Positions 1-64,000 of a DNA stretch of 64,000 nucleotides are shown here, piece by piece. The position numbers were made by a program, and so were the translations under genes. Positions within the stretch are counted from its first letter, which is position 1; each line of letters starts with the position of its first letter. A model generated the notes under the pieces. That model ran no database searches, was not told the DNA's origin, and saw only the letters and a program-made list of their open reading frames with translations. Source of the stretch: Thermococcus camini (lineage in GTDB: Archaea > Methanobacteriota_B > Thermococci > Thermococcales > Thermococcaceae); assembly GCF_904067545.1 (NCBI RefSeq), contig NZ_LR881183.1:124001-188000 (forward strand), read 5' to 3'.

Positions 1-321
1 TTTTCCCTTGACGTATCTGCTGTTGTAGAGCAGGCTGAGGACGATTCCCGCGAGGACTTTGAGGGTAACGCTGGTCACCACGAATATCCACGTCCACAGG
101 AAGGCGCTCCTGAATGTTTCGTCGCCAAGTATCCAGCGGAAGTTCTCCAGGCCGACGAACTGGAGCTGCGGGGCGTCCGGGGCCTGAACCGGGAAGTTGC
201 CGAGCTGGGCGTTGGTGAATGCAAGGTATATCGAGTATATTATCGGCCACAGGTTGAAAAACAGGAACGCTGCCATTCCAGGCAGGATTAGGAACAGAGC
301 AATGGTCGTGGTCTTTTTCAT
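1..321 (-). CDS. malF: Maltodextrin ABC transporter permease, MalF-type (partial, N-terminal part)
   Basis: The gene runs off the left edge, so only about the first 107 residues are visible. They begin MKKTTTIALFLILPGMAAFL, a first transmembrane helix, followed by the FTNAQLGNF loop and a second hydrophobic segment (WTWIFVVTSVTLKVLAGIVL). This is the usual N-terminus of MalF/UgpA-type inner-membrane permeases, which form the translocation channel with a MalG partner. The ATG is preceded by a good ribosome binding site (GGAGGGATTGG). It lies 39 bases behind the binding-protein gene on the same strand, so both are probably co-transcribed. The substrate (maltodextrin) is inferred from the neighbours. 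A permease is certain; the sugar is likely. Confidence 0.88.
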   Translation of the reverse strand, partial: MKKTTTIALFLILPGMAAFLFFNLWPIIYSIYLAFTNAQLGNFPVQAPDAPQLQFVGLENFRWILGDETFRSAFLWTWIFVVTSVTLKVLAGIVLSLLYNSRYVKGK

Positions 322-360
322 TCCAATCCCTCCAAAAAGGTATGAAAAAGGAGAAAGGCT

Positions 361-1704
<1,344 letters not shown>

Positions 1705-1736
1705 CTAATCACCCGCCTTGATTTTGGGTGATATAG

Positions 1737-1763
1737 TATCATCGACGGTGATATATATATCTT
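1737..1763 (-). promoter_or_regulatory. Promoter of malE with Thermococcales glycolytic motif (TGM)
   Basis: Positions 1737-1753 read TATCAT-CGACG-GTGATA, one base away from the TGM consensus TATCAC-N5-GTGATA bound by TrmBL1/Tgr. On the minus strand a TATA-like stretch (GATATATATATC, 1750-1761) precedes and partly overlaps it, so the motif lies at and just downstream of the TATA box. In Thermococcus kodakarensis that arrangement is associated with repression of sugar-catabolic genes when maltodextrin is absent. The regulator gene itself is 2 kb away at 3859. Confidence 0.75.
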
Positions 1764-1880
1764 GCGCTTCCTTGATCAGAGTTGTTGGCCGTGCACATAG
1801 TTAGTCCCCCATGAAAAAAGTGGACCACAGAGGACGGGTTGGGCTGTCTGCCCTTTCCATTCATCCCACGGAAGAAGACG

Positions 1881-3785
1881 TCATGACGTCGTCACATGGA
1901 AGGCGCAGTCCTCTGGTTCCATCGGGTACCTGATCTCCACCCTGACCCTTTCGTCCCCGAGAACCCTCTCGTATATCATCGTGCGCCCCTGGAACCTTAC
2001 AGGCACGAACTCGCCGAGCTGAAGTGCTCTGCTTTTTCTCCTAAGCTGTATCAGCCGTTTCGTGGTTTCGAAAATCTCAGTGTCCCACTTCCCCCGCTCC
2101 CATACCATGAACGCCCTCCCGGCACTTAGACCACCGCCCAGCCGGCCCCTGAGTCCGATTTCATCGCCGTAGAATATCGAAGGAATTCCCTTGTAGGTCA
2201 TCAGGAAGGCCAGGGCGCAGAGGTATCTCCTTTCATCGCCCACAAGATCAAGGAAGCGCTCGGTGTCGTGGTTGTCGAGGAAGTTGTACATGGCGTACTC
2301 CGCGGGGCCCAGGTGGGCGCTCAGCAGCTCCAGGCCGTTGAGGAACTCCCCCGCGTCGATTTCCCCCTCCACAAAGAACCTGAGAATGAGCTCGTATAGG
2401 GGGTAGTTCATGGTACCGTGGAATGCGTCGGGAACCCAGGGCCTGGGGTCATCCATGACCTCCCCAACGAGGTACGCCTCCTCTGGCATGGCCTTCCGCA
2501 TCTCCCTCCAGAGCTCCGGCGGAACGCCGTGGGCAACATCGAGACGCCAGCCGTCCGCTCCCCGCTCGAGCCAGTACTCCATCACCTCCAGAATGAACGT
2601 CCTTACCTCCTGGCTGTCGTGGTTTAGCCTCGGCATCAGCCACACCGAGTAGAAGCTCTCGTAGTTCCAGTCCAGGGATTTTATCAGGTGGTACCTCTCG
2701 GTCCATGGTTCTTCCGAATGCAGAATCCTCAGGAACTGCTCTGGAATGACGGGAAAGCCGGTTATGCGGTAGAACCTACGGTACTCACTTCCTTCTCCCG
2801 CCCTCACCACGTCCTGGAAGTACGGGTGGAAGAAACTCGTGTGGTGGAAAACCCCGTCGAGAATCAGCCTGCTGTCCCGCTTTTTGAGTTCCCCCACCAG
2901 CTTCCTGAAGACCCCCCATCCCCCGAGCTTTCTGTCAATCCTGAAGTAGTCGGTGACGTCGTAGCGGTGGTACGTCATGGACTCGAATATCGGGGTGAGG
3001 TAGAGCGCGTTTACGCCGAGTTCTTCGAGGTGTTCCAGCCGCTTTATTATTCCGGCCAAATCGCCCCCGTGGAAATCCCCCGCTCTGAGTCGCGTCCCCG
3101 GGGGCGTTCCGGGCAGGCCCCTCTCGAACCTGTCGGGCATTATCTGGTAGAAAACCCTCTCGTAGACCCAGCGGGGGGTTTCCGGGCGGTATGGAACGGC
3201 CCTGAATGGCCCCGTTTTCCTTATCACGCCTTCCCACGTCCGAACCTCGAAGGAGTACTCCAGTTCACCGTCTCCGGGCAGGACTACCTCGAAATACTCG
3301 AACAGTTCATCCCGGGCTTTTCTCCTCATCTCAACCATGCCCTCGCTTTTCGGGAGGACGAGGGTGGCCTTGGCGACTGTCCCCACTTTCGCCCTCAGGA
3401 GAACGTGGGTTCTCCCGGCAACGGTGTAAAGATAGGTCGCGCTCGGCGCGTGAAAGGGCCCGCCCCCACCGTTGATAACCGCGACGCTCGTTTCCCTTTC
3501 AAATTTGTACGAGAGCCTCCTGTAGGTCTTCCTCCAGGGGTTTTCGGGGTCGGGGGTAAACTCGCCGTCGATGGAGAACGCGTAGTGCCAGACTCCCTCC
3601 GGTAGCTTCACAACCCTCCTCCAGCGGCCTTTTTCCTTCCTCATCCGGAAGGAGCCTTCGTTGAACGCGTTGAAGCTCCCGAGCAGGTACGCGTACCTGT
3701 TTTCCGGTTTCGCTGAAATCGAGAACTCAACGACCGCGACCCTTCCGAACTTCTCGTCCGGTTCGAACCCGAAAATTTTATACAC
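1881..3785 (-). CDS. GH13 pullulan hydrolase / neopullulanase-like enzyme (cytoplasmic)
   Basis: A 634-residue alpha-glucan hydrolase with an N-terminal beta domain (early residues YAYLLGSFNAFNEG), a second beta domain and a GH13 barrel. The four GH13 regions are visible: DGVFHH (about 310-315), GWRLDVA with nucleophile Asp416, GEVMDD with acid/base Glu442, and NFLDNHDTER with Asp507. The family cleaves alpha-1,4 and, in related Thermococcus/Pyrococcus enzymes, alpha-1,6 links of pullulan and cyclodextrins. There is no signal peptide, which suggests action on imported oligosaccharides. I chose the GTG at 3783-3785 (protein starts MYKIFGF) because GGTGA lies five bases upstream; a GTG at 3806 would add seven residues but has no ribosome binding site. 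The family assignment is firm, the exact substrate is not. Confidence 0.9.
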   Translation of the reverse strand: MYKIFGFEPDEKFGRVAVVEFSISAKPENRYAYLLGSFNAFNEGSFRMRKEKGRWRRVVKLPEGVWHYAFSIDGEFTPDPENPWRKTYRRLSYKFERETSVAVINGGGGPFHAPSATYLYTVAGRTHVLLRAKVGTVAKATLVLPKSEGMVEMRRKARDELFEYFEVVLPGDGELEYSFEVRTWEGVIRKTGPFRAVPYRPETPRWVYERVFYQIMPDRFERGLPGTPPGTRLRAGDFHGGDLAGIIKRLEHLEELGVNALYLTPIFESMTYHRYDVTDYFRIDRKLGGWGVFRKLVGELKKRDSRLILDGVFHHTSFFHPYFQDVVRAGEGSEYRRFYRITGFPVIPEQFLRILHSEEPWTERYHLIKSLDWNYESFYSVWLMPRLNHDSQEVRTFILEVMEYWLERGADGWRLDVAHGVPPELWREMRKAMPEEAYLVGEVMDDPRPWVPDAFHGTMNYPLYELILRFFVEGEIDAGEFLNGLELLSAHLGPAEYAMYNFLDNHDTERFLDLVGDERRYLCALAFLMTYKGIPSIFYGDEIGLRGRLGGGLSAGRAFMVWERGKWDTEIFETTKRLIQLRRKSRALQLGEFVPVRFQGRTMIYERVLGDERVRVEIRYPMEPEDCAFHVTTS

Positions 3786-3858
3786 TTTCCTCACCCAAGA
3801 TATCACCAGTGATGAATAAACTATCGCGAGTGAAACTTAAAAGATTGGAGGTTTTGGT

Positions 3859-4881
3859 ATGAACGAAGAGGAAATAGTTGAAAAGCTTCAGAAGCTCGGT
3901 CTCACGAAGTACGAGAGTTTAGCTTACATAACGCTCCTCAAACTCGGCCCGAGCAAGGCTACGGACATAACGAAGGAGAGCGGTATTCCCCACACGAGGG
4001 TTTACGACGTCCTCAGTTCCCTCCACAGGAAGGGATTTGTTGACGTCATGCAGGGCTCCCCCCGTCTGTACAAGCCTGTCAACCCTGAGGTTGTTCTGGA
4101 GAAAATAAAGGAGGACTTCATAGAGGACGTTGAGAACCTCAAGGTAGCCTTCCTTGAACTCTACCGCGAGGTTCACGGCGAGGATTTACCGGAGATATGG
4201 ACCATCCAGGGCTTTGAAAACACCGTTGAGCGCGCGGAGTACGTGATAAGGACCGCCAAGCACGAGGTTCTGATAAACACTCCCTTTGAGTTCCTCAAGC
4301 TGCTCAAGAGCGAGATACGCGCGAGGAAGGACATAGTCTTCGTCATAATCAGCAACTTCGATGAGATACCAGACTGGCTCAAAGGGAACAACATAATCCT
4401 CGCGAGAAGTGGAGGTGCGCCATGGCTCATGGCCAGCTGGATAATCGGCGACATCGACTACGCCCTGTTCTTCGGGGCCCTGCCAAAGGACAAGAGGAGG
4501 GAGAAGTTCTACTCCTTCTGGGCCAAGAGCCCCAAGATAATTCAGAACTACATGCACTGGTTCTACACCATCTATCTCGACAACAGCGAGATAATCAAAC
4601 CCCTCAACTACGCCACGGCACCGAAGCCCCTCTCCCTCGTCAACATTAGGACGCTCATAACCGTCCTCAAGTACGTCGAGCTGCCGAGGAAGATTGAGGT
4701 CATCGGAAGGCTCGTTGACACGAAGGAGCCGGTGACCCTGGACGGGGAGATAACCGAATACGAGTACACCCCGCTCACCGCCAACATAACCGTGAATGCC
4801 AGCGGAAAGGAATGGAAGATCGGCGGCATCGGCAGCTACTTCGAGGACGTCGAGGGCGAGAAGTTCATCCTCCTCGATTGA
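3859..4881 (+). CDS. trmBL1: TrmB-family sugar-sensing regulator TrmBL1 / Tgr
   Basis: A 340-residue transcription regulator. Residues about 12-75 form a TrmB winged helix (LGLTKYESLAYITLLKLG, TRVYDVLSSLHRKGFV). The rest is the TrmB C-terminal sugar-binding region. In Pyrococcus and T. kodakarensis this protein recognises TATCAC-N5-GTGATA sites, represses maltodextrin uptake and glycolytic genes and activates gluconeogenic genes. Divergent position from the pullulan hydrolase and nearness to malE fit TrmBL1/Tgr rather than another TrmB paralogue. The SD GGAGG lies seven bases before the ATG. Two near-consensus TGMs in the same window (1737 and 22578) support the call. Confidence 0.9.
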   Translation: MNEEEIVEKLQKLGLTKYESLAYITLLKLGPSKATDITKESGIPHTRVYDVLSSLHRKGFVDVMQGSPRLYKPVNPEVVLEKIKEDFIEDVENLKVAFLELYREVHGEDLPEIWTIQGFENTVERAEYVIRTAKHEVLINTPFEFLKLLKSEIRARKDIVFVIISNFDEIPDWLKGNNIILARSGGAPWLMASWIIGDIDYALFFGALPKDKRREKFYSFWAKSPKIIQNYMHWFYTIYLDNSEIIKPLNYATAPKPLSLVNIRTLITVLKYVELPRKIEVIGRLVDTKEPVTLDGEITEYEYTPLTANITVNASGKEWKIGGIGSYFEDVEGEKFILLD

Positions 4882-4937
4882 ACGGTTCTTTTCCTTCTTC
4901 ATCTCCCATCCACTGGTTCATCAGGTAGGTGATGTCA

Positions 4938-6287
4938 ATGCGGATTCTTATCCTTGGGTTTGAGTATTTGCCCGTTAAGGTTGGCGGCCTCGCCGAGGCA
5001 GTAACCAGCATAGCGGAGGGTTTAGTCAAGCTTGGTAACGAGGTCGTCGTTTTCACTCCCGACCACGGGAAGAACCTCGGCGAAGTCTCTGGCTCCTTCA
5101 GGGTCTCGACCTTTGGGGGAGAGGTCCCTGTAACAGTCAGAAAGCGCGAGCAGAACGGCGTTACTGTCTACTCCCTCGGAGGGGGACTCCTTAGTGAGAA
5201 GGATGTCTACGGCCCGGGCTGGGAGGCCCTATTACGAAAAACCGTCCTCTTTGGAAAGGCCAGTGTGGGACTTATGAACGGGCTGATTGAAACTTTTAAG
5301 CCGGACGTAATCCACGCCCACGACTGGCACACGGTCTTTGCCCTCGGCCTTTTGAAGAAGTACTTCGGTATAAGGAGTGTCTTCACCGTCCACAGGCTCA
5401 ACAAGGCGAAAATTCCAGCCCACTACTTCCACGATGCAAATCTACCTGAGCTGGCACCGTATCCCGAGATAGACCCCGAGCACACCGCCGGATACATAGC
5501 GGATGCCGTAACGACCGTCAGCAGGAGCTATCTGTGGGAGGAATGGGGGTTCTTCAGGCACTTCGAGGGCAAGGCTACTCACGTCTTCAACGGCATAGAC
5601 TGCTCCTTCTGGAACGAGGAGCTCATGGAGACGAATGACCTGCCCAGGGAGGAAAGGCGGAGGCTTGTTCTGGAGCGCTTCGGCCTGAGCGATGGGAAGG
5701 CCTTCATGTTCATAGGGCGCTTTGACAGGGCCCAGAAGGGCGTTGATACGCTCCTGAGGGCAATAGAGGTTTTATCCAGTGACCCCGCCTTTAAGGATAT
5801 GCGCTTCATAATCATCGGCAAGGGCGATCCGGAGCTTGAGGCCTGGGCCAGAGCCGTGGGAAACCGCTTCTCCGAGAACGTCAGGGTGATTACCGAGCTC
5901 CTCAGCAGAGAGACCGTCAGAGAGCTCTACGGCTCGGTGGACTTTGTTATAATTCCCTCCTACTTCGAGCCCTTCGGTCTAGTCCAGCTTGAAGCCATGT
6001 GCCTTGGAGCGATACCCATAGGCAGCGCCGTTGGAGGTATAAAAGACACGGTGATAGACATCAACTCCGGCCAGAACGCCACCGGGATCCTCGTCCCGCC
6101 GAGGGATGCCTTTGCCCTAGCCAGGGCAATGGTGTTTGCCAAGGAGCTGGACGAAGAGACATTGAGAAAGCTCCGTGAGAACGGAAAGAGGAGGGCAAGG
6201 GGGGACTTCACGTGGGAGAACGCCTGCAGAAGATACATGAGGGTTTACGAGGGCGCCGTTGACAAGGCGGTTCCCTTCCTCCTTTGA
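4938..6287 (+). CDS. glgA: Glycogen synthase (GT5, Pyrococcus type)
   Basis: A 449-residue GT-B glycosyltransferase that extends alpha-1,4-glucan from nucleotide-activated glucose. The N-terminal KVGGLAEAVTSIAEGL is the GT5 nucleotide-sugar loop. HAHDWHTVFALGLLKKYFG, VFTVHRLNKAKIPAHYF and SYFEPFGLVQLEAMCLGAIP (with the conserved Glu pair) are GT5 motifs, and the whole protein closely matches the short archaeal glycogen synthases of Pyrococcus (about 440 residues, much shorter than bacterial GlgA). I use the ATG at 4938 because GGTGAT (4928-4933) is correctly spaced from it. It sits beside the glucan-import genes and regulator, so storage and uptake of glucans are encoded together. There is no TGM directly in front of it. 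Confidence 0.92.
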   Translation: MRILILGFEYLPVKVGGLAEAVTSIAEGLVKLGNEVVVFTPDHGKNLGEVSGSFRVSTFGGEVPVTVRKREQNGVTVYSLGGGLLSEKDVYGPGWEALLRKTVLFGKASVGLMNGLIETFKPDVIHAHDWHTVFALGLLKKYFGIRSVFTVHRLNKAKIPAHYFHDANLPELAPYPEIDPEHTAGYIADAVTTVSRSYLWEEWGFFRHFEGKATHVFNGIDCSFWNEELMETNDLPREERRRLVLERFGLSDGKAFMFIGRFDRAQKGVDTLLRAIEVLSSDPAFKDMRFIIIGKGDPELEAWARAVGNRFSENVRVITELLSRETVRELYGSVDFVIIPSYFEPFGLVQLEAMCLGAIPIGSAVGGIKDTVIDINSGQNATGILVPPRDAFALARAMVFAKELDEETLRKLRENGKRRARGDFTWENACRRYMRVYEGAVDKAVPFLL

Positions 6288-6344
6288 GGTTTCCATTTTT
6301 TGCTAACTTGCTTATTGAGTAACTAAAATCTGAATAGAAAATTC

Positions 6345-6391
6345 TTTTAAATACTCTTCTGGACAGACCATAGTGTTACTGTATGGAGGTG
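6345..6391 (+). promoter_or_regulatory. Promoter and ribosome binding site of the orphan binding protein gene
   Basis: TTTTAAATA at 6345-6353 is a strong archaeal TATA box, about 45 bases before the start codon, and GGAGGTG at 6385-6391 is a strong ribosome binding site six bases before the ATG at 6398. This indicates an independently transcribed gene rather than a continuation of glgA. Confidence 0.6.
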
Positions 6392-6397
6392 GAATAA

Positions 6398-9265
6398 ATG
6401 AAACGGTTCGCCGCGGTGTTGATGGTTCTGCTGTTGGCCGCTGCTGCCGTGCCTGGGGTGCGGGCAAAGGCGGTCTCAAGGGACGTCTATTACGGAGCCA
6501 ACGCCCTTGGACTAACTTACTACACGCCGGAGAGCCTGGCGCCGATGTTCAACTGGACCACCAAGGAGATCGGTTACCTCCTGCTCATGACCCAGTACAC
6601 TGACCCGGCTACCAACGCCACCGTCGTCATCAACAGTGCCGACCAGTACTGGGATCTTCAGAGGCTTGGACTGGCGATGGGACTGATGGACAGTGTCAGG
6701 ATTTTCCTCGTCGAAAACTGGGAGTTCTACCCGGTCAACAAACAAAGGGTTACCGACATCATCAGCGACCCGAGTGTTGGTATCGCCAGCAGGTGGAGCA
6801 TAATGAGCGCCAAGACTCCAGACAAGCACCTAAGAGTGGGTCAGTCTGCTTCGATTGGGTCACTCTTTGCGGATTCGTTCAATCCCGTTGGGGGGATTAC
6901 GGACTATTACGGTGAAAAGGTCTGGAACCTCATCCATGACACCGGTGGAACCATCAACTTCGACGGTCTCTACGTCCCGTACAGGTGCAAGTGGACCCTC
7001 GAGAAGGGTAATTTCGTCGTCCCGAACAACGCCGTGATTTACAATCAAACAAGGGGCTGGATTGCAGCTCATGCCGGCGAGACGGCTAACGTCAAGGTCA
7101 CCGTCACCTGTGACATGGGTGAGTGGCAGAACGGCGTGAAGATGACCGTTGACGACATCAAGAACTACATAGCCTTCTACTACACCTGGGCTTTTATTGA
7201 TGTCTCCCATGACCCGTATTACGACAGCTCTCTCAGTGACACGGCCGCCAAATACCGGACCTACCTCGGCTTCCAGTTCACTGACAACGGTTACGTGGTT
7301 TACGGTAACTACGTCCACCCGTTCGCGGACGACGTTACCGCTGGCAACTACATCATCTACCCGAGCATGCCGTGGGAGATGTACTGGGCCATGGGAGAGC
7401 TGGTGGCCAATGGGGGTGCTTATGGAATCACTCGCAGGTACTCCTTCAGTAGCAGCGGTGAGAACCTCGTGCAGCTCGACCTCCTCACCAAGCAGCACGT
7501 CGATGACCTCGCCAAGGTTCTTCAGGCCATCTCCTCCAGCGGGGCCATGAGCACGTTCCCGGGCATCGACTGGAGTGCGGCCACGTCGAGGATAAATGCT
7601 GACCTGGACTTCTATTCCACCTACGACCACTTCGTTATCAGCAACGGTCCGTACATTCTTGACATGTACTCCCCGGAGAACCTCTACCTCAAGCTCGTCA
7701 AGTTCAATGGTCAGAGGAGCACCTTCAATAATGATCCAATGCTCCCGAAGGATGGTTATGCCGACGTTATAGAGTACCAGGGTGTCCAGAACGAAGATAC
7801 CCTTCTCCTCCTGGTTGCTGAAGGCGAGTTCGACATTGGACTCTTCGCCTTTGGCGCCAACAAGTACCAGGGCCTTAGTCCAGACCTCCTGTCCAACCTT
7901 AGTCTTTATAATGTGGCTTCTTCCTCCGTTGATCTGACCCTCAACCCCTACCATGACCCGGACAAAGATGCTCCTATCGTGACCCTTGATACCGGGATCT
8001 ACTTCAATCCCTTCGCGGTCAGGGAGATACGCTTTGCCCTCAACTACCTCGTGAGCCGCAGGTACATAGTTGATAATATCTTCCATGGTGGGGCTGCCCC
8101 GGCCCTTAGCGGCATCACCCCGAGCGATCCTGCCTCCAAATACTTCACCCCTGTCTACCGCGCCCTCGGACTCACTGAGGAGGGGGACTTCAACTACGCC
8201 ATGAGACTCATCGACGAGGGAATGAAGAATGCTATGGAGCAGGTCGCCAGGTACGGCCACATCCTTGAGAAGAGGGACGATGGTTTCTGGTACTTTGACG
8301 GCCAGCCGGTTGAGGTTAAGTTCGTTATCCGTACCGAGGATGAGAAGAAGGACATTGGTCTGTACGTCTCTGATTTAATCGAAAACTACATGGGGTTCAA
8401 GGTTGATAGGATGCTTCTTGACAGGCAGAAGGCGAGTGAGATTGTTTTCAGGAAGCCGATTAGCAATTACGAGTGGAATCTCTACACTGGTGGTTGGGGT
8501 GCTGGTGGTCTTGGAAGCATGTACCCTGACTGGCAGATTTACTACTGGTACTCACCGCTCGGCTACTACCCGAACTTCCAGGACCCCAGGCACCAGCCTG
8601 AGGTTAATGTAGGCGACGTCCTGAAGGCCATTGGGAAGCAGTACGCTAGTATTGGCTCGTATTCCCAGGCCGTTCAGAACGCCGGCAGGGTTTTCTTTGT
8701 GTTCAACAACCTGGGCAGTCCAGACGCCTTTTCGACGGCGCAGTACATGTCCCGTACACTCCCCCTGGACGTCCGTACTGTTTCCAGACTGTCAGGGGAG
8801 TTCTCCATGGAAGAGGCCCTCAAGGGAGACGTGGTTATATCCGTTGGCGGGCCTCTGGTCAACGAGGTGACCGCAGAGTACGAGAACCTGGCCCTCGTTC
8901 ATATGGAGATCGGTAACGGCAACATAACCATAGTTTCGCCGCAGGGGAACTTTGTATGGCTGGTTCCCAACCCGTGGTGGAACGTTACCCGGGGATACTT
9001 CATAATCCAGTTCTTCAATGACAGAACCACCGGGGCCCTGGTCGTAACCATCTATGGCACCGATGCAGACAGCACCGCCGCGGGAACGTACTACTTCCTC
9101 ACCCACGTCTATCAGAACCTCGACGCCTATGGGGACATCAACTACCTCGTGGGCCTTTGGAGCGACACCGAGTTCGGTTCGGATATACCCCTTCCAGGTT
9201 CAAGCCAAGGCGACACCAGCGGATTCAGCGCGGGCGACGACATTACAATAGTCGCTATGGGGTGA
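6398..9265 (+). CDS. Family 5 extracellular solute-binding-like protein with S-layer-type C-terminal domain
   Basis: A 955-residue secreted protein. A signal peptide (MKRFAAVLMVLLLAAAAVPG) has no lipobox. Residues about 30-800 look like an oligopeptide/dipeptide (SBP_bac_5) binding protein, with stretches such as VREIRFALNYLVSRRYIVDN and DVIEYQGVQNEDTLLLLVAEG. The last approximately 130 residues are different: NPWWNVTRGYFIIQF, VTIYGTDADSTAAGTYYFL, NYLVGLWSD and SGFSAGDDITIV match the ends of the proteins at 42333 and 45694 and resemble archaeal S-layer C-terminal domains. No permease or ATPase gene is adjacent, so it is an orphan binding protein or a surface protein using this fold. Ligand unknown. 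Confidence 0.8.
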   Translation: MKRFAAVLMVLLLAAAAVPGVRAKAVSRDVYYGANALGLTYYTPESLAPMFNWTTKEIGYLLLMTQYTDPATNATVVINSADQYWDLQRLGLAMGLMDSVRIFLVENWEFYPVNKQRVTDIISDPSVGIASRWSIMSAKTPDKHLRVGQSASIGSLFADSFNPVGGITDYYGEKVWNLIHDTGGTINFDGLYVPYRCKWTLEKGNFVVPNNAVIYNQTRGWIAAHAGETANVKVTVTCDMGEWQNGVKMTVDDIKNYIAFYYTWAFIDVSHDPYYDSSLSDTAAKYRTYLGFQFTDNGYVVYGNYVHPFADDVTAGNYIIYPSMPWEMYWAMGELVANGGAYGITRRYSFSSSGENLVQLDLLTKQHVDDLAKVLQAISSSGAMSTFPGIDWSAATSRINADLDFYSTYDHFVISNGPYILDMYSPENLYLKLVKFNGQRSTFNNDPMLPKDGYADVIEYQGVQNEDTLLLLVAEGEFDIGLFAFGANKYQGLSPDLLSNLSLYNVASSSVDLTLNPYHDPDKDAPIVTLDTGIYFNPFAVREIRFALNYLVSRRYIVDNIFHGGAAPALSGITPSDPASKYFTPVYRALGLTEEGDFNYAMRLIDEGMKNAMEQVARYGHILEKRDDGFWYFDGQPVEVKFVIRTEDEKKDIGLYVSDLIENYMGFKVDRMLLDRQKASEIVFRKPISNYEWNLYTGGWGAGGLGSMYPDWQIYYWYSPLGYYPNFQDPRHQPEVNVGDVLKAIGKQYASIGSYSQAVQNAGRVFFVFNNLGSPDAFSTAQYMSRTLPLDVRTVSRLSGEFSMEEALKGDVVISVGGPLVNEVTAEYENLALVHMEIGNGNITIVSPQGNFVWLVPNPWWNVTRGYFIIQFFNDRTTGALVVTIYGTDADSTAAGTYYFLTHVYQNLDAYGDINYLVGLWSDTEFGSDIPLPGSSQGDTSGFSAGDDITIVAMG

Positions 9266-9276
9266 TTCTTTCCCTT

Positions 9277-9645
9277 TTATTTCCACCCGTAATCAGCTAA
9301 GAACTTTCTTTTCAGTCTTTTTATCGTTCCAGAGACGCCTAGGGTTCTGAAAATGGCCCTTGAGCCGTTTATATGGGTGACCAGCGTCAGGGCGAAGCGA
9401 AGCTCCTCCACGTGCTTCCTGTCAACCCTTACGATTCCTGTCTGGCTCTTTTCATCAAAGCGGATGAACCAGGGTTTGGCCTTGGCGGAGCCTAGGGTTC
9501 CGAGGGCGGAAAGGCTCGCGTCCCATATGGCCCTCTTTACTTCCTCCTTCTTAAACGGTCTCTCCCCGATGACCTGAAAGGCTATGTAGCGGCGCTTGTC
9601 CCTCAGGGTAGGTGGTAAATACTTCGGTTTCTCCCTCATAGGCAT
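9277..9645 (-). CDS. rnp2: Ribonuclease P protein component 2 (Pop5/Rnp2)
   Basis: A 122-residue subunit of archaeal RNase P, which together with Rpp30 helps the catalytic RNA cut tRNA 5' leaders. [56 protein letters not shown] and the basic tail [13 protein letters not shown] are characteristic of the Pop5 family and of the expected length. A TTG seven codons upstream is possible, but TTTAAAAAGG (about 9668-9677) on the minus strand would start transcription near 9648, favouring a nearly leaderless ATG at 9645 (or 9639). The same AT stretch also serves the divergent radical SAM gene. The gene ends 11 bases from the convergent upstream gene. Confidence 0.9.
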
Positions 9646-9712
9646 CTGCTCAACTTTGTCCGCCAACCTTTTTAAATCCCTTGCCCCGTGTAGGGTTAGC
9701 GAGGTGAGTTGG

Positions 9713-10798
9713 TTGGTCTGGGAGACGCCTTACTTCTCCTATGCAGTTCGTGAGCTGCCGAAGGGCTGCCAGCTCTGCGTTAGGGGTGAGAAGCTCGTCC
9801 TCTTCACGACTGGAAAGTGCCCGAGGGACTGCTTCTACTGCCCGCTGAGCGAGACGCGGAGGGGAGACGTCGTCTACGCCAACGAGAGGCCCGTCAAAAG
9901 CCTGGACGACATCATCGAGGAGGCCCTTCTGATGGAGGCCAGGGGGGCTGGCGTCACCGGCGGCGACCCCCTGGCAAGGCTCGACAGGACGGTCGAGTAC
10001 ATCAGGCTCCTTAAGGAGGCCTTTGGTGAAAGTTTCCACGTCCACCTCTACACGACGGGCGCTCTGGCCACCAAGAAGAACCTCGAAAAGCTCTACGACG
10101 CTGGCCTGGACGAGATACGCTTCCACCCGGACCTATTCAATCCGAACTCAAGGCTCTTCAAGGTCGAAATCGAGAACATTCGCAACGCCTTCGACTTCGA
10201 CTGGGACGTTGGGGGAGAAATCCCCTCGATTCCCGGTCAGTTCGAGAGGATGAGGCGGTACGCTGACTTCCTCGACAATCTCGGAGCGAAGTTTCTCAAC
10301 GTGAACGAGCTTGAGTTCAGCGAGACGAACCTCAGGGCGATCCTCGACAGGGGGTACAGGCCGATAAGCGACGAGAGCGCCGCCATAAAGGGCTCCCTTG
10401 AGCTAGGCTTAAGGCTCCTAGAGTGGGGTGAGGAGAACACATCGCTGAGCTACCACCTGTGCACGGCCAAGCTGAAGGACGCCGTCCAGCTCAAGAACAG
10501 GCTGAGGAGGATGGCGAGGAACGTAGCGAAACCTTACATGGAGATAACCGAGGACGGGACGCTCCGGTTTGGGATTGCCGAATACGACGACCTCGACGAG
10601 CTCTACACGCTCCTCGTTGAGGAGGCGGAGGTTCCTGCGGAGTGGCTCTACCTCAACCGTGAGAAAGGAAGGATAGAGATGCCTGAAGAGGTTGCCGTCG
10701 AGCTGGCAGAGGCGATTGAAGGCGACGTGAGGTTCTTCATCGTTGAGGAGTATCCGACCTTCGACAGGCTTGAGGTGGAGAGGATTCCGCTGCCTTAG
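9713..10798 (+). CDS. Radical SAM protein, COG2108 (PflA-related), function unknown
   Basis: A 361-residue radical SAM enzyme. CPRDCFYCP provides the CxxxCxxC cysteines for the 4Fe-4S cluster. [20 protein letters not shown] and [20 protein letters not shown] follow in the TIM-barrel core. An upstream [13 protein letters not shown] supplies two extra cysteines. It belongs to the archaeal group related to pyruvate formate-lyase activating enzyme, whose substrate is not established. I chose TTG at 9713, which gives [10 protein letters not shown], because GAGGTGA (9701-9707) is five bases away; a GTG at 9704 lies inside that site. The approximately 40 codons open upstream overlap the divergent RNase P gene and are not coding. 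Confidence 0.85.
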
Positions 10799-10922
10799 TT
10801 CATTCCCATTTCCCTGTGGTTTACTCTTTTGAGTTGCAGGTTCTGGGGGCGTAGGTAACTTACGGGGGCATAAGTTGTAGGGGTTTCGAAAAGGTTATTT
10901 ACCCCCGGGAATATTAACGGCC

Positions 10923-11702
10923 ATGAGGGTTTTCATCAGGGACTACCTCATCCCGTGGCTTCTCGTTCCGGCCTTCTGGTTCGCCCTGTGGACTCTCTCC
11001 TCCCAAACGAGGAAAAACCTCAACGCCGTGAACCTTTTCGCAGGTGTCCTGTTACTGGTTCCCTTTCTCCTCGTGGCGCTTCACTTCGTTGGAAAGGCCC
11101 TTGAACGCTACGGATACTCGCGGGAGGACATCAAAAGACTGCCCGAGATAATCGAAAAGACCCACGGGAGGCTTTACCTTTCCAGAGAGATCTTTGATAT
11201 AATCGGAAAAACACTCGTCTTCTGGGGCCTCTTCGCGAGCGCCCTGATGATGACCGGAGACCCGGTGAAGGGAATCCTGAACGGGGTTGCTATATTCGCC
11301 AGAATCTTTGCCTTCTTCGTTCTCCTTGTTTCCATGGTCATCTGGGTCCTGGGGCTTCCCTTTGCCCTCTACGGGTTATTCAAGGGGAAGGAACCAAATA
11401 GAGGTTTTTTGATTGAGCTAACAATAAGACAGAACCTTTTTTATACGGCAGTCCTCGTCGCGGTCAGGCTCATCGCGCTCCACTCGGGCTATCCATCCGG
11501 TAGTGACCCTATTGGGGAGCTCATGGCCTTCGGGCGGAAAACGGAATTGGTGGTCCCACTGCTAGAGCTTTCCGGGTTAAACTTCCTCTTTGGCCTCGCT
11601 GGCCTCTACGGGCCGAGGAAGAGCAGAAAGCTGACTGCTTTAATCTTAACGCTTATCGTTGTTGCCCAGCTGTGGGTGGCGTGGGGACTGTTCTTTGGAT
11701 GA
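10923..11702 (+). CDS. Polytopic membrane protein, function unknown
   Basis: A 259-residue hydrophobic protein with about six predicted membrane segments, among them YLIPWLLVPAFWFALWTL near the N-terminus, NLFAGVLLLVPFLLVALHFV, the pair around residues 97-160, and a final LTALILTLIVVAQLWVAWGL. The loop between segments 2 and 3 is charged (YGYSREDIKRLPEIIEKTHG). I recognise no family. A TATA-like stretch (AGGTTATTTA) lies about 30 bases upstream, so the transcript may be nearly leaderless. It stands alone between the radical SAM gene and the AT-rich helicase unit. Confidence 0.65.
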   Translation: MRVFIRDYLIPWLLVPAFWFALWTLSSQTRKNLNAVNLFAGVLLLVPFLLVALHFVGKALERYGYSREDIKRLPEIIEKTHGRLYLSREIFDIIGKTLVFWGLFASALMMTGDPVKGILNGVAIFARIFAFFVLLVSMVIWVLGLPFALYGLFKGKEPNRGFLIELTIRQNLFYTAVLVAVRLIALHSGYPSGSDPIGELMAFGRKTELVVPLLELSGLNFLFGLAGLYGPRKSRKLTALILTLIVVAQLWVAWGLFFG

Positions 11703-11738
11703 GGCAAATGTTAAGTAGTGAGAGGCCAAGTCTTCAAC

Positions 11739-11891
11739 ATGGCATGCAAGGAGCACACTTCAAGACGGGAGATGAAAGGTAATTTTGATGTTCTGATGAT
11801 TGCATTCGGAACTATGAGTGAGGAAGAAGTTGAGAGATTCAGGGAAATGCTGAAAGAAGTTGAAGAGTGGATGAATGAGTGGGTTCCTTGA
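11739..11891 (+). CDS. Small hypothetical protein, 50 residues
   Basis: A short open frame from ATG at 11739 to TGA at 11889-11891, starting [18 protein letters not shown]. The second half, [19 protein letters not shown], would be a strongly amphipathic acidic helix ending in MNEWVP. There is no clear ribosome binding site, so the gene is tentative. It converges with the DUF655-like gene, whose stop is 21 bases away, and lies in the same AT-richer stretch. It could be a small partner protein, a remnant, or chance. Confidence 0.4.
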
Positions 11892-11911
11892 AGGACATAT
11901 GTTGTTAATTG

Positions 11912-12682
11912 TTAATAAAAGTTTATCATTTTCATTTTTGTACAGTCTTTGGGTCTAACGAACAAATAGTACCGGGGTTTCTTTGCTATTTCCAGTATAA
12001 TCCGATTTGTTATCGCATCTATAACTGGAATGCCAGTTCTCATAATGATGTCAAAATAGCTCTCAAATGGTCTCTTCTGACGCTCTTCTAGAAATTTATC
12101 TAAATCTCTCATTTGAACCTTTGCCAGCAATAGTAATCCATGTTTGGTGGGGAGTTGTCCGACAGTGTTAAAGAATTTAATGAATATCTCTTCTTGATTT
12201 CTTACGATATTCCCCAAAACAAAGGGCAACCAGAATTTCGAGTTTTTTGTTAGGTTTTCATAGTGAATAGTTCGGCGAATGTATTGCACAACATCTCTGT
12301 TCTCCTTTCCGATATATACTCTATCGCCAACACTGATGCTCTCACCGATTATACTAACTTCAAACAGCTTAAAATAACTCTCTCCAATAATTTGGGCAAT
12401 AACACCGCTTTCCCTGTCAGCAATCACGTCCAAGATGTAGCCATACTCCTCATACATTTTGGGTCCACATGGCTTGGCAGCAGGATTATTGACTATGAAG
12501 CGCACTCCTTGAGGTTTGCGAGAATAGCTCGAACACCAGTGGTTTGGTTTTCTTTTTCCATCCCACTTAAGGCAGAAACCATTGAGGTACCATAAGCAAG
12601 TGGAGCATCTTTTTCTTTGACCAGATATTCCAAATTCTCTATATGCACGGAGACTCCTCCCAAATTCTTTTGAGTGCCCCAT
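11912..12682 (-). CDS. Zinc-finger plus DUF655-like (OB-fold/HhH) nucleic-acid-binding protein
   Basis: A 256-residue protein. Cys26, Cys29, Cys37 and Cys50 (C-x2-C-x7-C-x12-C, around RCSTCLWYLNGFCLKW) form a probable metal site. From about residue 77, EYGYILDVIADRESG, IIGESYFKLFEVS, SVGDRVYIGKENRD, IRRTIHYENLT, FFNTVGQLPTKHGLLLL, EERQKRPFESYFDI and KKPRYYLFVRPKD follow the order of archaeal DUF655 proteins, which combine an OB-like barrel with a helix-hairpin-helix region. The usual basic N-terminus is replaced by the cysteine module, so this is a paralogue, not the housekeeping copy. It starts 20 bases after the helicase stop, indicating co-expression. Codon and base use are AT-richer than in flanking genes. 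Nucleic-acid binding is inferred. Confidence 0.75.
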   Translation of the reverse strand: MGHSKEFGRSLRAYREFGISGQRKRCSTCLWYLNGFCLKWDGKRKPNHWCSSYSRKPQGVRFIVNNPAAKPCGPKMYEEYGYILDVIADRESGVIAQIIGESYFKLFEVSIIGESISVGDRVYIGKENRDVVQYIRRTIHYENLTKNSKFWLPFVLGNIVRNQEEIFIKFFNTVGQLPTKHGLLLLAKVQMRDLDKFLEERQKRPFESYFDIIMRTGIPVIDAITNRIILEIAKKPRYYLFVRPKDCTKMKMINFY

Positions 12683-12702
12683 AATTTCCTCTCCTGTGCT
12701 TA

Positions 12703-14877
12703 TTAGGTGTTTGAATTTATTTCTCCATATTTTTCAAGGTACTTCTCCATTGCTCTGTAGCAGATGTCCTTGACGTTCAGCTCGATTAGCTCAATCTTCT
12801 TTTCTTTCAGTTCGCTGTTTTCGTTGAAGTTGTAGTAGTTGAACTGAGGTTCTATTCTTATCTTTATCCCACTAGCGGACGCAGAAAAATAAGCTTTCAC
12901 CACAATAGCTTTGCTTCTTTTGTTGTGATTAGTTTCGAGGTAAATATCTCCGAAGATTTCCTCATTCTCCCTGATTTTCTCCTTCATGTCTTCGATGATA
13001 CTTTCGAGATTTTCAATTAGGAATACGTTGGTGAACAACCTCAAGAATCCTTTTCTATCAAACCAGAGAAGCACAGATCTAGAATCGGATGCTTGATTTT
13101 CTAAACTTTCTTTTCTGAGCCGTTCAAGCTCCATGAGCACCATATCTGAAAGCCTCTCAGGGTCGTAGAAGTAGAAAAGCCTGTCCTCCCGTATCAGCCT
13201 GTCGAAGTCCCTCACGACTTTTCCTCTGTTTAGCCTCTTCTCAACATTCTTCATGGTCTTCTTGAGTTCCTCGCTAAACGCCCTTAAGATAGGTTTTGTG
13301 ACTATCAGGAATGCCCATTCTTCAAATTCCTCCCGGTATAGTTCTCCAAACACCTGTTTAAGAGTTCTTTCAAACGTTTCGCTCGATTTAAGGGCGCTTA
13401 GGTAGTACTCTACGGGGTCTCTTGGCTCGTCTCCCTGCGTTAGCAACATGTACGACGCCCATTTTGAGTTCAGCATCTTGGTGGTTTCTCTGATGTAGTC
13501 GAGAAGCCTCTGGATTGTCAGCTTCTCCTCCAGGTTGAGCAGGATGTAGCTCACATCAACTCCTTCCCAGTAAAGGTTCCGGACGGCTTCGCTCAGGTCC
13601 CCGTATTCTTCGGTCTTGGGGGTCATGGTGATCACAAAAACCTTTGTGCTCATCGGGCTCGAAACTCTGATCAGCCTTCCGAGCCTCTGATAGAACCTCA
13701 GCGGGCTCCTTGGAACGTCGGTCATTACCAGAACCCCTGCCTCGGGAATGTCCACTCCCTCCTCTCCAACGAGCGTTGAGATTATTAGGTGGACATCGCC
13801 TTTTTTGGCCCTAAGAAGTAACTCCTTTCTCTGTTCCCTCGAAAGATCGCTCGTCAGGACTTCAACTTTGTGGTGTGGTACTTTAAGCCCCCTGACTATG
13901 GCGTCTTTAAACTCGTACGCGGTGGCCTTCCGCGATGTAAAGACAATAACCGGCCTTAGCTTTGGGTTTTCTTCGGGGTTGTACACTGTCAGAACGTCGA
14001 GCAGTGCACGGGCTTTGTGTGAGGGTTCGTCACCCCTGCAGAAGCCGTTAATTTCCTCTGCATGTTGGGATACCGTTATGTTCCCCTTTTCTACTGCCCT
14101 AGAAAAGCTCTCGCAGAACGCCTTTTTTCCGTACCTTGAAAACGTTCTTTCGAGGAAGTAGAGTGTCTTTGCGTCCCCCGGCAGCCTCCCGAAGTACAGC
14201 AGGTCGTACAGTTTCCTCTCCCTTTCGTCTAACTCTGAGTCGAATATGTCCACAAGTGCTTTGGGAGGATTAAATTTAGAGTCAATCTTACTGAGCTCCT
14301 GAAAATCGTAGTGGAGCAGTTTTAACTCCCCAACAACTTTCCCGATTTTGCTAACGCTAGCCTTGTAAGCCTTTTCACTCGGTAGCAGCGCCGTGAACCC
14401 GATGACAACTTTTGGCCTTAGCTCTGGGATAAGCTCGTTGTAGTACTTCCCAGTAATCGCGTGGTGAACCTCGTCTATTATTACGGCATCAAACTCTCCC
14501 TGAAGGTTTGAAACGCACTTTAAAGCCGTCTGGGGCGTTGAAATGACCACCTTGTAGTTCCTTAAAAAGCTCCAGCAGTTCCCCTCGTACTCCTTGCCGG
14601 TTTTCACCAACAGTTTCCACTTTGGGTGCATCTGGTCACAGAGAAAACGAGTTGGCTCCAAGACAAGTATCCTCTTATATCCCCTGCTGAGTAAATACTC
14701 TGCCGCCAGCATTTCAAGGATGGTCTTTCCGCTCCCAGTTGGCATTGACACCGTGATAAATCTCTCTCCCCGCCCCAACTGGTTTATGAGATCCTCAGCT
14801 ACTGCCTCCTGATACCTGTGAAGGGTGAACCTAAATGCGTTTTCAAGTTTTCTGTTAAACTCTGGGATAAACTCCAT
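12703..14877 (-). CDS. SF2 DEAH-type helicase with unique C-terminal region
   Basis: A 724-residue superfamily 2 ATPase. Walker A is MPTGSGKT (45-52), motif II DEVHH (135-139), a motif III equivalent is GFTAL, and the second RecA domain carries VIVFTSRKA, ISTLVGEEGVDIPEA and motif VI FYQRLGRLIR. The N-terminal half resembles the helicase part of Hef/restriction-type helicases, but no ERCC4 nuclease motif is seen. The last approximately 270 residues, with FSASASGIKIRIEPQF near the end, match nothing I recognise. I chose ATG 14877 because GTGGTGG is six bases upstream; a TATA box (AGTATAAAT, about 14909-14917) is correctly placed. It is followed by the DUF655-like gene. Role unknown; a defence or repair function is possible. 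Confidence 0.8.
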   Translation of the reverse strand: MEFIPEFNRKLENAFRFTLHRYQEAVAEDLINQLGRGERFITVSMPTGSGKTILEMLAAEYLLSRGYKRILVLEPTRFLCDQMHPKWKLLVKTGKEYEGNCWSFLRNYKVVISTPQTALKCVSNLQGEFDAVIIDEVHHAITGKYYNELIPELRPKVVIGFTALLPSEKAYKASVSKIGKVVGELKLLHYDFQELSKIDSKFNPPKALVDIFDSELDERERKLYDLLYFGRLPGDAKTLYFLERTFSRYGKKAFCESFSRAVEKGNITVSQHAEEINGFCRGDEPSHKARALLDVLTVYNPEENPKLRPVIVFTSRKATAYEFKDAIVRGLKVPHHKVEVLTSDLSREQRKELLLRAKKGDVHLIISTLVGEEGVDIPEAGVLVMTDVPRSPLRFYQRLGRLIRVSSPMSTKVFVITMTPKTEEYGDLSEAVRNLYWEGVDVSYILLNLEEKLTIQRLLDYIRETTKMLNSKWASYMLLTQGDEPRDPVEYYLSALKSSETFERTLKQVFGELYREEFEEWAFLIVTKPILRAFSEELKKTMKNVEKRLNRGKVVRDFDRLIREDRLFYFYDPERLSDMVLMELERLRKESLENQASDSRSVLLWFDRKGFLRLFTNVFLIENLESIIEDMKEKIRENEEIFGDIYLETNHNKRSKAIVVKAYFSASASGIKIRIEPQFNYYNFNENSELKEKKIELIELNVKDICYRAMEKYLEKYGEINSNT

Positions 14878-14976
14878 AATTGTCCACCACATAAAGCGGC
14901 GTCCAAGGAAATTTATACTTTTTGGTGTTACAACTACAAGAATGGCTGGAAGTTAAAAGAGAAAATTCAAAAAGCC

Positions 14977-17900
14977 TCACTCCACCCTCTCAATCCCTAT
15001 CTTCGCCTGGACTTCTGGCCACTCAACCACGTAGCCCTTCGCCTCGCCGAAGATTACCTCGGTTGCCCTCGTCTCCTTCTTCACGTAGTTGAGGTTCTCG
15101 CTGAGCAGTTCGCGGTTCTCTTCGCTCGTCTCTATCGTAACAACTATCCTGTCGTTGACGTCGAGGTCGAGCCTCTTCCTCATCTCCTGTATCCTGCGCA
15201 CGAACTCTCTCGCGAGGCCCTCAGCGAGGAGCTCCCTCGTGAGTGTCTTGTCAATGAACACTCTCCCGCCCTCGAAGTCCTCAGCAACGAAGAAGTCCGG
15301 CAGTTTTTCCTCTATGCTCAGGTGCTCCTTCGTGAGGTGGAAGGTCTTTCCTTCGAGCTCGACGTCCATCTCACCGGCCTCATAGAGCTCCCTGCCGTGC
15401 TCGCCTATCCATGCTATTACGAGCCTGGCGTCGCCCTTGAACTCAGGGCCAACCTTGGCGAAGTTGGGCTTTATGACGAGCTCGCGCTCCACCTTTCCTA
15501 CAACAACTTCCTTGGCGTTGAGCTGGTCGCGCAGGATTCTGTTGAGCCTCTCGACTGCCTTGGCGACGGTTTCATCCTCCGTCTCTATGATTATCCTCCT
15601 GACCGGGTAGCGGAGCTTTATCTTGGCCCTCTGCCTTGCCGAAGAGCCTGCCTCGACTATCCTTCTGACGTACTCCATCTCGTGCTCAAGCTCCTCGTCC
15701 CTTGCCCCCTCATCAGCCTTGGGCCAGTCGAGCATGTGGACGCTCTCGACACCGAGGAACGGCCTCAGCATGTTCTGATATATCTCCTCGGCTATGTACG
15801 GGGTAAACGGTGCCATGAGCCTCAGCAGTATATCAAAGACCTTCCAGACGGTGTAGTAGGCGGCGAGCTTGTCCGGGTCGTCGCCCTCCACCCACATGCG
15901 CTTCCTGATGAGCCTCACGTACCACCTGCTGAGGTCCTCAACGACGAAGTGGTATATCGCCCTGGTGGCCCTTGTGAGCCTGAAGGTCTCAATTCCCTCG
16001 GTGACGTCGCCTATGAGCCCGTTGGCCCTGCTGAGTATCCACTTATCTTCCTCCCTGAACGGAAGCTCCTCTGGAACCTTCGTCGGGTCAAAGCTGTCGA
16101 GGCTCATGTAGGTGGCACTCAGAACATACACGTTCCAGAGTATGTTGAGCATCCTCTTGACCTGTGCTAATCCCTTCCAGCTGAAGCGCAGGTTCTCCCA
16201 TGGGTTCGTCGCCCAGAGCATGTAGAACCTGAAGGGATCCCTTCCCTCCTTCTGGACGACCTCCTCTGGCCGTATGATGTTGCCGAGGCTCTTGCTCATC
16301 TTGTCGCCCTTCTCGTCGAGGACGTAGCCGTGCATCGCCACGTGCCTGTAGGGGACTGTGTCAAAGGCTATGACGCTGGCGGCCTGCTGGGAGTAGAACC
16401 ACTTGGTTACCTGGTCCTCGCCCTCGACTATGAAATCTGCCGGCCAGAGCTTCCTGAAGTTCTCCTCCGTTCTCGGGTAGTCCAGCGAAGCCCAGCTCGC
16501 TATTCCGCTGTCGAACCACACATCTACGACGTCCTTGACGCGGCGCATCTCCTTGCCGTTGACCTTTATGATGAATGCATCGACGTAGGGCCTGTGTAAA
16601 TCCTCCGGGCCGAGCTTCTCTTCGATGACCTTGAGCTTCTCGTCGTAATCCTCGGGGAGTTCAACGCGCTCGCCGTTAACCTCTATCGCAACGGCCAGCT
16701 CAACTAATTCCTTGAACGAGCCAACGACGTATATCTCCCCGTCCTTGCTCTGCCATATCGGTAGCGGTATTCCCCAGTAGCGCTGCCTGCTTATGACCCA
16801 ATCGCCCGAGTTCATGACACCGTTGTCGTAGCGCACCTTCACCCAGTCCGGATACCAGGTCACCTTATCGTCGTTCTCGGCTATTATCCTGTCCTTCACC
16901 CTGCTGACCTTGAGGAACCACTGGTCGGTGGCGCGGAATATCAGTGGAGTCTTACAGCGCCAGCAGTGCGGGTACTTGTGCTCTATCGTTCCGGCCTTCA
17001 CGAGATAGCCCTTCTCGCGAAGGTGCTCTATTATCTTCGGGTCTGCATCTTTAACGTAGGTTCCCTTCCACCTTCCCTCGGTGTAGCGTCCCTCGTCGTC
17101 GACAGGGCTGTAAACAGGGAGCCCGTACTCCCTTCCGACCTCGTAGTCCTCCTCACCGTGGCCCGGTGCAGTGTGGACTAAGCCGGTACCGTCCCCGAGG
17201 GTGACGTGCTCGCCGAGGATAACCCTGTGAGCCCACTCGTATCCCTCGCGGAACTCCTTCTGTGCCGGGTACTCGTCCATCAGCACGTGAACGTAGCGGA
17301 GTCCCTCAAGCTCCTCGCCCTTGAACTCCTCGACTATCTCTCCCTTAACGCCGACCTCGTTCAAAACCCTCTCAACGAGGGCCTTCGCTATTATCCAGTA
17401 CTCCTCTCCGTTCTCGGTCTCGACCCTGACCTTGGCGTAGTCATACTCCGGGTGAACGGCAACCGCTAAGTTCGCCGGGAGCGTCCAGGGGGTAGTCGTC
17501 CAGATGAGGAGGTACTCGTTCTCCCTGCCCTCAACAGGGAACTTGACGTATATGCTCGGATCCTCCCTTATCTTGTACTCGCCGCGGACCTCGTGTTCAG
17601 CCAAAGCAGTCTCACAGCGCGGGCACCAGTGTAAAACCCTCTTGTCCTTCTCAAGGAGGCCCTTTTCCCAGGCCCTCTTGAGCGTGAACCAGCCCGATTC
17701 TATGTACTCGTTCTTTATTGTCATGTAAGGATTGTCCCAGTCCATCCATATGCCAAGCATCTTGAACTGCTCGGTCATGATTTTGAGGTTGTTGAGGGCA
17801 AACTCCTTACACTTGCGTATGAAGTTGTCAACGCCTATCTCGGTCTCTATGTCCTTCTTGGTCTTCAGGCCTAGGGCCTGCTCGACCTTGACCTCTATTG

Positions 17901-18174
17901 GCAATCCGTGCATGTCGAAGCCCGGCTGCCTTCTAACGTTGTAGCCCTGCATGGTCCTGAACCTTATCACCATGTCCTTGATTATCTTGTTCCAGGCGGT
18001 ACCGAGGTGTATTGCACCGCTGACGTAGGGCGGCCCGTCGAGGAAGTAGTACTTCGGGCCCTTTGCCCTGCTTTCCTTAACCTTCTCATAGGTGTCCTTC
18101 TCCCTCCAAAAGCGCTCGACCTTTTCCTCAAGCTTCCCTGGGTTATACTCCCTAAACTCCGGTTCCTTTATCAT
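14977..18174 (-). CDS. ileS: Isoleucyl-tRNA synthetase
   Basis: A 1065-residue class Ia aminoacyl-tRNA synthetase charging tRNA-Ile. The HIGH-equivalent is HLGT (56-59, in YVSGAIHLGTAWNK), followed by GYNVRRQPGFDMHGLPIEVK, a feature of the archaeal/eukaryal type. The CP1 editing domain includes LLIWTTTPWTLPANLAVAVH and GTGLVHTAPGHGEEDYEVG. KMSKS is present (EKGDKMSKSLGN). WRCKTPLIFRATDQWF carries part of a zinc-type motif. Full length and intact. The leader contains the palindrome TAGTTATAACTA, probably part of the promoter, and TCTGGAGGG as the ribosome binding site. Confidence 0.97.
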   Translation of the reverse strand: MIKEPEFREYNPGKLEEKVERFWREKDTYEKVKESRAKGPKYYFLDGPPYVSGAIHLGTAWNKIIKDMVIRFRTMQGYNVRRQPGFDMHGLPIEVKVEQALGLKTKKDIETEIGVDNFIRKCKEFALNNLKIMTEQFKMLGIWMDWDNPYMTIKNEYIESGWFTLKRAWEKGLLEKDKRVLHWCPRCETALAEHEVRGEYKIREDPSIYVKFPVEGRENEYLLIWTTTPWTLPANLAVAVHPEYDYAKVRVETENGEEYWIIAKALVERVLNEVGVKGEIVEEFKGEELEGLRYVHVLMDEYPAQKEFREGYEWAHRVILGEHVTLGDGTGLVHTAPGHGEEDYEVGREYGLPVYSPVDDEGRYTEGRWKGTYVKDADPKIIEHLREKGYLVKAGTIEHKYPHCWRCKTPLIFRATDQWFLKVSRVKDRIIAENDDKVTWYPDWVKVRYDNGVMNSGDWVISRQRYWGIPLPIWQSKDGEIYVVGSFKELVELAVAIEVNGERVELPEDYDEKLKVIEEKLGPEDLHRPYVDAFIIKVNGKEMRRVKDVVDVWFDSGIASWASLDYPRTEENFRKLWPADFIVEGEDQVTKWFYSQQAASVIAFDTVPYRHVAMHGYVLDEKGDKMSKSLGNIIRPEEVVQKEGRDPFRFYMLWATNPWENLRFSWKGLAQVKRMLNILWNVYVLSATYMSLDSFDPTKVPEELPFREEDKWILSRANGLIGDVTEGIETFRLTRATRAIYHFVVEDLSRWYVRLIRKRMWVEGDDPDKLAAYYTVWKVFDILLRLMAPFTPYIAEEIYQNMLRPFLGVESVHMLDWPKADEGARDEELEHEMEYVRRIVEAGSSARQRAKIKLRYPVRRIIIETEDETVAKAVERLNRILRDQLNAKEVVVGKVERELVIKPNFAKVGPEFKGDARLVIAWIGEHGRELYEAGEMDVELEGKTFHLTKEHLSIEEKLPDFFVAEDFEGGRVFIDKTLTRELLAEGLAREFVRRIQEMRKRLDLDVNDRIVVTIETSEENRELLSENLNYVKKETRATEVIFGEAKGYVVEWPEVQAKIGIERVE

Positions 18175-18677
18175 GTCAAAACCCTCCAGAAATGATAGTT
18201 ATAACTACCCTAGAACAGGGGGACTCAAGCCGCGAAACGGGCGAAGCGAAGGATAAAACACTCCCCCCTCATGGGCATCGGGGCAGAATTGGGGAGTGAG
18301 CTTATAAGGTTTTCGTGTCCCCTGCCGGGGGTCAGCTCCTTGGCGAGGGGGGACATCACATGCTACTTTACATTTGGTATGCAGTATTTGCAATTCTCTC
18401 CCAATTAGGATTTTACTTTTTTGCAGATACTACATGTTGCGCATTAAGGTTTTGGATATCTTTTAATTTATTATATCAGTTCCGTTTGCTTGAAAATATG
18501 ATGAAATAATGTGAACTTTTTTATTATTGGGACTTTTAGTAACGAAAATTTTAAATAACATTTCTTTATTATATGGTCATGGAAATAAAAATTATGCCAA
18601 AATTTGAACTTGCCCCTGCTGAAATCGAACCCTCCAATGATTGAATTTGAACAACTCCTACCGAGGAGGGATGGGTC
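18175..18677. other. 500-base non-coding region with GC-rich structured block then AT-rich promoter region
   Basis: No convincing gene. 18216-18355 is GC-rich and full of inverted repeats: CACTCCCC (18259-18266) pairs with GGGGAGTG (18291-18298); TGTCCCC (18316-18322) pairs with GGGGACA (18349-18355); and CAGGGGGAC (18216-18224) could pair with GTCCCCTG (18317-18324), which excludes the second stem. TATAAGG at 18303-18309 might be a TATA box on the plus strand. From 18400 the sequence becomes very AT-rich and holds the likely promoter (AAATTTTAAATAAC, about 18547-18560) of the gene at 18678. A small non-coding RNA is possible but unproven. Confidence 0.4.
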
Positions 18678-19757
18678 ATGGCAGGGGCAAAGGTCTGGAA
18701 GGCCCTCTTCGTGATGTTTGTTAGCCTTGCCATGGTAGCGGTGCCCTTTGTCAGCGCCGATACAGAGGCCAGCAGTGGTGGACAGTTCAGCATTGGAGCA
18801 GTGGCCCCGCAGATCACCGACGTTAAGTTCTACCTTGACGACCACACTACCCAGACCACCAGTGCAACGCCGGGCAATGCGTACTGGATAGACATAACGA
18901 TCAGCGACGTTAACACAATGGACGACATAAAGGAGATAACCATATGGTTCTACTACGACACGAACAACACCAAGGTCGGCCCGCTTCCGGCGGGGGGTAC
19001 TGACCCGAGCAACTATGTGATACTCAAGTACATCAGGACACCCTTCAGCGACCAGCCGGGAACCTGGAAGTTCTACGACGCCACCGGCAACGAGATTGGC
19101 ACCACCTTTGGAACCTGGCAGATAGTGGAGCAGGCAGATCCACAGACCTGGGACCAGAGCACAGGTACCTTCAGTCTCAAGATAATCGTTGGTAAGACCG
19201 CAAGAGAGGCCAACGATGGAGTGGCCGCGGGTGACTGGGACTTCCAGGTGAAGGCCCTGGACAATGAGAACCTTGAGAGCAGTGTTTACACCGGCTACGG
19301 GTACACCATCAACTGGTACGGCGAGATCTGGGTCACCGACAGCTTCGCCTTTGGCACCGTCAATCCGCAGAGCAATGACAACGCGCTGACTTCTCCAAGC
19401 ACAGGATACCTGGATGTCTACGTCATCAGCAACGGTAACTACGACGTCAACGTCAAGAGCGATGCTACTTGGACGGGCGTTAACAACAACACCCGGAGCG
19501 TCCAGGTGGTCACTGCCCCGCCTGGAGACAAGCAAATACTCCTCAAGATCAATGTCAACAATGATGCATCAGCTGCAGGCGCCATAGCGAGTACCTATAC
19601 CCTCTGGCTGGACAACCAGAACGGCCCGACCGGTGACGGTGACGCCAGCGCCGGCAATGGTGCCCACCACACGGCCTACCTCTGGCTCGACGTCGGCAGC
19701 AACATCGACCAGGACACCTACGTTGGACACGTATACTTCCAGGTGACCAACGCCTGA
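18678..19757 (+). CDS. Secreted beta-rich protein, candidate surface or filament protein
   Basis: A 359-residue protein with a clear signal peptide (ALFVMFVSLAMVAVPFVSA) and no lipobox, C-terminal helix or cysteine, so it should be released or assembled outside the cell. The mature part is rich in Asn, Thr, Gly and Asp with alternating beta-type patterns (ITDVKFYLDDHTTQTT, DVKSDATWTG-like repeats, GYLDVYVISNGNYDVNVKSD, AYLWLDVGSNIDQDTYVGHV). It begins with a strong ribosome binding site (GAGGAGG) and has a good upstream TATA box, suggesting high expression. A membrane-anchored Ig-like protein follows. Composition recalls camelysin/TasA-type fibre subunits, but I cannot assign a family. Confidence 0.65.
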   Translation: MAGAKVWKALFVMFVSLAMVAVPFVSADTEASSGGQFSIGAVAPQITDVKFYLDDHTTQTTSATPGNAYWIDITISDVNTMDDIKEITIWFYYDTNNTKVGPLPAGGTDPSNYVILKYIRTPFSDQPGTWKFYDATGNEIGTTFGTWQIVEQADPQTWDQSTGTFSLKIIVGKTAREANDGVAAGDWDFQVKALDNENLESSVYTGYGYTINWYGEIWVTDSFAFGTVNPQSNDNALTSPSTGYLDVYVISNGNYDVNVKSDATWTGVNNNTRSVQVVTAPPGDKQILLKINVNNDASAAGAIASTYTLWLDNQNGPTGDGDASAGNGAHHTAYLWLDVGSNIDQDTYVGHVYFQVTNA

Positions 19758-19767
19758 AGCCCATAAA

Positions 19768-19799
19768 TCTTTTCCTTTTTGATTTTTGTCAGTTTTTTT
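19768..19799 (+). terminator. T-rich transcription terminator after the secreted protein gene
   Basis: Four successive T runs (CTTTTCCTTTTT, GATTTTTG, AGTTTTTTTA) within 32 bases directly after the stop codon, without a hairpin. Such runs are the normal terminators of euryarchaeal RNA polymerase. The next gene has its own promoter (TTTAAATA at 19840-19847). Confidence 0.6.
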
Positions 19800-19880
19800 A
19801 TTCTCGGGCCATTTTCTGCCACAACGATTCACCACAGGGTTTAAATACTTTAAGTGTTTAAAATTGGTGGGGGTGGTTCG

Positions 19881-21299
19881 ATGAAGCGGGCGGTGTTGGG
19901 TCTGTTGCCGCTCCTCCTTGTTCTCCTAACGGCTTCGATGGCCACGGCGTACATCGGTGTCTCGGGAGATTTCTACGCGCACACGTATCAGGTTCCCATT
20001 GGGGGCACCCTCAGCGGCTCGAAGGTCGTCATCAGCAACCCATCCAACGAAACCATCCACGTTAGAATGGTGTATCAGGTGAATCCCCAGACTGATCTCC
20101 TGAGGGTGGAGTTCTCGGAGAAAGAGTTCACACTCGAGCCCGGCGAAAGAAAGGTCGTCTACGTTACCTTAAAAGCTGCCCCGAACTGTCCCCCTGGGAA
20201 CTACACCGTTGTGGTGGGCGGTGAGGAGATAAAGCAGGTTGGAAACGAGAGCATAGCAACGCCATCGGGCGCCCTGAAGGCCACCGTGGTGGTGACGGGC
20301 GAGGGTTCAACTGTTCGGGTGGTCGTGGTTGACGTTACCGGAAACGTGGTCCCGGTTGATACAGTGCTTCTTTCTCTTCCTTCCAGGTACCCAATAAAGC
20401 GCACGGACACCGGTAGGCTGGAGGCAGTAGTGGCACCAGGAAAATACCGCGTTGAGGCGTACCTCGCCGGCAATTTCCTGAACTCCACGGAGTTCGAGGT
20501 CGGCCCGAACGAAGAGAAGGAGATTAAACTGGTTGTTAGAACGGTTTACTTCCTGGCCTTTGACGCCACCCCCGCCACGAACGCCGAGGGCAGGATAGGC
20601 TACGCCTACGTCGTTTCAACCGTCCGCAACCTGTTCCGACCCCTCAAGAACGCAGAGATAGTCCTCAGCGTTGCTTACAACGGAAAGCCGCTGGAGAACG
20701 TCAGCGTCTCCAGGATACCCCTCCTCCCCCTCAACGACACGGAGTTCAAGTACAACTACGTCCCCACCGATGGCTGGAGGCCTGGGACGTACTCCTTCCA
20801 GATGCTCCTCTACTCAAACGGGCAGCTCTATGCTAGGACGGACGTTAAGAGCCTTGAAGTAACCCCCGAGATGGCCGGTGTCAGCGCGGCCCCAGGCCCT
20901 GGCGTGGCGGGGGGAAATGAAAACCGCTATATCTACATCGGTCTGGCCGCAGTGGTAGTGATCCTAGTGGCTCTGTTCCTGATGAGGAAGAAGGGCCCCA
21001 TAAAGATTGTCGATGCCAGGGCAGGGGATGGTAAGCTGAAGGTGAGGGTTGAGAATACATCCAAGAATGACGCGATGCTGCTGCGCCTCAGGGTTCTTGC
21101 CCTGCCCAGCAAAGTGGAGGTAGCTGACATCAAGAAACCCAAACTGGTGGATGGTTCGAAGAAGCTCCCCGGAAAGTCCATTGGGATCATCGAAGTCCCG
21201 GACGAGGATGGATCCATCATGGAGGCAATGGAGAGCGGGGGAGTTATTGTCAGGGTTGAGACCAACATAGGCGTTGGCGAGGCAAAGTTCAAGGTTTAG
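19881..21299 (+). CDS. Membrane-anchored protein with extracellular Ig-like domains
   Basis: A 472-residue protein: signal peptide (LLPLLLVLLTASMATA), an extracellular part of beta-sandwich type (VISNPSNETIHVRMVYQV, EFTLEPGERKVVYVTLKA, similar to NEW3/CARDB-like domains), a further Ig-like region (FLAFDATPATNAEGRIGYAY), a transmembrane helix near residue 365 (YIYIGLAAVVVILVALFLMR) followed by RKK, and a cytosolic beta domain (KLKVRVENTSKNDAMLLRLR). The start at 19881 has GGGGGTGG upstream; a GTT/ATG nine codons earlier would lie at the TATA region. It probably works with the secreted protein before it, for example as anchor or assembly factor. Its stop overlaps the convergent transporter gene by four bases. 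Confidence 0.7.
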   Translation: MKRAVLGLLPLLLVLLTASMATAYIGVSGDFYAHTYQVPIGGTLSGSKVVISNPSNETIHVRMVYQVNPQTDLLRVEFSEKEFTLEPGERKVVYVTLKAAPNCPPGNYTVVVGGEEIKQVGNESIATPSGALKATVVVTGEGSTVRVVVVDVTGNVVPVDTVLLSLPSRYPIKRTDTGRLEAVVAPGKYRVEAYLAGNFLNSTEFEVGPNEEKEIKLVVRTVYFLAFDATPATNAEGRIGYAYVVSTVRNLFRPLKNAEIVLSVAYNGKPLENVSVSRIPLLPLNDTEFKYNYVPTDGWRPGTYSFQMLLYSNGQLYARTDVKSLEVTPEMAGVSAAPGPGVAGGNENRYIYIGLAAVVVILVALFLMRKKGPIKIVDARAGDGKLKVRVENTSKNDAMLLRLRVLALPSKVEVADIKKPKLVDGSKKLPGKSIGIIEVPDEDGSIMEAMESGGVIVRVETNIGVGEAKFKV

Positions 21300-22132
21300 C
21301 CTCTTTCCTCTTTTCTAACCTCGTTCCATATCCCCGCCATTATCAGTGCCGCACCCAGGTAGCCCTTGGCGCTTAGGATTTCTCCTATTGTTAAGAACGC
21401 CGCTATATGCCCGAATATCGGCTCGGCGGAGTATATCAGCGCCGCCTTGTGGGCCTTCGTGTTCCTCTGGTGTTTCACCTGGAGGGTAAAGGCTATCACA
21501 GTGGCGAAGATTGACGTGTACAGCACCCCCGCCCAGGGCAGCGGTTCCCCGGGAACGATGAAGGGCTCAAACAGGAGGGCGAAAACCAGCGAAAAGACAA
21601 AGTTCCAGGTTATCTGCCAGAATGCTAAGCTGAGGTAGTCCTTCTCCCCGAACTTCTGAACCAGTACTATCTGGAAGGCGAAGCTGAGGGCGCAGAGGAC
21701 GGTGAGCATGTCGCCGTAGTTGAAGTCCAGGCTCGCCCCGGAGATGAGGTAGAGGCCGGTTAGGGCTATTGCGAGTGAGAGAATGTCTCTGAGTTTGAGC
21801 CTGTCCCGGAGAATGAAATACGCTATGAACGGCGTGAATACGACGTAGAGCGAAGTGATGAAGGCGGAGTTTGAGGCGGTGGTGTATTTGAGTCCCACTA
21901 TCTGGAAGCCGTGACCGAAGAAGAGTGTCAGCCCGAGGATGAAGCCCTCCCTGAAAGTCTCCCGCCTCAAAACCTTCGAGCGGAAAAGGAGGAGCATCAA
22001 AAGCGAAGCGATGCCAAAGCGGTAAGCCAAAAAGAGTATCGGTGGCATATAATCGAGGCTAACCTTCATAGCGGGGAACGTGAAGCCCCATATCGCGGTG
22101 ATGCCGAGAAGCACTAGTTCGGAGCGGTTCAT
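21296..22132 (-). CDS. EamA-type (DMT superfamily) transporter
   Basis: A 278-residue membrane protein with ten predicted helices in two homologous EamA halves. The first half starts LVLLGITAIWGFTFPAMKVS and includes GLKYTTASNSAFITSLYVVF; the second has YSAEPIFGHIAAFLTIGE and GAALIMAGIWNE. These are the standard landmarks of drug/metabolite exporters, which often export amino acids or other small metabolites. The substrate cannot be deduced. A TTTTAAATC element just upstream and no SD suggest a leaderless transcript. Confidence 0.85.
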   Translation of the reverse strand: MNRSELVLLGITAIWGFTFPAMKVSLDYMPPILFLAYRFGIASLLMLLLFRSKVLRRETFREGFILGLTLFFGHGFQIVGLKYTTASNSAFITSLYVVFTPFIAYFILRDRLKLRDILSLAIALTGLYLISGASLDFNYGDMLTVLCALSFAFQIVLVQKFGEKDYLSLAFWQITWNFVFSLVFALLFEPFIVPGEPLPWAGVLYTSIFATVIAFTLQVKHQRNTKAHKAALIYSAEPIFGHIAAFLTIGEILSAKGYLGAALIMAGIWNEVRKEERG

Positions 22133-22162
22133 CGCATGGATTAAGGGGGAGGATTTAAAAGA

Positions 22163-22474
22163 TTATTCACCCGGCCCATTGACGCAGGACATGTTCATCG
22201 CCAGAAGGCTTTCCACGTACCCGGACTCTAGGTTTTCCTTTATTTTATCCGCTAAGGCTTTGAACTCCTCGAGACTTAGCGGTTTCTTCGTTTTAAGCCA
22301 CTTGATTTTCCCGTCGTTCTTGTCGAAGATAACGATTTCTCCCTCCGTGATTAGGGGCACGTAGTTCATCTTTATCCCGTAGAGCTCCTCGGCAAAGGTC
22401 AGCTTGGCCCTCATGAGCTCGAGGTAGTTCGCCAGGTCATCCCCCAGAATCTTCCTGAATTCGCGCTCCATCAT
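22163..22474 (-). CDS. Small conserved-looking protein, 103 residues, function unknown
   Basis: A soluble alpha/beta protein (MEREFRKILGDDLANYLELM, EGEIVIFDKNDGKIKWLKTK, LSLEEFKALADKIKENLES) ending in MSCVNGPGE. A ribosome binding site (GGTGGG) precedes two adjacent ATG codons, 22474 or 22471. It lies 30 bases upstream of the DMT transporter start on the same strand, so the two may be co-transcribed. I do not recognise the family. Confidence 0.65.
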   Translation of the reverse strand: MMEREFRKILGDDLANYLELMRAKLTFAEELYGIKMNYVPLITEGEIVIFDKNDGKIKWLKTKKPLSLEEFKALADKIKENLESGYVESLLAMNMSCVNGPGE

Positions 22475-22577
22475 CCCACCGCTGGTATCTCAATGCACAG
22501 GTTTATTAACCTATCGGGCAGGTGTGGGTAAAAATGTCTCTCTTTTTCTGACGAAACCCAAATAAGGGTCAGGAATG

Positions 22578-22594
22578 TATCACCAACGGTGAGA
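22578..22594 (+). promoter_or_regulatory. Thermococcales glycolytic motif in front of the GH57 gene
   Basis: TATCAC-CAACG-GTGAGA differs by one base from the TrmBL1/Tgr consensus TATCAC-N5-GTGATA and ends two bases before the ATG at 22597. It contains the ribosome binding site GGTGA and lies downstream of an AT-rich candidate TATA box (CCAAATAAGG, about 22556-22565), a position expected to give repression. Confidence 0.65.
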
Positions 22595-22596
22595 CA

Positions 22597-24333
22597 ATGG
22601 AGATGAAGTATGCCCACCACTTTCACGCCTACCAGCCCGGCGACATAGTTTACGTTAAAGACGGCGACGGAGGCAAGCCCATCGAGTACGAGGAGAGGAA
22701 GAGCCCCGTCGCGATAAGAATCCGCGGAGAAGAAGTTAGGGGTGAGAACTGGACGAGGGCGATGCTATATTCCTACGAGCACATAGCTGATACCCTCTCG
22801 CGCATGAAGGGGGTTAGTATTGACATAGAACCCTTCACGTTTCTGATGCTCCTCCGCTACCATAAAAGCACTTTCGAGGACGCCGTTGAGCTTCTCCGTA
22901 GGTTCGATGCCGTTCCAACGACGCCTTTCCACCCGATAGTCCCCCACCTCGATGAGTTTGAGCAGAGAATCCTCGCGAGGGTCTCCTTTGACTTCTACGC
23001 CCCTCTGATTAAGGATAAGCCCGTAATAGGCTACTGGCTTCCCGAGGCCGTGATAACGAGAAGAACCGCCGAGATCATCGAGTCCTCAACGGACAGAAGG
23101 CTGGTCTTCCTCCTCGACGAGAGGCAGCTCCTCTACGACTTCCCCCAGGCGAAGCACTCCTGCAACCGCTACGGCAACTCCTTCGTCTTCGGAAGGGAGT
23201 GGGGCATAAGCGATGCCTTCGCCTTCAACACCCTCGACGTTCCCGGTCTGGTCTCGGCCACTCTCTCCTACCGCGACGACCACAAGGAAAGGCTTGGCGT
23301 CCCCTATCTAATCTTCACCGCCAGCGACCTTGAGAGCCTTCTCGGCAATCCGGCACAGCTCGACCGCTTCACCGCATGGATGGAGGGGCTTGAGGCGAAC
23401 GGCGTCGAGAGGGTCTCGGCGATGGAGTTCGTGAGGAGGAAGCTCTCCGGCGAGTTCAAGCGCTTGGACGGCGAGTGCTCCTTCGGGATTGAAGTTAAGG
23501 ATTACTCCTCCTGGAGCGACTACTTCGGCTTGAGCACCGACGGCAAGACTAGCGACTCCAGATGGCTGGGCTACAGAAGAGCCGACGGAAAGGTCTTCGC
23601 AAGGGAAGTAAACGGCAGGAAGATTTCTCAGCTCTGGAAGGTCGCCTTCACGAGGCTCTTTGAGGAGCTGAACAGAACCGTCAGGCTGGGGGTTCTGAGG
23701 GGCCTCGAAGACCTCGGCGTAGGGCCCTCAAATGCCCAGGAGTTCCTCGTCCGCTACGCGAGGATTTTCTTCAGGGACTACTACGATTACTTTGATATGG
23801 AAACCTCCCCCGATTACGTCCTCGAGCCGGCCAACGGCGAGGGAGACGCTTTAAAGCTTGGCAGGGTTTACTACCTCATGCTCCTCGCCAACCACTCCTG
23901 CCCGCGCTTCTGGGAGAACCTGGACACGCGCGTCGCCTTCGGCAACGTCTCGGTAATGGCCAAGGCTCTCATCGAGCTTATGGAGTACTTCGATGGGAAC
24001 GAGCTCCGGAGCCTCTTCGTGGGGGCTTACCTCAAGCTCCTCAACTTCGAGAGCCTCTACCACCTCTGGAACCTTGGGACGATGCCTTCTCTGGAGGGCG
24101 GGGAGACTGATGAGAGGGCATGGCTCGATGCGCTCAGTTCGGAGGTGCCCAACAGTGCTTACAACGTCGTCACTAGGGCGGCCCTCTACGTTGGAAAGCG
24201 CAATTTGAGGGGCGAGCTCAGGACCCTAATAGGGCACTACAACCTCGACTGGGCCGTTGCAGATACCGGCCACATCCCGGGTGAGGTTCACGGGGAGTGG
24301 GAGAATTGGGGGTGGTGTGAACACAGGGGATGA
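22597..24333 (+). CDS. Glycoside hydrolase family 57 protein
   Basis: A 578-residue GH57 enzyme acting on alpha-glucans. The N-terminal HHFHAYQPGD is the family's HQP-like motif, and GYWLPEAVITRR (about residues 145-156) provides the catalytic Glu seen in the WLPE/WLTE motif. LIFTASDLESLL is the best candidate for the Asp region. A helical C-terminal half follows (VRLGVLRGLEDLGVGPSNAQ). No signal peptide, so intracellular. The family includes 4-alpha-glucanotransferases, branching enzymes and amylases; this member does not obviously match a characterised one. The upstream TGM suggests control by TrmBL1/Tgr, together with maltodextrin uptake. Confidence 0.85.
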   Translation: MEMKYAHHFHAYQPGDIVYVKDGDGGKPIEYEERKSPVAIRIRGEEVRGENWTRAMLYSYEHIADTLSRMKGVSIDIEPFTFLMLLRYHKSTFEDAVELLRRFDAVPTTPFHPIVPHLDEFEQRILARVSFDFYAPLIKDKPVIGYWLPEAVITRRTAEIIESSTDRRLVFLLDERQLLYDFPQAKHSCNRYGNSFVFGREWGISDAFAFNTLDVPGLVSATLSYRDDHKERLGVPYLIFTASDLESLLGNPAQLDRFTAWMEGLEANGVERVSAMEFVRRKLSGEFKRLDGECSFGIEVKDYSSWSDYFGLSTDGKTSDSRWLGYRRADGKVFAREVNGRKISQLWKVAFTRLFEELNRTVRLGVLRGLEDLGVGPSNAQEFLVRYARIFFRDYYDYFDMETSPDYVLEPANGEGDALKLGRVYYLMLLANHSCPRFWENLDTRVAFGNVSVMAKALIELMEYFDGNELRSLFVGAYLKLLNFESLYHLWNLGTMPSLEGGETDERAWLDALSSEVPNSAYNVVTRAALYVGKRNLRGELRTLIGHYNLDWAVADTGHIPGEVHGEWENWGWCEHRG

Positions 24334-24428
24334 TGTTGCCCACCTCTCTGACGTTTGGTTATTTAATTTTGTTAGCCTAATCTTTAAAACTGGATGGGTC
24401 TATCCCAGAATGACCAAGGACGGAGGGG

Positions 24429-24650
24429 ATGGGGTTGGAGAAACAGAACCGTCGTGAGGATGTGTCTGCTCTGGATCCCATGCTGATGAAGCTCGGTGGA
24501 AAGCAGTACCTGAAGCTCAAACGCATACTCAAGGATGCAGAGAAGATGGGAGTGGGAAAGAAGACCCTCCTATTAGCCCTTCAGATTCCACTTCTCTCTG
24601 CTCAGGAAGAGGTAGGCCTCGTCCTCCAGCTCCTTCGGAACGTAGTTTAG
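24429..24650 (+). CDS. Small hypothetical protein, 73 residues
   Basis: An open frame starting MGLEKQNRREDVSALDPMLM with GGAGGGG directly upstream and a TATA-like TCTTTAAAAC at about 24379-24389. The middle, GGKQYLKLKRILKDAEKMGV, is a basic amphipathic helix followed by a leucine-rich segment. The last 78 bases overlap the 3' end of cca on the other strand, unusual but short. The promoter and ribosome binding site argue for a real gene; nothing else does. Function unknown. Confidence 0.45.
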   Translation: MGLEKQNRREDVSALDPMLMKLGGKQYLKLKRILKDAEKMGVGKKTLLLALQIPLLSAQEEVGLVLQLLRNVV

Positions 24651-25940
24651 AAGGACGTCCGCCCCCTTAATTGCTTCCCTTATCCCCTTTCCAAGCCCCA
24701 CCTGGTTCTTTTCAATGAGCTCAGTTATGACGTCTATGACGTTTTCCTTAACCCTTTTCTCCGCGAAGAGCCTCTTCCCTCTAATCCACACCCGCTCGTT
24801 CTTCCGGTAGAAGTCCCATCCCCTCTCCGTGAAGAACTCCGGGCCGGGCTTTATCTTCACCCTCTCCCTTTCCCTGCGGTCCACTTCCAGCATTATGAAC
24901 GCCTTCCCCGAGGAACGCCCGACGTTCCATCCCAAAACGTTGAATCCTTCCCTTGAAAGGGCCTTCTCAAAGCCCCTCGCGCTCCTCTCCAGCTGGGGAA
25001 GTAGGACGTCCTCGACAAGGTTGGGAGCATCGAAGGCCAGCGTCACGAGGTGGGTCCCTTTCTTCCTCAGCTCGGCGAGGTAGTCCTCTACTTCCTGGCC
25101 CTTCGGGAAAAAGAACTCCTCCCCGGGGCTCTCCAGGAACTGGTAAGCTTTGAAGTAAAACCTCCCGTACTTCTCCCAGCCCAGATTTGCCGCGACGTTC
25201 CGCCTCGGATCAACCGGATCTATTACTATGAGAGGTTTGTCGGCCTCGGCCTCGCGTCTGACCGTTTTCATGGCTAGCTCATACTCCCGCTTGAGCCAGT
25301 TACCGGGGTCGATTATCTTCTGTCTCAGCATGAAGTCGGCGTTTTTGAGGACTTCGAGGAAGGAACCGTATTTGATAACGAGGATCTCCGCAAAATATCC
25401 AGAAAAGCCCCGGATGTATATCTCGCTCCCGTATGCTCTAATCCCCTTCAGAAAGCGCTTGAGGAGCCTTACCTCGTCGTTCCTGCCCCCAAGGTTTTCG
25501 AGAACCCAGCGGTTGTGGAGTATCGAGCGGTCCACGGCTGTTCTCACGTCCCTCCAGCTCTTCACGTCGTAGCAGGGAACGAGGTCAACCTTAACCCCCC
25601 TATAGCGCGCCCTCACGTAAGGATGTTCTGCGTAGGCGATTTCGTAGAGGTCGAGCCTCTCAGCGATGGCTTTGCCGAGTTCCAGACCTTTTTCCCTGAG
25701 TTTTTCGAGAGGAGTGTCGAGCGGAAAGGTGAGGAAGAGGTCAACGTCGTGGTCTCCAGCCAAGTAAGTGTCCTTGGCGAGGGAACCGACGAAGTGGGGC
25801 TTAACGTCGAGGCCCAGGCTTTCGATGGTTTCCTCTGCTATGGCCTTCAGTTCCATCATCAGGCTTTCCACGAAGGCCCTCTCCTCCTCAGTTGGGCGGA
25901 TTTTGTCTAGAATTTCCCCAATGATGTCATCGGTGTCCAT
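24573..25940 (-). CDS. cca: CCA-adding tRNA nucleotidyltransferase (archaeal class I)
   Basis: A 455-residue enzyme that adds or repairs the 3' CCA of tRNA. VGSLAKDTYLAGDHDVDLFL contains the GS motif and the DxD metal ligands of the class I catalytic domain; VKVDLVPCYDV supplies the third carboxylate. NRWVLENLGGRNDEVRLLKR and the later RNA-binding domain match archaeal enzymes in order and length. I chose ATG 25940, preceded by AGGTG; an in-frame GTG at 25949 is part of that site. ATATAAATG at about 25976-25984 is its TATA box, shared with a divergent ATPase gene. Confidence 0.95.
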   Translation of the reverse strand: MDTDDIIGEILDKIRPTEEERAFVESLMMELKAIAEETIESLGLDVKPHFVGSLAKDTYLAGDHDVDLFLTFPLDTPLEKLREKGLELGKAIAERLDLYEIAYAEHPYVRARYRGVKVDLVPCYDVKSWRDVRTAVDRSILHNRWVLENLGGRNDEVRLLKRFLKGIRAYGSEIYIRGFSGYFAEILVIKYGSFLEVLKNADFMLRQKIIDPGNWLKREYELAMKTVRREAEADKPLIVIDPVDPRRNVAANLGWEKYGRFYFKAYQFLESPGEEFFFPKGQEVEDYLAELRKKGTHLVTLAFDAPNLVEDVLLPQLERSARGFEKALSREGFNVLGWNVGRSSGKAFIMLEVDRRERERVKIKPGPEFFTERGWDFYRKNERVWIRGKRLFAEKRVKENVIDVITELIEKNQVGLGKGIREAIKGADVLLNYVPKELEDEAYLFLSREKWNLKG

Positions 25941-26013
25941 ACTCTGCACCTATTGATACTTAGCTATCAAAACATTTATATATCTTTTGTTACCAAGCTG
26001 TCAATGATGTGAG

Positions 26014-27333
26014 ATGGAGGATCTGGCCGTCTTACAAAACCCCTGGTGGGCTGACCCCGATGCGATATACGAGGATGAGCGGGTTAGGAAAGCTCTCTCC
26101 AGAAAACCAAGGATTGGCTATCGTTTCGAGCCGCTCAACAAAATCCTGATCGGCCCGAGGCAAGTCGGCAAGACCACTTACATGAAGCTCTCTATAGCGA
26201 ACCTCATAGAATCGGGAGTTAGCCCGAGAAACATCTTTTACTTCTCGTGCGATCTCCTGAGGGACTATCGTGAGATAGTTTCGGTTGTTAAGTCGTTTCT
26301 CCGGAGTGTGAAGGGAACGGCTTACGTTTTTCTCGATGAAGTCACTTTCGTTGAGGGCTGGGAGCGGTCGGTTAAGTTTCTCTTAGATTCTCCCCTTTCA
26401 TCAAAGATGATACTCCAGGTTACGGGCTCAACTTCCGCAGGGATAAGGAGAGAGAGCTTTCCCGGGAGGAAGGTAAAAGTCGAGGAGTTCCTTCCACTGG
26501 ACTTTAGGACGGTTTCCCTTCTCTTTGAGCCAAAACTGAAGAATATCAAACTCCCCCACGGACTTCCAAAGACGGGCAGGGAGTTCTACGAAAACGCCCT
26601 TGAGCTCTATCCCTACCTCGAAGTTCTGAGCGGGGCACTTGACTTTTACCTCTCCTCAGGAGGCTATCCCAGGTCAATCTACGAACTCCTGGAAGGCAGG
26701 ATAACCTCGGAAACATATGAGATGATATACAACGCCACGGTTCTCGACGTTGTCAAGCTCGGAAGAAGCGAGAGAATAGCACTCTCAATAATACTGGGCC
26801 TCCTCCGCCGCTATGGTGACAGGATAACCTTGAACTCCCTCGCTAAGGAGCTTGAGATAGGCTCTCATGTTACAGTGAGGGATTATCTCGAACTCTTTGA
26901 GGAGCTGTTCATTGGGCGGAACTACTTCCAGGTCAAACTACATGAGCTCGTCCCCATGTTTCGAAAGGAGCGTAAATTCTACTTTGCCGACCCCCTACTC
27001 GTTCAAACCTTTAGGAGGCTCTTTGGGAAGGGGCCCGAGACCGATAGGATAATTGAGGGGGTTGTTGGCGAACATCTGAAACGCCTGTACCCCACCTACT
27101 TTTTCAGCGGTTCCAGGGAGGTGGACTTTATAACTGCCGGCTTTGGAGTTGAGGTTAAGTGGAGGAATAGAGTTAAGTCTTCGGACTTTCCAAGGGTTGG
27201 GATAAAGGAAAAGATACTCCTTTCAAAGGACAAGCTTGAGTTCCTTGAAGAAAACAACCTCGCGATAATCCCGGTTCCACTCTTTTTATTTCAGCTTCAC
27301 CCGGCCAGCTCGAACCTCGCAACGGTCTCGTAA
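26014..27333 (+). CDS. AAA_14/DUF4143-type ATPase
   Basis: A 439-residue P-loop ATPase of the archaeal/bacterial AAA_14 plus DUF4143 group. Walker A is GPRQVGKTT (47-55), Walker B is [11 protein letters not shown], and [20 protein letters not shown] contains the sensor region. A winged-helix-like part follows ([20 protein letters not shown]), and the end, [17 protein letters not shown], has the E-D-F...E-V-K pattern of a degraded PD-(D/E)xK nuclease fold. Many copies occur in Thermococcales; roles are unknown. It is divergent from cca and converges with thpR, overlapping it by 37 bases. Confidence 0.85.
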
Positions 27334-27851
27334 ATCGGTCCCTTTGGAGTCAGCGTGCTCTTCTTCAGCTCTATGGCCTCGACATCGAACTCGCCGAAGT
27401 CTTCATTGGCAAGGTCTTTGAGCGCCATCGCCAGCTCAACCTTATCGCGCACGAACTTCACCCTGCCTATGGTTATGTGCGCCACGAAGTCCTTGACCTT
27501 TTTGAAGCCCAGGCGGCGCATCTCCTTCTCCACATCGGCCGCTATCGCCTTTATGCCCTCGTCGTTCTCTATTCCCGCCCAGATGACCCTAACATAGTTC
27601 GGGTTCGGGAAGACGCCTATACCCTTAACGCGAACGCGGTGCTTTTTGTGCTTCTTTGCTATCTCAGCTAAAGCTTTCTTAACATCTTCAGCTAAAGCTT
27701 CGTTAATCTCCCCAAGGAACTTAAGCGTTACATGGAAGTTCTCGCGCTCGACGAACTTTATCTTTGCTGACTTGCTCCCTATTCTCTCCTGGGCCTTGAG
27801 AAGGTTGTCGCGAACTTCGTCGCTCACATCGATAGCAATGAACGCCCTCAT
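27297..27851 (-). CDS. thpR: RNA 2',3'-cyclic phosphodiesterase (2H family)
   Basis: A 184-residue 2H phosphoesterase, formerly called 2'-5' RNA ligase. The two catalytic HxT motifs are HVTLKFLG and HITIGRVKF, spaced as in the family. The N-terminus [20 protein letters not shown] is typical. It opens 2',3'-cyclic phosphates, probably during RNA processing or repair. The 3' end overlaps the convergent ATPase gene. Confidence 0.93.
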
Positions 27852-27908
27852 ACCACCACCGAGAAAAGTTGGGGGGAGGGGTTAAAGGGGTTTCGAATTT
27901 CTTAAACT

Positions 27909-28070
27909 TCACCACCCTAGAAGCCACATCAGGATGAACGCTATTACTCCGATTTCCCACATGGTACCCAGTGGCAAACTGTCCCCATGTTTTGACTTTG
28001 TGTGCTTTAGGTGGAATATTGCTAAAATGTAGAAAAAGATTAGGAAGTCCAAAATTGTCCTGTAGTTCAT
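27909..28070 (-). CDS. Tiny two-helix membrane protein, 53 residues (possible immunity protein)
   Basis: Starts MNYRTILDFLIFFYILAIFH and ends EIGVIAFILMWLLGW, two membrane helices joined by a short basic loop (HLKHTKSKHGDS). A weak ribosome binding site (AGGGATGTGA) lies just upstream. The gene follows the 59-residue membrane protein by 43 bases and has the same helix-basic loop-helix plan, as if the two were duplicated. Both lie downstream of a gene for a secreted protein with a bacteriocin-like C-terminus, so an immunity role is a reasonable guess. The AT content is well above the flanking housekeeping genes. Confidence 0.6.
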   Translation of the reverse strand: MNYRTILDFLIFFYILAIFHLKHTKSKHGDSLPLGTMWEIGVIAFILMWLLGW

Positions 28071-28113
28071 TTTCACATCCCTGGCTTAGTTTTCGTTTTG
28101 TGGTTAAGAAAAA

Positions 28114-28293
28114 TTAATAATGGCGGTAACGGAGCCACAAACTAAAAAGAATCGCCCCAAAAAACAAGGCGATAGCAGCCCACATCTGCTTAGCATGGTC
28201 TTTTGTCCGTAATCCCACTATCCCAAAAGCAAGGGAATAAATGAAAAAGAAAACTCCAACGAGTACATCCATCGTGTTTGCGTTCAAGGGCAT
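28114..28293 (-). CDS. Tiny two-helix membrane protein, 59 residues (possible immunity protein)
   Basis: Begins MPLNANTMDVLVGVFFFIYS, a first helix, then GLRTKDHAKQMW as basic loop and AIALFFGAILFSLWLRYRHY as second helix with a basic end. It starts five bases after the stop of the bacteriocin-like gene, with GGTGA in the short gap, and so is translationally coupled to it. A TTG at the fourth codon is better spaced from that site and may be the true start. No family recognised. Confidence 0.65.
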   Translation of the reverse strand: MPLNANTMDVLVGVFFFIYSLAFGIVGLRTKDHAKQMWAAIALFFGAILFSLWLRYRHY

Positions 28294-28297
28294 CACC

Positions 28298-29071
28298 TTA
28301 GTTATGCCATATTATTGTCTGTCCCAGTACGTACTTCACGTAGATACCTTTATGACCCCCTAGTGCATCTATAGTATAAATAACTGTCGCGCTGGCCATC
28401 AATGCTGCTGCCGCTATAAGGGCAATACCTGCAGGAACCCCAGTATAAATTAAATATGCTGCTATCGCACCAGCTGTGGCTGACCCCTTCTCCAATATAC
28501 TAACGATATCTTGTGTTTCCTGTTCAGTGAATACAACTTTCCATCCCCACCAGTGGGGTCCATCAAATGATGCGTCTGGATGGATTATGTCTCCTTTGAA
28601 CGGGGCTGTGGAGACGGGCTGATAATAGGTTATTCTTTTGAATGGCTGGGACAGTTCTTGTATCTCACTCTTAGTGTACCTGTGAATCCTGACATTACCA
28701 TCTGTCACAGTTTTAACGACAATATTGTTCTCGGTGGTTTTTATAATCCGTGAGAGGCTTATGGATTTCCCATCGTAGATGCCCACTATTGATCCCTTGG
28801 GGGTGTGTATGGTGAATGCATAGTATGAACTGGCCTTATAGCCCTGAATATTTTCAATAGAAATCTCAGTTCTTGGTATTCCCAAGGCCGGGAGTTCATC
28901 TGAGACTATGGACAGTATCTTTGATTTATCTGTTTTAGATAGAGGGGATACTCGGAGCTGAATTGGTGTGTACTGGTTTTTTGAAACCACAGCGGTTGCA
29001 CTAGCACTTCCAGCCGTCACTCCCACCATCAGCAGTCCCAGCAGGACTGCCAACAGGGGCTTCCACCGCAA
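28298..29071 (-). CDS. Secreted protein with hydrophobic bacteriocin-like C-terminal segment
   Basis: A 257-residue protein. The signal peptide is RWKPLLAVLLGLLMVGVTAG with probable cleavage after SASA. The middle is a beta-rich region (ISLSRIIKTTENNIVVKTVT) reaching HPDASFDGPHWWGWKVVF. The last approximately 65 residues are a small-residue-rich hydrophobic stretch (GSATAGAIAAYLIYTGVPAG, then IALIAAAALMASATVIYTID) ending GQTIIWHN. That layout recalls precursor proteins of halocin C8 and of hydrophobic or circular bacteriocins. I chose TTG 29071 because GGAGGTG is six bases upstream and the TATA box at 29121-29130 would begin transcription after any earlier start. It heads a three-gene unit with two tiny membrane proteins. 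Confidence 0.65.
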   Translation of the reverse strand: MRWKPLLAVLLGLLMVGVTAGSASATAVVSKNQYTPIQLRVSPLSKTDKSKILSIVSDELPALGIPRTEISIENIQGYKASSYYAFTIHTPKGSIVGIYDGKSISLSRIIKTTENNIVVKTVTDGNVRIHRYTKSEIQELSQPFKRITYYQPVSTAPFKGDIIHPDASFDGPHWWGWKVVFTEQETQDIVSILEKGSATAGAIAAYLIYTGVPAGIALIAAAALMASATVIYTIDALGGHKGIYVKYVLGQTIIWHN

Positions 29072-29120
29072 GTGGTCCACCTCCATGGGTTGTCTGCACT
29101 CAACACTGTGCAACTTTTCC

Positions 29121-29130
29121 TTATAAATTT
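29121..29130 (-). promoter_or_regulatory. TATA box of the bacteriocin-like cassette
   Basis: On the minus strand AAATTTATAA, about 50 bases before the TTG start, with an AT-rich upstream flank. Transcription should start near 29098, which rules out translation from the upstream in-frame codons around 29215. Confidence 0.55.
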
Positions 29131-29280
29131 TTCCGTTTACTATAAGTAAGACTTCTTCCTTTTTTTTCGAGTATAGATTTATTCTAACCATTATTTTCCT
29201 CTTAGAACGAGCCAAAAGAAGTCAGAGTAAAAGAGTTGCATAGCGATGCAACGGAAAGTGTGGGAAGAGAGAAGAAAACC

Positions 29281-29742
29281 TCACTCCCTCACCACAACCG
29301 GGAACTCCTCCCAGGGGAAGACTATCCACTTGTCGGTGCGGAAGACATAGAAGTCCGGAACCACCTTCGTCCAGGGCTTCATGCTGAGGCACGCTACCTT
29401 AACCTCGCTCGCCCCTGCCTTCTTGACCTCCTCGATGACGACTTCGAGGGTCTTCCCGGTGTCGCTGACGTCGTCCACTATAACGACCTTCTTGCCCTCC
29501 AGGGAGCCGTGGAGGGGGATGGTTATGAGCGGCTTCTCCATCCTCTCCTCGATGTCCTTGTAGAACTTTACATCTATCACCTTGACCTCTAAGTCACCGA
29601 GGATGTGGCTGAGCCTCACGGCCGGGATGAGTCCGCCCCTCGCGACGCCGACGATAACGTCGGGTTTATACTCCCTCAGCCTGTCTGCGAGCGCAAAGAT
29701 GGCCCTGTCAATCTGCCACCAGGTGAGGTAAACTTTGTCCAT
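29281..29742 (-). CDS. Purine phosphoribosyltransferase (xanthine/guanine type)
   Basis: A 153-residue PRTase. The PRPP-binding motif is VVIVDDVSDTGKTLEVV and the N-terminal region has DVIVGVARGGLIPAVRLSHI. This is the usual pattern of archaeal Gpt/Hpt-like salvage enzymes, which join a purine base to PRPP. The ATG is preceded by GGAGGTG. Which base it prefers cannot be read from the sequence. Confidence 0.9.
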   Translation of the reverse strand: MDKVYLTWWQIDRAIFALADRLREYKPDVIVGVARGGLIPAVRLSHILGDLEVKVIDVKFYKDIEERMEKPLITIPLHGSLEGKKVVIVDDVSDTGKTLEVVIEEVKKAGASEVKVACLSMKPWTKVVPDFYVFRTDKWIVFPWEEFPVVVRE

Positions 29743-29874
29743 GTTAACACCTCCGAATAGCGTGAGTTTTGACCCTCACAACTTAAGGCTTTTGGATGAT
29801 GGATAGAAGTTAAAGTCCTTCGCTTAAAAAGCCTCCGTTGGCAGGAAAATGTTAAAATTAAGAAAAGATGGGGA

Positions 29875-32628
<2,754 letters not shown>

Positions 32629-32796
32629 TTATCTATCGTTGCCCCTGTTAGGAGAAGCATCAGCATGCCCCTATGGTGCGCCCGGTAAATATACCTTGCC
32701 CCACCCAGTGTTGCCATGGTGACGAATTTGGGCTTCAAAATTTGCCCGGAGGGTGAAGGGATAGAAAAATGGGATGTCGGATAATTTATCCATATG

Positions 32797-33231
32797 TCAA
32801 AGGGTTTCGTAGACCAGTTTAAGCCGGTAGGCGTGTTTTAGCTCCTCCCCGGCCATCATTTTGAATATGTGTCCCAGGGAACCGCCCAGTATTTGGGCGA
32901 GCTTTGTGTAGAGCTCGTAGGCATGCTTCTCCCTCACGAGGGCGTCGAGCACCAATTCCTCGAGGCTATCAGGCTTTGCCCTCTCATCACCCAACATTGG
33001 TTCGAGGGACAGGGAATCGAGGTAGTCTATGACCGCGGTTCCCTCCAAACTTCCCTCGGCGAGCAGTGCCTCGAGGGTTTTCCTGTGCCTCAGCTCTTCC
33101 TCAGCCATCAGCTGAAACGTCTCCACCAGATCGGGCCTCTCAAAGGTGGCGAAGGTCTCACCGAGCTTGTGAAGGTTGTACAGCTCGTTCTCCTGCCAGA
33201 CCAGCCTCTCAAGGAGTTCCCCAAGTTTCAT
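32797..33231 (-). CDS. Ferritin-like (rubrerythrin-type) diiron protein
   Basis: A 144-residue four-helix protein. AEEELRHRKTLEALL and GEELKHAYRLKLVYE are two ExxH motifs, with EKHAYELYTKLAQ and ENELYNLHKLGE as the partner helices, which together form a ferritin-like diiron site. There is no rubredoxin domain. Proteins of this type often reduce peroxide or store iron, but the activity here is not determined. Its ATG overlaps the stop of the HAD phosphatase (ATGA), so the two are translationally coupled. Confidence 0.8.
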   Translation of the reverse strand: MKLGELLERLVWQENELYNLHKLGETFATFERPDLVETFQLMAEEELRHRKTLEALLAEGSLEGTAVIDYLDSLSLEPMLGDERAKPDSLEELVLDALVREKHAYELYTKLAQILGGSLGHIFKMMAGEELKHAYRLKLVYETL

Positions 33232-34046
33232 TCCGATGCCTCCACGAAGGTCTTCAGGTAGTCGAGGAGCTCTTTAACGCTCGGAAGGATGATGTTTGGA
33301 ACTATGCCGGTTTTTTCAACATCTCCCGGCGTGTTTACCCCCGTCAGAACCATTACCGCCTTCATGCCGAAGCGTTTGGCGAAGACGATGTCTGTGTCGA
33401 GCCTGTCGCCGACCATCCAGATTTCATCAACGTCCCCGAACCCTCTTAGCCTCTCCCTGGCCACCTCGAAGGCCGGTTCGTTGGGCTTGCCTATCACCAG
33501 CGGCTCCACGCCCGTTGAGGCCCTCAACGCGGCTATTATCGCCCCGGCCCCGGGGTGAATACCGTCCTCTGCGGGGTACGTGGTGTCTGGGTTGGTGCCT
33601 ATGAACCCAGCGCCGTTCCTTACCGCCAGCGTGGCGTACTTGAGCTTCTCGTAGGTCAGCTCCGGGTCGAGGCCGACGACGACGTATTTGACCTCTCTCC
33701 ATCCTCCATTTCTGGCTTCATCGACGCCAACGATCCCCCATCCTAGGCGCTCCATCTCCCTGTGCAGCCCTTCCCCGCCGATGACGAGGATTTTCCCCGG
33801 TTCGAGGTGTTTTTCCATGTAGAGCCTCGTTGCCAGGCCGGAGGTTACTATCGCCTCCTCGGGGACGTCTATGCCCATGGAGAGGAGCTTTTTCCGGTAC
33901 ATGGAGGGATCCTTTGTGGAGTTGTTGGTGAGGAAGATGAAGGGAATACCCCTATCCCTCAGGAATTCTATCAACTCCCTGGCACCGTCAACCGGTTTGT
34001 TTCCCCTGTAGAGAACGCCGTCCATGTCGAAGATTAGACCTATCAT
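33228..34046 (-). CDS. HAD-superfamily IIA phosphatase (NagD-like)
   Basis: A 272-residue sugar or nucleotide phosphatase. Motif I is DMDGVLYRG (catalytic Asp pair), motif II IFLTNNSTKD, the Lys of motif III is in VIGKPNEPAF, and motif IV is WMVGDRLDTDIVFAKRFG. The cap domain is of type C2. Archaeal members hydrolyse phosphoglycolate or p-nitrophenylphosphate; the physiological substrate here is unknown. It is the first gene of a two-gene operon with the ferritin-like protein. Confidence 0.9.
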   Translation of the reverse strand: MIGLIFDMDGVLYRGNKPVDGARELIEFLRDRGIPFIFLTNNSTKDPSMYRKKLLSMGIDVPEEAIVTSGLATRLYMEKHLEPGKILVIGGEGLHREMERLGWGIVGVDEARNGGWREVKYVVVGLDPELTYEKLKYATLAVRNGAGFIGTNPDTTYPAEDGIHPGAGAIIAALRASTGVEPLVIGKPNEPAFEVARERLRGFGDVDEIWMVGDRLDTDIVFAKRFGMKAVMVLTGVNTPGDVEKTGIVPNIILPSVKELLDYLKTFVEASE

Positions 34047-34094
34047 CTACAATCACCCGCTTGATGTTGGTGGAGTCGTTGGGGGTTTTAATGA

Positions 34095-36212
34095 TTACCT
34101 ACGCTTTTGGGTCCCGTTGGTTATGATGGCATGGCTTTCATCGTTGCATACTGTGCTCACAATAGCCCGATTGTACCCGTCGTTGTGAATTTCATCGACT
34201 TCAAGACGCTCCCCGCTTGCGGGATCCCAGAATCCAAGCCGTATTGTGTAGCACCCGCTGGGGATCTGGACTACGTAGGATTCTGTTACTGTATCGCCTG
34301 GTTGCCACGATGAAGTGGGGCATTTTCCTCCACAGGGGCCGTGATCCTGCTGGAATTTCGCGTCTATACTCCCTTTGGGGGTGAAATGGACAAAGATGAT
34401 ATAATCTTTTTTGACCTTTTTGAGGGATTTCCAGGTGTATGTTATTAGAACCGTGCTCCTTGAGATTTCACTTAGATTGTATATACAGAACCTTGTCAGT
34501 TCGATGCTGTTTCCGAAAACTGCAGAGATGTTCTCGCAGTTATCACTGTCAGACTTCTCTTCGGGGAGGGGAGTACTGTTCCTCCTTGCATACAATACTC
34601 CAATAGCCCCGTCTGGAAATTTGTATCTGGATACTGGATAGAACTCTCTGGTGATGTTGTTGTACTTTTTAAATATTGCCCGAGCTCTCTTCACATAGTC
34701 AAGTGCCCACGGCTCCGATAGGAATCCTCCCTCTGTGTAGAGCACGTAATCTGCCGATAGTAAGGGAATTATATTCCTCTCATTGGTGGGTTCTATGACA
34801 TCTATGTGCTTGTCTTCCATCAAACTTCTGTATCTCAATGGCCAGGAGATCCATGGATTCTGGGCCAGAATATAGAGTGTCACGGGATCGTCACTTGTAT
34901 CGTTGATGTCTGCAAGTATCTCCTTAATGTTCCAATCCCTTTCGTCTGTCTTCAGGTACTCCGCCCATTCAACATGACCGAAAATCCTGCTCTCATAGAA
35001 TCCGGTTGCAAAAATTCTGCCCCCTGATACTGGGATCATGTTAGGATCCTCTATGAGTGTTCTCTGGGAGATAACGCCCTGAAACGTTAGAACGTTCACA
35101 ATTCCAGATACCATTAAGACGATGGTAACTGCAATTGCTGCATATTTTTTTCGTTTGAATATCTTGTGTATCCCTATCCCAATCACCAGTCCCATAAATG
35201 GTATCATGGGCATGAGGAACCGGGGTGCTTTGTTTCTAGTCAATGTGAATATCAGGAACCCCGTGATTATTTGAATAATCAGGAGGCTCTCAAAGTCGTC
35301 TTTTCTAAGCTTGAGGACTACAATGAACATCCCAATTAACACGATGGTTCCAAGTAGCCCGAAATAGTAATTTATGCTTGAACTGGGGTAATATATGAAA
35401 GATTGCAGCGTTAGAATTGGGGGATCCCCTTCAAGGGCACCGCTGACTTGGCTGTTGTACTTTAGTGCCGAGAGCAGGGCTTTGAAGTTCGGTATGTACC
35501 ACCAGCCCGCCACCAGTACTGCCAAAACGCTCAGCGTAAGGAGGTTCTTGAGCTCATTTTTTCTTTGTTTCAGGATTCCTCTTATCCCGAGGGTCAGAGG
35601 GCTGATGGACAGGTTCAACTCGTAAAAAACCGGAACCATGACAAAGATCGGAAAGGTCCACTTTGCCAGTAGTCCCGCCCCTAGAGAAATCCCCGAGAGG
35701 ACGGAGTATCTTCTTGATCTGAAACCGTTGCTCTTTAGGAGTAAGTACCAGGTTAGTACTGCCATGGCGGTAAGGGGGATGTCCAGCATGAATGTTATTG
35801 CCTGATCCAGGATTAGCGGGGAAGTTAGGACCGCAAACACTGCAATAATGGAGGGGACTCTGCTTCCAGTAAACTCCGAAAGCTTGTACAACGCGTAGAC
35901 CAGTATCACAATGAACACGGCGTTTTCGATGAATATGCCGACTCTGGGATCTGGGCCTGTAATCGCGTAGATCGGGATGGGAATTAACGTTGCCAGTGGG
36001 GGATAGTATCGGTCTATCGTTATCATGGAGTGAGGGGATAGGGTTCGGATGGCTTGATAATATTTGATGCTGTCCATAAAATGGATCGCCGGATCCCATA
36101 TCATCGGTGTCATAGTCGTGCCGAAGACATTAGTCAGTATCAACACGATGAAAAGTGTTGTGATTACTATTATTGTGCTCTTTTCTATACCTTCATTCAA
36201 GGAGGCTTTCAT
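34095..36212 (-). CDS. GT39/ArnT-like integral membrane glycosyltransferase
   Basis: A 705-residue GT-C protein. The N-terminal half has about ten membrane helices (VITTLFIVLILTNVFGTTMT at the start; LTAMAVLTWYLLL). The first loop includes MIWDPAIHFMDSIKYYQ, equivalent to the Asp-containing loop of PMT/ArnT enzymes. The C-terminal approximately 300 residues are extracellular, with several N-x-S/T sequons and a short cysteine pair (HGPCGGKCPTSSW). Such enzymes transfer a sugar from a polyprenyl-phosphate donor to glycans or proteins outside the cell. The base composition is AT-richer than neighbours, which suggests acquisition. It stands next to aglB. Confidence 0.75.
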   Translation of the reverse strand: MKASLNEGIEKSTIIVITTLFIVLILTNVFGTTMTPMIWDPAIHFMDSIKYYQAIRTLSPHSMITIDRYYPPLATLIPIPIYAITGPDPRVGIFIENAVFIVILVYALYKLSEFTGSRVPSIIAVFAVLTSPLILDQAITFMLDIPLTAMAVLTWYLLLKSNGFRSRRYSVLSGISLGAGLLAKWTFPIFVMVPVFYELNLSISPLTLGIRGILKQRKNELKNLLTLSVLAVLVAGWWYIPNFKALLSALKYNSQVSGALEGDPPILTLQSFIYYPSSSINYYFGLLGTIVLIGMFIVVLKLRKDDFESLLIIQIITGFLIFTLTRNKAPRFLMPMIPFMGLVIGIGIHKIFKRKKYAAIAVTIVLMVSGIVNVLTFQGVISQRTLIEDPNMIPVSGGRIFATGFYESRIFGHVEWAEYLKTDERDWNIKEILADINDTSDDPVTLYILAQNPWISWPLRYRSLMEDKHIDVIEPTNERNIIPLLSADYVLYTEGGFLSEPWALDYVKRARAIFKKYNNITREFYPVSRYKFPDGAIGVLYARRNSTPLPEEKSDSDNCENISAVFGNSIELTRFCIYNLSEISRSTVLITYTWKSLKKVKKDYIIFVHFTPKGSIDAKFQQDHGPCGGKCPTSSWQPGDTVTESYVVQIPSGCYTIRLGFWDPASGERLEVDEIHNDGYNRAIVSTVCNDESHAIITNGTQKRR

Positions 36213-36244
36213 TTAACATCCCCCTAACAGGGAGGGATATTGAT

Positions 36245-38590
36245 TTAAATATCTTTTGTCCTAAATGTGCCTCTATCCAGCACCTTTCCATTCCTTTCAT
36301 AGGTATATCTCACGACGGCACTGCCTTCTAGCCCAGGGGGTAGAGGGAACTCATCCAACCCCCTCACGTCGTAGCTTTCCTCGAAGACCCTAGTGCCGTT
36401 GTCCATAAAGCCCTCGAGTATCAGGCGCGTCCCAGTGGCGTTCGCGAACTCCAGGATAATCTTTCCTTCTCTGGAAACAACGGCCACGTTGGGGTGTTCG
36501 AATCTGAAGATCTTGACGTATCCTCCGTCGGAGTACACCATGCGGTATCCTGGCAGGCTCTCCGTGAACATCAGCCTTGCGAGGGTTGTGTTGAAAGCTT
36601 TCCAGTTCATAAGGACTGCGTAGCCGTAATTCAGGTTTATGTACACGAAGGCCTCCGCCTTTGGGCCCCCTGTGACGTTTACAGCCTTTGCGCCATGTCC
36701 CCCCTCCACGAAAGCCCCCAGCGGTGAGAACGCGCTTCCACCCACGCTGACAATGATGTTCCAGCCGTTCTTTTCAGGCCGGGCCGTTATTGAGTACCCG
36801 TCCTGCGCGAAGATCAGAGTGTTCCCGCTCTCTTCAACCAGGGGGATCGGTACCATCGGGTAGTCCTTAACCGGAACCCCTGCAGTCTTCAGCACCGCCG
36901 GGAACTTGAGGACGGTGTCGTAGGAGACGATGACATAATCAACGCCGAGGTTCATCAGCTCTTCCTCGCCAACGAGGCCGAGGTAGTACTTTGCCGTCAG
37001 TTCGTCAGGCACGCCCCTGGAGGGGGTTGCCCTGTGGGAGAAGTACGTCACCCAGTACCCCTGGTCCCACCAGGTGAGGACGACATCGTTTTTGCTGGAT
37101 GTTTCCTCGAGCACCTTAAGGGCGGTCTCCCATTTCTCGTTCACGAAGGGCCTTGCGTTCAGCGTGTGCTGGATCCCCAGGACGCCCGACGGTATTATCA
37201 GGAGTGCCACCACCGCTGCGGTGATGTATTTCCTATTCCTGATATTTTTCTCTCTCAGGAGATTCATCAGCTCGACCGTCCCGATCCCTGCCAGAGCCGC
37301 CACCGCCAGCGAGCCGATGAACAGGAATCTGGTCCAGAGAACCATCATAATGAGCCCTGGAATTGCGAAGCCCAGAACGATGAAGTCAGGTATCTTGACC
37401 TGTGAGGGCCTCATACGGAGGGCAAAGAAGGGAGTTGCGAGCAGGAGGGTTCCGTAGGAGATCCATGCGTCCCTCAGGGACGTCCTCTGGGTCTCGGCTA
37501 TGGCTTCGTCCCCGAACCTCTGGAGGAACGTCAGAAACACGCTCTCGATTAATCCCCTGTAGTGGATCCCCATGATTACTCCTGCGAGCGTTATGATGGC
37601 TACGAGGGCCACCCTATGGCGGGTATCTCCCAGAACGTGTGAGGCCGCGAGGAGGAGGACTATCAGCAGCACCATGAGGGGAACGGCGTATTTCAGGTAT
37701 GCGAGCAGGAAGGCGTCCTTCACCAACCCAAACTCCAGGCCCAGCTTTTCTGCGGCCGCAGCTCCGTCCGGACGGTTCCAGCCGAACATTCCGTAGCCAA
37801 GGTGGGGGCCTAGGGAGTTTGCCATCAGGGCGCCCACTGCGGTTGACAGGGTCAGAGCGAGGGAATCAACGAAAGCCCAGGGTTTTCTGAGGAGCAGGCT
37901 CCCCAGGGCTAGGAAGGCCGCGTTGGCGAGCAGGAGTACGAATATCAGATAGTAGGCACTCCAGAATCCTGCGGCCAGCCCTGCCGCGAGCCCGGGGATC
38001 AGGTAGAGGATGAGCACCCCGCGTCCCAGCTTCTTTCTGAGCTTTGGGGAGAGCGCCAACCCGATCCCCAGGAGTGCCAGGGAGTACCAGAGCAGCAGGT
38101 AGTTGTCGCCGCGGTAGTAGTTCGCCATCGAGCGGAAGATGTGTCCGAAGGAGATCGCCATGAATACTGCTGAGAGGGCGGCTTCTGTGTTGCTGTACAG
38201 GTTTTTTATGGCGATGTACGCGAAGATGATGGTCACGGTGCCCACTATTGCGGGGGTCACGCGGAATGCCTCACCGATGGATACTCCAAGGGGGGAGAGA
38301 AGTTTGTACAGGTAGAATGGCGGCATCCAGAACCACTTCGGATGGAACTGGTCAATCAGCATTCCCCAGGGTGCGTTGGCGTAGGGGAAGAAGTTTACCC
38401 AGCTCCCCAGGGCGGCGGAGTACTCGACGTATGTCGCATGGAAATATGTGTCATAACCCAGAAAGTAGCTGAACCTCATGGGTATCAGACGGAGGATAAG
38501 GGCTAGGAGTATTATACCCGGAAGAAGATACCTTGTTTTTATAAGGCTCCCCAGACCAACCCTGGGCTCCCTGGTTTTTGGAGTATCCAC
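36245..38590 (-). CDS. aglB: Oligosaccharyltransferase AglB (STT3 family), copy 1
   Basis: A 781-residue enzyme that moves a lipid-linked glycan to Asn in N-x-S/T. It has about 13 membrane helices, the first loop FLGYDTYFHATYVEY with the metal-binding Asp, YYRGDNYLLLWY as second acidic motif, and the signature WWDQGYWVTYF in the large C-terminal domain. I chose GTG 38590: GGGG lies about five bases upstream and a TATA box (CTTTTTAATACT, about 38619-38630) fits. A longer open frame reaching 39325 is only the antisense of the next gene. The C-terminal 130 residues closely match copy 2 at 61522. Confidence 0.93.
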   Translation of the reverse strand: MDTPKTREPRVGLGSLIKTRYLLPGIILLALILRLIPMRFSYFLGYDTYFHATYVEYSAALGSWVNFFPYANAPWGMLIDQFHPKWFWMPPFYLYKLLSPLGVSIGEAFRVTPAIVGTVTIIFAYIAIKNLYSNTEAALSAVFMAISFGHIFRSMANYYRGDNYLLLWYSLALLGIGLALSPKLRKKLGRGVLILYLIPGLAAGLAAGFWSAYYLIFVLLLANAAFLALGSLLLRKPWAFVDSLALTLSTAVGALMANSLGPHLGYGMFGWNRPDGAAAAEKLGLEFGLVKDAFLLAYLKYAVPLMVLLIVLLLAASHVLGDTRHRVALVAIITLAGVIMGIHYRGLIESVFLTFLQRFGDEAIAETQRTSLRDAWISYGTLLLATPFFALRMRPSQVKIPDFIVLGFAIPGLIMMVLWTRFLFIGSLAVAALAGIGTVELMNLLREKNIRNRKYITAAVVALLIIPSGVLGIQHTLNARPFVNEKWETALKVLEETSSKNDVVLTWWDQGYWVTYFSHRATPSRGVPDELTAKYYLGLVGEEELMNLGVDYVIVSYDTVLKFPAVLKTAGVPVKDYPMVPIPLVEESGNTLIFAQDGYSITARPEKNGWNIIVSVGGSAFSPLGAFVEGGHGAKAVNVTGGPKAEAFVYINLNYGYAVLMNWKAFNTTLARLMFTESLPGYRMVYSDGGYVKIFRFEHPNVAVVSREGKIILEFANATGTRLILEGFMDNGTRVFEESYDVRGLDEFPLPPGLEGSAVVRYTYERNGKVLDRGTFRTKDI

Positions 38591-38704
38591 TTGAATCCCC
38601 ACGGGGATACCTTCGGCTGGAGTATTAAAAAGTATTGTGTTTTCATCGTGTGAGGGGATATTTTTAAATTGGGTAGTTACTAGCTCTAGTGGGGAGAGTC
38701 TGGA

Positions 38705-39829
38705 ATGAGGATAGCGTTCATCTACGATGCCCTCTACCCAGAGGTCAAGGGAGGCGTGGAGCGAAGGCTCTACGAACTCGGGAAGCGGTTGGCCAGAAAG
38801 CACGAGGTTCACTGGTACACCTTTGGATGGTGGGGGGGTAAAGGGACTATTGAGAGGGATGGGATAACGATCCACGGCCTGGGGAAGCCCGTTGAGCTGT
38901 ACATGGGCGGTGTAAGGAGCCCCCTCGAGGCCTTGCAGTTTTCCCTGAGGGTGCTCATGGGAGAGGTTGACTCGTACGATGTGGTGGACTGTCAGGAGTT
39001 TCCTTACCTTCACGCCTATCCCTCCAGATGGAAGTTCAGCGGCTCCGAGGCCTTCGTGATAACCTGGCACGAGTACTGGGGGGAGTACTGGAACGAGTAC
39101 CTTGCCGCGGGCTCTTCCGTTGGAGGAGCCATTGAGAGAAATCTCCTGAAGCTGACGGAAAATCACCTCGTCGTTTCCATGCACACACTGCACAGGCTGA
39201 AAGGGTTGAGGAGGCTCAACTTCGGCCTCGTCCCCAACGGGATAGATTTCGAGTTTATCCGCTCGGTTGAGCCGCATCCCGAACTGTGGTACGACGCGGT
39301 CTTCGTTGGTCGCCTCATCGAGCACAAGAACGTGGGGCTCCTCCTCGAGGCTCTGCGCATAATACTGCGTGACGTTCCCTCGTTCCGGGTTGGAATCGTG
39401 GGGGACGGCCCCATGAGGGGAGAGCTTGAGCGGATGGCCCGTGAACTGGGGGTTGAGAAGAATGTGGACTTCCTCGGCTTTCTTCCGCGTTTCGAGGAAG
39501 TAGTTTCCGTCGTCAAATCCTCGCGGGTCTTCGCGTTCCCTTCCCTCAGGGAGGGATTTGGGATAGCCGTGCTGGAGGCCAACGCTGCCGGCATTCCGGC
39601 GGTCGTTGTCAGTGCCCCAATGAACGCCTCCGCAGACCTCATCATCGCGGGCAGAAATGGTTACGTCAGTGACCCTACCCCCGTGGACTTTGCAAGGAAA
39701 CTCTTATTAGTGTGGGAGGACTCTCACCGCATGAGGCGTCCTTCCGTTTCATACGCCCGCAGGTATGACTGGGACAACGTTGCAAATCAGCTTGAAAGGT
39801 ATTACAAAGGTGTTGTCAATGGAGCCTGA
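38705..39829 (+). CDS. GT4-family glycosyltransferase
   Basis: A 374-residue GT-B enzyme. The acceptor domain starts MRIAFIYDALYPEVKGGVER with the glycine loop. The donor domain includes YDAVFVGRLIEHKNVGLLLE and FAFPSLREGFGIAVLEANAA with the E-x7-E motif of retaining GT4 enzymes. It probably adds a hexose to the lipid-linked N-glycan or another surface glycan in the cytosol. It is divergent from aglB, shares the promoter region, and overlaps the following GT2 gene by 11 bases, starting a three-gene operon. Confidence 0.9.
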   Translation: MRIAFIYDALYPEVKGGVERRLYELGKRLARKHEVHWYTFGWWGGKGTIERDGITIHGLGKPVELYMGGVRSPLEALQFSLRVLMGEVDSYDVVDCQEFPYLHAYPSRWKFSGSEAFVITWHEYWGEYWNEYLAAGSSVGGAIERNLLKLTENHLVVSMHTLHRLKGLRRLNFGLVPNGIDFEFIRSVEPHPELWYDAVFVGRLIEHKNVGLLLEALRIILRDVPSFRVGIVGDGPMRGELERMARELGVEKNVDFLGFLPRFEEVVSVVKSSRVFAFPSLREGFGIAVLEANAAGIPAVVVSAPMNASADLIIAGRNGYVSDPTPVDFARKLLLVWEDSHRMRRPSVSYARRYDWDNVANQLERYYKGVVNGA

Positions 39830-40937
39830 GATAACGGTAGTACTGCCCACTATGAACGAGGAAGAGGCAATATCCATAATGCTGCCCCGTATAAAGGGTG
39901 TCCTCGAAAGGATGGGCGTTCCCTATGAGATAGTAGTCGTTGATAAGAGCACCGACAGGACGCCTGAGATAGCGAAATCCATGGGGGCACGCGTGATAAT
40001 GCAGGAGGGGAAGGGCTATGGCGATGCCTACCTGACGGGTTTCAGAAACGCTCGGGGCAGGTTCATCGTGATGATGGACCCCGACGGTAGTTACGACCCC
40101 GGGGACATCCCGAAGCTCCTAGAACCCCTCTTCAGTGGGGAAGCGGACTTCGTCATGGGGACCCGCCTTAAAGGGGAGATGGATGATGGGGCCATGCCGT
40201 GGCTCCACAGACGCATTGGGAACCCCCTCCTCACGTGGATACTCAACTTCCTCTTCAAGGCGGGCATAAGCGATGCCCACTGTGGCATGAGGGCGATACG
40301 AAAGGATGCCCTTGAAAAACTCCCCCTCCAGTGCAAGGGGATGGAGTTCGCCAGTGAGATGGTTATAGAGGCCGCAAGGAGGGGCCTTCGCACGGTGGAG
40401 GTTCCTATAAGGTACCACCCCAGGATAGGAGAATCCAAACTCAGTTCCTTCAGGGATGGGTGGAGGCACTTAAGGCTCATGCTTCTCTATTCTCCCTCAT
40501 ACCTCTTCCTTCTCCCGGCGGTAGTTTTCATGGCCCTGGGTGCCGGTCTGATGGGCTACGCGTACTTCATCAAGCCCGAGAGGCTCCACACCCTTATCCT
40601 CGGCAGCGCTCTGACTCTTTTAGGCTTCCAGATACTTGGGTTCGGAATCTCCGCCAGGGTCTATGCCGTCAAGGAGGGCCTCGACGAGCCCACCCGCCTG
40701 ACGAGGTTCTTCATGAGGTACTCTATACTAGAGGAGGGTCTGCTCGTTGGCGGCCTGATGTTCCTCGTCGGCGTGTTCCTGGGAATCTACATCTTCCTGG
40801 AGTGGAGCTCGTCCGGTTACGGGGCCCTCTTCATGCTCAGGGAGGCCGTCCTGGTGCTCACCCTCACTACCCTGGGGCTGTCGGTGATATTCTTCTCATT
40901 CTTCATCAGCATCTACATGCTGAAGGGGGAGCATTGA
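39819..40937 (+). CDS. GT2-family polyprenyl-phosphate glycosyltransferase with membrane tail
   Basis: A 372-residue protein. The GT-A domain (ITVVLPTMNEEEAISIMLPR, VVDKSTDRTPEIAKSMGARV, MMDPDGSYDPGDIPKLLEPL) is of the dolichyl-phosphate sugar synthase type. It is followed by four membrane helices (YLFLLPAVVFMALGAGLMGY, TLILGSALTLLGFQILGFGI). Such enzymes load glucose or mannose on dolichol phosphate, the donor for GT-C enzymes such as the neighbouring GT39. ATG 39819 has AGGTG upstream and lies inside the 3' end of the GT4 gene. Confidence 0.88.
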   Translation: MEPEITVVLPTMNEEEAISIMLPRIKGVLERMGVPYEIVVVDKSTDRTPEIAKSMGARVIMQEGKGYGDAYLTGFRNARGRFIVMMDPDGSYDPGDIPKLLEPLFSGEADFVMGTRLKGEMDDGAMPWLHRRIGNPLLTWILNFLFKAGISDAHCGMRAIRKDALEKLPLQCKGMEFASEMVIEAARRGLRTVEVPIRYHPRIGESKLSSFRDGWRHLRLMLLYSPSYLFLLPAVVFMALGAGLMGYAYFIKPERLHTLILGSALTLLGFQILGFGISARVYAVKEGLDEPTRLTRFFMRYSILEEGLLVGGLMFLVGVFLGIYIFLEWSSSGYGALFMLREAVLVLTLTTLGLSVIFFSFFISIYMLKGEH

Positions 40938-42010
40938 TGGGACGGCGCAGGATCCTTGTGGTTTCTCCCTATTTTTATCCAGAAGGCGGCGGACTGGAGA
41001 GATACGCCCTCGACATGGCCAGGGCGCTATCCGGTGAGAACGAGGTCGAGGTTCTCTGCATGACCCGGGGGGAGGGGGGTATTGATAACATTGGTGGAAT
41101 TAAAGTTCATCGCGTTAAACCGGGTCTCGTTGTTTCCAACACTCCCCTGAGCCTGAAGTTTGTCATGAAGGTGGCCTCGATGATCCAGGGTGTGGATCTC
41201 ATTATCGCCCACACGCCGGTTCCCTTCGCGGCAGACGTTGCTTCCTTTCTGGCCAAGCTCATGGGGATCCCTATCAGGATTGTTTACCACACCGTCGGGC
41301 TCAAAAAGGGTGCCGGCTTTCTTGATGCCCTTGCCGGGCTGTACTCCGCGACCCTGGAACGGTTCACCCTCTGGGGGGCTGAGATAATAGCCGTTTCAAA
41401 AACGGTCTGGGAGTATCTGCGGGGGAACGGCTACAATCCACGAGTTTCCCATCCTCAAATCGGCCTTCCCGAGCACGCCTCCAGGCAGAGGGGCCGCTCC
41501 AGGGAAAAGGTGATTCTCTTCGTGGGGCAGCTCGGGAGGTACCACAGGTTCAAGAACCTCGACCTCCTGATAAGGGCGTTCTCTGAGCTTTCGGCCGAGT
41601 TTCCGGAGTGGAAGCTCTGGGTCGTCGGGGATGGTGATCTTCTTGATGAGTACAGGCAGATGGCCCTTGAGCTCGGCCTCGGTTCGAGAGTCCGGTTCTT
41701 CGGCAGAATCGACGACCCTGAGGAACTGGCGGGAATATACTTGAAGTCGGGGGTTCTCGTTCTCCCGTCTTCCTTCGAGTCCTTTGGAATGGTAGTCGCC
41801 GAGGCCCTGGCCTTTGGTGTTCCTGTCATCGTGTCCCCCCATGCAGGGGCGAGGATTCTGGTAGAATCCGGCAAGAACGGCTTTGTTTTGGGGGATTTAA
41901 GCGTGCCGGTTCTTGTCAATGTTGTAAGGTTGATGATGGACAATCCTAAGCTTCTGCGGAAAATGTCTGTCTTGGCTCGCCTTGGGTTTGAATCTCAACC
42001 TGATACTTAA
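40937..42010 (+). CDS. GT4-family glycosyltransferase, short C-terminus
   Basis: A 357-residue GT-B enzyme starting RRRILVVSPYFYPEGGGLER. The donor domain has EKVILFVGQLGRYHRFKNLD and VLPSSFESFGMVVAEALAFG with the E-x7-E motif. Its ATG overlaps the stop of the GT2 gene (TGATG), so it is the third gene of the operon. The protein ends LLRKMSVLARLGFESQPDT, just where other GT4 enzymes continue with a W-containing C-terminal helix that packs back on the N-terminal domain; about 30 residues seem missing. A neighbouring frame does not restore them. Confidence 0.85.
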   Translation: MGRRRILVVSPYFYPEGGGLERYALDMARALSGENEVEVLCMTRGEGGIDNIGGIKVHRVKPGLVVSNTPLSLKFVMKVASMIQGVDLIIAHTPVPFAADVASFLAKLMGIPIRIVYHTVGLKKGAGFLDALAGLYSATLERFTLWGAEIIAVSKTVWEYLRGNGYNPRVSHPQIGLPEHASRQRGRSREKVILFVGQLGRYHRFKNLDLLIRAFSELSAEFPEWKLWVVGDGDLLDEYRQMALELGLGSRVRFFGRIDDPEELAGIYLKSGVLVLPSSFESFGMVVAEALAFGVPVIVSPHAGARILVESGKNGFVLGDLSVPVLVNVVRLMMDNPKLLRKMSVLARLGFESQPDT

Positions 42011-42332
42011 TATTTAGTTCTTGAATGTTACCTGCTGTACCTTGAAAGGGTCCCATTGTATGTATTGTTGCATACTGTTGAATCAGAAATGGTACATTGT
42101 AAATAATTACTCTACACTAGAATTACAATTGGAAATTATCGATGTTAAGATTCTACTAAATTTGATGTTTTTCTCTTCTTAAACCTTACACGTAATCTAC
42201 GCACAATTATCTGGTTACTAATTACAATCTATCATATGAGTGTTGTTAATCAAAGAAAAGCTTATATATTCTAAAACACTATATGACGAGTGGGGTTACC
42301 CCCCGGTACCGGGATAGAGAGGTGAATATGGT
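42011..42332 (+). promoter_or_regulatory. AT-rich intergenic region with promoter and leader of the surface protein gene
   Basis: No gene seen. The first 230 bases are very AT-rich without recognisable features. A TATA box, GCTTATATATTC (about 42260-42271), is followed by a GC-rich leader containing GGGGTTACCCC and CCCGGTACCGGG, both self-complementary, and then GAGGTGA, the ribosome binding site seven to eight bases before the ATG at 42333. A long leader with strong signals suits a highly expressed surface protein. Confidence 0.5.
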
Positions 42333-44849
42333 ATGAGAAGGAAGACCCTTAGTTTGTTGTTGGCTTTGTTTGTTTTAGTGGCTGCAGTACCTGCTGCAGT
42401 AAGTACTTCGCTGCCAACAAGCCCGATAGTTATGGCGCCGCTTCAGGATGAGTCCCTGCCGGACATCTACTTCATAAACCCGCCGCAGCTCTCCAACGAC
42501 ACCACCGGCGCCACGAACGTTCAGCTGACCCTGTACTTCAACAACTCCCTGCTTGACCTGCCTGGAGGCGGCCAGGGTCTCATAAAGATCGGTTTCACAG
42601 GACTGGCGCCGTTCAACGTCACGGGAGTCACCCTGGTCGCATTCAAGATAAACGGCGTTGACAAGATGTCCCAGGTCGTTAACGTCGTCCGCTACCAGCA
42701 GGATCCCACCGATCCCAACGTTCAGTCGGTGTTCATCTACGTCACATCGCCGATAGCCGTAACGGATAACGTTACTATAATTCTCGGAGGCCTCAAGAAC
42801 CCGACGATCCCGGGAACATACACCATCAGCGTTGGTACCTACGTCGCTGGCAACATGAGGTCATCGGGTGTTGATAAGGTCGTCATCAAGGGCCCCAAGC
42901 CACCGCTCAACCTTCCGAAGCCGTTCCTCATCGGCTGGCACTACAACTACTCCGAGTGCGGTGGCTGCAGCCCGGACGAGCACTATGACATCCTCGACAA
43001 GACCTTCGTTAAGTACCTTGATGACGGTCCTGTTTACACGATAAGCTACCCGCTTCACTACACGCTTGACTGTGATGAGAGCAGGTTCGACTACAACGTC
43101 TACGCCTGGAACCTCAGCTACCAGAACCTGACGTTCAAGGGAATGAAGATATTCGTGGACAACGAATTCAGGTACTGGCTCCCGGCCGAGTACTTCCAGA
43201 CCTACAAGGAGTGCGTCCTTATCAGCGATGGCAAGGTCAGCCATGGTGTTATAACCGAGGACTTCACCACCAAGGTTCCGGCCGGTGAAGATGACTACCT
43301 CCACGGCTGGACGCTTTCGAACGGATTCGAGCACGCCGAGCCTGCTGACATGGTTGTCTACTACAACAGAGGATACGGATGGGCCCTCACCACCTATCCA
43401 ACCAGCTACCAGATCGACAACAACAGCTACATAATGACCGACGCAATGCCACTCATCGATGGCACCAGCGCTGACGTTAAGACTTATACCGGAACCGTTA
43501 ACGCCACGTTCTCATATGCCCTTGCCCTTGACCCGAACGTCACCGTTACCCTCCAGTACATGGTGTACGACCCGGTGAACGGTTGGGGCAGCTGGACTGA
43601 CCTTATGAGCCTCACCGAACAGGACAACACCCCGTACTCCACGGCCTCCGTTAACTTCTCGGTTAGTGGGGTTACCATGATCAAGTTCAGGTTCGTGGTC
43701 ACCTACACCAACGTTGACCAGTTCACCAAGCCCGGTTTCGCCCTCTTCAGCTTCAACGTCATCAACGAGTACGTGAAGGACTGCGACACGTTCTACGCCG
43801 TCAACGAGCTTGACAACAACATAACCACGCTCTTCGTGTACAACCTTAGCCAGATACTCCGCGAGTACCTGTCCCCCGGTATGGAGAAGACCATCGAGCT
43901 TGAGGCCATATACGAGCTCCACGGCGAGCAGCTTGAGAAGTACGACCCGATACAGGTTGCCACCCAGGACTTCACCGTTAACAGGAGTATCTGCCTTGAA
44001 CTTGGCCTCTGTGACGTCCTCCGGAACGCTAGGTACATAGTCGAGGGTGGCGGAAGCTGGGCCCCAGGTTCACCGCAGCCGTACTACGGCTGGAGCTTTG
44101 ACGCCAACCAGAACCCGGTCATAACCACCGGTCACGGCACCCTGGCAGCCGACAACCTCGGTGTGCTGTTCTACCTCAGCCAGGCCGGTGCCAACGCCAG
44201 CAGGGTAATCTTCGACGACAACCCGCAGTACGTCGACCTGACCACCGGTGAGATGCCTGGCCTCCAGCCTGGTGACATCGTTATACTCGTCGGTGGCAGT
44301 GGAGTCAACCTGCCGCTCGGATACTACGAGTACACCGAGGGCGTAGCGCCCGTCGTCAGAAGGCCGCCTCAGAACGGAATGTACGATGCGTTCGTGCTCC
44401 CGAACGGCACCGTTGTCGAGTGGGCTGGACCTGACGAGCAGTGGTACGACGTCTGGGAGGATGTCTTTGTCATCCAGTGGTTCACCACAGACGACGGCGT
44501 CCTGGTACTCTCCATTGAGGGCTCTGGAGTCGACGGTACGGTCGCTGCCTCCTGGCTCGTTGACTGGATAACTTACAGGGGTTACGGCTGCCAGCCGCTC
44601 CCGCCGAGCGGATACATAGTCGGAAAGTGGTACGAGGACGTTGCGGAGGGATTTCCGTGGAACCTCAATGTCTTTGCTCCTGCCTGGATCAGGGGAGCCC
44701 CAGACGATGTCAACGGCTTCAGCACCGGCGACGACATCCTTAAGATAGAGTACATGAGCGACCCAGGACTCTTTGGCCTTGAACCTGGAGATTGGGTCGT
44801 CACTTACAGCATCCCGAGCTGCAACTGCTACTGCAGGGAACCGTGGTGA
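42333..44849 (+). CDS. Cysteine-containing, sequon-rich secreted surface protein with S-layer-type C-terminal domain
   Basis: An 838-residue secreted protein with signal peptide (LSLLLALFVLVAAVPAAVS) and no C-terminal membrane helix. It contains about sixteen N-x-S/T sequons, consistent with AglB-mediated glycosylation, and eleven cysteines, including CGGC near residue 210 and CNCYC five residues from the end, suggesting disulfides. The C-terminal approximately 150 residues (DVFVIQWFTTDDGVLVLSIE, YIVGKWYEDV, GFSTGDDILKIEY) match the end domain of the proteins at 6398 and 45694 and resemble archaeal S-layer C-terminal domains. It may be an S-layer component. The central region is unlike anything I recognise. 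Confidence 0.75.
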   Translation: MRRKTLSLLLALFVLVAAVPAAVSTSLPTSPIVMAPLQDESLPDIYFINPPQLSNDTTGATNVQLTLYFNNSLLDLPGGGQGLIKIGFTGLAPFNVTGVTLVAFKINGVDKMSQVVNVVRYQQDPTDPNVQSVFIYVTSPIAVTDNVTIILGGLKNPTIPGTYTISVGTYVAGNMRSSGVDKVVIKGPKPPLNLPKPFLIGWHYNYSECGGCSPDEHYDILDKTFVKYLDDGPVYTISYPLHYTLDCDESRFDYNVYAWNLSYQNLTFKGMKIFVDNEFRYWLPAEYFQTYKECVLISDGKVSHGVITEDFTTKVPAGEDDYLHGWTLSNGFEHAEPADMVVYYNRGYGWALTTYPTSYQIDNNSYIMTDAMPLIDGTSADVKTYTGTVNATFSYALALDPNVTVTLQYMVYDPVNGWGSWTDLMSLTEQDNTPYSTASVNFSVSGVTMIKFRFVVTYTNVDQFTKPGFALFSFNVINEYVKDCDTFYAVNELDNNITTLFVYNLSQILREYLSPGMEKTIELEAIYELHGEQLEKYDPIQVATQDFTVNRSICLELGLCDVLRNARYIVEGGGSWAPGSPQPYYGWSFDANQNPVITTGHGTLAADNLGVLFYLSQAGANASRVIFDDNPQYVDLTTGEMPGLQPGDIVILVGGSGVNLPLGYYEYTEGVAPVVRRPPQNGMYDAFVLPNGTVVEWAGPDEQWYDVWEDVFVIQWFTTDDGVLVLSIEGSGVDGTVAASWLVDWITYRGYGCQPLPPSGYIVGKWYEDVAEGFPWNLNVFAPAWIRGAPDDVNGFSTGDDILKIEYMSDPGLFGLEPGDWVVTYSIPSCNCYCREPW

Positions 44850-44856
44850 TTCTTGA

Positions 44857-44886
44857 GGGTTTCCTTTTTCTTCCTTTTCAAGTTTT
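44857..44886 (+). terminator. T-rich terminator after the surface protein gene
   Basis: TTTCCTTTTTCTTCCTTTTCAAGTTTTG follows the stop codon within ten bases, a typical euryarchaeal oligo-T terminator. The next gene has its own TATA-like AAGTTTTAAATTC at about 44904-44916. Confidence 0.5.
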
Positions 44887-44955
44887 GTCCTGACTTCTGG
44901 CAAAAGTTTTAAATTCTCTGGGTTTATCCTAGACGAGGGACACGTGGGGGTCTGT

Positions 44956-45687
44956 ATGAGGCGGCGGTGGATTTATCCTCTGGCTCTAATTGCTGTGGTG
45001 CTGTTGGGGGCTTCCCTGCTGGTTGTGACGCTCAATCAGCCTCATTCTCAGGGTTACACCAAAGTCTATTTTGAAAGCGACATCTTCCCCAGGGTTGAGC
45101 CGAACAGGACGTACGAGCTTGCGTTCCTTATTGAGTCCCATGAGGAGGACGTCAGTACTTATGTGTATGCGGTTTACCTAGATAACTCCTCGATAGAAAC
45201 CGGTAAGGTCACACTGAATCCGGGTGACCTCCATAGGATTCAATTCAGCTTTTCCATCGATAAGGTTGACTACTCCAAGAGAGTGCTGCTGAATGAAACG
45301 AGGACTCTGAAGGTGAACGGCTCTTCGGACGTTGTTGGTGCTCCACGGGCGTATGGCATCGATCTCGCGAAATTCAACCTCACCGGAGAAGACCTTATCC
45401 ACGTTCTGGAGAACTTCCCCCTCATGTATGTTACCAACGAGACCTCGATTATCGTCAACACCACCAATGGGACCAGTATCTCAGACGTTTCCATGAGGAA
45501 AGACGGGGACAGGCTCATAGAGACTCGCAGGGAATTCAACCTAACACGCAGTGGCGACGGGTACGTGCTCTCTTTGAGAACGCTCAAGGTGGAGTACGTT
45601 CCCCGCCCTGTGGAGATACGGGTCGTTGTCGTCTCCAGTTCCGGAGAGAAATACTCCTTGAGGGCCCTTCTGGAGTCAGGGGGGTAA
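44956..45687 (+). CDS. Membrane-anchored extracellular protein, 243 residues, function unknown
   Basis: A single N-terminal helix (YPLALIAVVLLGASLLVVTL) after MRRRW anchors an extracellular beta-rich domain (YTKVYFESDIFPRVEPNRTY, YAVYLDNSSIETGKVTLNPG). The domain carries about eight N-x-S/T sequons. GGGGGT precedes ATG 44956. It ends seven bases before the start of the GT-C-like gene, so the two are co-expressed. It resembles the soluble DUF1616-type Ig-like domains in style but I cannot place it. Confidence 0.65.
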   Translation: MRRRWIYPLALIAVVLLGASLLVVTLNQPHSQGYTKVYFESDIFPRVEPNRTYELAFLIESHEEDVSTYVYAVYLDNSSIETGKVTLNPGDLHRIQFSFSIDKVDYSKRVLLNETRTLKVNGSSDVVGAPRAYGIDLAKFNLTGEDLIHVLENFPLMYVTNETSIIVNTTNGTSISDVSMRKDGDRLIETRREFNLTRSGDGYVLSLRTLKVEYVPRPVEIRVVVVSSSGEKYSLRALLESGG

Positions 45688-45693
45688 AGCAAG

Positions 45694-47955
45694 TTGGAAG
45701 TGGCCGTTCTTACCTTTGTCTTCATTTTGGGGGTGGTCTCGGTTATCCTGTGGGGTAAACTGGGCTGGGTAGGGCGGCTTCTTCTCCTGACGTTTCTCGC
45801 GTTTGTTCTTGGGTGCTCTATACGCTGCGGTTTCGGCAGGTACTTCACGGCGTTCGATGAGAGCTATTACATGTCCCTGATGGGGGATGTGTATTTCTAC
45901 AGGAAGTGGCCGTTCTCTGGCTTTGTCCTCCCATTCCTCCTGATGGGGATATTCCATACCTTACGTTTGGAGCCCCTGCAGCTCGTCATCGCGTTTTCAC
46001 TTGCTGTGTTTGTTGTGTACGTCCCCGTTGTTTACTGGTTCTATCGCAGGGTTGGCATCTCAAGGGAGGTGTCGATACTGTCGACCCTTGTGCTCTTCCT
46101 TTCGAGCTACTACATCTGGTCCGGGCTGGAGGTGAGACCCCAGCAGCTTGGACTACTATGGGGACTCCTTGTTACCGCTTACTATCTGGGCAGCCACAGG
46201 GAAATTCGGGATGCTGACTTCGTCGTGCTGCCGCTTCTGTTCGTTTTCATGGCTTTGATCCATATACTCTCCTTTGTTTTCTTCTCTGTGCTGTTGATGC
46301 TCTACACGGTGTACATATTGCTGTCAGGGGACCTCTCCGACGGATTATGGAGGAGGAATTTTCTACTTGCCTCTCTATCTTCGCTCGCTGGATTGCTCAC
46401 GATCCTTTGGTTTCCCCCGTATGGCAGAATGGTGGGTGCAGTCATCTGGATCGTGGAGAACATGAGGCTCGTGAGTGCCCTCCACCTGTCACAGGGGCTT
46501 TTTAAGCTCCTTGCGGTCGGGGGTTATCTTCTAACTGTTGCTTTTGTGTGGTTGGTGGTTTCGTTCCTTCGCCAGAGGAGAGGGTCGCTTGTGAGAGCCT
46601 GGGGCTTCCTCGTTGGGATGGTGAACAGGTTCTTCGTCCCTATCCTGCTCCTAGCCGCGTTGGCATGGGGCGTCGCGGTATATCTCCAGTTCCTGCTGAA
46701 CTCGGCCGTTTACAGCGCTGTTTACCGGGGGTCTCTGCTGGCCTTCGTGTTCTTTCAGCTTGGAAACATCTTTTTTGGCTTCATGCTTGTGTATTCCCTC
46801 CTCGATCGGATTCGCAGCGGAAAACTCCAGACCCTGGAGATCCTGGCGGTTTTGTGGATGCTGATCGGAGGTGCGATGCTTGCGATCTCGTTCATCATGC
46901 CGAAGACAGCGGGGGGCTGGGGCTTCAGCAACTGGCTCGTCAGGGTTCTCCAGTACTTTCCGGTCTTTGGTGCCCCCCTTGTGGCCAGGATAATCCACGA
47001 GGATCTCCGGCATCTTTTGGGGGAGCTCGACTCATTTTCGGCGAAGTTTTCGGGAATTGGGCTGACGATTCTCCTGGCTTCCCTGATATTCATCAGCGTC
47101 ATGAACGTGGCTAGGCCGTCGGCGTTCTATACCTACGATGCGGTGATTACCGACGAGATCCTGGACGTGTCCCTTTACCATCTGAAGAACGATGGAATCG
47201 TCGCGTGGGGTGACGCCTCGGATTTCAGGAGTTTCGTGCTGCTAAACTTCTTCCGCGCGGTTTCCCCGGAAACCAAAACCACCACGTGGGACTCCGGCTA
47301 TCCTTACCTTGTTCTCTCCTCCGACGATTTCAGGGTTTACCGGTCGTGGTACTCAACGTCCACGCTGGGGTCTCTGACCGGCCGCTCATTTTTCTCCCTC
47401 AGGACCTCTGGCTCCGACTCGCCTGACAGGGAAGCGGAAACTAGGTACTCTGTGCAGATTTTAAGGGGGGTGTACTCCCTGTCTCTGATGAACGATGCAG
47501 AATGTAGCTACCTTCTGGATTCAGACACTCCCCTTATACTCATTGGGGCTGGTTCGAATGACTGCACAGCTCTTCTTGAGCGCTCTGGCTCTTTGCCTGT
47601 TTCCATCGGGCCGGAGGGGGTTTCTACTCCTACGCACAGCTATCCTCTCCCTGAGGCCCCTGAGAACTGGTGGAATGTGAGGGAGGGATATTTTGTTATT
47701 CAGGCCGTCGAGAACCTTCAGGGCACGCCCATCCTTGCTATCGTGGGCACGAACGTGGACTCCACGATAGCAGGGGTCTGGTACTTCGTGAATGAAGTTT
47801 ATCCGAGGATCAGGGGTGATTACTCCGATGTTCACTACATCGTTGGCCTGTGGAAGGAGGCGGACGATGACGTCTGGCCCGGTCTGAAGTTCGATTCCTC
47901 CGACGGCAACGGCTTCAGTCCCGGCGACAGGATAACGATAATAGAAAAGGGCTGA
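45694..47955 (+). CDS. GT-C-like integral membrane protein fused to S-layer-type C-terminal domain
   Basis: A 753-residue protein. The first approximately 470 residues have about 13 membrane helices. The first outside loop is YFTAFDESYYMSLMGDVYFY, the Asp-Glu pattern of GT-C transferases such as PMT and AglB-like enzymes. The final approximately 280 residues are extracellular, and the last 130 (WWNVREGYFVIQAVENLQGT, IVGTNVDSTIAGVWYFV, HYIVGLWKE, NGFSPGDRITII) are nearly the same domain as in the orphan binding protein at 6398. The start is a TTG behind GGGGGG. It may glycosylate or retain surface-layer proteins. The fusion is unusual. Confidence 0.75.
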   Translation: MEVAVLTFVFILGVVSVILWGKLGWVGRLLLLTFLAFVLGCSIRCGFGRYFTAFDESYYMSLMGDVYFYRKWPFSGFVLPFLLMGIFHTLRLEPLQLVIAFSLAVFVVYVPVVYWFYRRVGISREVSILSTLVLFLSSYYIWSGLEVRPQQLGLLWGLLVTAYYLGSHREIRDADFVVLPLLFVFMALIHILSFVFFSVLLMLYTVYILLSGDLSDGLWRRNFLLASLSSLAGLLTILWFPPYGRMVGAVIWIVENMRLVSALHLSQGLFKLLAVGGYLLTVAFVWLVVSFLRQRRGSLVRAWGFLVGMVNRFFVPILLLAALAWGVAVYLQFLLNSAVYSAVYRGSLLAFVFFQLGNIFFGFMLVYSLLDRIRSGKLQTLEILAVLWMLIGGAMLAISFIMPKTAGGWGFSNWLVRVLQYFPVFGAPLVARIIHEDLRHLLGELDSFSAKFSGIGLTILLASLIFISVMNVARPSAFYTYDAVITDEILDVSLYHLKNDGIVAWGDASDFRSFVLLNFFRAVSPETKTTTWDSGYPYLVLSSDDFRVYRSWYSTSTLGSLTGRSFFSLRTSGSDSPDREAETRYSVQILRGVYSLSLMNDAECSYLLDSDTPLILIGAGSNDCTALLERSGSLPVSIGPEGVSTPTHSYPLPEAPENWWNVREGYFVIQAVENLQGTPILAIVGTNVDSTIAGVWYFVNEVYPRIRGDYSDVHYIVGLWKEADDDVWPGLKFDSSDGNGFSPGDRITIIEKG

Positions 47956-47956
47956 T

Positions 47957-48946
47957 TCACGGTTTCACATCAACGTTAAGCTTGAGACTCTGTACCGTCC
48001 CGTTTATGGCTTCCAGTATGAGGTTCCTGGCTTCGGTTTCCGCGTAGTTCCCGTCCGCGGGGGCTGGGGGGAGCTCGGGTTCATCGTCCTTGAAGAGGAG
48101 GAACCACACCTGCCACCTGCCCGGCTTGTCTATGCTGAAGGTGTAGTTGGTCTCGAACTGGGGCGTCCAGTTGCCCTCGATGTTCACGGGGATCGACGGG
48201 AGGGTCACGTTGAACCAGCCCGGCATGGGGTACATCTCGTGTATCACCGTTGTGTTCGTTCTGTTGTCCCAGGTCAGGTTGACCTGCCATATCTGGACGT
48301 AGTAGGTCACGTTGCGGTGCTCGTGGTTCACTATTCCGATTATGACGGTTCCGTTCTGCCCCGCCTTCAGCTCGGTCGGGTAGTTGTCCGCTATCCCATC
48401 GGGCCCCAGAATGTAGAACTCGGTGAACGCCTCACCCGGCTTGGGGTGGGTTACCACGTAGCCGAGGGTTCCGATTGAGGTTATTATCGCTATTATCAGG
48501 ATAACGGTCAGCGCTTTGTCAAGCCTGCTTGAGCTCTCCCACTCGAGCTCGTCCTTTATTCTCTCAAGGGTTATCCAGGGGACCCAGGGTTCGAAGGCCT
48601 TTGCCCTGCGGTAGATGGCTATGGTGGCAAAGGCGATGTTAAATATTGTGAGGCTGACGAGTATTGGAATGAGCCTTATTCCCCAGGGGGTGTAGTTGAG
48701 GCCGAGGCCAATGAGGGGGACTATCGCTATGCTCAGGCCAAAGCTTAGAGCCAACCTCTCAAGGTTGTCAAGCTCTGGCCTGTTGGGGAAGAGGGCCGTT
48801 ATGAAGACGTAGCCCGGGAAGAAGAGGACGAATGTCAATCCAAGGAATTTTCTCAGAAGACTGTCTGGGGCGTAGAATATGAGCACATCAAGGATGATTG
48901 AGAGGACAATGATTGTGAGCAAATCCCAGTACTTCTTTGGATTCAT
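47957..48946 (-). CDS. DUF1616 membrane protein
   Basis: A 329-residue protein with four N-terminal helices (LLTIIVLSIILDVLIFYAPD, FLGLTFVLFFPGYVFITALF, LALSFGLSIAIVPLIGLGLN) and a helix near 155-175, followed by an extracellular Ig-like domain (FTEFYILGPDGIADNYPTEL, NGTVIIGIVNHEHRNVTYYV). This is the DUF1616 architecture, common in archaeal envelope gene clusters. Several sequons are present in the outer domain. It converges with the GT-C-like gene and ends one base after it. Role unknown; likely in surface-layer assembly or glycosylation. Confidence 0.82.
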   Translation of the reverse strand: MNPKKYWDLLTIIVLSIILDVLIFYAPDSLLRKFLGLTFVLFFPGYVFITALFPNRPELDNLERLALSFGLSIAIVPLIGLGLNYTPWGIRLIPILVSLTIFNIAFATIAIYRRAKAFEPWVPWITLERIKDELEWESSSRLDKALTVILIIAIITSIGTLGYVVTHPKPGEAFTEFYILGPDGIADNYPTELKAGQNGTVIIGIVNHEHRNVTYYVQIWQVNLTWDNRTNTTVIHEMYPMPGWFNVTLPSIPVNIEGNWTPQFETNYTFSIDKPGRWQVWFLLFKDDEPELPPAPADGNYAETEARNLILEAINGTVQSLKLNVDVKP

Positions 48947-49105
48947 TCCATCACCTCGGTAGAGTGGGATGGAAAGTTTAAAACGGTTTCCACGGGGGCG
49001 TTGTAGAGGTTCTTTGTTCTATTTCTGCCTGAGATTCCTTTTTGTCAGTTATTACCTTTGGGGGTTATGATGACTGTCCAAGAATGGGTGTAATACGCCA
49101 AAAGG

Positions 49106-49210
49106 TATTTATACCCGTTGTGTGCAATACTCAAAGTGTTGGAAAAGTCCCAACCCATAGCGGGTTCGCTGTGAACCCGAGTATGTGAGTAATCCCCGGG
49201 GGAGTTCAAG
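49106..49210 (+). promoter_or_regulatory. Promoter and structured leader of the archaeosortase-substrate gene
   Basis: TATTTATA (49106-49113) is the TATA box, about 100 bases before the start. The leader contains a perfect 7-bp hairpin, CGGGTTC (49161-49167) with GAACCCG (49173-49179), and a GTTGG/CCAAC hairpin before it (49138-49142 with 49150-49154). ATACTC (49127-49132) could pair with GAGTAT (49179-49184) to close a three-way junction if transcription begins early enough. The ribosome binding site GGGGGAG lies next to CCCC (49194-49202), which could mask it. The upstream part of the gap (48947-49100) shows nothing else. Confidence 0.45.
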
Positions 49211-50110
49211 ATGAGGAGGATAATCGCCCTGTTTGTGGGTCTGTTGATGCTCGGTGGAATGATGAGAATGGTGAGTGCACATTCAGTAACGGTTGATGGG
49301 GACCCAGCCGACTGGCTGGCTGACACAGGCACGCAGGCAATAAATACTTGGCAACTCTACAGTAGTGTTGGCGAGTGGGTATGGAAAGATAATGAGAGTG
49401 ATGAGAGGACTGATTGGTCCACTCCAGATCCACGAGTTGATATAACGGAGTTCAGGGTTACAGCGGATGAACAGTACATATACTTCCTCATTAAATTCAA
49501 TAACCTTGACGTTGTTGGCCAAGATGGTGCCCCCGGAATTATGATAACTATTGACACTGATCAAAGTATAGGATCCGGTGGAACTTACTTTGGTTACCTG
49601 TCTGAAACCCAAGTTGCGCAGAATGGAAATGCTAACTGGGAATATCAGTTGTTGATAGACCTATCCAGCAGCAGTGTTCAAAATAACCAGCCGGTTTATG
49701 GAGACGGAACTCCTGTGTGGGATAGTGGCTCTCCCCTAGACTTAGTGGACACCTCATGGGATGACGTCTCAACTTCTAGCGATGAGTTCGTCGCTTCAAC
49801 TACCTACAATGCAGTTGAGGTAAAAATCCTGAAAAGTGAACTCGGAAATCCATCAACAATTAGGGTTGAACTTGCAGTGGTAAGGGTAAATCCTAGCGGT
49901 GATGCTTGGGATATTATTGGAGTGAGTGATGTGCTTGATGCTATGACTGACGTTAGCGGAAACACTTGGAATGAAGTGAAGGATGGGTATGTGGACTATT
50001 ATGCTGATATCAACATATCTCAAGTCCCCTTCTTCAGCAATAACGTGGCAATGGCCGCCTTGACCTTCCTCCTCGTGCTTGGTGCAGTCTGGTTCTTCAG
50101 GAGGCAGTGA
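49211..50110 (+). CDS. Secreted CBM9/DOMON-like protein with archaeosortase-type C-terminal sorting signal
   Basis: A 299-residue protein. A signal peptide (MRRIIALFVGLLMLGGMMRM) is followed by HSVTVDGDPADWLAD and DITEFRVTADEQYIYFLIKF, the hallmarks of a CBM9-like beta-sandwich. The last 30 residues have the tripartite layout of archaeosortase/exosortase substrates: a short motif VPFFSNN, a membrane helix (VAMAALTFLLVLGAVWFF) and a basic end RRQ. An archaeosortase gene ends 17 bases away on the other strand. Probably exported, cut at the motif and attached to a lipid. The AT content is higher than in neighbours. Ligand unknown. Confidence 0.75.
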   Translation: MRRIIALFVGLLMLGGMMRMVSAHSVTVDGDPADWLADTGTQAINTWQLYSSVGEWVWKDNESDERTDWSTPDPRVDITEFRVTADEQYIYFLIKFNNLDVVGQDGAPGIMITIDTDQSIGSGGTYFGYLSETQVAQNGNANWEYQLLIDLSSSSVQNNQPVYGDGTPVWDSGSPLDLVDTSWDDVSTSSDEFVASTTYNAVEVKILKSELGNPSTIRVELAVVRVNPSGDAWDIIGVSDVLDAMTDVSGNTWNEVKDGYVDYYADINISQVPFFSNNVAMAALTFLLVLGAVWFFRRQ

Positions 50111-50127
50111 CTCCCGGCCTTTTCCTT

Positions 50128-50937
50128 TTAATTCTTGTCTGACGATTCTTTGCCTCTATGTTTAATGACCCACCACCAGTAAAGAAAAACGTAGGCAACG
50201 AACATTAAGTCACCTAAATGTGAGTGGAACAGCTCAAGGAAAGAAATGCCGCTGTGGTAGCCTATGACGAGCAGGGTGAATATCCTCACCGCGTTGAGGG
50301 GTATTATCCCGAGGGCGCCGAGGAGAAGGAGTGCCGCCTCCCTTCCCCTGGACTTCCGGAGGTAAATCAGGAGGAGCGAGGCCAGGAGGTAGAGAACGAA
50401 CGCGTCCAGTCCGGAGCAGCCGGAGCCTATTATGACAACGCTGTTCCGGACCACCGCCACATTGCCGTTCATGGCTATGGGGACGTCGAAGAGGTATATC
50501 AGCCCTCTGACGAGATGGGAGGTCGCATCGACGAAGAGGTTGCTGGATCTGTCGAGGATATTGACACCGATGTCTGACCTGGTGAGAGCGGCAAGGGCTA
50601 CTTCAATGCCGGCAACTGAAATTGGAATTATTACAGTTCTAACTTTGAACAGAATGATGGACACCCCAATAAGAAGGAGGGCCTGAAAAGTCGAGGGGCT
50701 GGGGTCTGGGCCCCATTTGAATATCATGAACACTGGTGAAATCCCAACCAGGAATGCACCAGTCCAGATGACCGGATCCTTCCAGGAAGGCTCTCTTGGC
50801 TCAAGTCTTTCTCGAATTGTGAATGTGATGATGGCGTAAATTAGGCCAAAATAAAGGACCGGGGGAGTCCTGGTAATGGCGAACAGCGCCCCCGTAAGTG
50901 CGAGGGAGAAGATCAGAAAGCCCTCACTTCTCCTCAC
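50128..50937 (-). CDS. Archaeosortase (exosortase-family cysteine transpeptidase)
   Basis: A 269-residue polytopic membrane protein with about eight helices. The family catalytic residues are in place: Cys174 in IIGSGCSGLDAF, Arg218 in IIPLNAVRIFTL, and His240 in LELFHSHLGDLMF. Exosortases and archaeosortases cleave C-terminal sorting signals such as PEP-CTERM or PGF-CTERM and transfer the protein to a membrane lipid. The subfamily is not one I can name; the neighbouring substrate has a VPFF-type motif. Translation starts from a GTG overlapping the upstream gene by 14 bases, making it the last gene of the MoxR/DUF58 operon. Confidence 0.85.
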   Translation of the reverse strand: MRRSEGFLIFSLALTGALFAITRTPPVLYFGLIYAIITFTIRERLEPREPSWKDPVIWTGAFLVGISPVFMIFKWGPDPSPSTFQALLLIGVSIILFKVRTVIIPISVAGIEVALAALTRSDIGVNILDRSSNLFVDATSHLVRGLIYLFDVPIAMNGNVAVVRNSVVIIGSGCSGLDAFVLYLLASLLLIYLRKSRGREAALLLLGALGIIPLNAVRIFTLLVIGYHSGISFLELFHSHLGDLMFVAYVFLYWWWVIKHRGKESSDKN

Positions 50938-51478
50938 GCACGCCCACCTCGATGAACTCCACGTCGTTCCTCTCCGCCGCCAGGAGGAACGCTATCCCGA
51001 GGCCGATTATGACGAATGACTGGACGACGGGATCGGAGAGCCTTTCCCTCAGCAGGTACAGGAAGCCCGCGGATCCCGCGAGCCAGGCGATAAGGTAGAG
51101 GGAGGTTCTCCCAAAGCGGGACCAGGCTGAGTACATTACCGCGCCGACCATCGCGGGAACGAGGAGCAGATCGCTGACGGCCGAGGCGAGGAGGAGCGCC
51201 GTCACCGCCAGCCTGTCCCTTCCAAGGTTCACCCCTCCCAGCACCTCGTCGAGGAGCAGAAACGTTGAGGCTGACGCCAGGACGGCCGTTTTGAGGCCGT
51301 CCCACTCGTATATCGAACCGCCCTTGACGGTGAGGGCAAGTGCGAGGGCGTAGGCGTAGAACGCCACGAGCGAGGCATTCCGTCCCCTCGTCCTCAGGAG
51401 GTACGGGACGGCGGCCAGGGCGAAGACCGGGTTCTTGAGCGCTATGCCAGCCAGAAGGGGAGCCACTAGTCCCATCAT
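50924..51478 (-). CDS. Membrane protein, 184 residues, in MoxR/DUF58 operon
   Basis: A hydrophobic protein of about six helices (MGLVAPLLAGIALKNPVFAL, LVAFYAYALALALTVKGGSI, LYLIAWLAGSAGFLYLLRER, SFVIIGLGIAFLLAAERNDV). Its ATG overlaps the DUF58 stop (ATGA) and its 3' end overlaps the archaeosortase start. No family recognised. The position suggests it helps the envelope function of the operon. Confidence 0.7.
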   Translation of the reverse strand: MMGLVAPLLAGIALKNPVFALAAVPYLLRTRGRNASLVAFYAYALALALTVKGGSIYEWDGLKTAVLASASTFLLLDEVLGGVNLGRDRLAVTALLLASAVSDLLLVPAMVGAVMYSAWSRFGRTSLYLIAWLAGSAGFLYLLRERLSDPVVQSFVIIGLGIAFLLAAERNDVEFIEVGVREEK

Positions 51479-52755
51479 AGCCTCTTCACCACCCTCGGGA
51501 GCAGGTCTTTCGGACCGACCTCGATGACCTTGATCCAGCCGGAGACCTTTCTCGCCAGCATCTTTCTCTCGCAGTAGGCTTTGTAGGCCGTCTCGAGGGT
51601 CTTCTCGTCAAGGGAGGAGCGGTCGATGAAGAGAACCGGGTTGGGGTAGAGAAGGACCGCCTGGGAGCCCCTCCTGGCCAGCACCCTCGCGGCCTTGACT
51701 ATCTCCATCGGGTGGAGCCCGAGGTCGTCTATTATGATGACGTACGAGCCGGTTCCGGGCTTCATCGCGGCCTTGAGCACTCCTGAGTTGCTTGAACCGC
51801 TCCTGATTTTTCGGACTATCCTCCCGAGCGCTGATTCCCCCGCGAGCCGGGAGGGCCGGAGGGGCGGAAGTCCTACCTCCCCCTTCAGCTCGAGCTCCTC
51901 CAGAACCGCCAGGGGGTCGCTGGAGTGAGAAAACCTCACTATGCCGGAGTCGTCGTAGGCCACCACCCTCACAGCGTGGCCGAACCTCCTGAAGTAGGCG
52001 ATGAGCTGGGCCAGTATGAGCACCAGGTAGTCCACCTTGCCGGTGCGCATCTCCCTCCTGAACTTCCCGTCCACGTTTATCAGCACGTAGACGTCCGCCA
52101 GCGTTTCCCTCCTGAACACCCTGACCACGACCTCCTGGAGTCTTGAGGTGGCCTTCCAGTCTATCCTGGTTATGTCGTCCCCGGGCAGGAACTCCCTGAG
52201 CTCCTCGAACTCGAGGGTCTCGGCGCCTATCCCGAGGGCCTTCTCGGTTTCGGAGAGGGCACTGATCTGGTGCCTCTCCCTCATTGCCTCCCTTATGCCC
52301 AGCGGTGACGGGAAGACGGTAATCTCGTCCCTTCCCTCCACGGGGAAGGTTTTCCTGAAGAGCCCCAGCCCGTCCTCGAAGACCGCCTCCGCCCTGAGAT
52401 TCACGCGGCCCTTCGAGAGGGGTACGAGGGTCTGCTCGAGGCGCTTTCTCTCGAGCGGTCCTATTTCGACCGTCAGCTCCCTCGCAAAGACCTTTCCGGA
52501 GGTCTCCCTTATACTCACCCTCCCGTCCATGGAGGCCAGGTTCTCCACGGTGAGGGAAGCCTTGACCGGCTCCCTCTCCGTTCCCCTTTCCGGCACCTCC
52601 CTCCTGACCCTCACGCTGGGGCGGAAGCCGGCCCTGGCCATCGAGTAGTGGGCCATCACCGCCGCTCCCACCAGGGCAACGGCGGGGTTCCCCATGAGGT
52701 ATGCCGTGGCTGAAACGACTCCCGCTAGGGACAGCAGGATCTCGGCGCGCTTCAT
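51475..52755 (-). CDS. DUF58 protein (VWA-like partner of MoxR)
   Basis: A 426-residue protein. Two N-terminal helices (LLSLAGVVSATAYLMGNPAV) precede an Ig-like domain (ERGTEREPVKASLTVENLAS) and the DUF58 region, with FEELREFLPGDDITRIDWKA being the diagnostic motif and ADVYVLINVDGKF starting the VWA-like fold. DUF58 proteins work with MoxR AAA+ ATPases, which remodel or activate partners at the membrane. It overlaps both neighbours by four bases. Confidence 0.9.
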   Translation of the reverse strand: MKRAEILLSLAGVVSATAYLMGNPAVALVGAAVMAHYSMARAGFRPSVRVRREVPERGTEREPVKASLTVENLASMDGRVSIRETSGKVFARELTVEIGPLERKRLEQTLVPLSKGRVNLRAEAVFEDGLGLFRKTFPVEGRDEITVFPSPLGIREAMRERHQISALSETEKALGIGAETLEFEELREFLPGDDITRIDWKATSRLQEVVVRVFRRETLADVYVLINVDGKFRREMRTGKVDYLVLILAQLIAYFRRFGHAVRVVAYDDSGIVRFSHSSDPLAVLEELELKGEVGLPPLRPSRLAGESALGRIVRKIRSGSSNSGVLKAAMKPGTGSYVIIIDDLGLHPMEIVKAARVLARRGSQAVLLYPNPVLFIDRSSLDEKTLETAYKAYCERKMLARKVSGWIKVIEVGPKDLLPRVVKRL

Positions 52756-53681
52756 TCCGTCGGCACCTCTACCCTCTCAAGGACGTCCCTCACTATGCCC
52801 TTTCCATCTACCCCCTCGACCTCGTATTCTGGCTTCACCACTATCCTGTGGGCTATCACCGGGACGGCGAGCCACTTCACGTCGTCTGGAATCACGTAGT
52901 CCCTGCCCTCCAGGTAGGCCTTGACCTTCGAGGCATACAGGAGGTGCTCACCGGCCCTAGGGGAGGCGCCGAGGATAACCCTCTCGTCCAGCCTGGTTTC
53001 CTTCACTATCTCGTAGATGTAGTCGATGATAGCATCGCTCACCCTGACCGCGAGGGATTCTTTCCTTGCGCTCGCTATCTCGCTGCCTAGGACGACCTGC
53101 TGGGCCTCTGTGAACTGGCCGAGGCTTTTTCTCCTGAGCATTGCCTTCTCGCTCTCCTCCGGGAGGTACGTCATGTCTATCTTCATCATGAAACGGTCCA
53201 CCTGGGCGGTTGGGAGCTCGTAGACGCCCTCCATCTCGACTGGATTGCGGGTGGCCAGGACTATGAAGGGCTCGGGCAGCTTGAGGGGCAGGCCCTCTAT
53301 CGTCACCTGTCTCTCTTCCATTGCCTCCAGCAGCGCCGACTGGGTCTTGGGTGAGGCCCTGTTTATCTCGTCCACCAGGACCACGTTGGCGAATATCGGC
53401 CCCTTCCTCAGCTTGAACTGCCCGGAGCGCATGTCGTAGAAGGTGTGGCCGATTATATCCGCTGGAAGCAGGTCGGGGGTCATCTGTATCCTGGAGAACT
53501 TCAGTCCGAGGGTGTTGGCAAAGTTCTTGCTCAGGGTCGTCTTAGCTATCCCTGGAACTCCCTCCAGGAGTATGTGTCCGTTGGCTATCAGGGCTGTCGT
53601 CATCAGCTCGACTATCTCGTCCATTCCCACGAGGGCCTTTCCGACCTCTCCCTTTATCTTCTCCAGTATCATGTCAACCAC
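52752..53681 (-). CDS. MoxR-family AAA+ ATPase
   Basis: A 309-residue AAA+ protein. Walker A is GVPGIAKTTLSK (about 41-52), Walker B VVLVDEINRASPKTQ, sensor 1 IVLATRNPVEMEG and the C-terminal lid has SPRAGEHLLYASKVKAYLEG. This is the typical MoxR/RavA pattern. The family acts as a chaperone together with VWA proteins, here DUF58 encoded next. It overlaps the DUF4350 gene by eight bases. Confidence 0.94.
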   Translation of the reverse strand: MVDMILEKIKGEVGKALVGMDEIVELMTTALIANGHILLEGVPGIAKTTLSKNFANTLGLKFSRIQMTPDLLPADIIGHTFYDMRSGQFKLRKGPIFANVVLVDEINRASPKTQSALLEAMEERQVTIEGLPLKLPEPFIVLATRNPVEMEGVYELPTAQVDRFMMKIDMTYLPEESEKAMLRRKSLGQFTEAQQVVLGSEIASARKESLAVRVSDAIIDYIYEIVKETRLDERVILGASPRAGEHLLYASKVKAYLEGRDYVIPDDVKWLAVPVIAHRIVVKPEYEVEGVDGKGIVRDVLERVEVPTE

Positions 53682-54672
53682 CCATTCTCCTCAGCATTTC
53701 CAGTACCTCTCCCTCGTCCCAGCCCCGCTCCCGGGCGAAGGCCAGGGCGAGCTCCTCAACGCCCATCTTTCTCCCAAAGAAGCGTGAGATGAGCCTGCGG
53801 ATAAGCCTTCCAAGCGCGCTGAACAGCCCCAGCTCCCTCACGAGAAGGAGCGCCGCTACGGCCAGTATCAGCTTTACTGCCCTGTCCCTGGGCAGGACAC
53901 GCGTCACCGTGACGGTTCCAACCGTGTAGAGGTTGAAGTCCGGGTGGTGGGCCTCGTCGAAGTAGAAGGTTCCCCCACCGAGGTAGTCCACGAGGTTGCG
54001 CAGGAACTGCTCGTTGTCCCCGAACTGCATGTTGGCGAGAACGTCGGGGTCTGAGAGCACGATGACCCTGCCCTTTTCGTAGGATACCTCGGTCATTATC
54101 GGGAACATTCTCCTGTGCAGGTTTATCATTGCGACCCTGCTGGCGTAGGCTTCTCCCTTTCTGGTCACTATTATTCCGGAGGGCTCGTTGGTGACGATCC
54201 TGCTCACGTTCCTTGCAAGGGGGGGGTTCTCTATCCTGACAGCGACGATGAGCCTGTCGTCGGTCTCATAGAAGAAGTCCCTGAGGGGATACTTGGATAT
54301 TCCAACCGGCAGCTTGAGTGCGCGGAGGATATCGTTCCCCGTCCCGAAGTCGTCCGCTATCAGGACGGTGTTGCCCCTCTCGAGGAACTCCCTTATCTGT
54401 GCCACTTCTGCGTCGGTGAACGTCATGTTGGGTCCGATTATAAGGAGCACGCCGCTCCTCCCGCTGATGTTGGCGATGTCGAAGGACTCGAAGACCGGGA
54501 CGATTTCCCTGCCCATGGAACCGGCCAGCCTCGCGAACTTGGAAGTCCCGTCCCAGTTCTCATTGAAGATGCTGTACTGGGTCGAGCTTTTGAAGACGGG
54601 TATGGTTAGGGGCATCGTGATGAGGGCGAAGAGAAGGAGGAGGAGTGTGAGGTACTTGACTGTCCTGTTCAT
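53674..54672 (-). CDS. DUF4350 membrane-anchored protein
   Basis: A 332-residue protein with an N-terminal helix (YLTLLLLLFALITMPLTIPV), an extracytoplasmic domain of the DUF4350/GATase-like type (GVLLIIGPNMTFTDAEVAQI, EFLERGNTVLIADDFGTGND, VIVLSDPDVLANMQFGDNEQ, TFYFDEAHHPDF) and a second helix near residue 270 followed by a basic cytosolic tail. The order of domains and its place next to MoxR and DUF58 match the DUF4350 component of such operons. Confidence 0.85.
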   Translation of the reverse strand: MNRTVKYLTLLLLLFALITMPLTIPVFKSSTQYSIFNENWDGTSKFARLAGSMGREIVPVFESFDIANISGRSGVLLIIGPNMTFTDAEVAQIREFLERGNTVLIADDFGTGNDILRALKLPVGISKYPLRDFFYETDDRLIVAVRIENPPLARNVSRIVTNEPSGIIVTRKGEAYASRVAMINLHRRMFPIMTEVSYEKGRVIVLSDPDVLANMQFGDNEQFLRNLVDYLGGGTFYFDEAHHPDFNLYTVGTVTVTRVLPRDRAVKLILAVAALLLVRELGLFSALGRLIRRLISRFFGRKMGVEELALAFARERGWDEGEVLEMLRRMGG

Positions 54673-56405
54673 CTCTCAAGCCCCCTCACGAGCCTCTCGA
54701 TGTTCTCCCTGAACTCCACCAGCTCCTCCCCGCTCAGGGGCATCTCACCGTAGACCACCTTCTCGTGCAATAGCGTTACCCTCTCCAGCTCCGGGTAGAG
54801 TTCCCACCCGCCGAGGGCCCTCAGCGCCTCCCTCGGAGTGAGGTTCTCCCCCACGCCGAGCCTCTCCGCCAGCAGTTTCCTCAGCAGGGTGTACGCTCCA
54901 CCGACGTCCTCCGGCACCTCGATCCTCTTTCCTGCCGTCACGAACGCTCTCTTAGCGGGGATTTCCTCAGACTCCTCCGGGGAGGGCGCATTTCCTTCCC
55001 CGCGCCTCCTCAGCACCGCCGTCCCGGCCGCCAGCAGGATCCCAAGAACCGCTATCGCGGCGTACCTGGGCCACGAGCTCTCAGGCGGAACCACGGTGAG
55101 GGTGATGGTGTTCGACTCGGCCTCGCCGTACCTCTCGCTGCCGGGGAATCTCACGTACACCTCGAACTCCCCCGTCTGGTCAGGCTTCAGCGTGAATGTG
55201 AAGCTGCCTCCCTGGGACTCTATTCGGGAGTGCTCCACCCCATTCACGTACACCACCAGCGTGGCCGGTATTTCCGGTTCGAGGGTTCCTCTAAAGGTGG
55301 CCGTTTTCCCCAGTGTGATTTTTGATGGACCAGTCAGGGTTATGGAAACGGGATACTTTGAGAACACGATCCTTACCCTCTTGGACGTCCCCTCGTGCTC
55401 TTCATCTCCGACGAAGCTAATGACGACGCTGAACTCCCTCGCCACGGGTGAGAAGTACTCCCAGGAGAAGCCGCCGTCCGGGCCGGTTTCCAGGGTCTCG
55501 TTTCCAATCTTTATCCTCCTGCCCCTCAGGTACTCGCCGTAGTAGTCCACGAGCCTTCCGGAGAGCGTGACGGTGTGGTTGATGAGCGAGCTGTAGACAT
55601 CATCGACGATGAACCTCGTCGGGATCTTCCTCACCCTTACTTCCACGGTGTTCGAGATGTTCCCCCCCTGAGTCGCGTGTATTCTGTACGTTCCAATCTC
55701 GCTGAAGCGGTAGCTCTTTGAGAAGAACCCGTTCGAGGGCGTCACCGGCAGCAACACAGCGGAGTTCCCGCCCTCTATCACTATCGTTACGGTGTCGTTG
55801 CCGGGACAGGAGCCGAATATCGTGACGGTCTGGTGGAGTATGGGTTCGTCGGTCGAGACGCCTATCAGGAAACCCCCACCCGGTGGGGCGGATGAGGCGA
55901 GCTTTCTTATCTTCTCCAGCTCCTCTCTGACACCCTTCGTGTTGAAGGTGAGGATCTTCGTTCCGTTGCGGAGCTTCAGAAGAGCTATGGCGTCGAGCTC
56001 TTTCTCCATATCGTCCACCGTTCCCAGGATTCCGGCGGCGAGCTCAGGGGAAGGGTTCCTGTGGAACTCCAGGGTGAGATGGGTCAGGACGAGGAGATCC
56101 TGGGCGAACTCGTGGAATGGCGGTATTACGACCATTACCGTCGAGTTCACTCCTCTCTCCCGGTAATACAGGCTTTCCTGGTTTATGAGATCAAGCTCGT
56201 TGAGGGTCAGGTTGGCTAGCTTTAGGCCGTAGCTCTCGTTAAGAAGGGCGTACTTGAGGGAGTACTCAAACCTGATGAGAACCTTCGAGAAGTAGTTATG
56301 CAAAAAAACGTCTCGCTGAACCGGTTCGGACACGGCCGTTCCAGCCGCGGGAGGAAGGGAGCCTATGATTAGAATAAGGATTATTAAAGGTGGAACCCTC
56401 CTCAT
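54669..56405 (-). CDS. Extracellular Ig-like repeat protein with DUF4129-like cytosolic tail
   Basis: A 578-residue protein, first gene of the operon. A signal peptide (RVPPLIILILIIGSLPPAAG) leads to a helical region with many leucines, then three or more Ig-like repeats (QTVTIFGSCPGNDTVTIVIE, HTVTLSGRLVDYYGEYLRGR, TATFRGTLEPEIPATLVVYV). A membrane helix (YAAIAVLGILLAAGTAVLRR) and a cytosolic part with ENLTPREALRALGGWELYPE and EKVVYGEMPLSGEELVEFRE follow, which is the pattern of DUF4129 tails. I chose ATG 56405 to begin the signal peptide; ATG 56411 is equally possible. It probably forms the outer sensor or scaffold for the MoxR system. Confidence 0.75.
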   Translation of the reverse strand: MRRVPPLIILILIIGSLPPAAGTAVSEPVQRDVFLHNYFSKVLIRFEYSLKYALLNESYGLKLANLTLNELDLINQESLYYRERGVNSTVMVVIPPFHEFAQDLLVLTHLTLEFHRNPSPELAAGILGTVDDMEKELDAIALLKLRNGTKILTFNTKGVREELEKIRKLASSAPPGGGFLIGVSTDEPILHQTVTIFGSCPGNDTVTIVIEGGNSAVLLPVTPSNGFFSKSYRFSEIGTYRIHATQGGNISNTVEVRVRKIPTRFIVDDVYSSLINHTVTLSGRLVDYYGEYLRGRRIKIGNETLETGPDGGFSWEYFSPVAREFSVVISFVGDEEHEGTSKRVRIVFSKYPVSITLTGPSKITLGKTATFRGTLEPEIPATLVVYVNGVEHSRIESQGGSFTFTLKPDQTGEFEVYVRFPGSERYGEAESNTITLTVVPPESSWPRYAAIAVLGILLAAGTAVLRRRGEGNAPSPEESEEIPAKRAFVTAGKRIEVPEDVGGAYTLLRKLLAERLGVGENLTPREALRALGGWELYPELERVTLLHEKVVYGEMPLSGEELVEFRENIERLVRGLER

Positions 56406-56463
56406 CGCCATCACATCCATAAGGCATAAAAACCTTTTAAGTTTATTCATCGAAGGTGTTAAA

Positions 56464-57183
56464 ATGGGACGCCTCGCTGGGAGTGCTCTAGCAATAACGG
56501 GGATTGTACTATGGTACTACGGAGGGATCTCTGGAAACACGGCCGTTGTTAATCTTGGCCTCGGCGCCATAGTGCTCGGCCTGGTTCTCGCTGCACTGCC
56601 CCTCGGGAGTGAGGTGAAGAAAGAGGCCCTCCTTCTGGCCGTTGAGCCCTCCTGCGCTTTCCTGGAAAACCTCCGGCGCAGTTTGAATCTAATGGGTTCC
56701 CCCGTGGTAATTCCCTCCTACGAGAACCTGCCCTCCGGCGGCGTGTTCCTCCCGAGCACTGACGACTTCCGCCTCTCCCTTGGAAGGCTCGATGGTGAGA
56801 GCGTTTTCGTGACCGGCCCGGAGGCGGAAAGCGGCCTGCTCGTAAGCCCTCCCCCCGGCTGGGGAATAGTGGAGTACACCATCGAGAACGTGGGTGAGCT
56901 TTCTGGGACTGGAATTGGCTATGCCTCCGCCGCTGTCTCCTCCGTCCTGAGCGCCCTGGGACTCGGTTCGGCCGAGGCCTTCGAGAGGGAGGATGGAACG
57001 ATAGAAGTTTTCGCCAGACCACTGTGTGACGGTCCCGTTTACGCCGACCCTGCTGTTTCGGCGGTTCTCCTGGGAATAGCCATCGGGATGGGTGAACTTC
57101 TCAGGATCCGCTCGGTGGAGAGAAAGAACGAGCACGTGAAGGTAACCCTAGAGTGCCTCGGTGGGATAGAAAAATGGCTATGA
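56464..57183 (+). CDS. Membrane-associated protein, 239 residues, function unknown
   Basis: Two N-terminal helices (GSALAITGIVLWYYGGISGN and LGLGAIVLGLVLAALPLGSE) are followed by a soluble domain (KEALLLAVEPSCAFLENLRR, VFLPSTDDFRLSLGRLDGES, GWGIVEYTIENVGELSGTGI). AGGTG precedes ATG 56464; the upstream in-frame codons overlap the divergent gene. It is divergently transcribed from the MoxR operon and shares its promoter region, so a link with that system is plausible. Confidence 0.65.
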   Translation: MGRLAGSALAITGIVLWYYGGISGNTAVVNLGLGAIVLGLVLAALPLGSEVKKEALLLAVEPSCAFLENLRRSLNLMGSPVVIPSYENLPSGGVFLPSTDDFRLSLGRLDGESVFVTGPEAESGLLVSPPPGWGIVEYTIENVGELSGTGIGYASAAVSSVLSALGLGSAEAFEREDGTIEVFARPLCDGPVYADPAVSAVLLGIAIGMGELLRIRSVERKNEHVKVTLECLGGIEKWL

Positions 57184-57413
57184 GGGAAAACGTCGTGCTG
57201 TTCCTGGCCCTCTGGATAGTCCTCTCGGCCCTCCTCAGCCCATCAACCGAGATATTCCTCACCGTTGCCCTCATCGGCATTCTGATAACCCTTGAGATAG
57301 GCGAGTTCTACCTCCCGAGGGACGTTAAGGACTCGCTGAAGTTCTCCGCTTACCTGCTCCTCCTCGCCTTCGCCTTCATCGTGGCGAGAAAGGTGTACGA
57401 GGTAATAAAGTGA
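57174..57413 (+). CDS. Small membrane protein, 79 residues
   Basis: Starts MAMRENVVLFLALWIVLSAL inside the end of the previous gene, with GGTGGGAT as ribosome binding site, so it is translationally coupled. Three hydrophobic segments (VVLFLALWIVLSALL, IFLTVALIGILITLEIGEF, FSAYLLLLAFAFIVARKVY). No family recognised. Probably works with the 239-residue protein. Confidence 0.65.
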   Translation: MAMRENVVLFLALWIVLSALLSPSTEIFLTVALIGILITLEIGEFYLPRDVKDSLKFSAYLLLLAFAFIVARKVYEVIK

Positions 57414-57428
57414 GGAACAGAATCGAAA

Positions 57429-58382
57429 TCAAACCGTTCTGAGGAGCTCCCCGACCGTTCTCCTGACAGCCTCGTAGCTGTTGAGCCCCGGGCTCCAGCT
57501 GGTTTCCTTTGCCTTCTCTATGCTCAGGCGCATGAACTTGACGTCTCCCTTCCAGCCGCGGCCGCCGTCGACGCCGCCGGTGAACCTGAAGGTCGGATTA
57601 AGCCCCATCCCCTCGCTCACTATCTCCGCTATCTCCCTCACGGTTATCCAGTCGTCGTTGCCGAGGTTGTAGAAGTCGACCGTCTTGCCGCTTTTCCTGA
57701 AGTGCTCAAAGATGTGGAGCATGCCCTCAACGGTGTCGCTCACGTGGAGGTAGCTCTTCCTCTGAGTTCCATCTCCAAGTATCTCGAGCTCTTCGGGGTT
57801 CTTCCGGAGCTTGTTTATGAAGTCGTAGATTACCCCGTGGTTCGAGCGCTCGCCTATGATGTTGGCGAGGCGGAAGATCAGGGCCCTGAACCCGAATGTG
57901 TGGGCGTAGCCGCTGATCAGGGCTTCAGCCGCGAGCTTCGCCCCGCCGTAGACGCTTATCGGCTCGAGCGGGGCGTAGTCCTCGGGCGTTGGAATCACGG
58001 ACGCGTCGCCGTAGACTGTTGAGGACGAGGTGAAAACGAGGTACCTGGCGCTTGAACCCCTCATCGCGTTGAGCAGGTTGTAGGTTATCAGCACGTTGGT
58101 CTCGTAAAGGAGTTCAGGGCTCTGGGAGCCTATTCTAACCTCTGGGTTGGCGGCGAGGTGGAAGACTGCCTCCACACCATCAACGGCCTCCTCAACAATC
58201 TTCGGGTCCCTCATGTCGCCTTCAATGAATTCAAAGTGCTCGTTGTCGAGCCATCGTTTCAGATTGTCCAGGCTTCCAGCACTCAGGTCGTCCAGAACCC
58301 TGACTTCCCAGCCAAGCTCCATCAGCCTGTCCACCAGGTGTGAGCCTATGAAGCCCGCACCTCCCGTTACCAGGGCCTTCAT
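57429..58382 (-). CDS. galE: NAD-dependent sugar epimerase (UDP-glucose 4-epimerase type)
   Basis: A 317-residue extended short-chain dehydrogenase. GGAGFIGSHLVDRL is the NAD-binding glycine motif, LVFTSSSTVYGD the Ser region, and SVYGGAKLAAEALI the YxxxK catalytic pair. SYLHVSDTVEGMLHIFEHFR is typical of UDP-hexose 4-epimerases. It interconverts nucleotide hexoses, likely feeding N-glycan synthesis. ATG 58382 is preceded by GGTGGTG. Substrate specificity (Glc or GlcNAc) cannot be read. Confidence 0.88.
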   Translation of the reverse strand: MKALVTGGAGFIGSHLVDRLMELGWEVRVLDDLSAGSLDNLKRWLDNEHFEFIEGDMRDPKIVEEAVDGVEAVFHLAANPEVRIGSQSPELLYETNVLITYNLLNAMRGSSARYLVFTSSSTVYGDASVIPTPEDYAPLEPISVYGGAKLAAEALISGYAHTFGFRALIFRLANIIGERSNHGVIYDFINKLRKNPEELEILGDGTQRKSYLHVSDTVEGMLHIFEHFRKSGKTVDFYNLGNDDWITVREIAEIVSEGMGLNPTFRFTGGVDGGRGWKGDVKFMRLSIEKAKETSWSPGLNSYEAVRRTVGELLRTV

Positions 58383-58465
58383 TCGCACCACCAAACCTAT
58401 TGATGTGGTCAGGCTATTAAACTTTGGGGAAAAGTTTTTTGTATTCATCCACCGAAGTTAACCTC

Positions 58466-58870
58466 ATGGAAGTGTACCACCTCTCGATCCCGGAGCGGGA
58501 TGTCATTAAGGAACGGATAAGGGCGTACCTTATGTCCAGGGAGGACGTTCTCTTTGCTTACATTCACGGTTCTTTTCTGGAAGGCCGTCCTTTTAGAGAC
58601 ATAGACGTTGCGGTTTTCGTAAGGTCAAAACCGGGCCGTTTCTACGAGATGGAGCTTGAGGACGAGCTGTCCGGGTTAACCGGCTTTCCCCTTGATGTGA
58701 GACTGTTGAACGATGCTCCCGTGGAGTTCAGGTTTCACGTTATTGGTGGTGAGCTCCTCTTCAGCAGGGATGAAAGGGCCAGGTGTGACTTTGAAGAGAG
58801 AACCATGAGGGAATACCACGATTATTCCCGCTATCTCGAAATGTACCGGAGGGAGGCCCTTGGAATATGA
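58466..58870 (+). CDS. Minimal nucleotidyltransferase (MNT-type antitoxin), HEPN partner missing
   Basis: A 134-residue protein with the MNT active-site signature GSFLEGRPFRDIDVAVF (GS plus DxD) and a third acidic residue in PLDVRLLND. In HEPN-MNT modules this enzyme neutralises a HEPN RNase toxin, in characterised cases by modifying it with AMP. No HEPN gene is next to it, but the 75 bases following the TGA stop, in the same frame, resemble the end of one. No clear ribosome binding site; probably leaderless. Confidence 0.8.
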   Translation: MEVYHLSIPERDVIKERIRAYLMSREDVLFAYIHGSFLEGRPFRDIDVAVFVRSKPGRFYEMELEDELSGLTGFPLDVRLLNDAPVEFRFHVIGGELLFSRDERARCDFEERTMREYHDYSRYLEMYRREALGI

Positions 58871-58945
58871 TACGGAAAAAGTAACCTCGGGGACATTGAG
58901 GAGTTCCTCACGAGGATTGTGGAAATAATCAAATGGGGGGTGTGA
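58871..58945 (+). pseudogene. Probable C-terminal remnant of a HEPN-domain toxin gene
   Basis: Twenty-four codons follow the MNT stop without interruption and read YGKSNLGDIEEFLTRIVEII ending KWGV and TGA. NLGDIEEFLTRIVEII resembles the last helix of DUF86/HEPN proteins, normally the partner of an MNT. The rest of the HEPN gene is absent, as if removed by an internal deletion that left antitoxin and tail. The alternative is that the frame is a chance extension or that the MNT once was longer. Confidence 0.4.
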
Positions 58946-58946
58946 A

Positions 58947-59942
58947 ATGAAAGTCCTCATAATGGCCGGCGGCTACGCAACCAGACTCTGGCCCATAACC
59001 AAGGACAACCCGAAGGCCCTGCTTCCCGTCGGGAACAGGGTGATACTCGACTACATCCTGGGGAACGTTATGGAGCTGGAGCTCGAGACCTACATCTCAA
59101 CCAACCGCTTCTTTGAGGCCCACTTCCGCCCCTACGCCGAGAAGCACGGCGTGGGCCTTATAGTGGAGGACACCCTCCACGAGGAGGAGAAGCTCGGCAC
59201 GATAGGGGCCATGAAGAAGGCCGTGGAGGAGCTCGGCTCCGACGACTACCTCGTCATTGCCGGCGACAACCTCTTCTCCTTCTCCCTGACGGACTTTCTC
59301 AGGGCCTACGACGGCAGGACGCTGATAGCGGTCTACGACGTCGGCGACCTTAACCTGGCCAAGCGCTACGGTGTGGTGGTTCTTGAGGGTGACAGGGTAA
59401 TATCTTTTGAAGAGAAGCCGGCCCAGCCGCGCTCGACTCTCATAAGCACCGGTGTCTACGTCTTTCCAAAAGCCGTTATGGAGCGCATCGATGAGTACCT
59501 CTCCAACGGCAACCGCGATTCCCCTGGCTACTTCCTCCAGTGGCTCCTTGAGAGGGGCGAGCCGATAAAGGCCTACCGCTTCTCCGAGTACTGGTACGAC
59601 ATAGGCTCGGCCGACAGCTATCTCGAGGCCCTCAAGACCCTTCTGCGCGAGAGCCACGTCGAGGAGATTCAGATAAGCCCCTACGCCAAGATAATCCCGC
59701 CTGTCGTCATAAAGCGCGGTGCTAAAATACTCGGCCGCTCCATGATAGGCCCCTACGCATACATAGGCGAGAACTGCGTCATTGAGAACTCCGACGTCAG
59801 CGACTCCATAATCTTCAGGAACACCGTTATCAAAAACTCCACCATATGGCGCTCCATCATCGACGAGAAGTGCGAGATTAGGAACCTCGAGCTCAGGAAG
59901 AGCCTTGTCGGCGGGCACGCGAAGATACAGAGGGGTGAGTGA
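58947..59942 (+). CDS. Sugar-1-phosphate nucleotidyltransferase
   Basis: A 331-residue enzyme making a nucleotide sugar from NTP and sugar-1-phosphate. KVLIMAGGYATRLWPITKDN is the pyrophosphorylase signature, with KALLPVGNRVILDYIL and LVIAGDNLFSF following. The C-terminal third (YAKIIPPVVIKRGAKILGRS, IGPYAYIGENCVIENSDVSD) is a left-handed beta-helix. This is the archaeal GlmU/GalU/MPG1-like group; the sugar is not certain. It lies one base behind the HEPN-like remnant, with an SD of GGGGGGTG. It probably supplies donors for the surface glycosylation genes. Confidence 0.88.
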   Translation: MKVLIMAGGYATRLWPITKDNPKALLPVGNRVILDYILGNVMELELETYISTNRFFEAHFRPYAEKHGVGLIVEDTLHEEEKLGTIGAMKKAVEELGSDDYLVIAGDNLFSFSLTDFLRAYDGRTLIAVYDVGDLNLAKRYGVVVLEGDRVISFEEKPAQPRSTLISTGVYVFPKAVMERIDEYLSNGNRDSPGYFLQWLLERGEPIKAYRFSEYWYDIGSADSYLEALKTLLRESHVEEIQISPYAKIIPPVVIKRGAKILGRSMIGPYAYIGENCVIENSDVSDSIIFRNTVIKNSTIWRSIIDEKCEIRNLELRKSLVGGHAKIQRGE

Positions 59943-59967
59943 GACCCTACCTGTTTCGGGTGGGGTC
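59943..59967. repeat. 25-bp imperfect palindrome, copy 1
   Basis: GACCCTACC-TGTTTCG-GGTGGGGTC, starting directly after the stop of the nucleotidyltransferase gene. Arms match except for one position. The second copy begins exactly 75 bases further on. It could be an operator, a terminator-like hairpin, or part of a mobile or recombination site. Confidence 0.6.
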
Positions 59968-60017
59968 TACTTTTCTGGCCTTGTTGTGCATTAAATCGCA
60001 ACCCTTATTAACAACAG

Positions 60018-60042
60018 GACCATACCTGAAACAGGTGGGGTC
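60018..60042. repeat. 25-bp imperfect palindrome, copy 2, overlapping the ribosome binding site of the ATPase gene
   Basis: GACCATACC-TGAAACA-GGTGGGGTC, identical to copy 1 in 20 of 25 positions and with a more perfect core (ACCTGAAACAGGT). It ends two bases before the ATG at 60045 and includes its ribosome binding site GGTGGGG, so binding to DNA or folding of the RNA could control the gene. Confidence 0.6.
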
Positions 60043-60044
60043 TA

Positions 60045-61136
60045 ATGCTTTTTGACACTCGTCCAAAGGATTCAATGAATGAGGTTTTCGGAAGGAAAGC
60101 GGAATACTGGGAGCTGGTTGAGAAGATCGAAAACGGAAGGAACTTCTTCGTCATAACCGGCCCACGAAGGATTGGAAAAACCACCTTTCTCACCGCGGCG
60201 CTGAACGACCTTCACGAGAAGTACAAAATACCCCATATAATAATTGATGCAAGGACCATATCAACTGCCAATTCAAAGAACCCTCAGGGACAGATCGTGA
60301 GGGAGATTCTCAGCATTAAAAAGCATTCCCGAAAAGGGAAGCTCTCGAAAATAACGGATTCCGTTGAGGGTATCACCATTAAGGGGGTCAAACTAAAGCT
60401 CAGGAAGGACGAGGAGTACACTTTGCCGGATATCCTGAGGGAGCTCAACGACTCCAACGAGTTGCTCATAATAGCTTATGATGAGGCACAGTATTTCAGG
60501 TACGCGAACGAGGACTTCACAAAAACCCTCGCCTGGGTTTACGACAGGCTGCCCAACATAGTCACGATCGTGACAGGCTCGCAGGTGGGTGTTCTTGAGA
60601 ACTTTCTTAGATTCGATAACTACAAAGCGCCCCTCTACGGCAGGTACCATGTCAAGATACCCCTAGTGAGATTCACTCCGTCCCAGAGTTTCGAGTTTCT
60701 TGAGAGGGGCTTTGAGGAGTATGGACTGTCCCCTAATCCAAAGGAGATTCTCTCGGCCATCAAAGCCCTCGATGGAGTACCCGGCTGGCTAACCCACTAC
60801 GGTGCGGGCAGGGTTGATGGGAAGACCCACTGGGACGCCGTTCAGGAGGTTCTCATTGAGGCGGAGGGATATATCCAGTCGGAGTTTGAGGAACTGGACA
60901 GGGCTTCTCCGAGGTACAGAGCTATTATGGAAATCGTAGCGGGCATCACTTCCCGGAAGGATTCTGCTTCCTGGACCAAAATAAAGAACGCCCTTGAACT
61001 CCGGGAGGGCAGGGGGATCGATGACAAGAACCTTAACCTGCTCCTCAAAAAGCTCGTTAACTACGGCTTTCTGGAGCATGCGGGAAAGGAATACATCATC
61101 CCGGACCCGGTGATCAGGAGGCTCTTCCAGACGTGA
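60045..61136 (+). CDS. Archaeal ATPase_2-type P-loop ATPase
   Basis: A 363-residue STAND-related archaeal ATPase. Walker A is GPRRIGKTTFL (about residues 37-47), Walker B LLIIAYDEAQYF, and TIVTGSQVGVLENFLRF is the sensor motif. LALDGVPGWLTHYGAGR-like and the C-terminal winged-helix part (KNLNLLLKKLVNYGFLEHAG) fit the family with its DUF234-like tail. Many Thermococcales carry multiple copies of unknown role. The gene is preceded by two 25-bp palindromes, one covering its ribosome binding site, which suggests self-regulation. Confidence 0.85.
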   Translation: MLFDTRPKDSMNEVFGRKAEYWELVEKIENGRNFFVITGPRRIGKTTFLTAALNDLHEKYKIPHIIIDARTISTANSKNPQGQIVREILSIKKHSRKGKLSKITDSVEGITIKGVKLKLRKDEEYTLPDILRELNDSNELLIIAYDEAQYFRYANEDFTKTLAWVYDRLPNIVTIVTGSQVGVLENFLRFDNYKAPLYGRYHVKIPLVRFTPSQSFEFLERGFEEYGLSPNPKEILSAIKALDGVPGWLTHYGAGRVDGKTHWDAVQEVLIEAEGYIQSEFEELDRASPRYRAIMEIVAGITSRKDSASWTKIKNALELREGRGIDDKNLNLLLKKLVNYGFLEHAGKEYIIPDPVIRRLFQT

Positions 61137-61521
61137 TGTTTTCGGAGGACGTTAGAAGAAGTGAGGAGTGCCCCGTCGGAAAGGCTGGAGTTAGGTTCCA
61201 CTCTCTACAGACCTTCGCTATTAAATGCAATCCACGACCCTCACGAATCATGGACGCGTTATCAGTTCGGGTCCGCAGCCGGGTGAAGCTTTCGCTTCAG
61301 TCTCCCCCGCGAGACACTCCTCAAATACATGTAGTGTCTTTAACTATATAAACCTTTGCTTTTATTTATGGCAAAATTTTTTTGAAACGGTTCGAAATAA
61401 TTTCTCCCGGGGGTTCTCGCCCACCTCGACGAGGACGTGCGAAACGTGGCGGCTGCGCAACGCTTTTATTACTCTACGATGGTAGTGAACTGTGGGATAA
61501 TCCGGGTAAGAGGGGACTTTA
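61137..61521. other. Intergenic region, 385 bases, with tandem hairpins
   Basis: No convincing gene. Two adjacent perfect hairpins lie at 61284-61315: TGAAGC-TTTC-GCTTCA and GTCTC-CCCCGC-GAGAC. A TATA-like ACTATATAAAC sits at about 61341-61351, a run of seven T at 61368-61374, and a further GC-rich stretch (61405-61465) can form small hairpins (CCTCGACGAGG). The minus strand over 61362-61510 reads as an open frame with a protein-like stretch (HVSHVLVEVGENPREKLF), perhaps a remnant. The final 20 bases hold GAGGGG, the ribosome binding site of the next gene. Confidence 0.35.
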
Positions 61522-63880
61522 ATGGGACGGAGGATGTCTGAAATAGAATCCTTTCTGCACATCATCGTCGAGCCCAAGTTCGCAGCCCCTATCGTAACCG
61601 CTATCGCCCTCGCCTTCAGGCTCATCCCCCTGCGCTTTGAGTACCTCCTCGGCTACGATCCATACTTCCACCTCGCCTACATAAGGTACGCTCTGGAGAA
61701 GGGTGAGTGGGTGAACTTCATTACCTGTGCTGGAGGGCCGTACGGGTACCAGATCTCCAGGTTTCACCCCCTCGGCCTGTGGATGACGCCCGCTTACTTC
61801 TATAAACTCCTCTCTCCCTTCGGAGTTTCGCTCTACAACGCCTTCAGGATAACGCCGGTTGTATTCGGCGTCCTGACCGTGCTGTTCACATACCTCGCCG
61901 TGCTGAGGCTATACGGTAAGAGGGAGGCCTTTCTCTCGGCGTTTTTCCTGGCGGTGAGCTTCGGCCACGTCTTCCGCTCGATGGCCGGCTACTACCGCGG
62001 CGACAACTACATGCTCTTCCTCTACAGCGCGGCTCTCCTTGGAACCGCCGTTCCCCTCTCCCTCAGGGAGCCCCGGTGGAGGAACGTCCGGCTGGCCCTC
62101 TACCTCCTGCCCGGGATCTTCGCCGGCCTTTCCGCGGCCTTCTGGCAGGCATACTACCCCATATTTGCACTCGTTGCCGCTAACGCCCTGTTTCTCGCGA
62201 TTGGCGGTTTCCTCCTCGGGAGGGAGAAATATCTACGGGATTCGCTTGCCCTCCTGCTCTCTCTGGCCATCGGTGCCCTCTTGGCCAACTCACTCGGCTC
62301 ACACCTCGGCTACGGCATGGTGGGCTCAACCCACTGGCTCGGTATCAAGCTGGCCGAGGAGCTTGGGGTCCGCTTCGGGTTCATCGGGGACCTGTTCCTC
62401 CTCTTGTACCTCAAATACGCCATTCCCCTTGCCTTGGCCTCTGTCATCGCCCTGGCGATCCTCTCCAGATTCGTCCGTGATAGAAAACAGAGGGCTCTGG
62501 TAGTTCTCATCGGGACGACCGCGGCGCTCTGGCTGGCTGTTCGGTACTACGGTGTCATAAACGGGGCCCTCCTCCGCATCTTCCCCGAGAGCCCGATAGC
62601 CGAGACCCAGAGGACTGCCTTCGATGACTTGTGGGAGGCCTATGGCATCTCGGGGCTTCTCGTGCCGCTCTTCATCATCCGCTTCCTCAGGCGCCCCAGA
62701 CCCGCCGATTTCCTCCTTCTGGGAACCGCACTCGTCATGCTGTCGATGGCCGTCGTCTGGACCCGGTTCCTCTTCATATCCTCCCTCGCAGTAGCCACCA
62801 TGGCCGGCATCGGGCTGGTGGCCCTTCACGATACGGCTGGTGCTCTGGCAGGGGGGATCCCTGATAACAAACGGGGATGGCTCTCCGCTGCCCTCTCCCT
62901 GCTCCTCATCGGCGTCCCCTTAGTTCCGGCCTACCAGGGGCTGAACACAACGCTGAGTGTTCATCCTTTCATGACCTCCGGTTGGGAGTCAGCGCTGACT
63001 TACCTTGGTGAGATCTCCAGTCCCAACGACGTCGTCCTAACATGGTGGGACCAGGGCCACTGGGTGACCTACTACTCCATGAGATCTCCTGTTGCACAGG
63101 GTAGCCCCAGTGGGTGGGTGGCCAAGTATTATCTGGGACTGGTGAATGAGAATGGTCTGATGAAGCTCGGCGTTGATTACGTCATCGTCTCCTACGACAC
63201 CCTGATGAAGTTCGGGGCGGTTATGGAGACGGCAGGGGTCTCCCCGGGCGAGTACGGCCTAGTGGTGCTTCACAGGGTGCCCTCCCGTGGATCGATCCTC
63301 ATTTTCTCCGGCGGCCCCTACTCTGTGATGGCCGTTCCGGGGGAGGATAGGTGGGACGTCAAGGTGGACATCGGTGGACGCTTCGTGATTCCCTCGCGGG
63401 TCTTTGTTGAGGTCGGGGGAGACTGGACGAGGTGGCCCTCTCGGGCCGCCCCACCGCCGACGTCTATGTTTACATTAACCTGAACTACGGCTACGCAGTC
63501 CTTATGAACTGGAAAGCTTTCAATACAACCCTCGCAAGGCTGATGTTTACCGATGACTATCCCGGAAACTACACCCCCGTGTACTCGGACGGCGGCTACG
63601 TGAAGATATTCCGCTTTGAGCACCCGAACGTCGCCGTTGCCTCGGAGAACGGCTCCATCGTTCTCAGGTTCACCAACGCCACCGGGACAGGCCTCGGGCT
63701 CTACGGCTACCTCGACAACGGCACGCTCGTCTTCAAGAAGTGGTACGGCGTCGGTGGGATGGATTCCTTTGTTCTCCCCGCCGACATCAACGGAAGCGTC
63801 GTCGTGAGGTACGTCTACGTCCGGAAGAAGACCGTTCTTGACAGGGGGTTTTCAGGATTGATGATGTGCCGTCTGGATAA
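61522..63880 (+). CDS. aglB: Oligosaccharyltransferase AglB copy 2, interrupted by two single-base frameshifts
   Basis: A second STT3-family transferase, about 785 residues if both frameshifts are repaired. Motifs: FEYLLGYDPYFHLAYIRYAL in loop 1, YYRGDNYMLFLYSAALLG, and VLTWWDQGHWVTYYS in the C-terminal domain. At 63431-63432 the frame breaks; adding one G restores TRVALSGRPTADVYVYINLN, collinear with copy 1. At 63844-63848 (five G) a sixth G would give LDRGVFRIDDVPSG and a stop at 63880, again like copy 1. As written the frame stops at 63483. Either a recently decayed gene or, more likely, homopolymer errors in the sequence. Confidence 0.85.
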
Positions 63881-64000
63881 AGTTCTGTAATCTCCCGAGC
63901 TCCTTTCTGCATTTCTCCAGTTCATCTTGAAGGCTCTTGATGAGGGCATCCTTTTGTTCCACCTCCCTTTCCAGGGAGTTTATCGTGTTGATCATCTCGA
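63852..64000 (-). CDS. C-terminal end of a coiled-coil protein (partial)
   Basis: The window edge cuts the gene; the last approximately 49 residues are visible. They read as a heptad-patterned coiled coil (INTINSLEREVEQKDALIKS, LQDELEKCRKELGRLQNF) ending IQTAHHQS and TGA at 63852-63854. It converges with the AglB copy 2 gene and would overlap its repaired end by 29 bases. No family can be given from this fragment. Confidence 0.6.
   Translation of the reverse strand, partial: EMINTINSLEREVEQKDALIKSLQDELEKCRKELGRLQNFIQTAHHQS

Follow-up and report, generated by a model that had tools for sequence, protein, structure and literature searches.

A cassette of three genes lies in the window, a stretch of 64,000 nucleotides from the genome of Thermococcus camini (G000 among the genomes compared here), and all features of the locus described below are on the minus strand. 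The first gene (positions 28298 to 29071) encodes a secreted precursor, termed type A, that is a candidate archaeocin. It is followed by two genes (28114 to 28293 and 27909 to 28070) for small proteins with two transmembrane (TM) segments each. The local G+C content of the cassette is 42 to 44% versus ∼50 to 58% in the flanks, which bears out the description of the cassette in an earlier note on this DNA as AT rich and unlike the flanking genes. The window holds another AT-rich gene (34095 to 36212, minus strand; 43 to 47% G+C), which encodes a 705-amino-acid multi-TM protein unrelated to the cassette.

The precursor has 257 amino acids when translated from a TTG at 29071 and 262 from an ATG at 29086. 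The sequence GGAGGTG immediately ahead of the TTG resembles the ribosome-binding site of the precursor, and TTG 29071 was therefore taken as the start; homologues have GTG, TTG, or ATG at this position. The peptide MEVDH, obtained when GGAGGTG is read as codons, was rejected as a conserved peptide because it is the Shine-Dalgarno sequence in codon reading. The leader M-RWKPLLAVLLGLLMVGVTAGSASA (28997 to 29071) is a Sec-type signal peptide, lacks a twin-arginine motif, and is common to at least 22 unrelated protein clusters of the Thermococcaceae. The last 65 residues of the precursor include 14 alanines, nine isoleucines, and eight glycines, with one aspartate, one glutamate, and no arginine, and the most hydrophobic 19-residue window (residue 221) has a mean hydropathy of 2.15. 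Composition and hydropathy thus confirm a Sec-secreted protein of 257 residues with an Ala/Gly/Ile-rich hydrophobic tail, as described earlier. Cysteine is absent from all 262 residues.

The first small gene begins four bases past the precursor stop codon. Its ATG at 28293 gives 59 amino acids, and the alternative TTG at 28284 (57 amino acids) fits its homologues, collectively termed the 60-amino-acid gene, better. It stands behind every intact type A precursor and is the candidate cognate immunity gene. Matches of its product to VKOR and DUF202 are weak, fall below curated cutoffs, and were discounted as chance two-TM composition. The second small gene encodes 53 amino acids, so that both proteins reported earlier (59 and 53 residues) are indeed present downstream of the precursor. 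The copy of the 53-amino-acid gene in G021 is frameshifted. The ratios of nonsynonymous to synonymous substitution (dN/dS, Nei-Gojobori) are 0.15 to 0.36 for the precursor, 0.19 to 0.35 for the 60-amino-acid gene, and 0.12 to 0.29 for the 53-amino-acid gene; values so far below 1 indicate real, constrained proteins rather than chance frames.

The precursor has no match above cutoff in Pfam or NCBIfam, bacteriocin families included, and none to PDB sequences or PHROGs, so that these searches link it to no known bacteriocin or toxin. An enzymatic domain in its middle region, which the earlier note had named beforehand as telling against its reading, was not found by the Pfam, NCBIfam, and PDB sequence searches. 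Plasmids, phages, and viral contigs gave no match either, and carriage of the cassette by a mobile element was rejected. There is no match among 84,980 species genomes, a set that may leave out the nearest kin, and relatives are confined to the Thermococcaceae. Full-length relatives are rare and patchy (G021, 93% identity; G002, 65%; G046, 42%), with broken copies in G028 and G073 and a C-terminal remnant in G055. The other outcome named in advance as adverse, a wide vertical distribution without the small genes, is likewise not what is seen: every intact copy (G000, G021, G002, and G046) is followed by a small two-TM gene.

An AlphaFold2 model of the precursor, built from four sequences (mean pLDDT, 60), predicts two domains. 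The N-terminal domain (residues 46 to 146 of 262; 28649 to 28951) consists of a helix and six strands (block pLDDT, ∼72 to 90). It is joined by a linker (residues 147 to 177; 28556 to 28648) within a stretch predicted to be disordered (residues 146 to 180), a candidate processing region, to a C-terminal domain (residues 178 to 262; 28301 to 28555) with an HWWGWK strand, four helices, including a hydrophobic hairpin, and two strands. Confidence in the C-terminal domain, the candidate membrane-inserting part, is only moderate (block pLDDT, 55 to 73). A fold search of the PDB with the model returned nothing below an E value of 0.08. By a purely sequence-based criterion, the signal peptide and the C-terminal hairpin together make this a secreted protein with candidate membrane-inserting hydrophobic helices, and the model makes it plausible that a C-terminal peptide could be released at the linker.

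A shared leader and an exchange site

The region upstream of the precursor (29072 to 29257) contains an inverted repeat, GTTGCAT-N4-ATGCAAC (29235 to 29252), a CTCTTTTACTC..CTTCTTTTG block, a BRE/TATA-like box, GGAAAAATTTATAAGG (29119 to 29134), and the Shine-Dalgarno sequence. Some 190 bp are conserved ahead of leader genes along with the signal peptide, and the elements found across these genes are the TTGCAT..ATGCAA repeat, CTCTTTTACTC.G.CTTCTTTTG, TTCTAA, GAATAAATTTATACT, and the BRE/TATA-like GGAAAAACTTATAAGG. The core of the region occurs only three times in the T. camini genome, each time ahead of a leader gene. Conservation of one upstream element across unrelated genes suggests that it is probably the binding region of a shared regulator. 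The element (29072 to 29257; also L036, L039, L041, L131, L138, and L151) falls into approximately three subclasses and shows strong conservation across the stretch bounded by the TTGCAT repeat and the TATA box.

The leader signal peptide is present in 55 of 151 genomes of relatives, only in Thermococcaceae, and often recurs within a genome, with several copies standing ahead of unrelated proteins. The mature parts of the 95 open reading frames collected fall into at least 22 clusters at an E value of 1e-6. Most leader proteins have no Pfam domain, and known trafficking or toxin domains are missing from the 44 scanned for them, bar one Peptidase_C39-like domain and weak glycine zippers. The former (E value, 5e-9; L146:818-2062, plus strand) is the only enzymatic domain clearly identified in the leader proteins that were scanned. 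Many leader-bearing secreted proteins have no hydrophobic tail, and in two of the clusters (1 and 5) a partner gene is not consistently present; the leader therefore marks export or regulation rather than toxicity.

Two further leader genes of T. camini (4892 to 6106 and 11381 to 12802 of L036, G000:C1:464001-483900; 404 and 473 amino acids) are located in the leuS region, and the longer is followed by genes for a 416-amino-acid secreted protein and a 163-amino-acid protein with four TM segments. Three leader genes stand in a row in L143 (G040:C5:91000-103000), including two intact precursors of cluster 0, each with its own small membrane partner; by gene order, this is a tandem cassette array.

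In the window, the cassette lies between a phosphoribosyltransferase gene (hpt; 29281 to 29742) on the left of the exchange site and thpR (27297 to 27851), encoding RNA 2′,3′-cyclic phosphodiesterase (TIGR02258), on the right. The interval between the two genes was compared in 53 Thermococcaceae genomes and is empty in 14, with 12 to 43 bp between hpt and thpR. The native 5′ segment of thpR (27852 to 27893), the right-hand border of the exchanged region, is kept in empty and occupied sites; the last ∼39 bp ahead of thpR are the same in both, which places the cassettes exactly between hpt and thpR. A second site of cassettes adjoins leuS.

Occupied hpt-thpR sites hold differing genes; in many cases, unrelated secreted proteins are encoded behind the same ∼190-bp promoter and signal peptide. 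Type A (262 plus 60 amino acids) is found in T. camini and G021, type B (276 plus 53) in G046, type D (225 plus 369) in G043 and G039, and type E in G028. Type C (297 plus 105) is intact in five genomes (G007, G030, G032, G055, and G057) and broken in two (G024 and G086). Other contents are nonhydrophobic leader proteins, single membrane genes, or very large proteins. The sites of G054, G050, G045, G009, and G017 (L099, L101, L105, L110, and L084, respectively) encode secreted proteins without the shared leader. In G054, this is a protein of ∼410 amino acids that is hydrophobic at both its N- and C-terminal ends; other leaderless occupants are proteins of 960 to 2,090 amino acids ending in LPLPGA(S/D)QGDTSGFSA(G/E)D. 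The first 276 bp of G046 and G043, which run to the signal peptide end, have 92% identity, after which the two sequences continue into unrelated gene pairs. As read from this alignment, the breakpoint at the signal peptide end is a direct trace of cassette exchange.

Partner genes and their retention

Four leader clusters with hydrophobic tails (0, 2, 6, and 7; 28 proteins) are always followed by a gene for a membrane protein. The association between a hydrophobic tail and a multi-TM next gene has a P value of 3e-7 by record, the records being related to one another, and of 0.056 by cluster. Among genes of the window encoding at least 150 amino acids, only three of 41, including this cassette, are followed by a small multi-TM gene. 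The model of a cluster 0 protein (pLDDT, 75) has an Ig/cohesin-like sandwich, a three-helix hydrophobic bundle, and a final strand, with weak matches to cohesin/Ig-like beta-sandwiches in the PDB (best E value, 1e-3). It is unrelated to type A, and the two models together suggest a common plan, with a soluble domain followed by hydrophobic helices.

The hairpin and the linker are the parts in which types A and B diverge most (31 and 27% identity, respectively), the final 21 residues being 76% identical. Within type A, the hairpin is conserved at 74% (G002) to 100% (G021). The type of partner tracks the type of hairpin and not that of the N-terminal domain, and, as far as these comparisons go, such tracking is what immunity to a pore former predicts.

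Partner genes also outlast their precursors. In G011, only the final ∼13 codons of type B remain behind the promoter, ahead of an intact 53-amino-acid gene; in G042, the final 15 codons of type C likewise adjoin the promoter and precede an intact 105-amino-acid gene. A translocated patch in G042 (L199, G042:C5, near 84124), with fragments of a reductase gene, a phosphoribosyltransferase gene, the promoter, and a toxin tail, takes an intact 105-amino-acid partner gene to a different genomic location. G039 has kept a type B tail and the 53-amino-acid gene behind another cassette. The 60-amino-acid gene is open with no nearby toxin in G012, G031, and G049, and in G055 it lies next to a degenerate toxin; the 53-amino-acid gene is open in G028 and G073, where the type B precursor is broken. 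Some of the broken precursors come from draft genomes, where the breaks may be errors of sequencing. A partner accompanies each of the 10 intact precursors of types A, B, and C, and ∼14 partner genes have no intact precursor. The partner genes are shorter, and on length alone the probability of this split is ∼0.04 by our own arithmetic, the cases not being fully independent, so the excess is supportive rather than decisive.

Retention of partners after toxin loss would explain the 53-amino-acid gene of the window. It is 89% identical to the type B partner of G046, in which that pairing is intact, and remnants of the corresponding toxin precede it in G011 and G039. This makes it the partner of a different toxin and probably an orphaned immunity gene that stayed in place as type A displaced type B. 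The earlier proposal that both small proteins protect against the same precursor is not supported.

Known systems and alternative explanations

Halocin C8 is a cysteine-rich archaeocin of haloarchaea, produced as a secreted precursor with a presumed active C-terminal part. The cassette resembles it in being archaeal, in having a secreted precursor, and in its presumed active C terminus. However, the precursor has neither cysteine nor a twin-arginine motif and no sequence match to halocin C8, and candidate immunity is encoded in separate membrane genes rather than in the N-terminal part of the precursor. The kinship with halocin C8 suggested earlier is therefore not supported, and membership in that family was rejected.

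Among pore formers, Sec-dependent class II bacteriocins and pore-forming colicins have membrane immunity proteins. The cassette shares with these a hydrophobic helical hairpin, a small multi-TM gene directly downstream, and partner specificity that tracks the hairpin. In contrast, the size of its precursor lies far above that of class II peptides and far below that of colicins, and a double-glycine leader, a dedicated transporter, and detectable homology are lacking. Cdz, a glycine zipper two-protein bacteriocin of Caulobacter (PMC5380434), has Gly/Ala-rich hydrophobic active proteins, and type C weakly touches the Pfam glycine zipper models; unlike Cdz, the cassette encodes a single protein with a Sec signal and adjoins no dedicated export apparatus.

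A further parallel in organization is with polymorphic toxin systems, which combine a constant N-terminal export part with a variable remainder, an adjacent immunity gene, orphan immunity genes, and exchange by recombination (Zhang et al. 2012, PMC3482391). Counterparts here are a constant export part in at least 22 clusters, variation beginning at a breakpoint at the signal peptide end, and neighboring and orphan candidate immunity genes in the expected gene order. The constant part differs, however, in comprising only promoter and signal peptide, with no large trafficking domain; everything past the signal peptide is exchanged, and known toxin domains were not detected.

The VARTIG loci of Thermococcales encode large Ig domain proteins, mostly of >500 amino acids, with GN and DNNxxxGG motifs, and their modules have been compared with toxin systems (Makarova et al. 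2021, PMC8416519). Like them, the cassettes are hypervariable, recently acquired secreted or membrane loci of Thermococcales. Membership of the precursor in VARTIG was rejected, as its 257 amino acids include neither these motifs nor an Ig domain in Pfam and its AlphaFold2 model is not Ig-like.

In the main rival explanation, the precursor is a variable surface or secreted recognition module (for adhesion, self/nonself recognition, or cell-cell contact), to which the small membrane proteins serve as anchors or receptors, and recognition is the driver of diversity, as proposed for VARTIG. Such a role is one option considered for the hypervariable, recently acquired, membrane-rich loci found in Thermococcales (PMC8416519), and the Ig/cohesin-like sandwich of the cluster 0 model, weak as its matches are, and the many tailless leader proteins would suit such a role. 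Anchors or receptors, however, would not be expected to outlast the exact loss of their secreted partner, as the small genes do in G011, G042, G012, G031, and G049, and in types A and B the partner follows the hairpin instead of the N-terminal domain, so that this explanation appears rather unlikely.

Membrane-active antiviral effectors are known, and the toxin-antidote-like gene pairing and patchy distribution could also reflect an addiction or suicide module in which the precursor harms its own cell unless the small membrane protein is present. This is very doubtful, as the cleavable Sec signal peptide conserved in every copy points outward and no link of the cassette to phages, plasmids, or other defense genes was found. 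Equally improbable is a collection of neutral or selfish secreted ORFans with no common function that exploit a strong promoter and signal peptide while membrane genes hitchhike, since the lack of known domains in most leader proteins, high turnover, and common pseudogenes are offset by the constraint on all three genes and by the recurrence of membrane genes next to precursors with hydrophobic tails.

A candidate arsenal of secreted effectors

On balance, the cassette probably encodes a polymorphic, secreted, and likely membrane-active archaeocin with its immunity protein. The sequences themselves provide the secretion signal, the hydrophobic hairpin, the constraint, the polymorphic site, the shared leader, the breakpoint, and toxin loss that spares the partner; from these, we infer killing, pore formation, processing, and immunity. 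The earlier idea of a Thermococcales archaeocin with immunity proteins thus survives as a secreted, toxin-like precursor, patchily distributed and always paired with candidate membrane protein immunity, and is not supported as regards halocin C8 kinship and protection by the second small protein against this precursor. Its remark that no such system is well described in Thermococcales agrees with the literature searched (exclusive of the 2019 mBio survey of conflict systems in archaea), which yielded no description of archaeocins in this order.

In the proposed mechanism, one promoter would drive synthesis of a Sec-secreted two-domain protein and, four bases on, of a two-TM protein. The soluble N-terminal domain would probably serve as a carrier, targeting domain, or proprotein, and the hairpin of the ∼85-residue C-terminal domain would insert into and permeabilize the membranes of related Thermococcales. 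The protein of 57 to 60 amino acids, located in the producer's own membrane, would block permeabilization, and the 53-amino-acid gene, as a relic of a former type B cassette, may still confer protection from producers of type B. Replacement of cassettes at hpt-thpR would proceed by recombination through the conserved promoter and signal peptide at one end and through thpR at the opposite end.

More tentatively, Thermococcaceae may maintain an arsenal of polymorphic secreted effectors across the genus, with the fixed promoter and signal peptide forming an expression and export slot and homologous recombination through this slot swapping whole unrelated effector-immunity pairs at fixed sites (hpt-thpR and leuS). 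Deletion of the effector with retention of the immunity gene would then yield protected nonproducers. If so, Thermococcales would have their first archaeocin system, which would also represent a whole-gene form of polymorphic toxin, and the cassettes would account for a set of strain-variable "dark matter" secreted proteins. Thermococcales include model strains with genetics, and strains differing only in orphan immunity genes would on this reading be expected to differ in sensitivity. The cassettes would also offer heat-stable, membrane-active proteins with specific antidotes and would show a hyperthermophile swapping weapons at a fixed slot.
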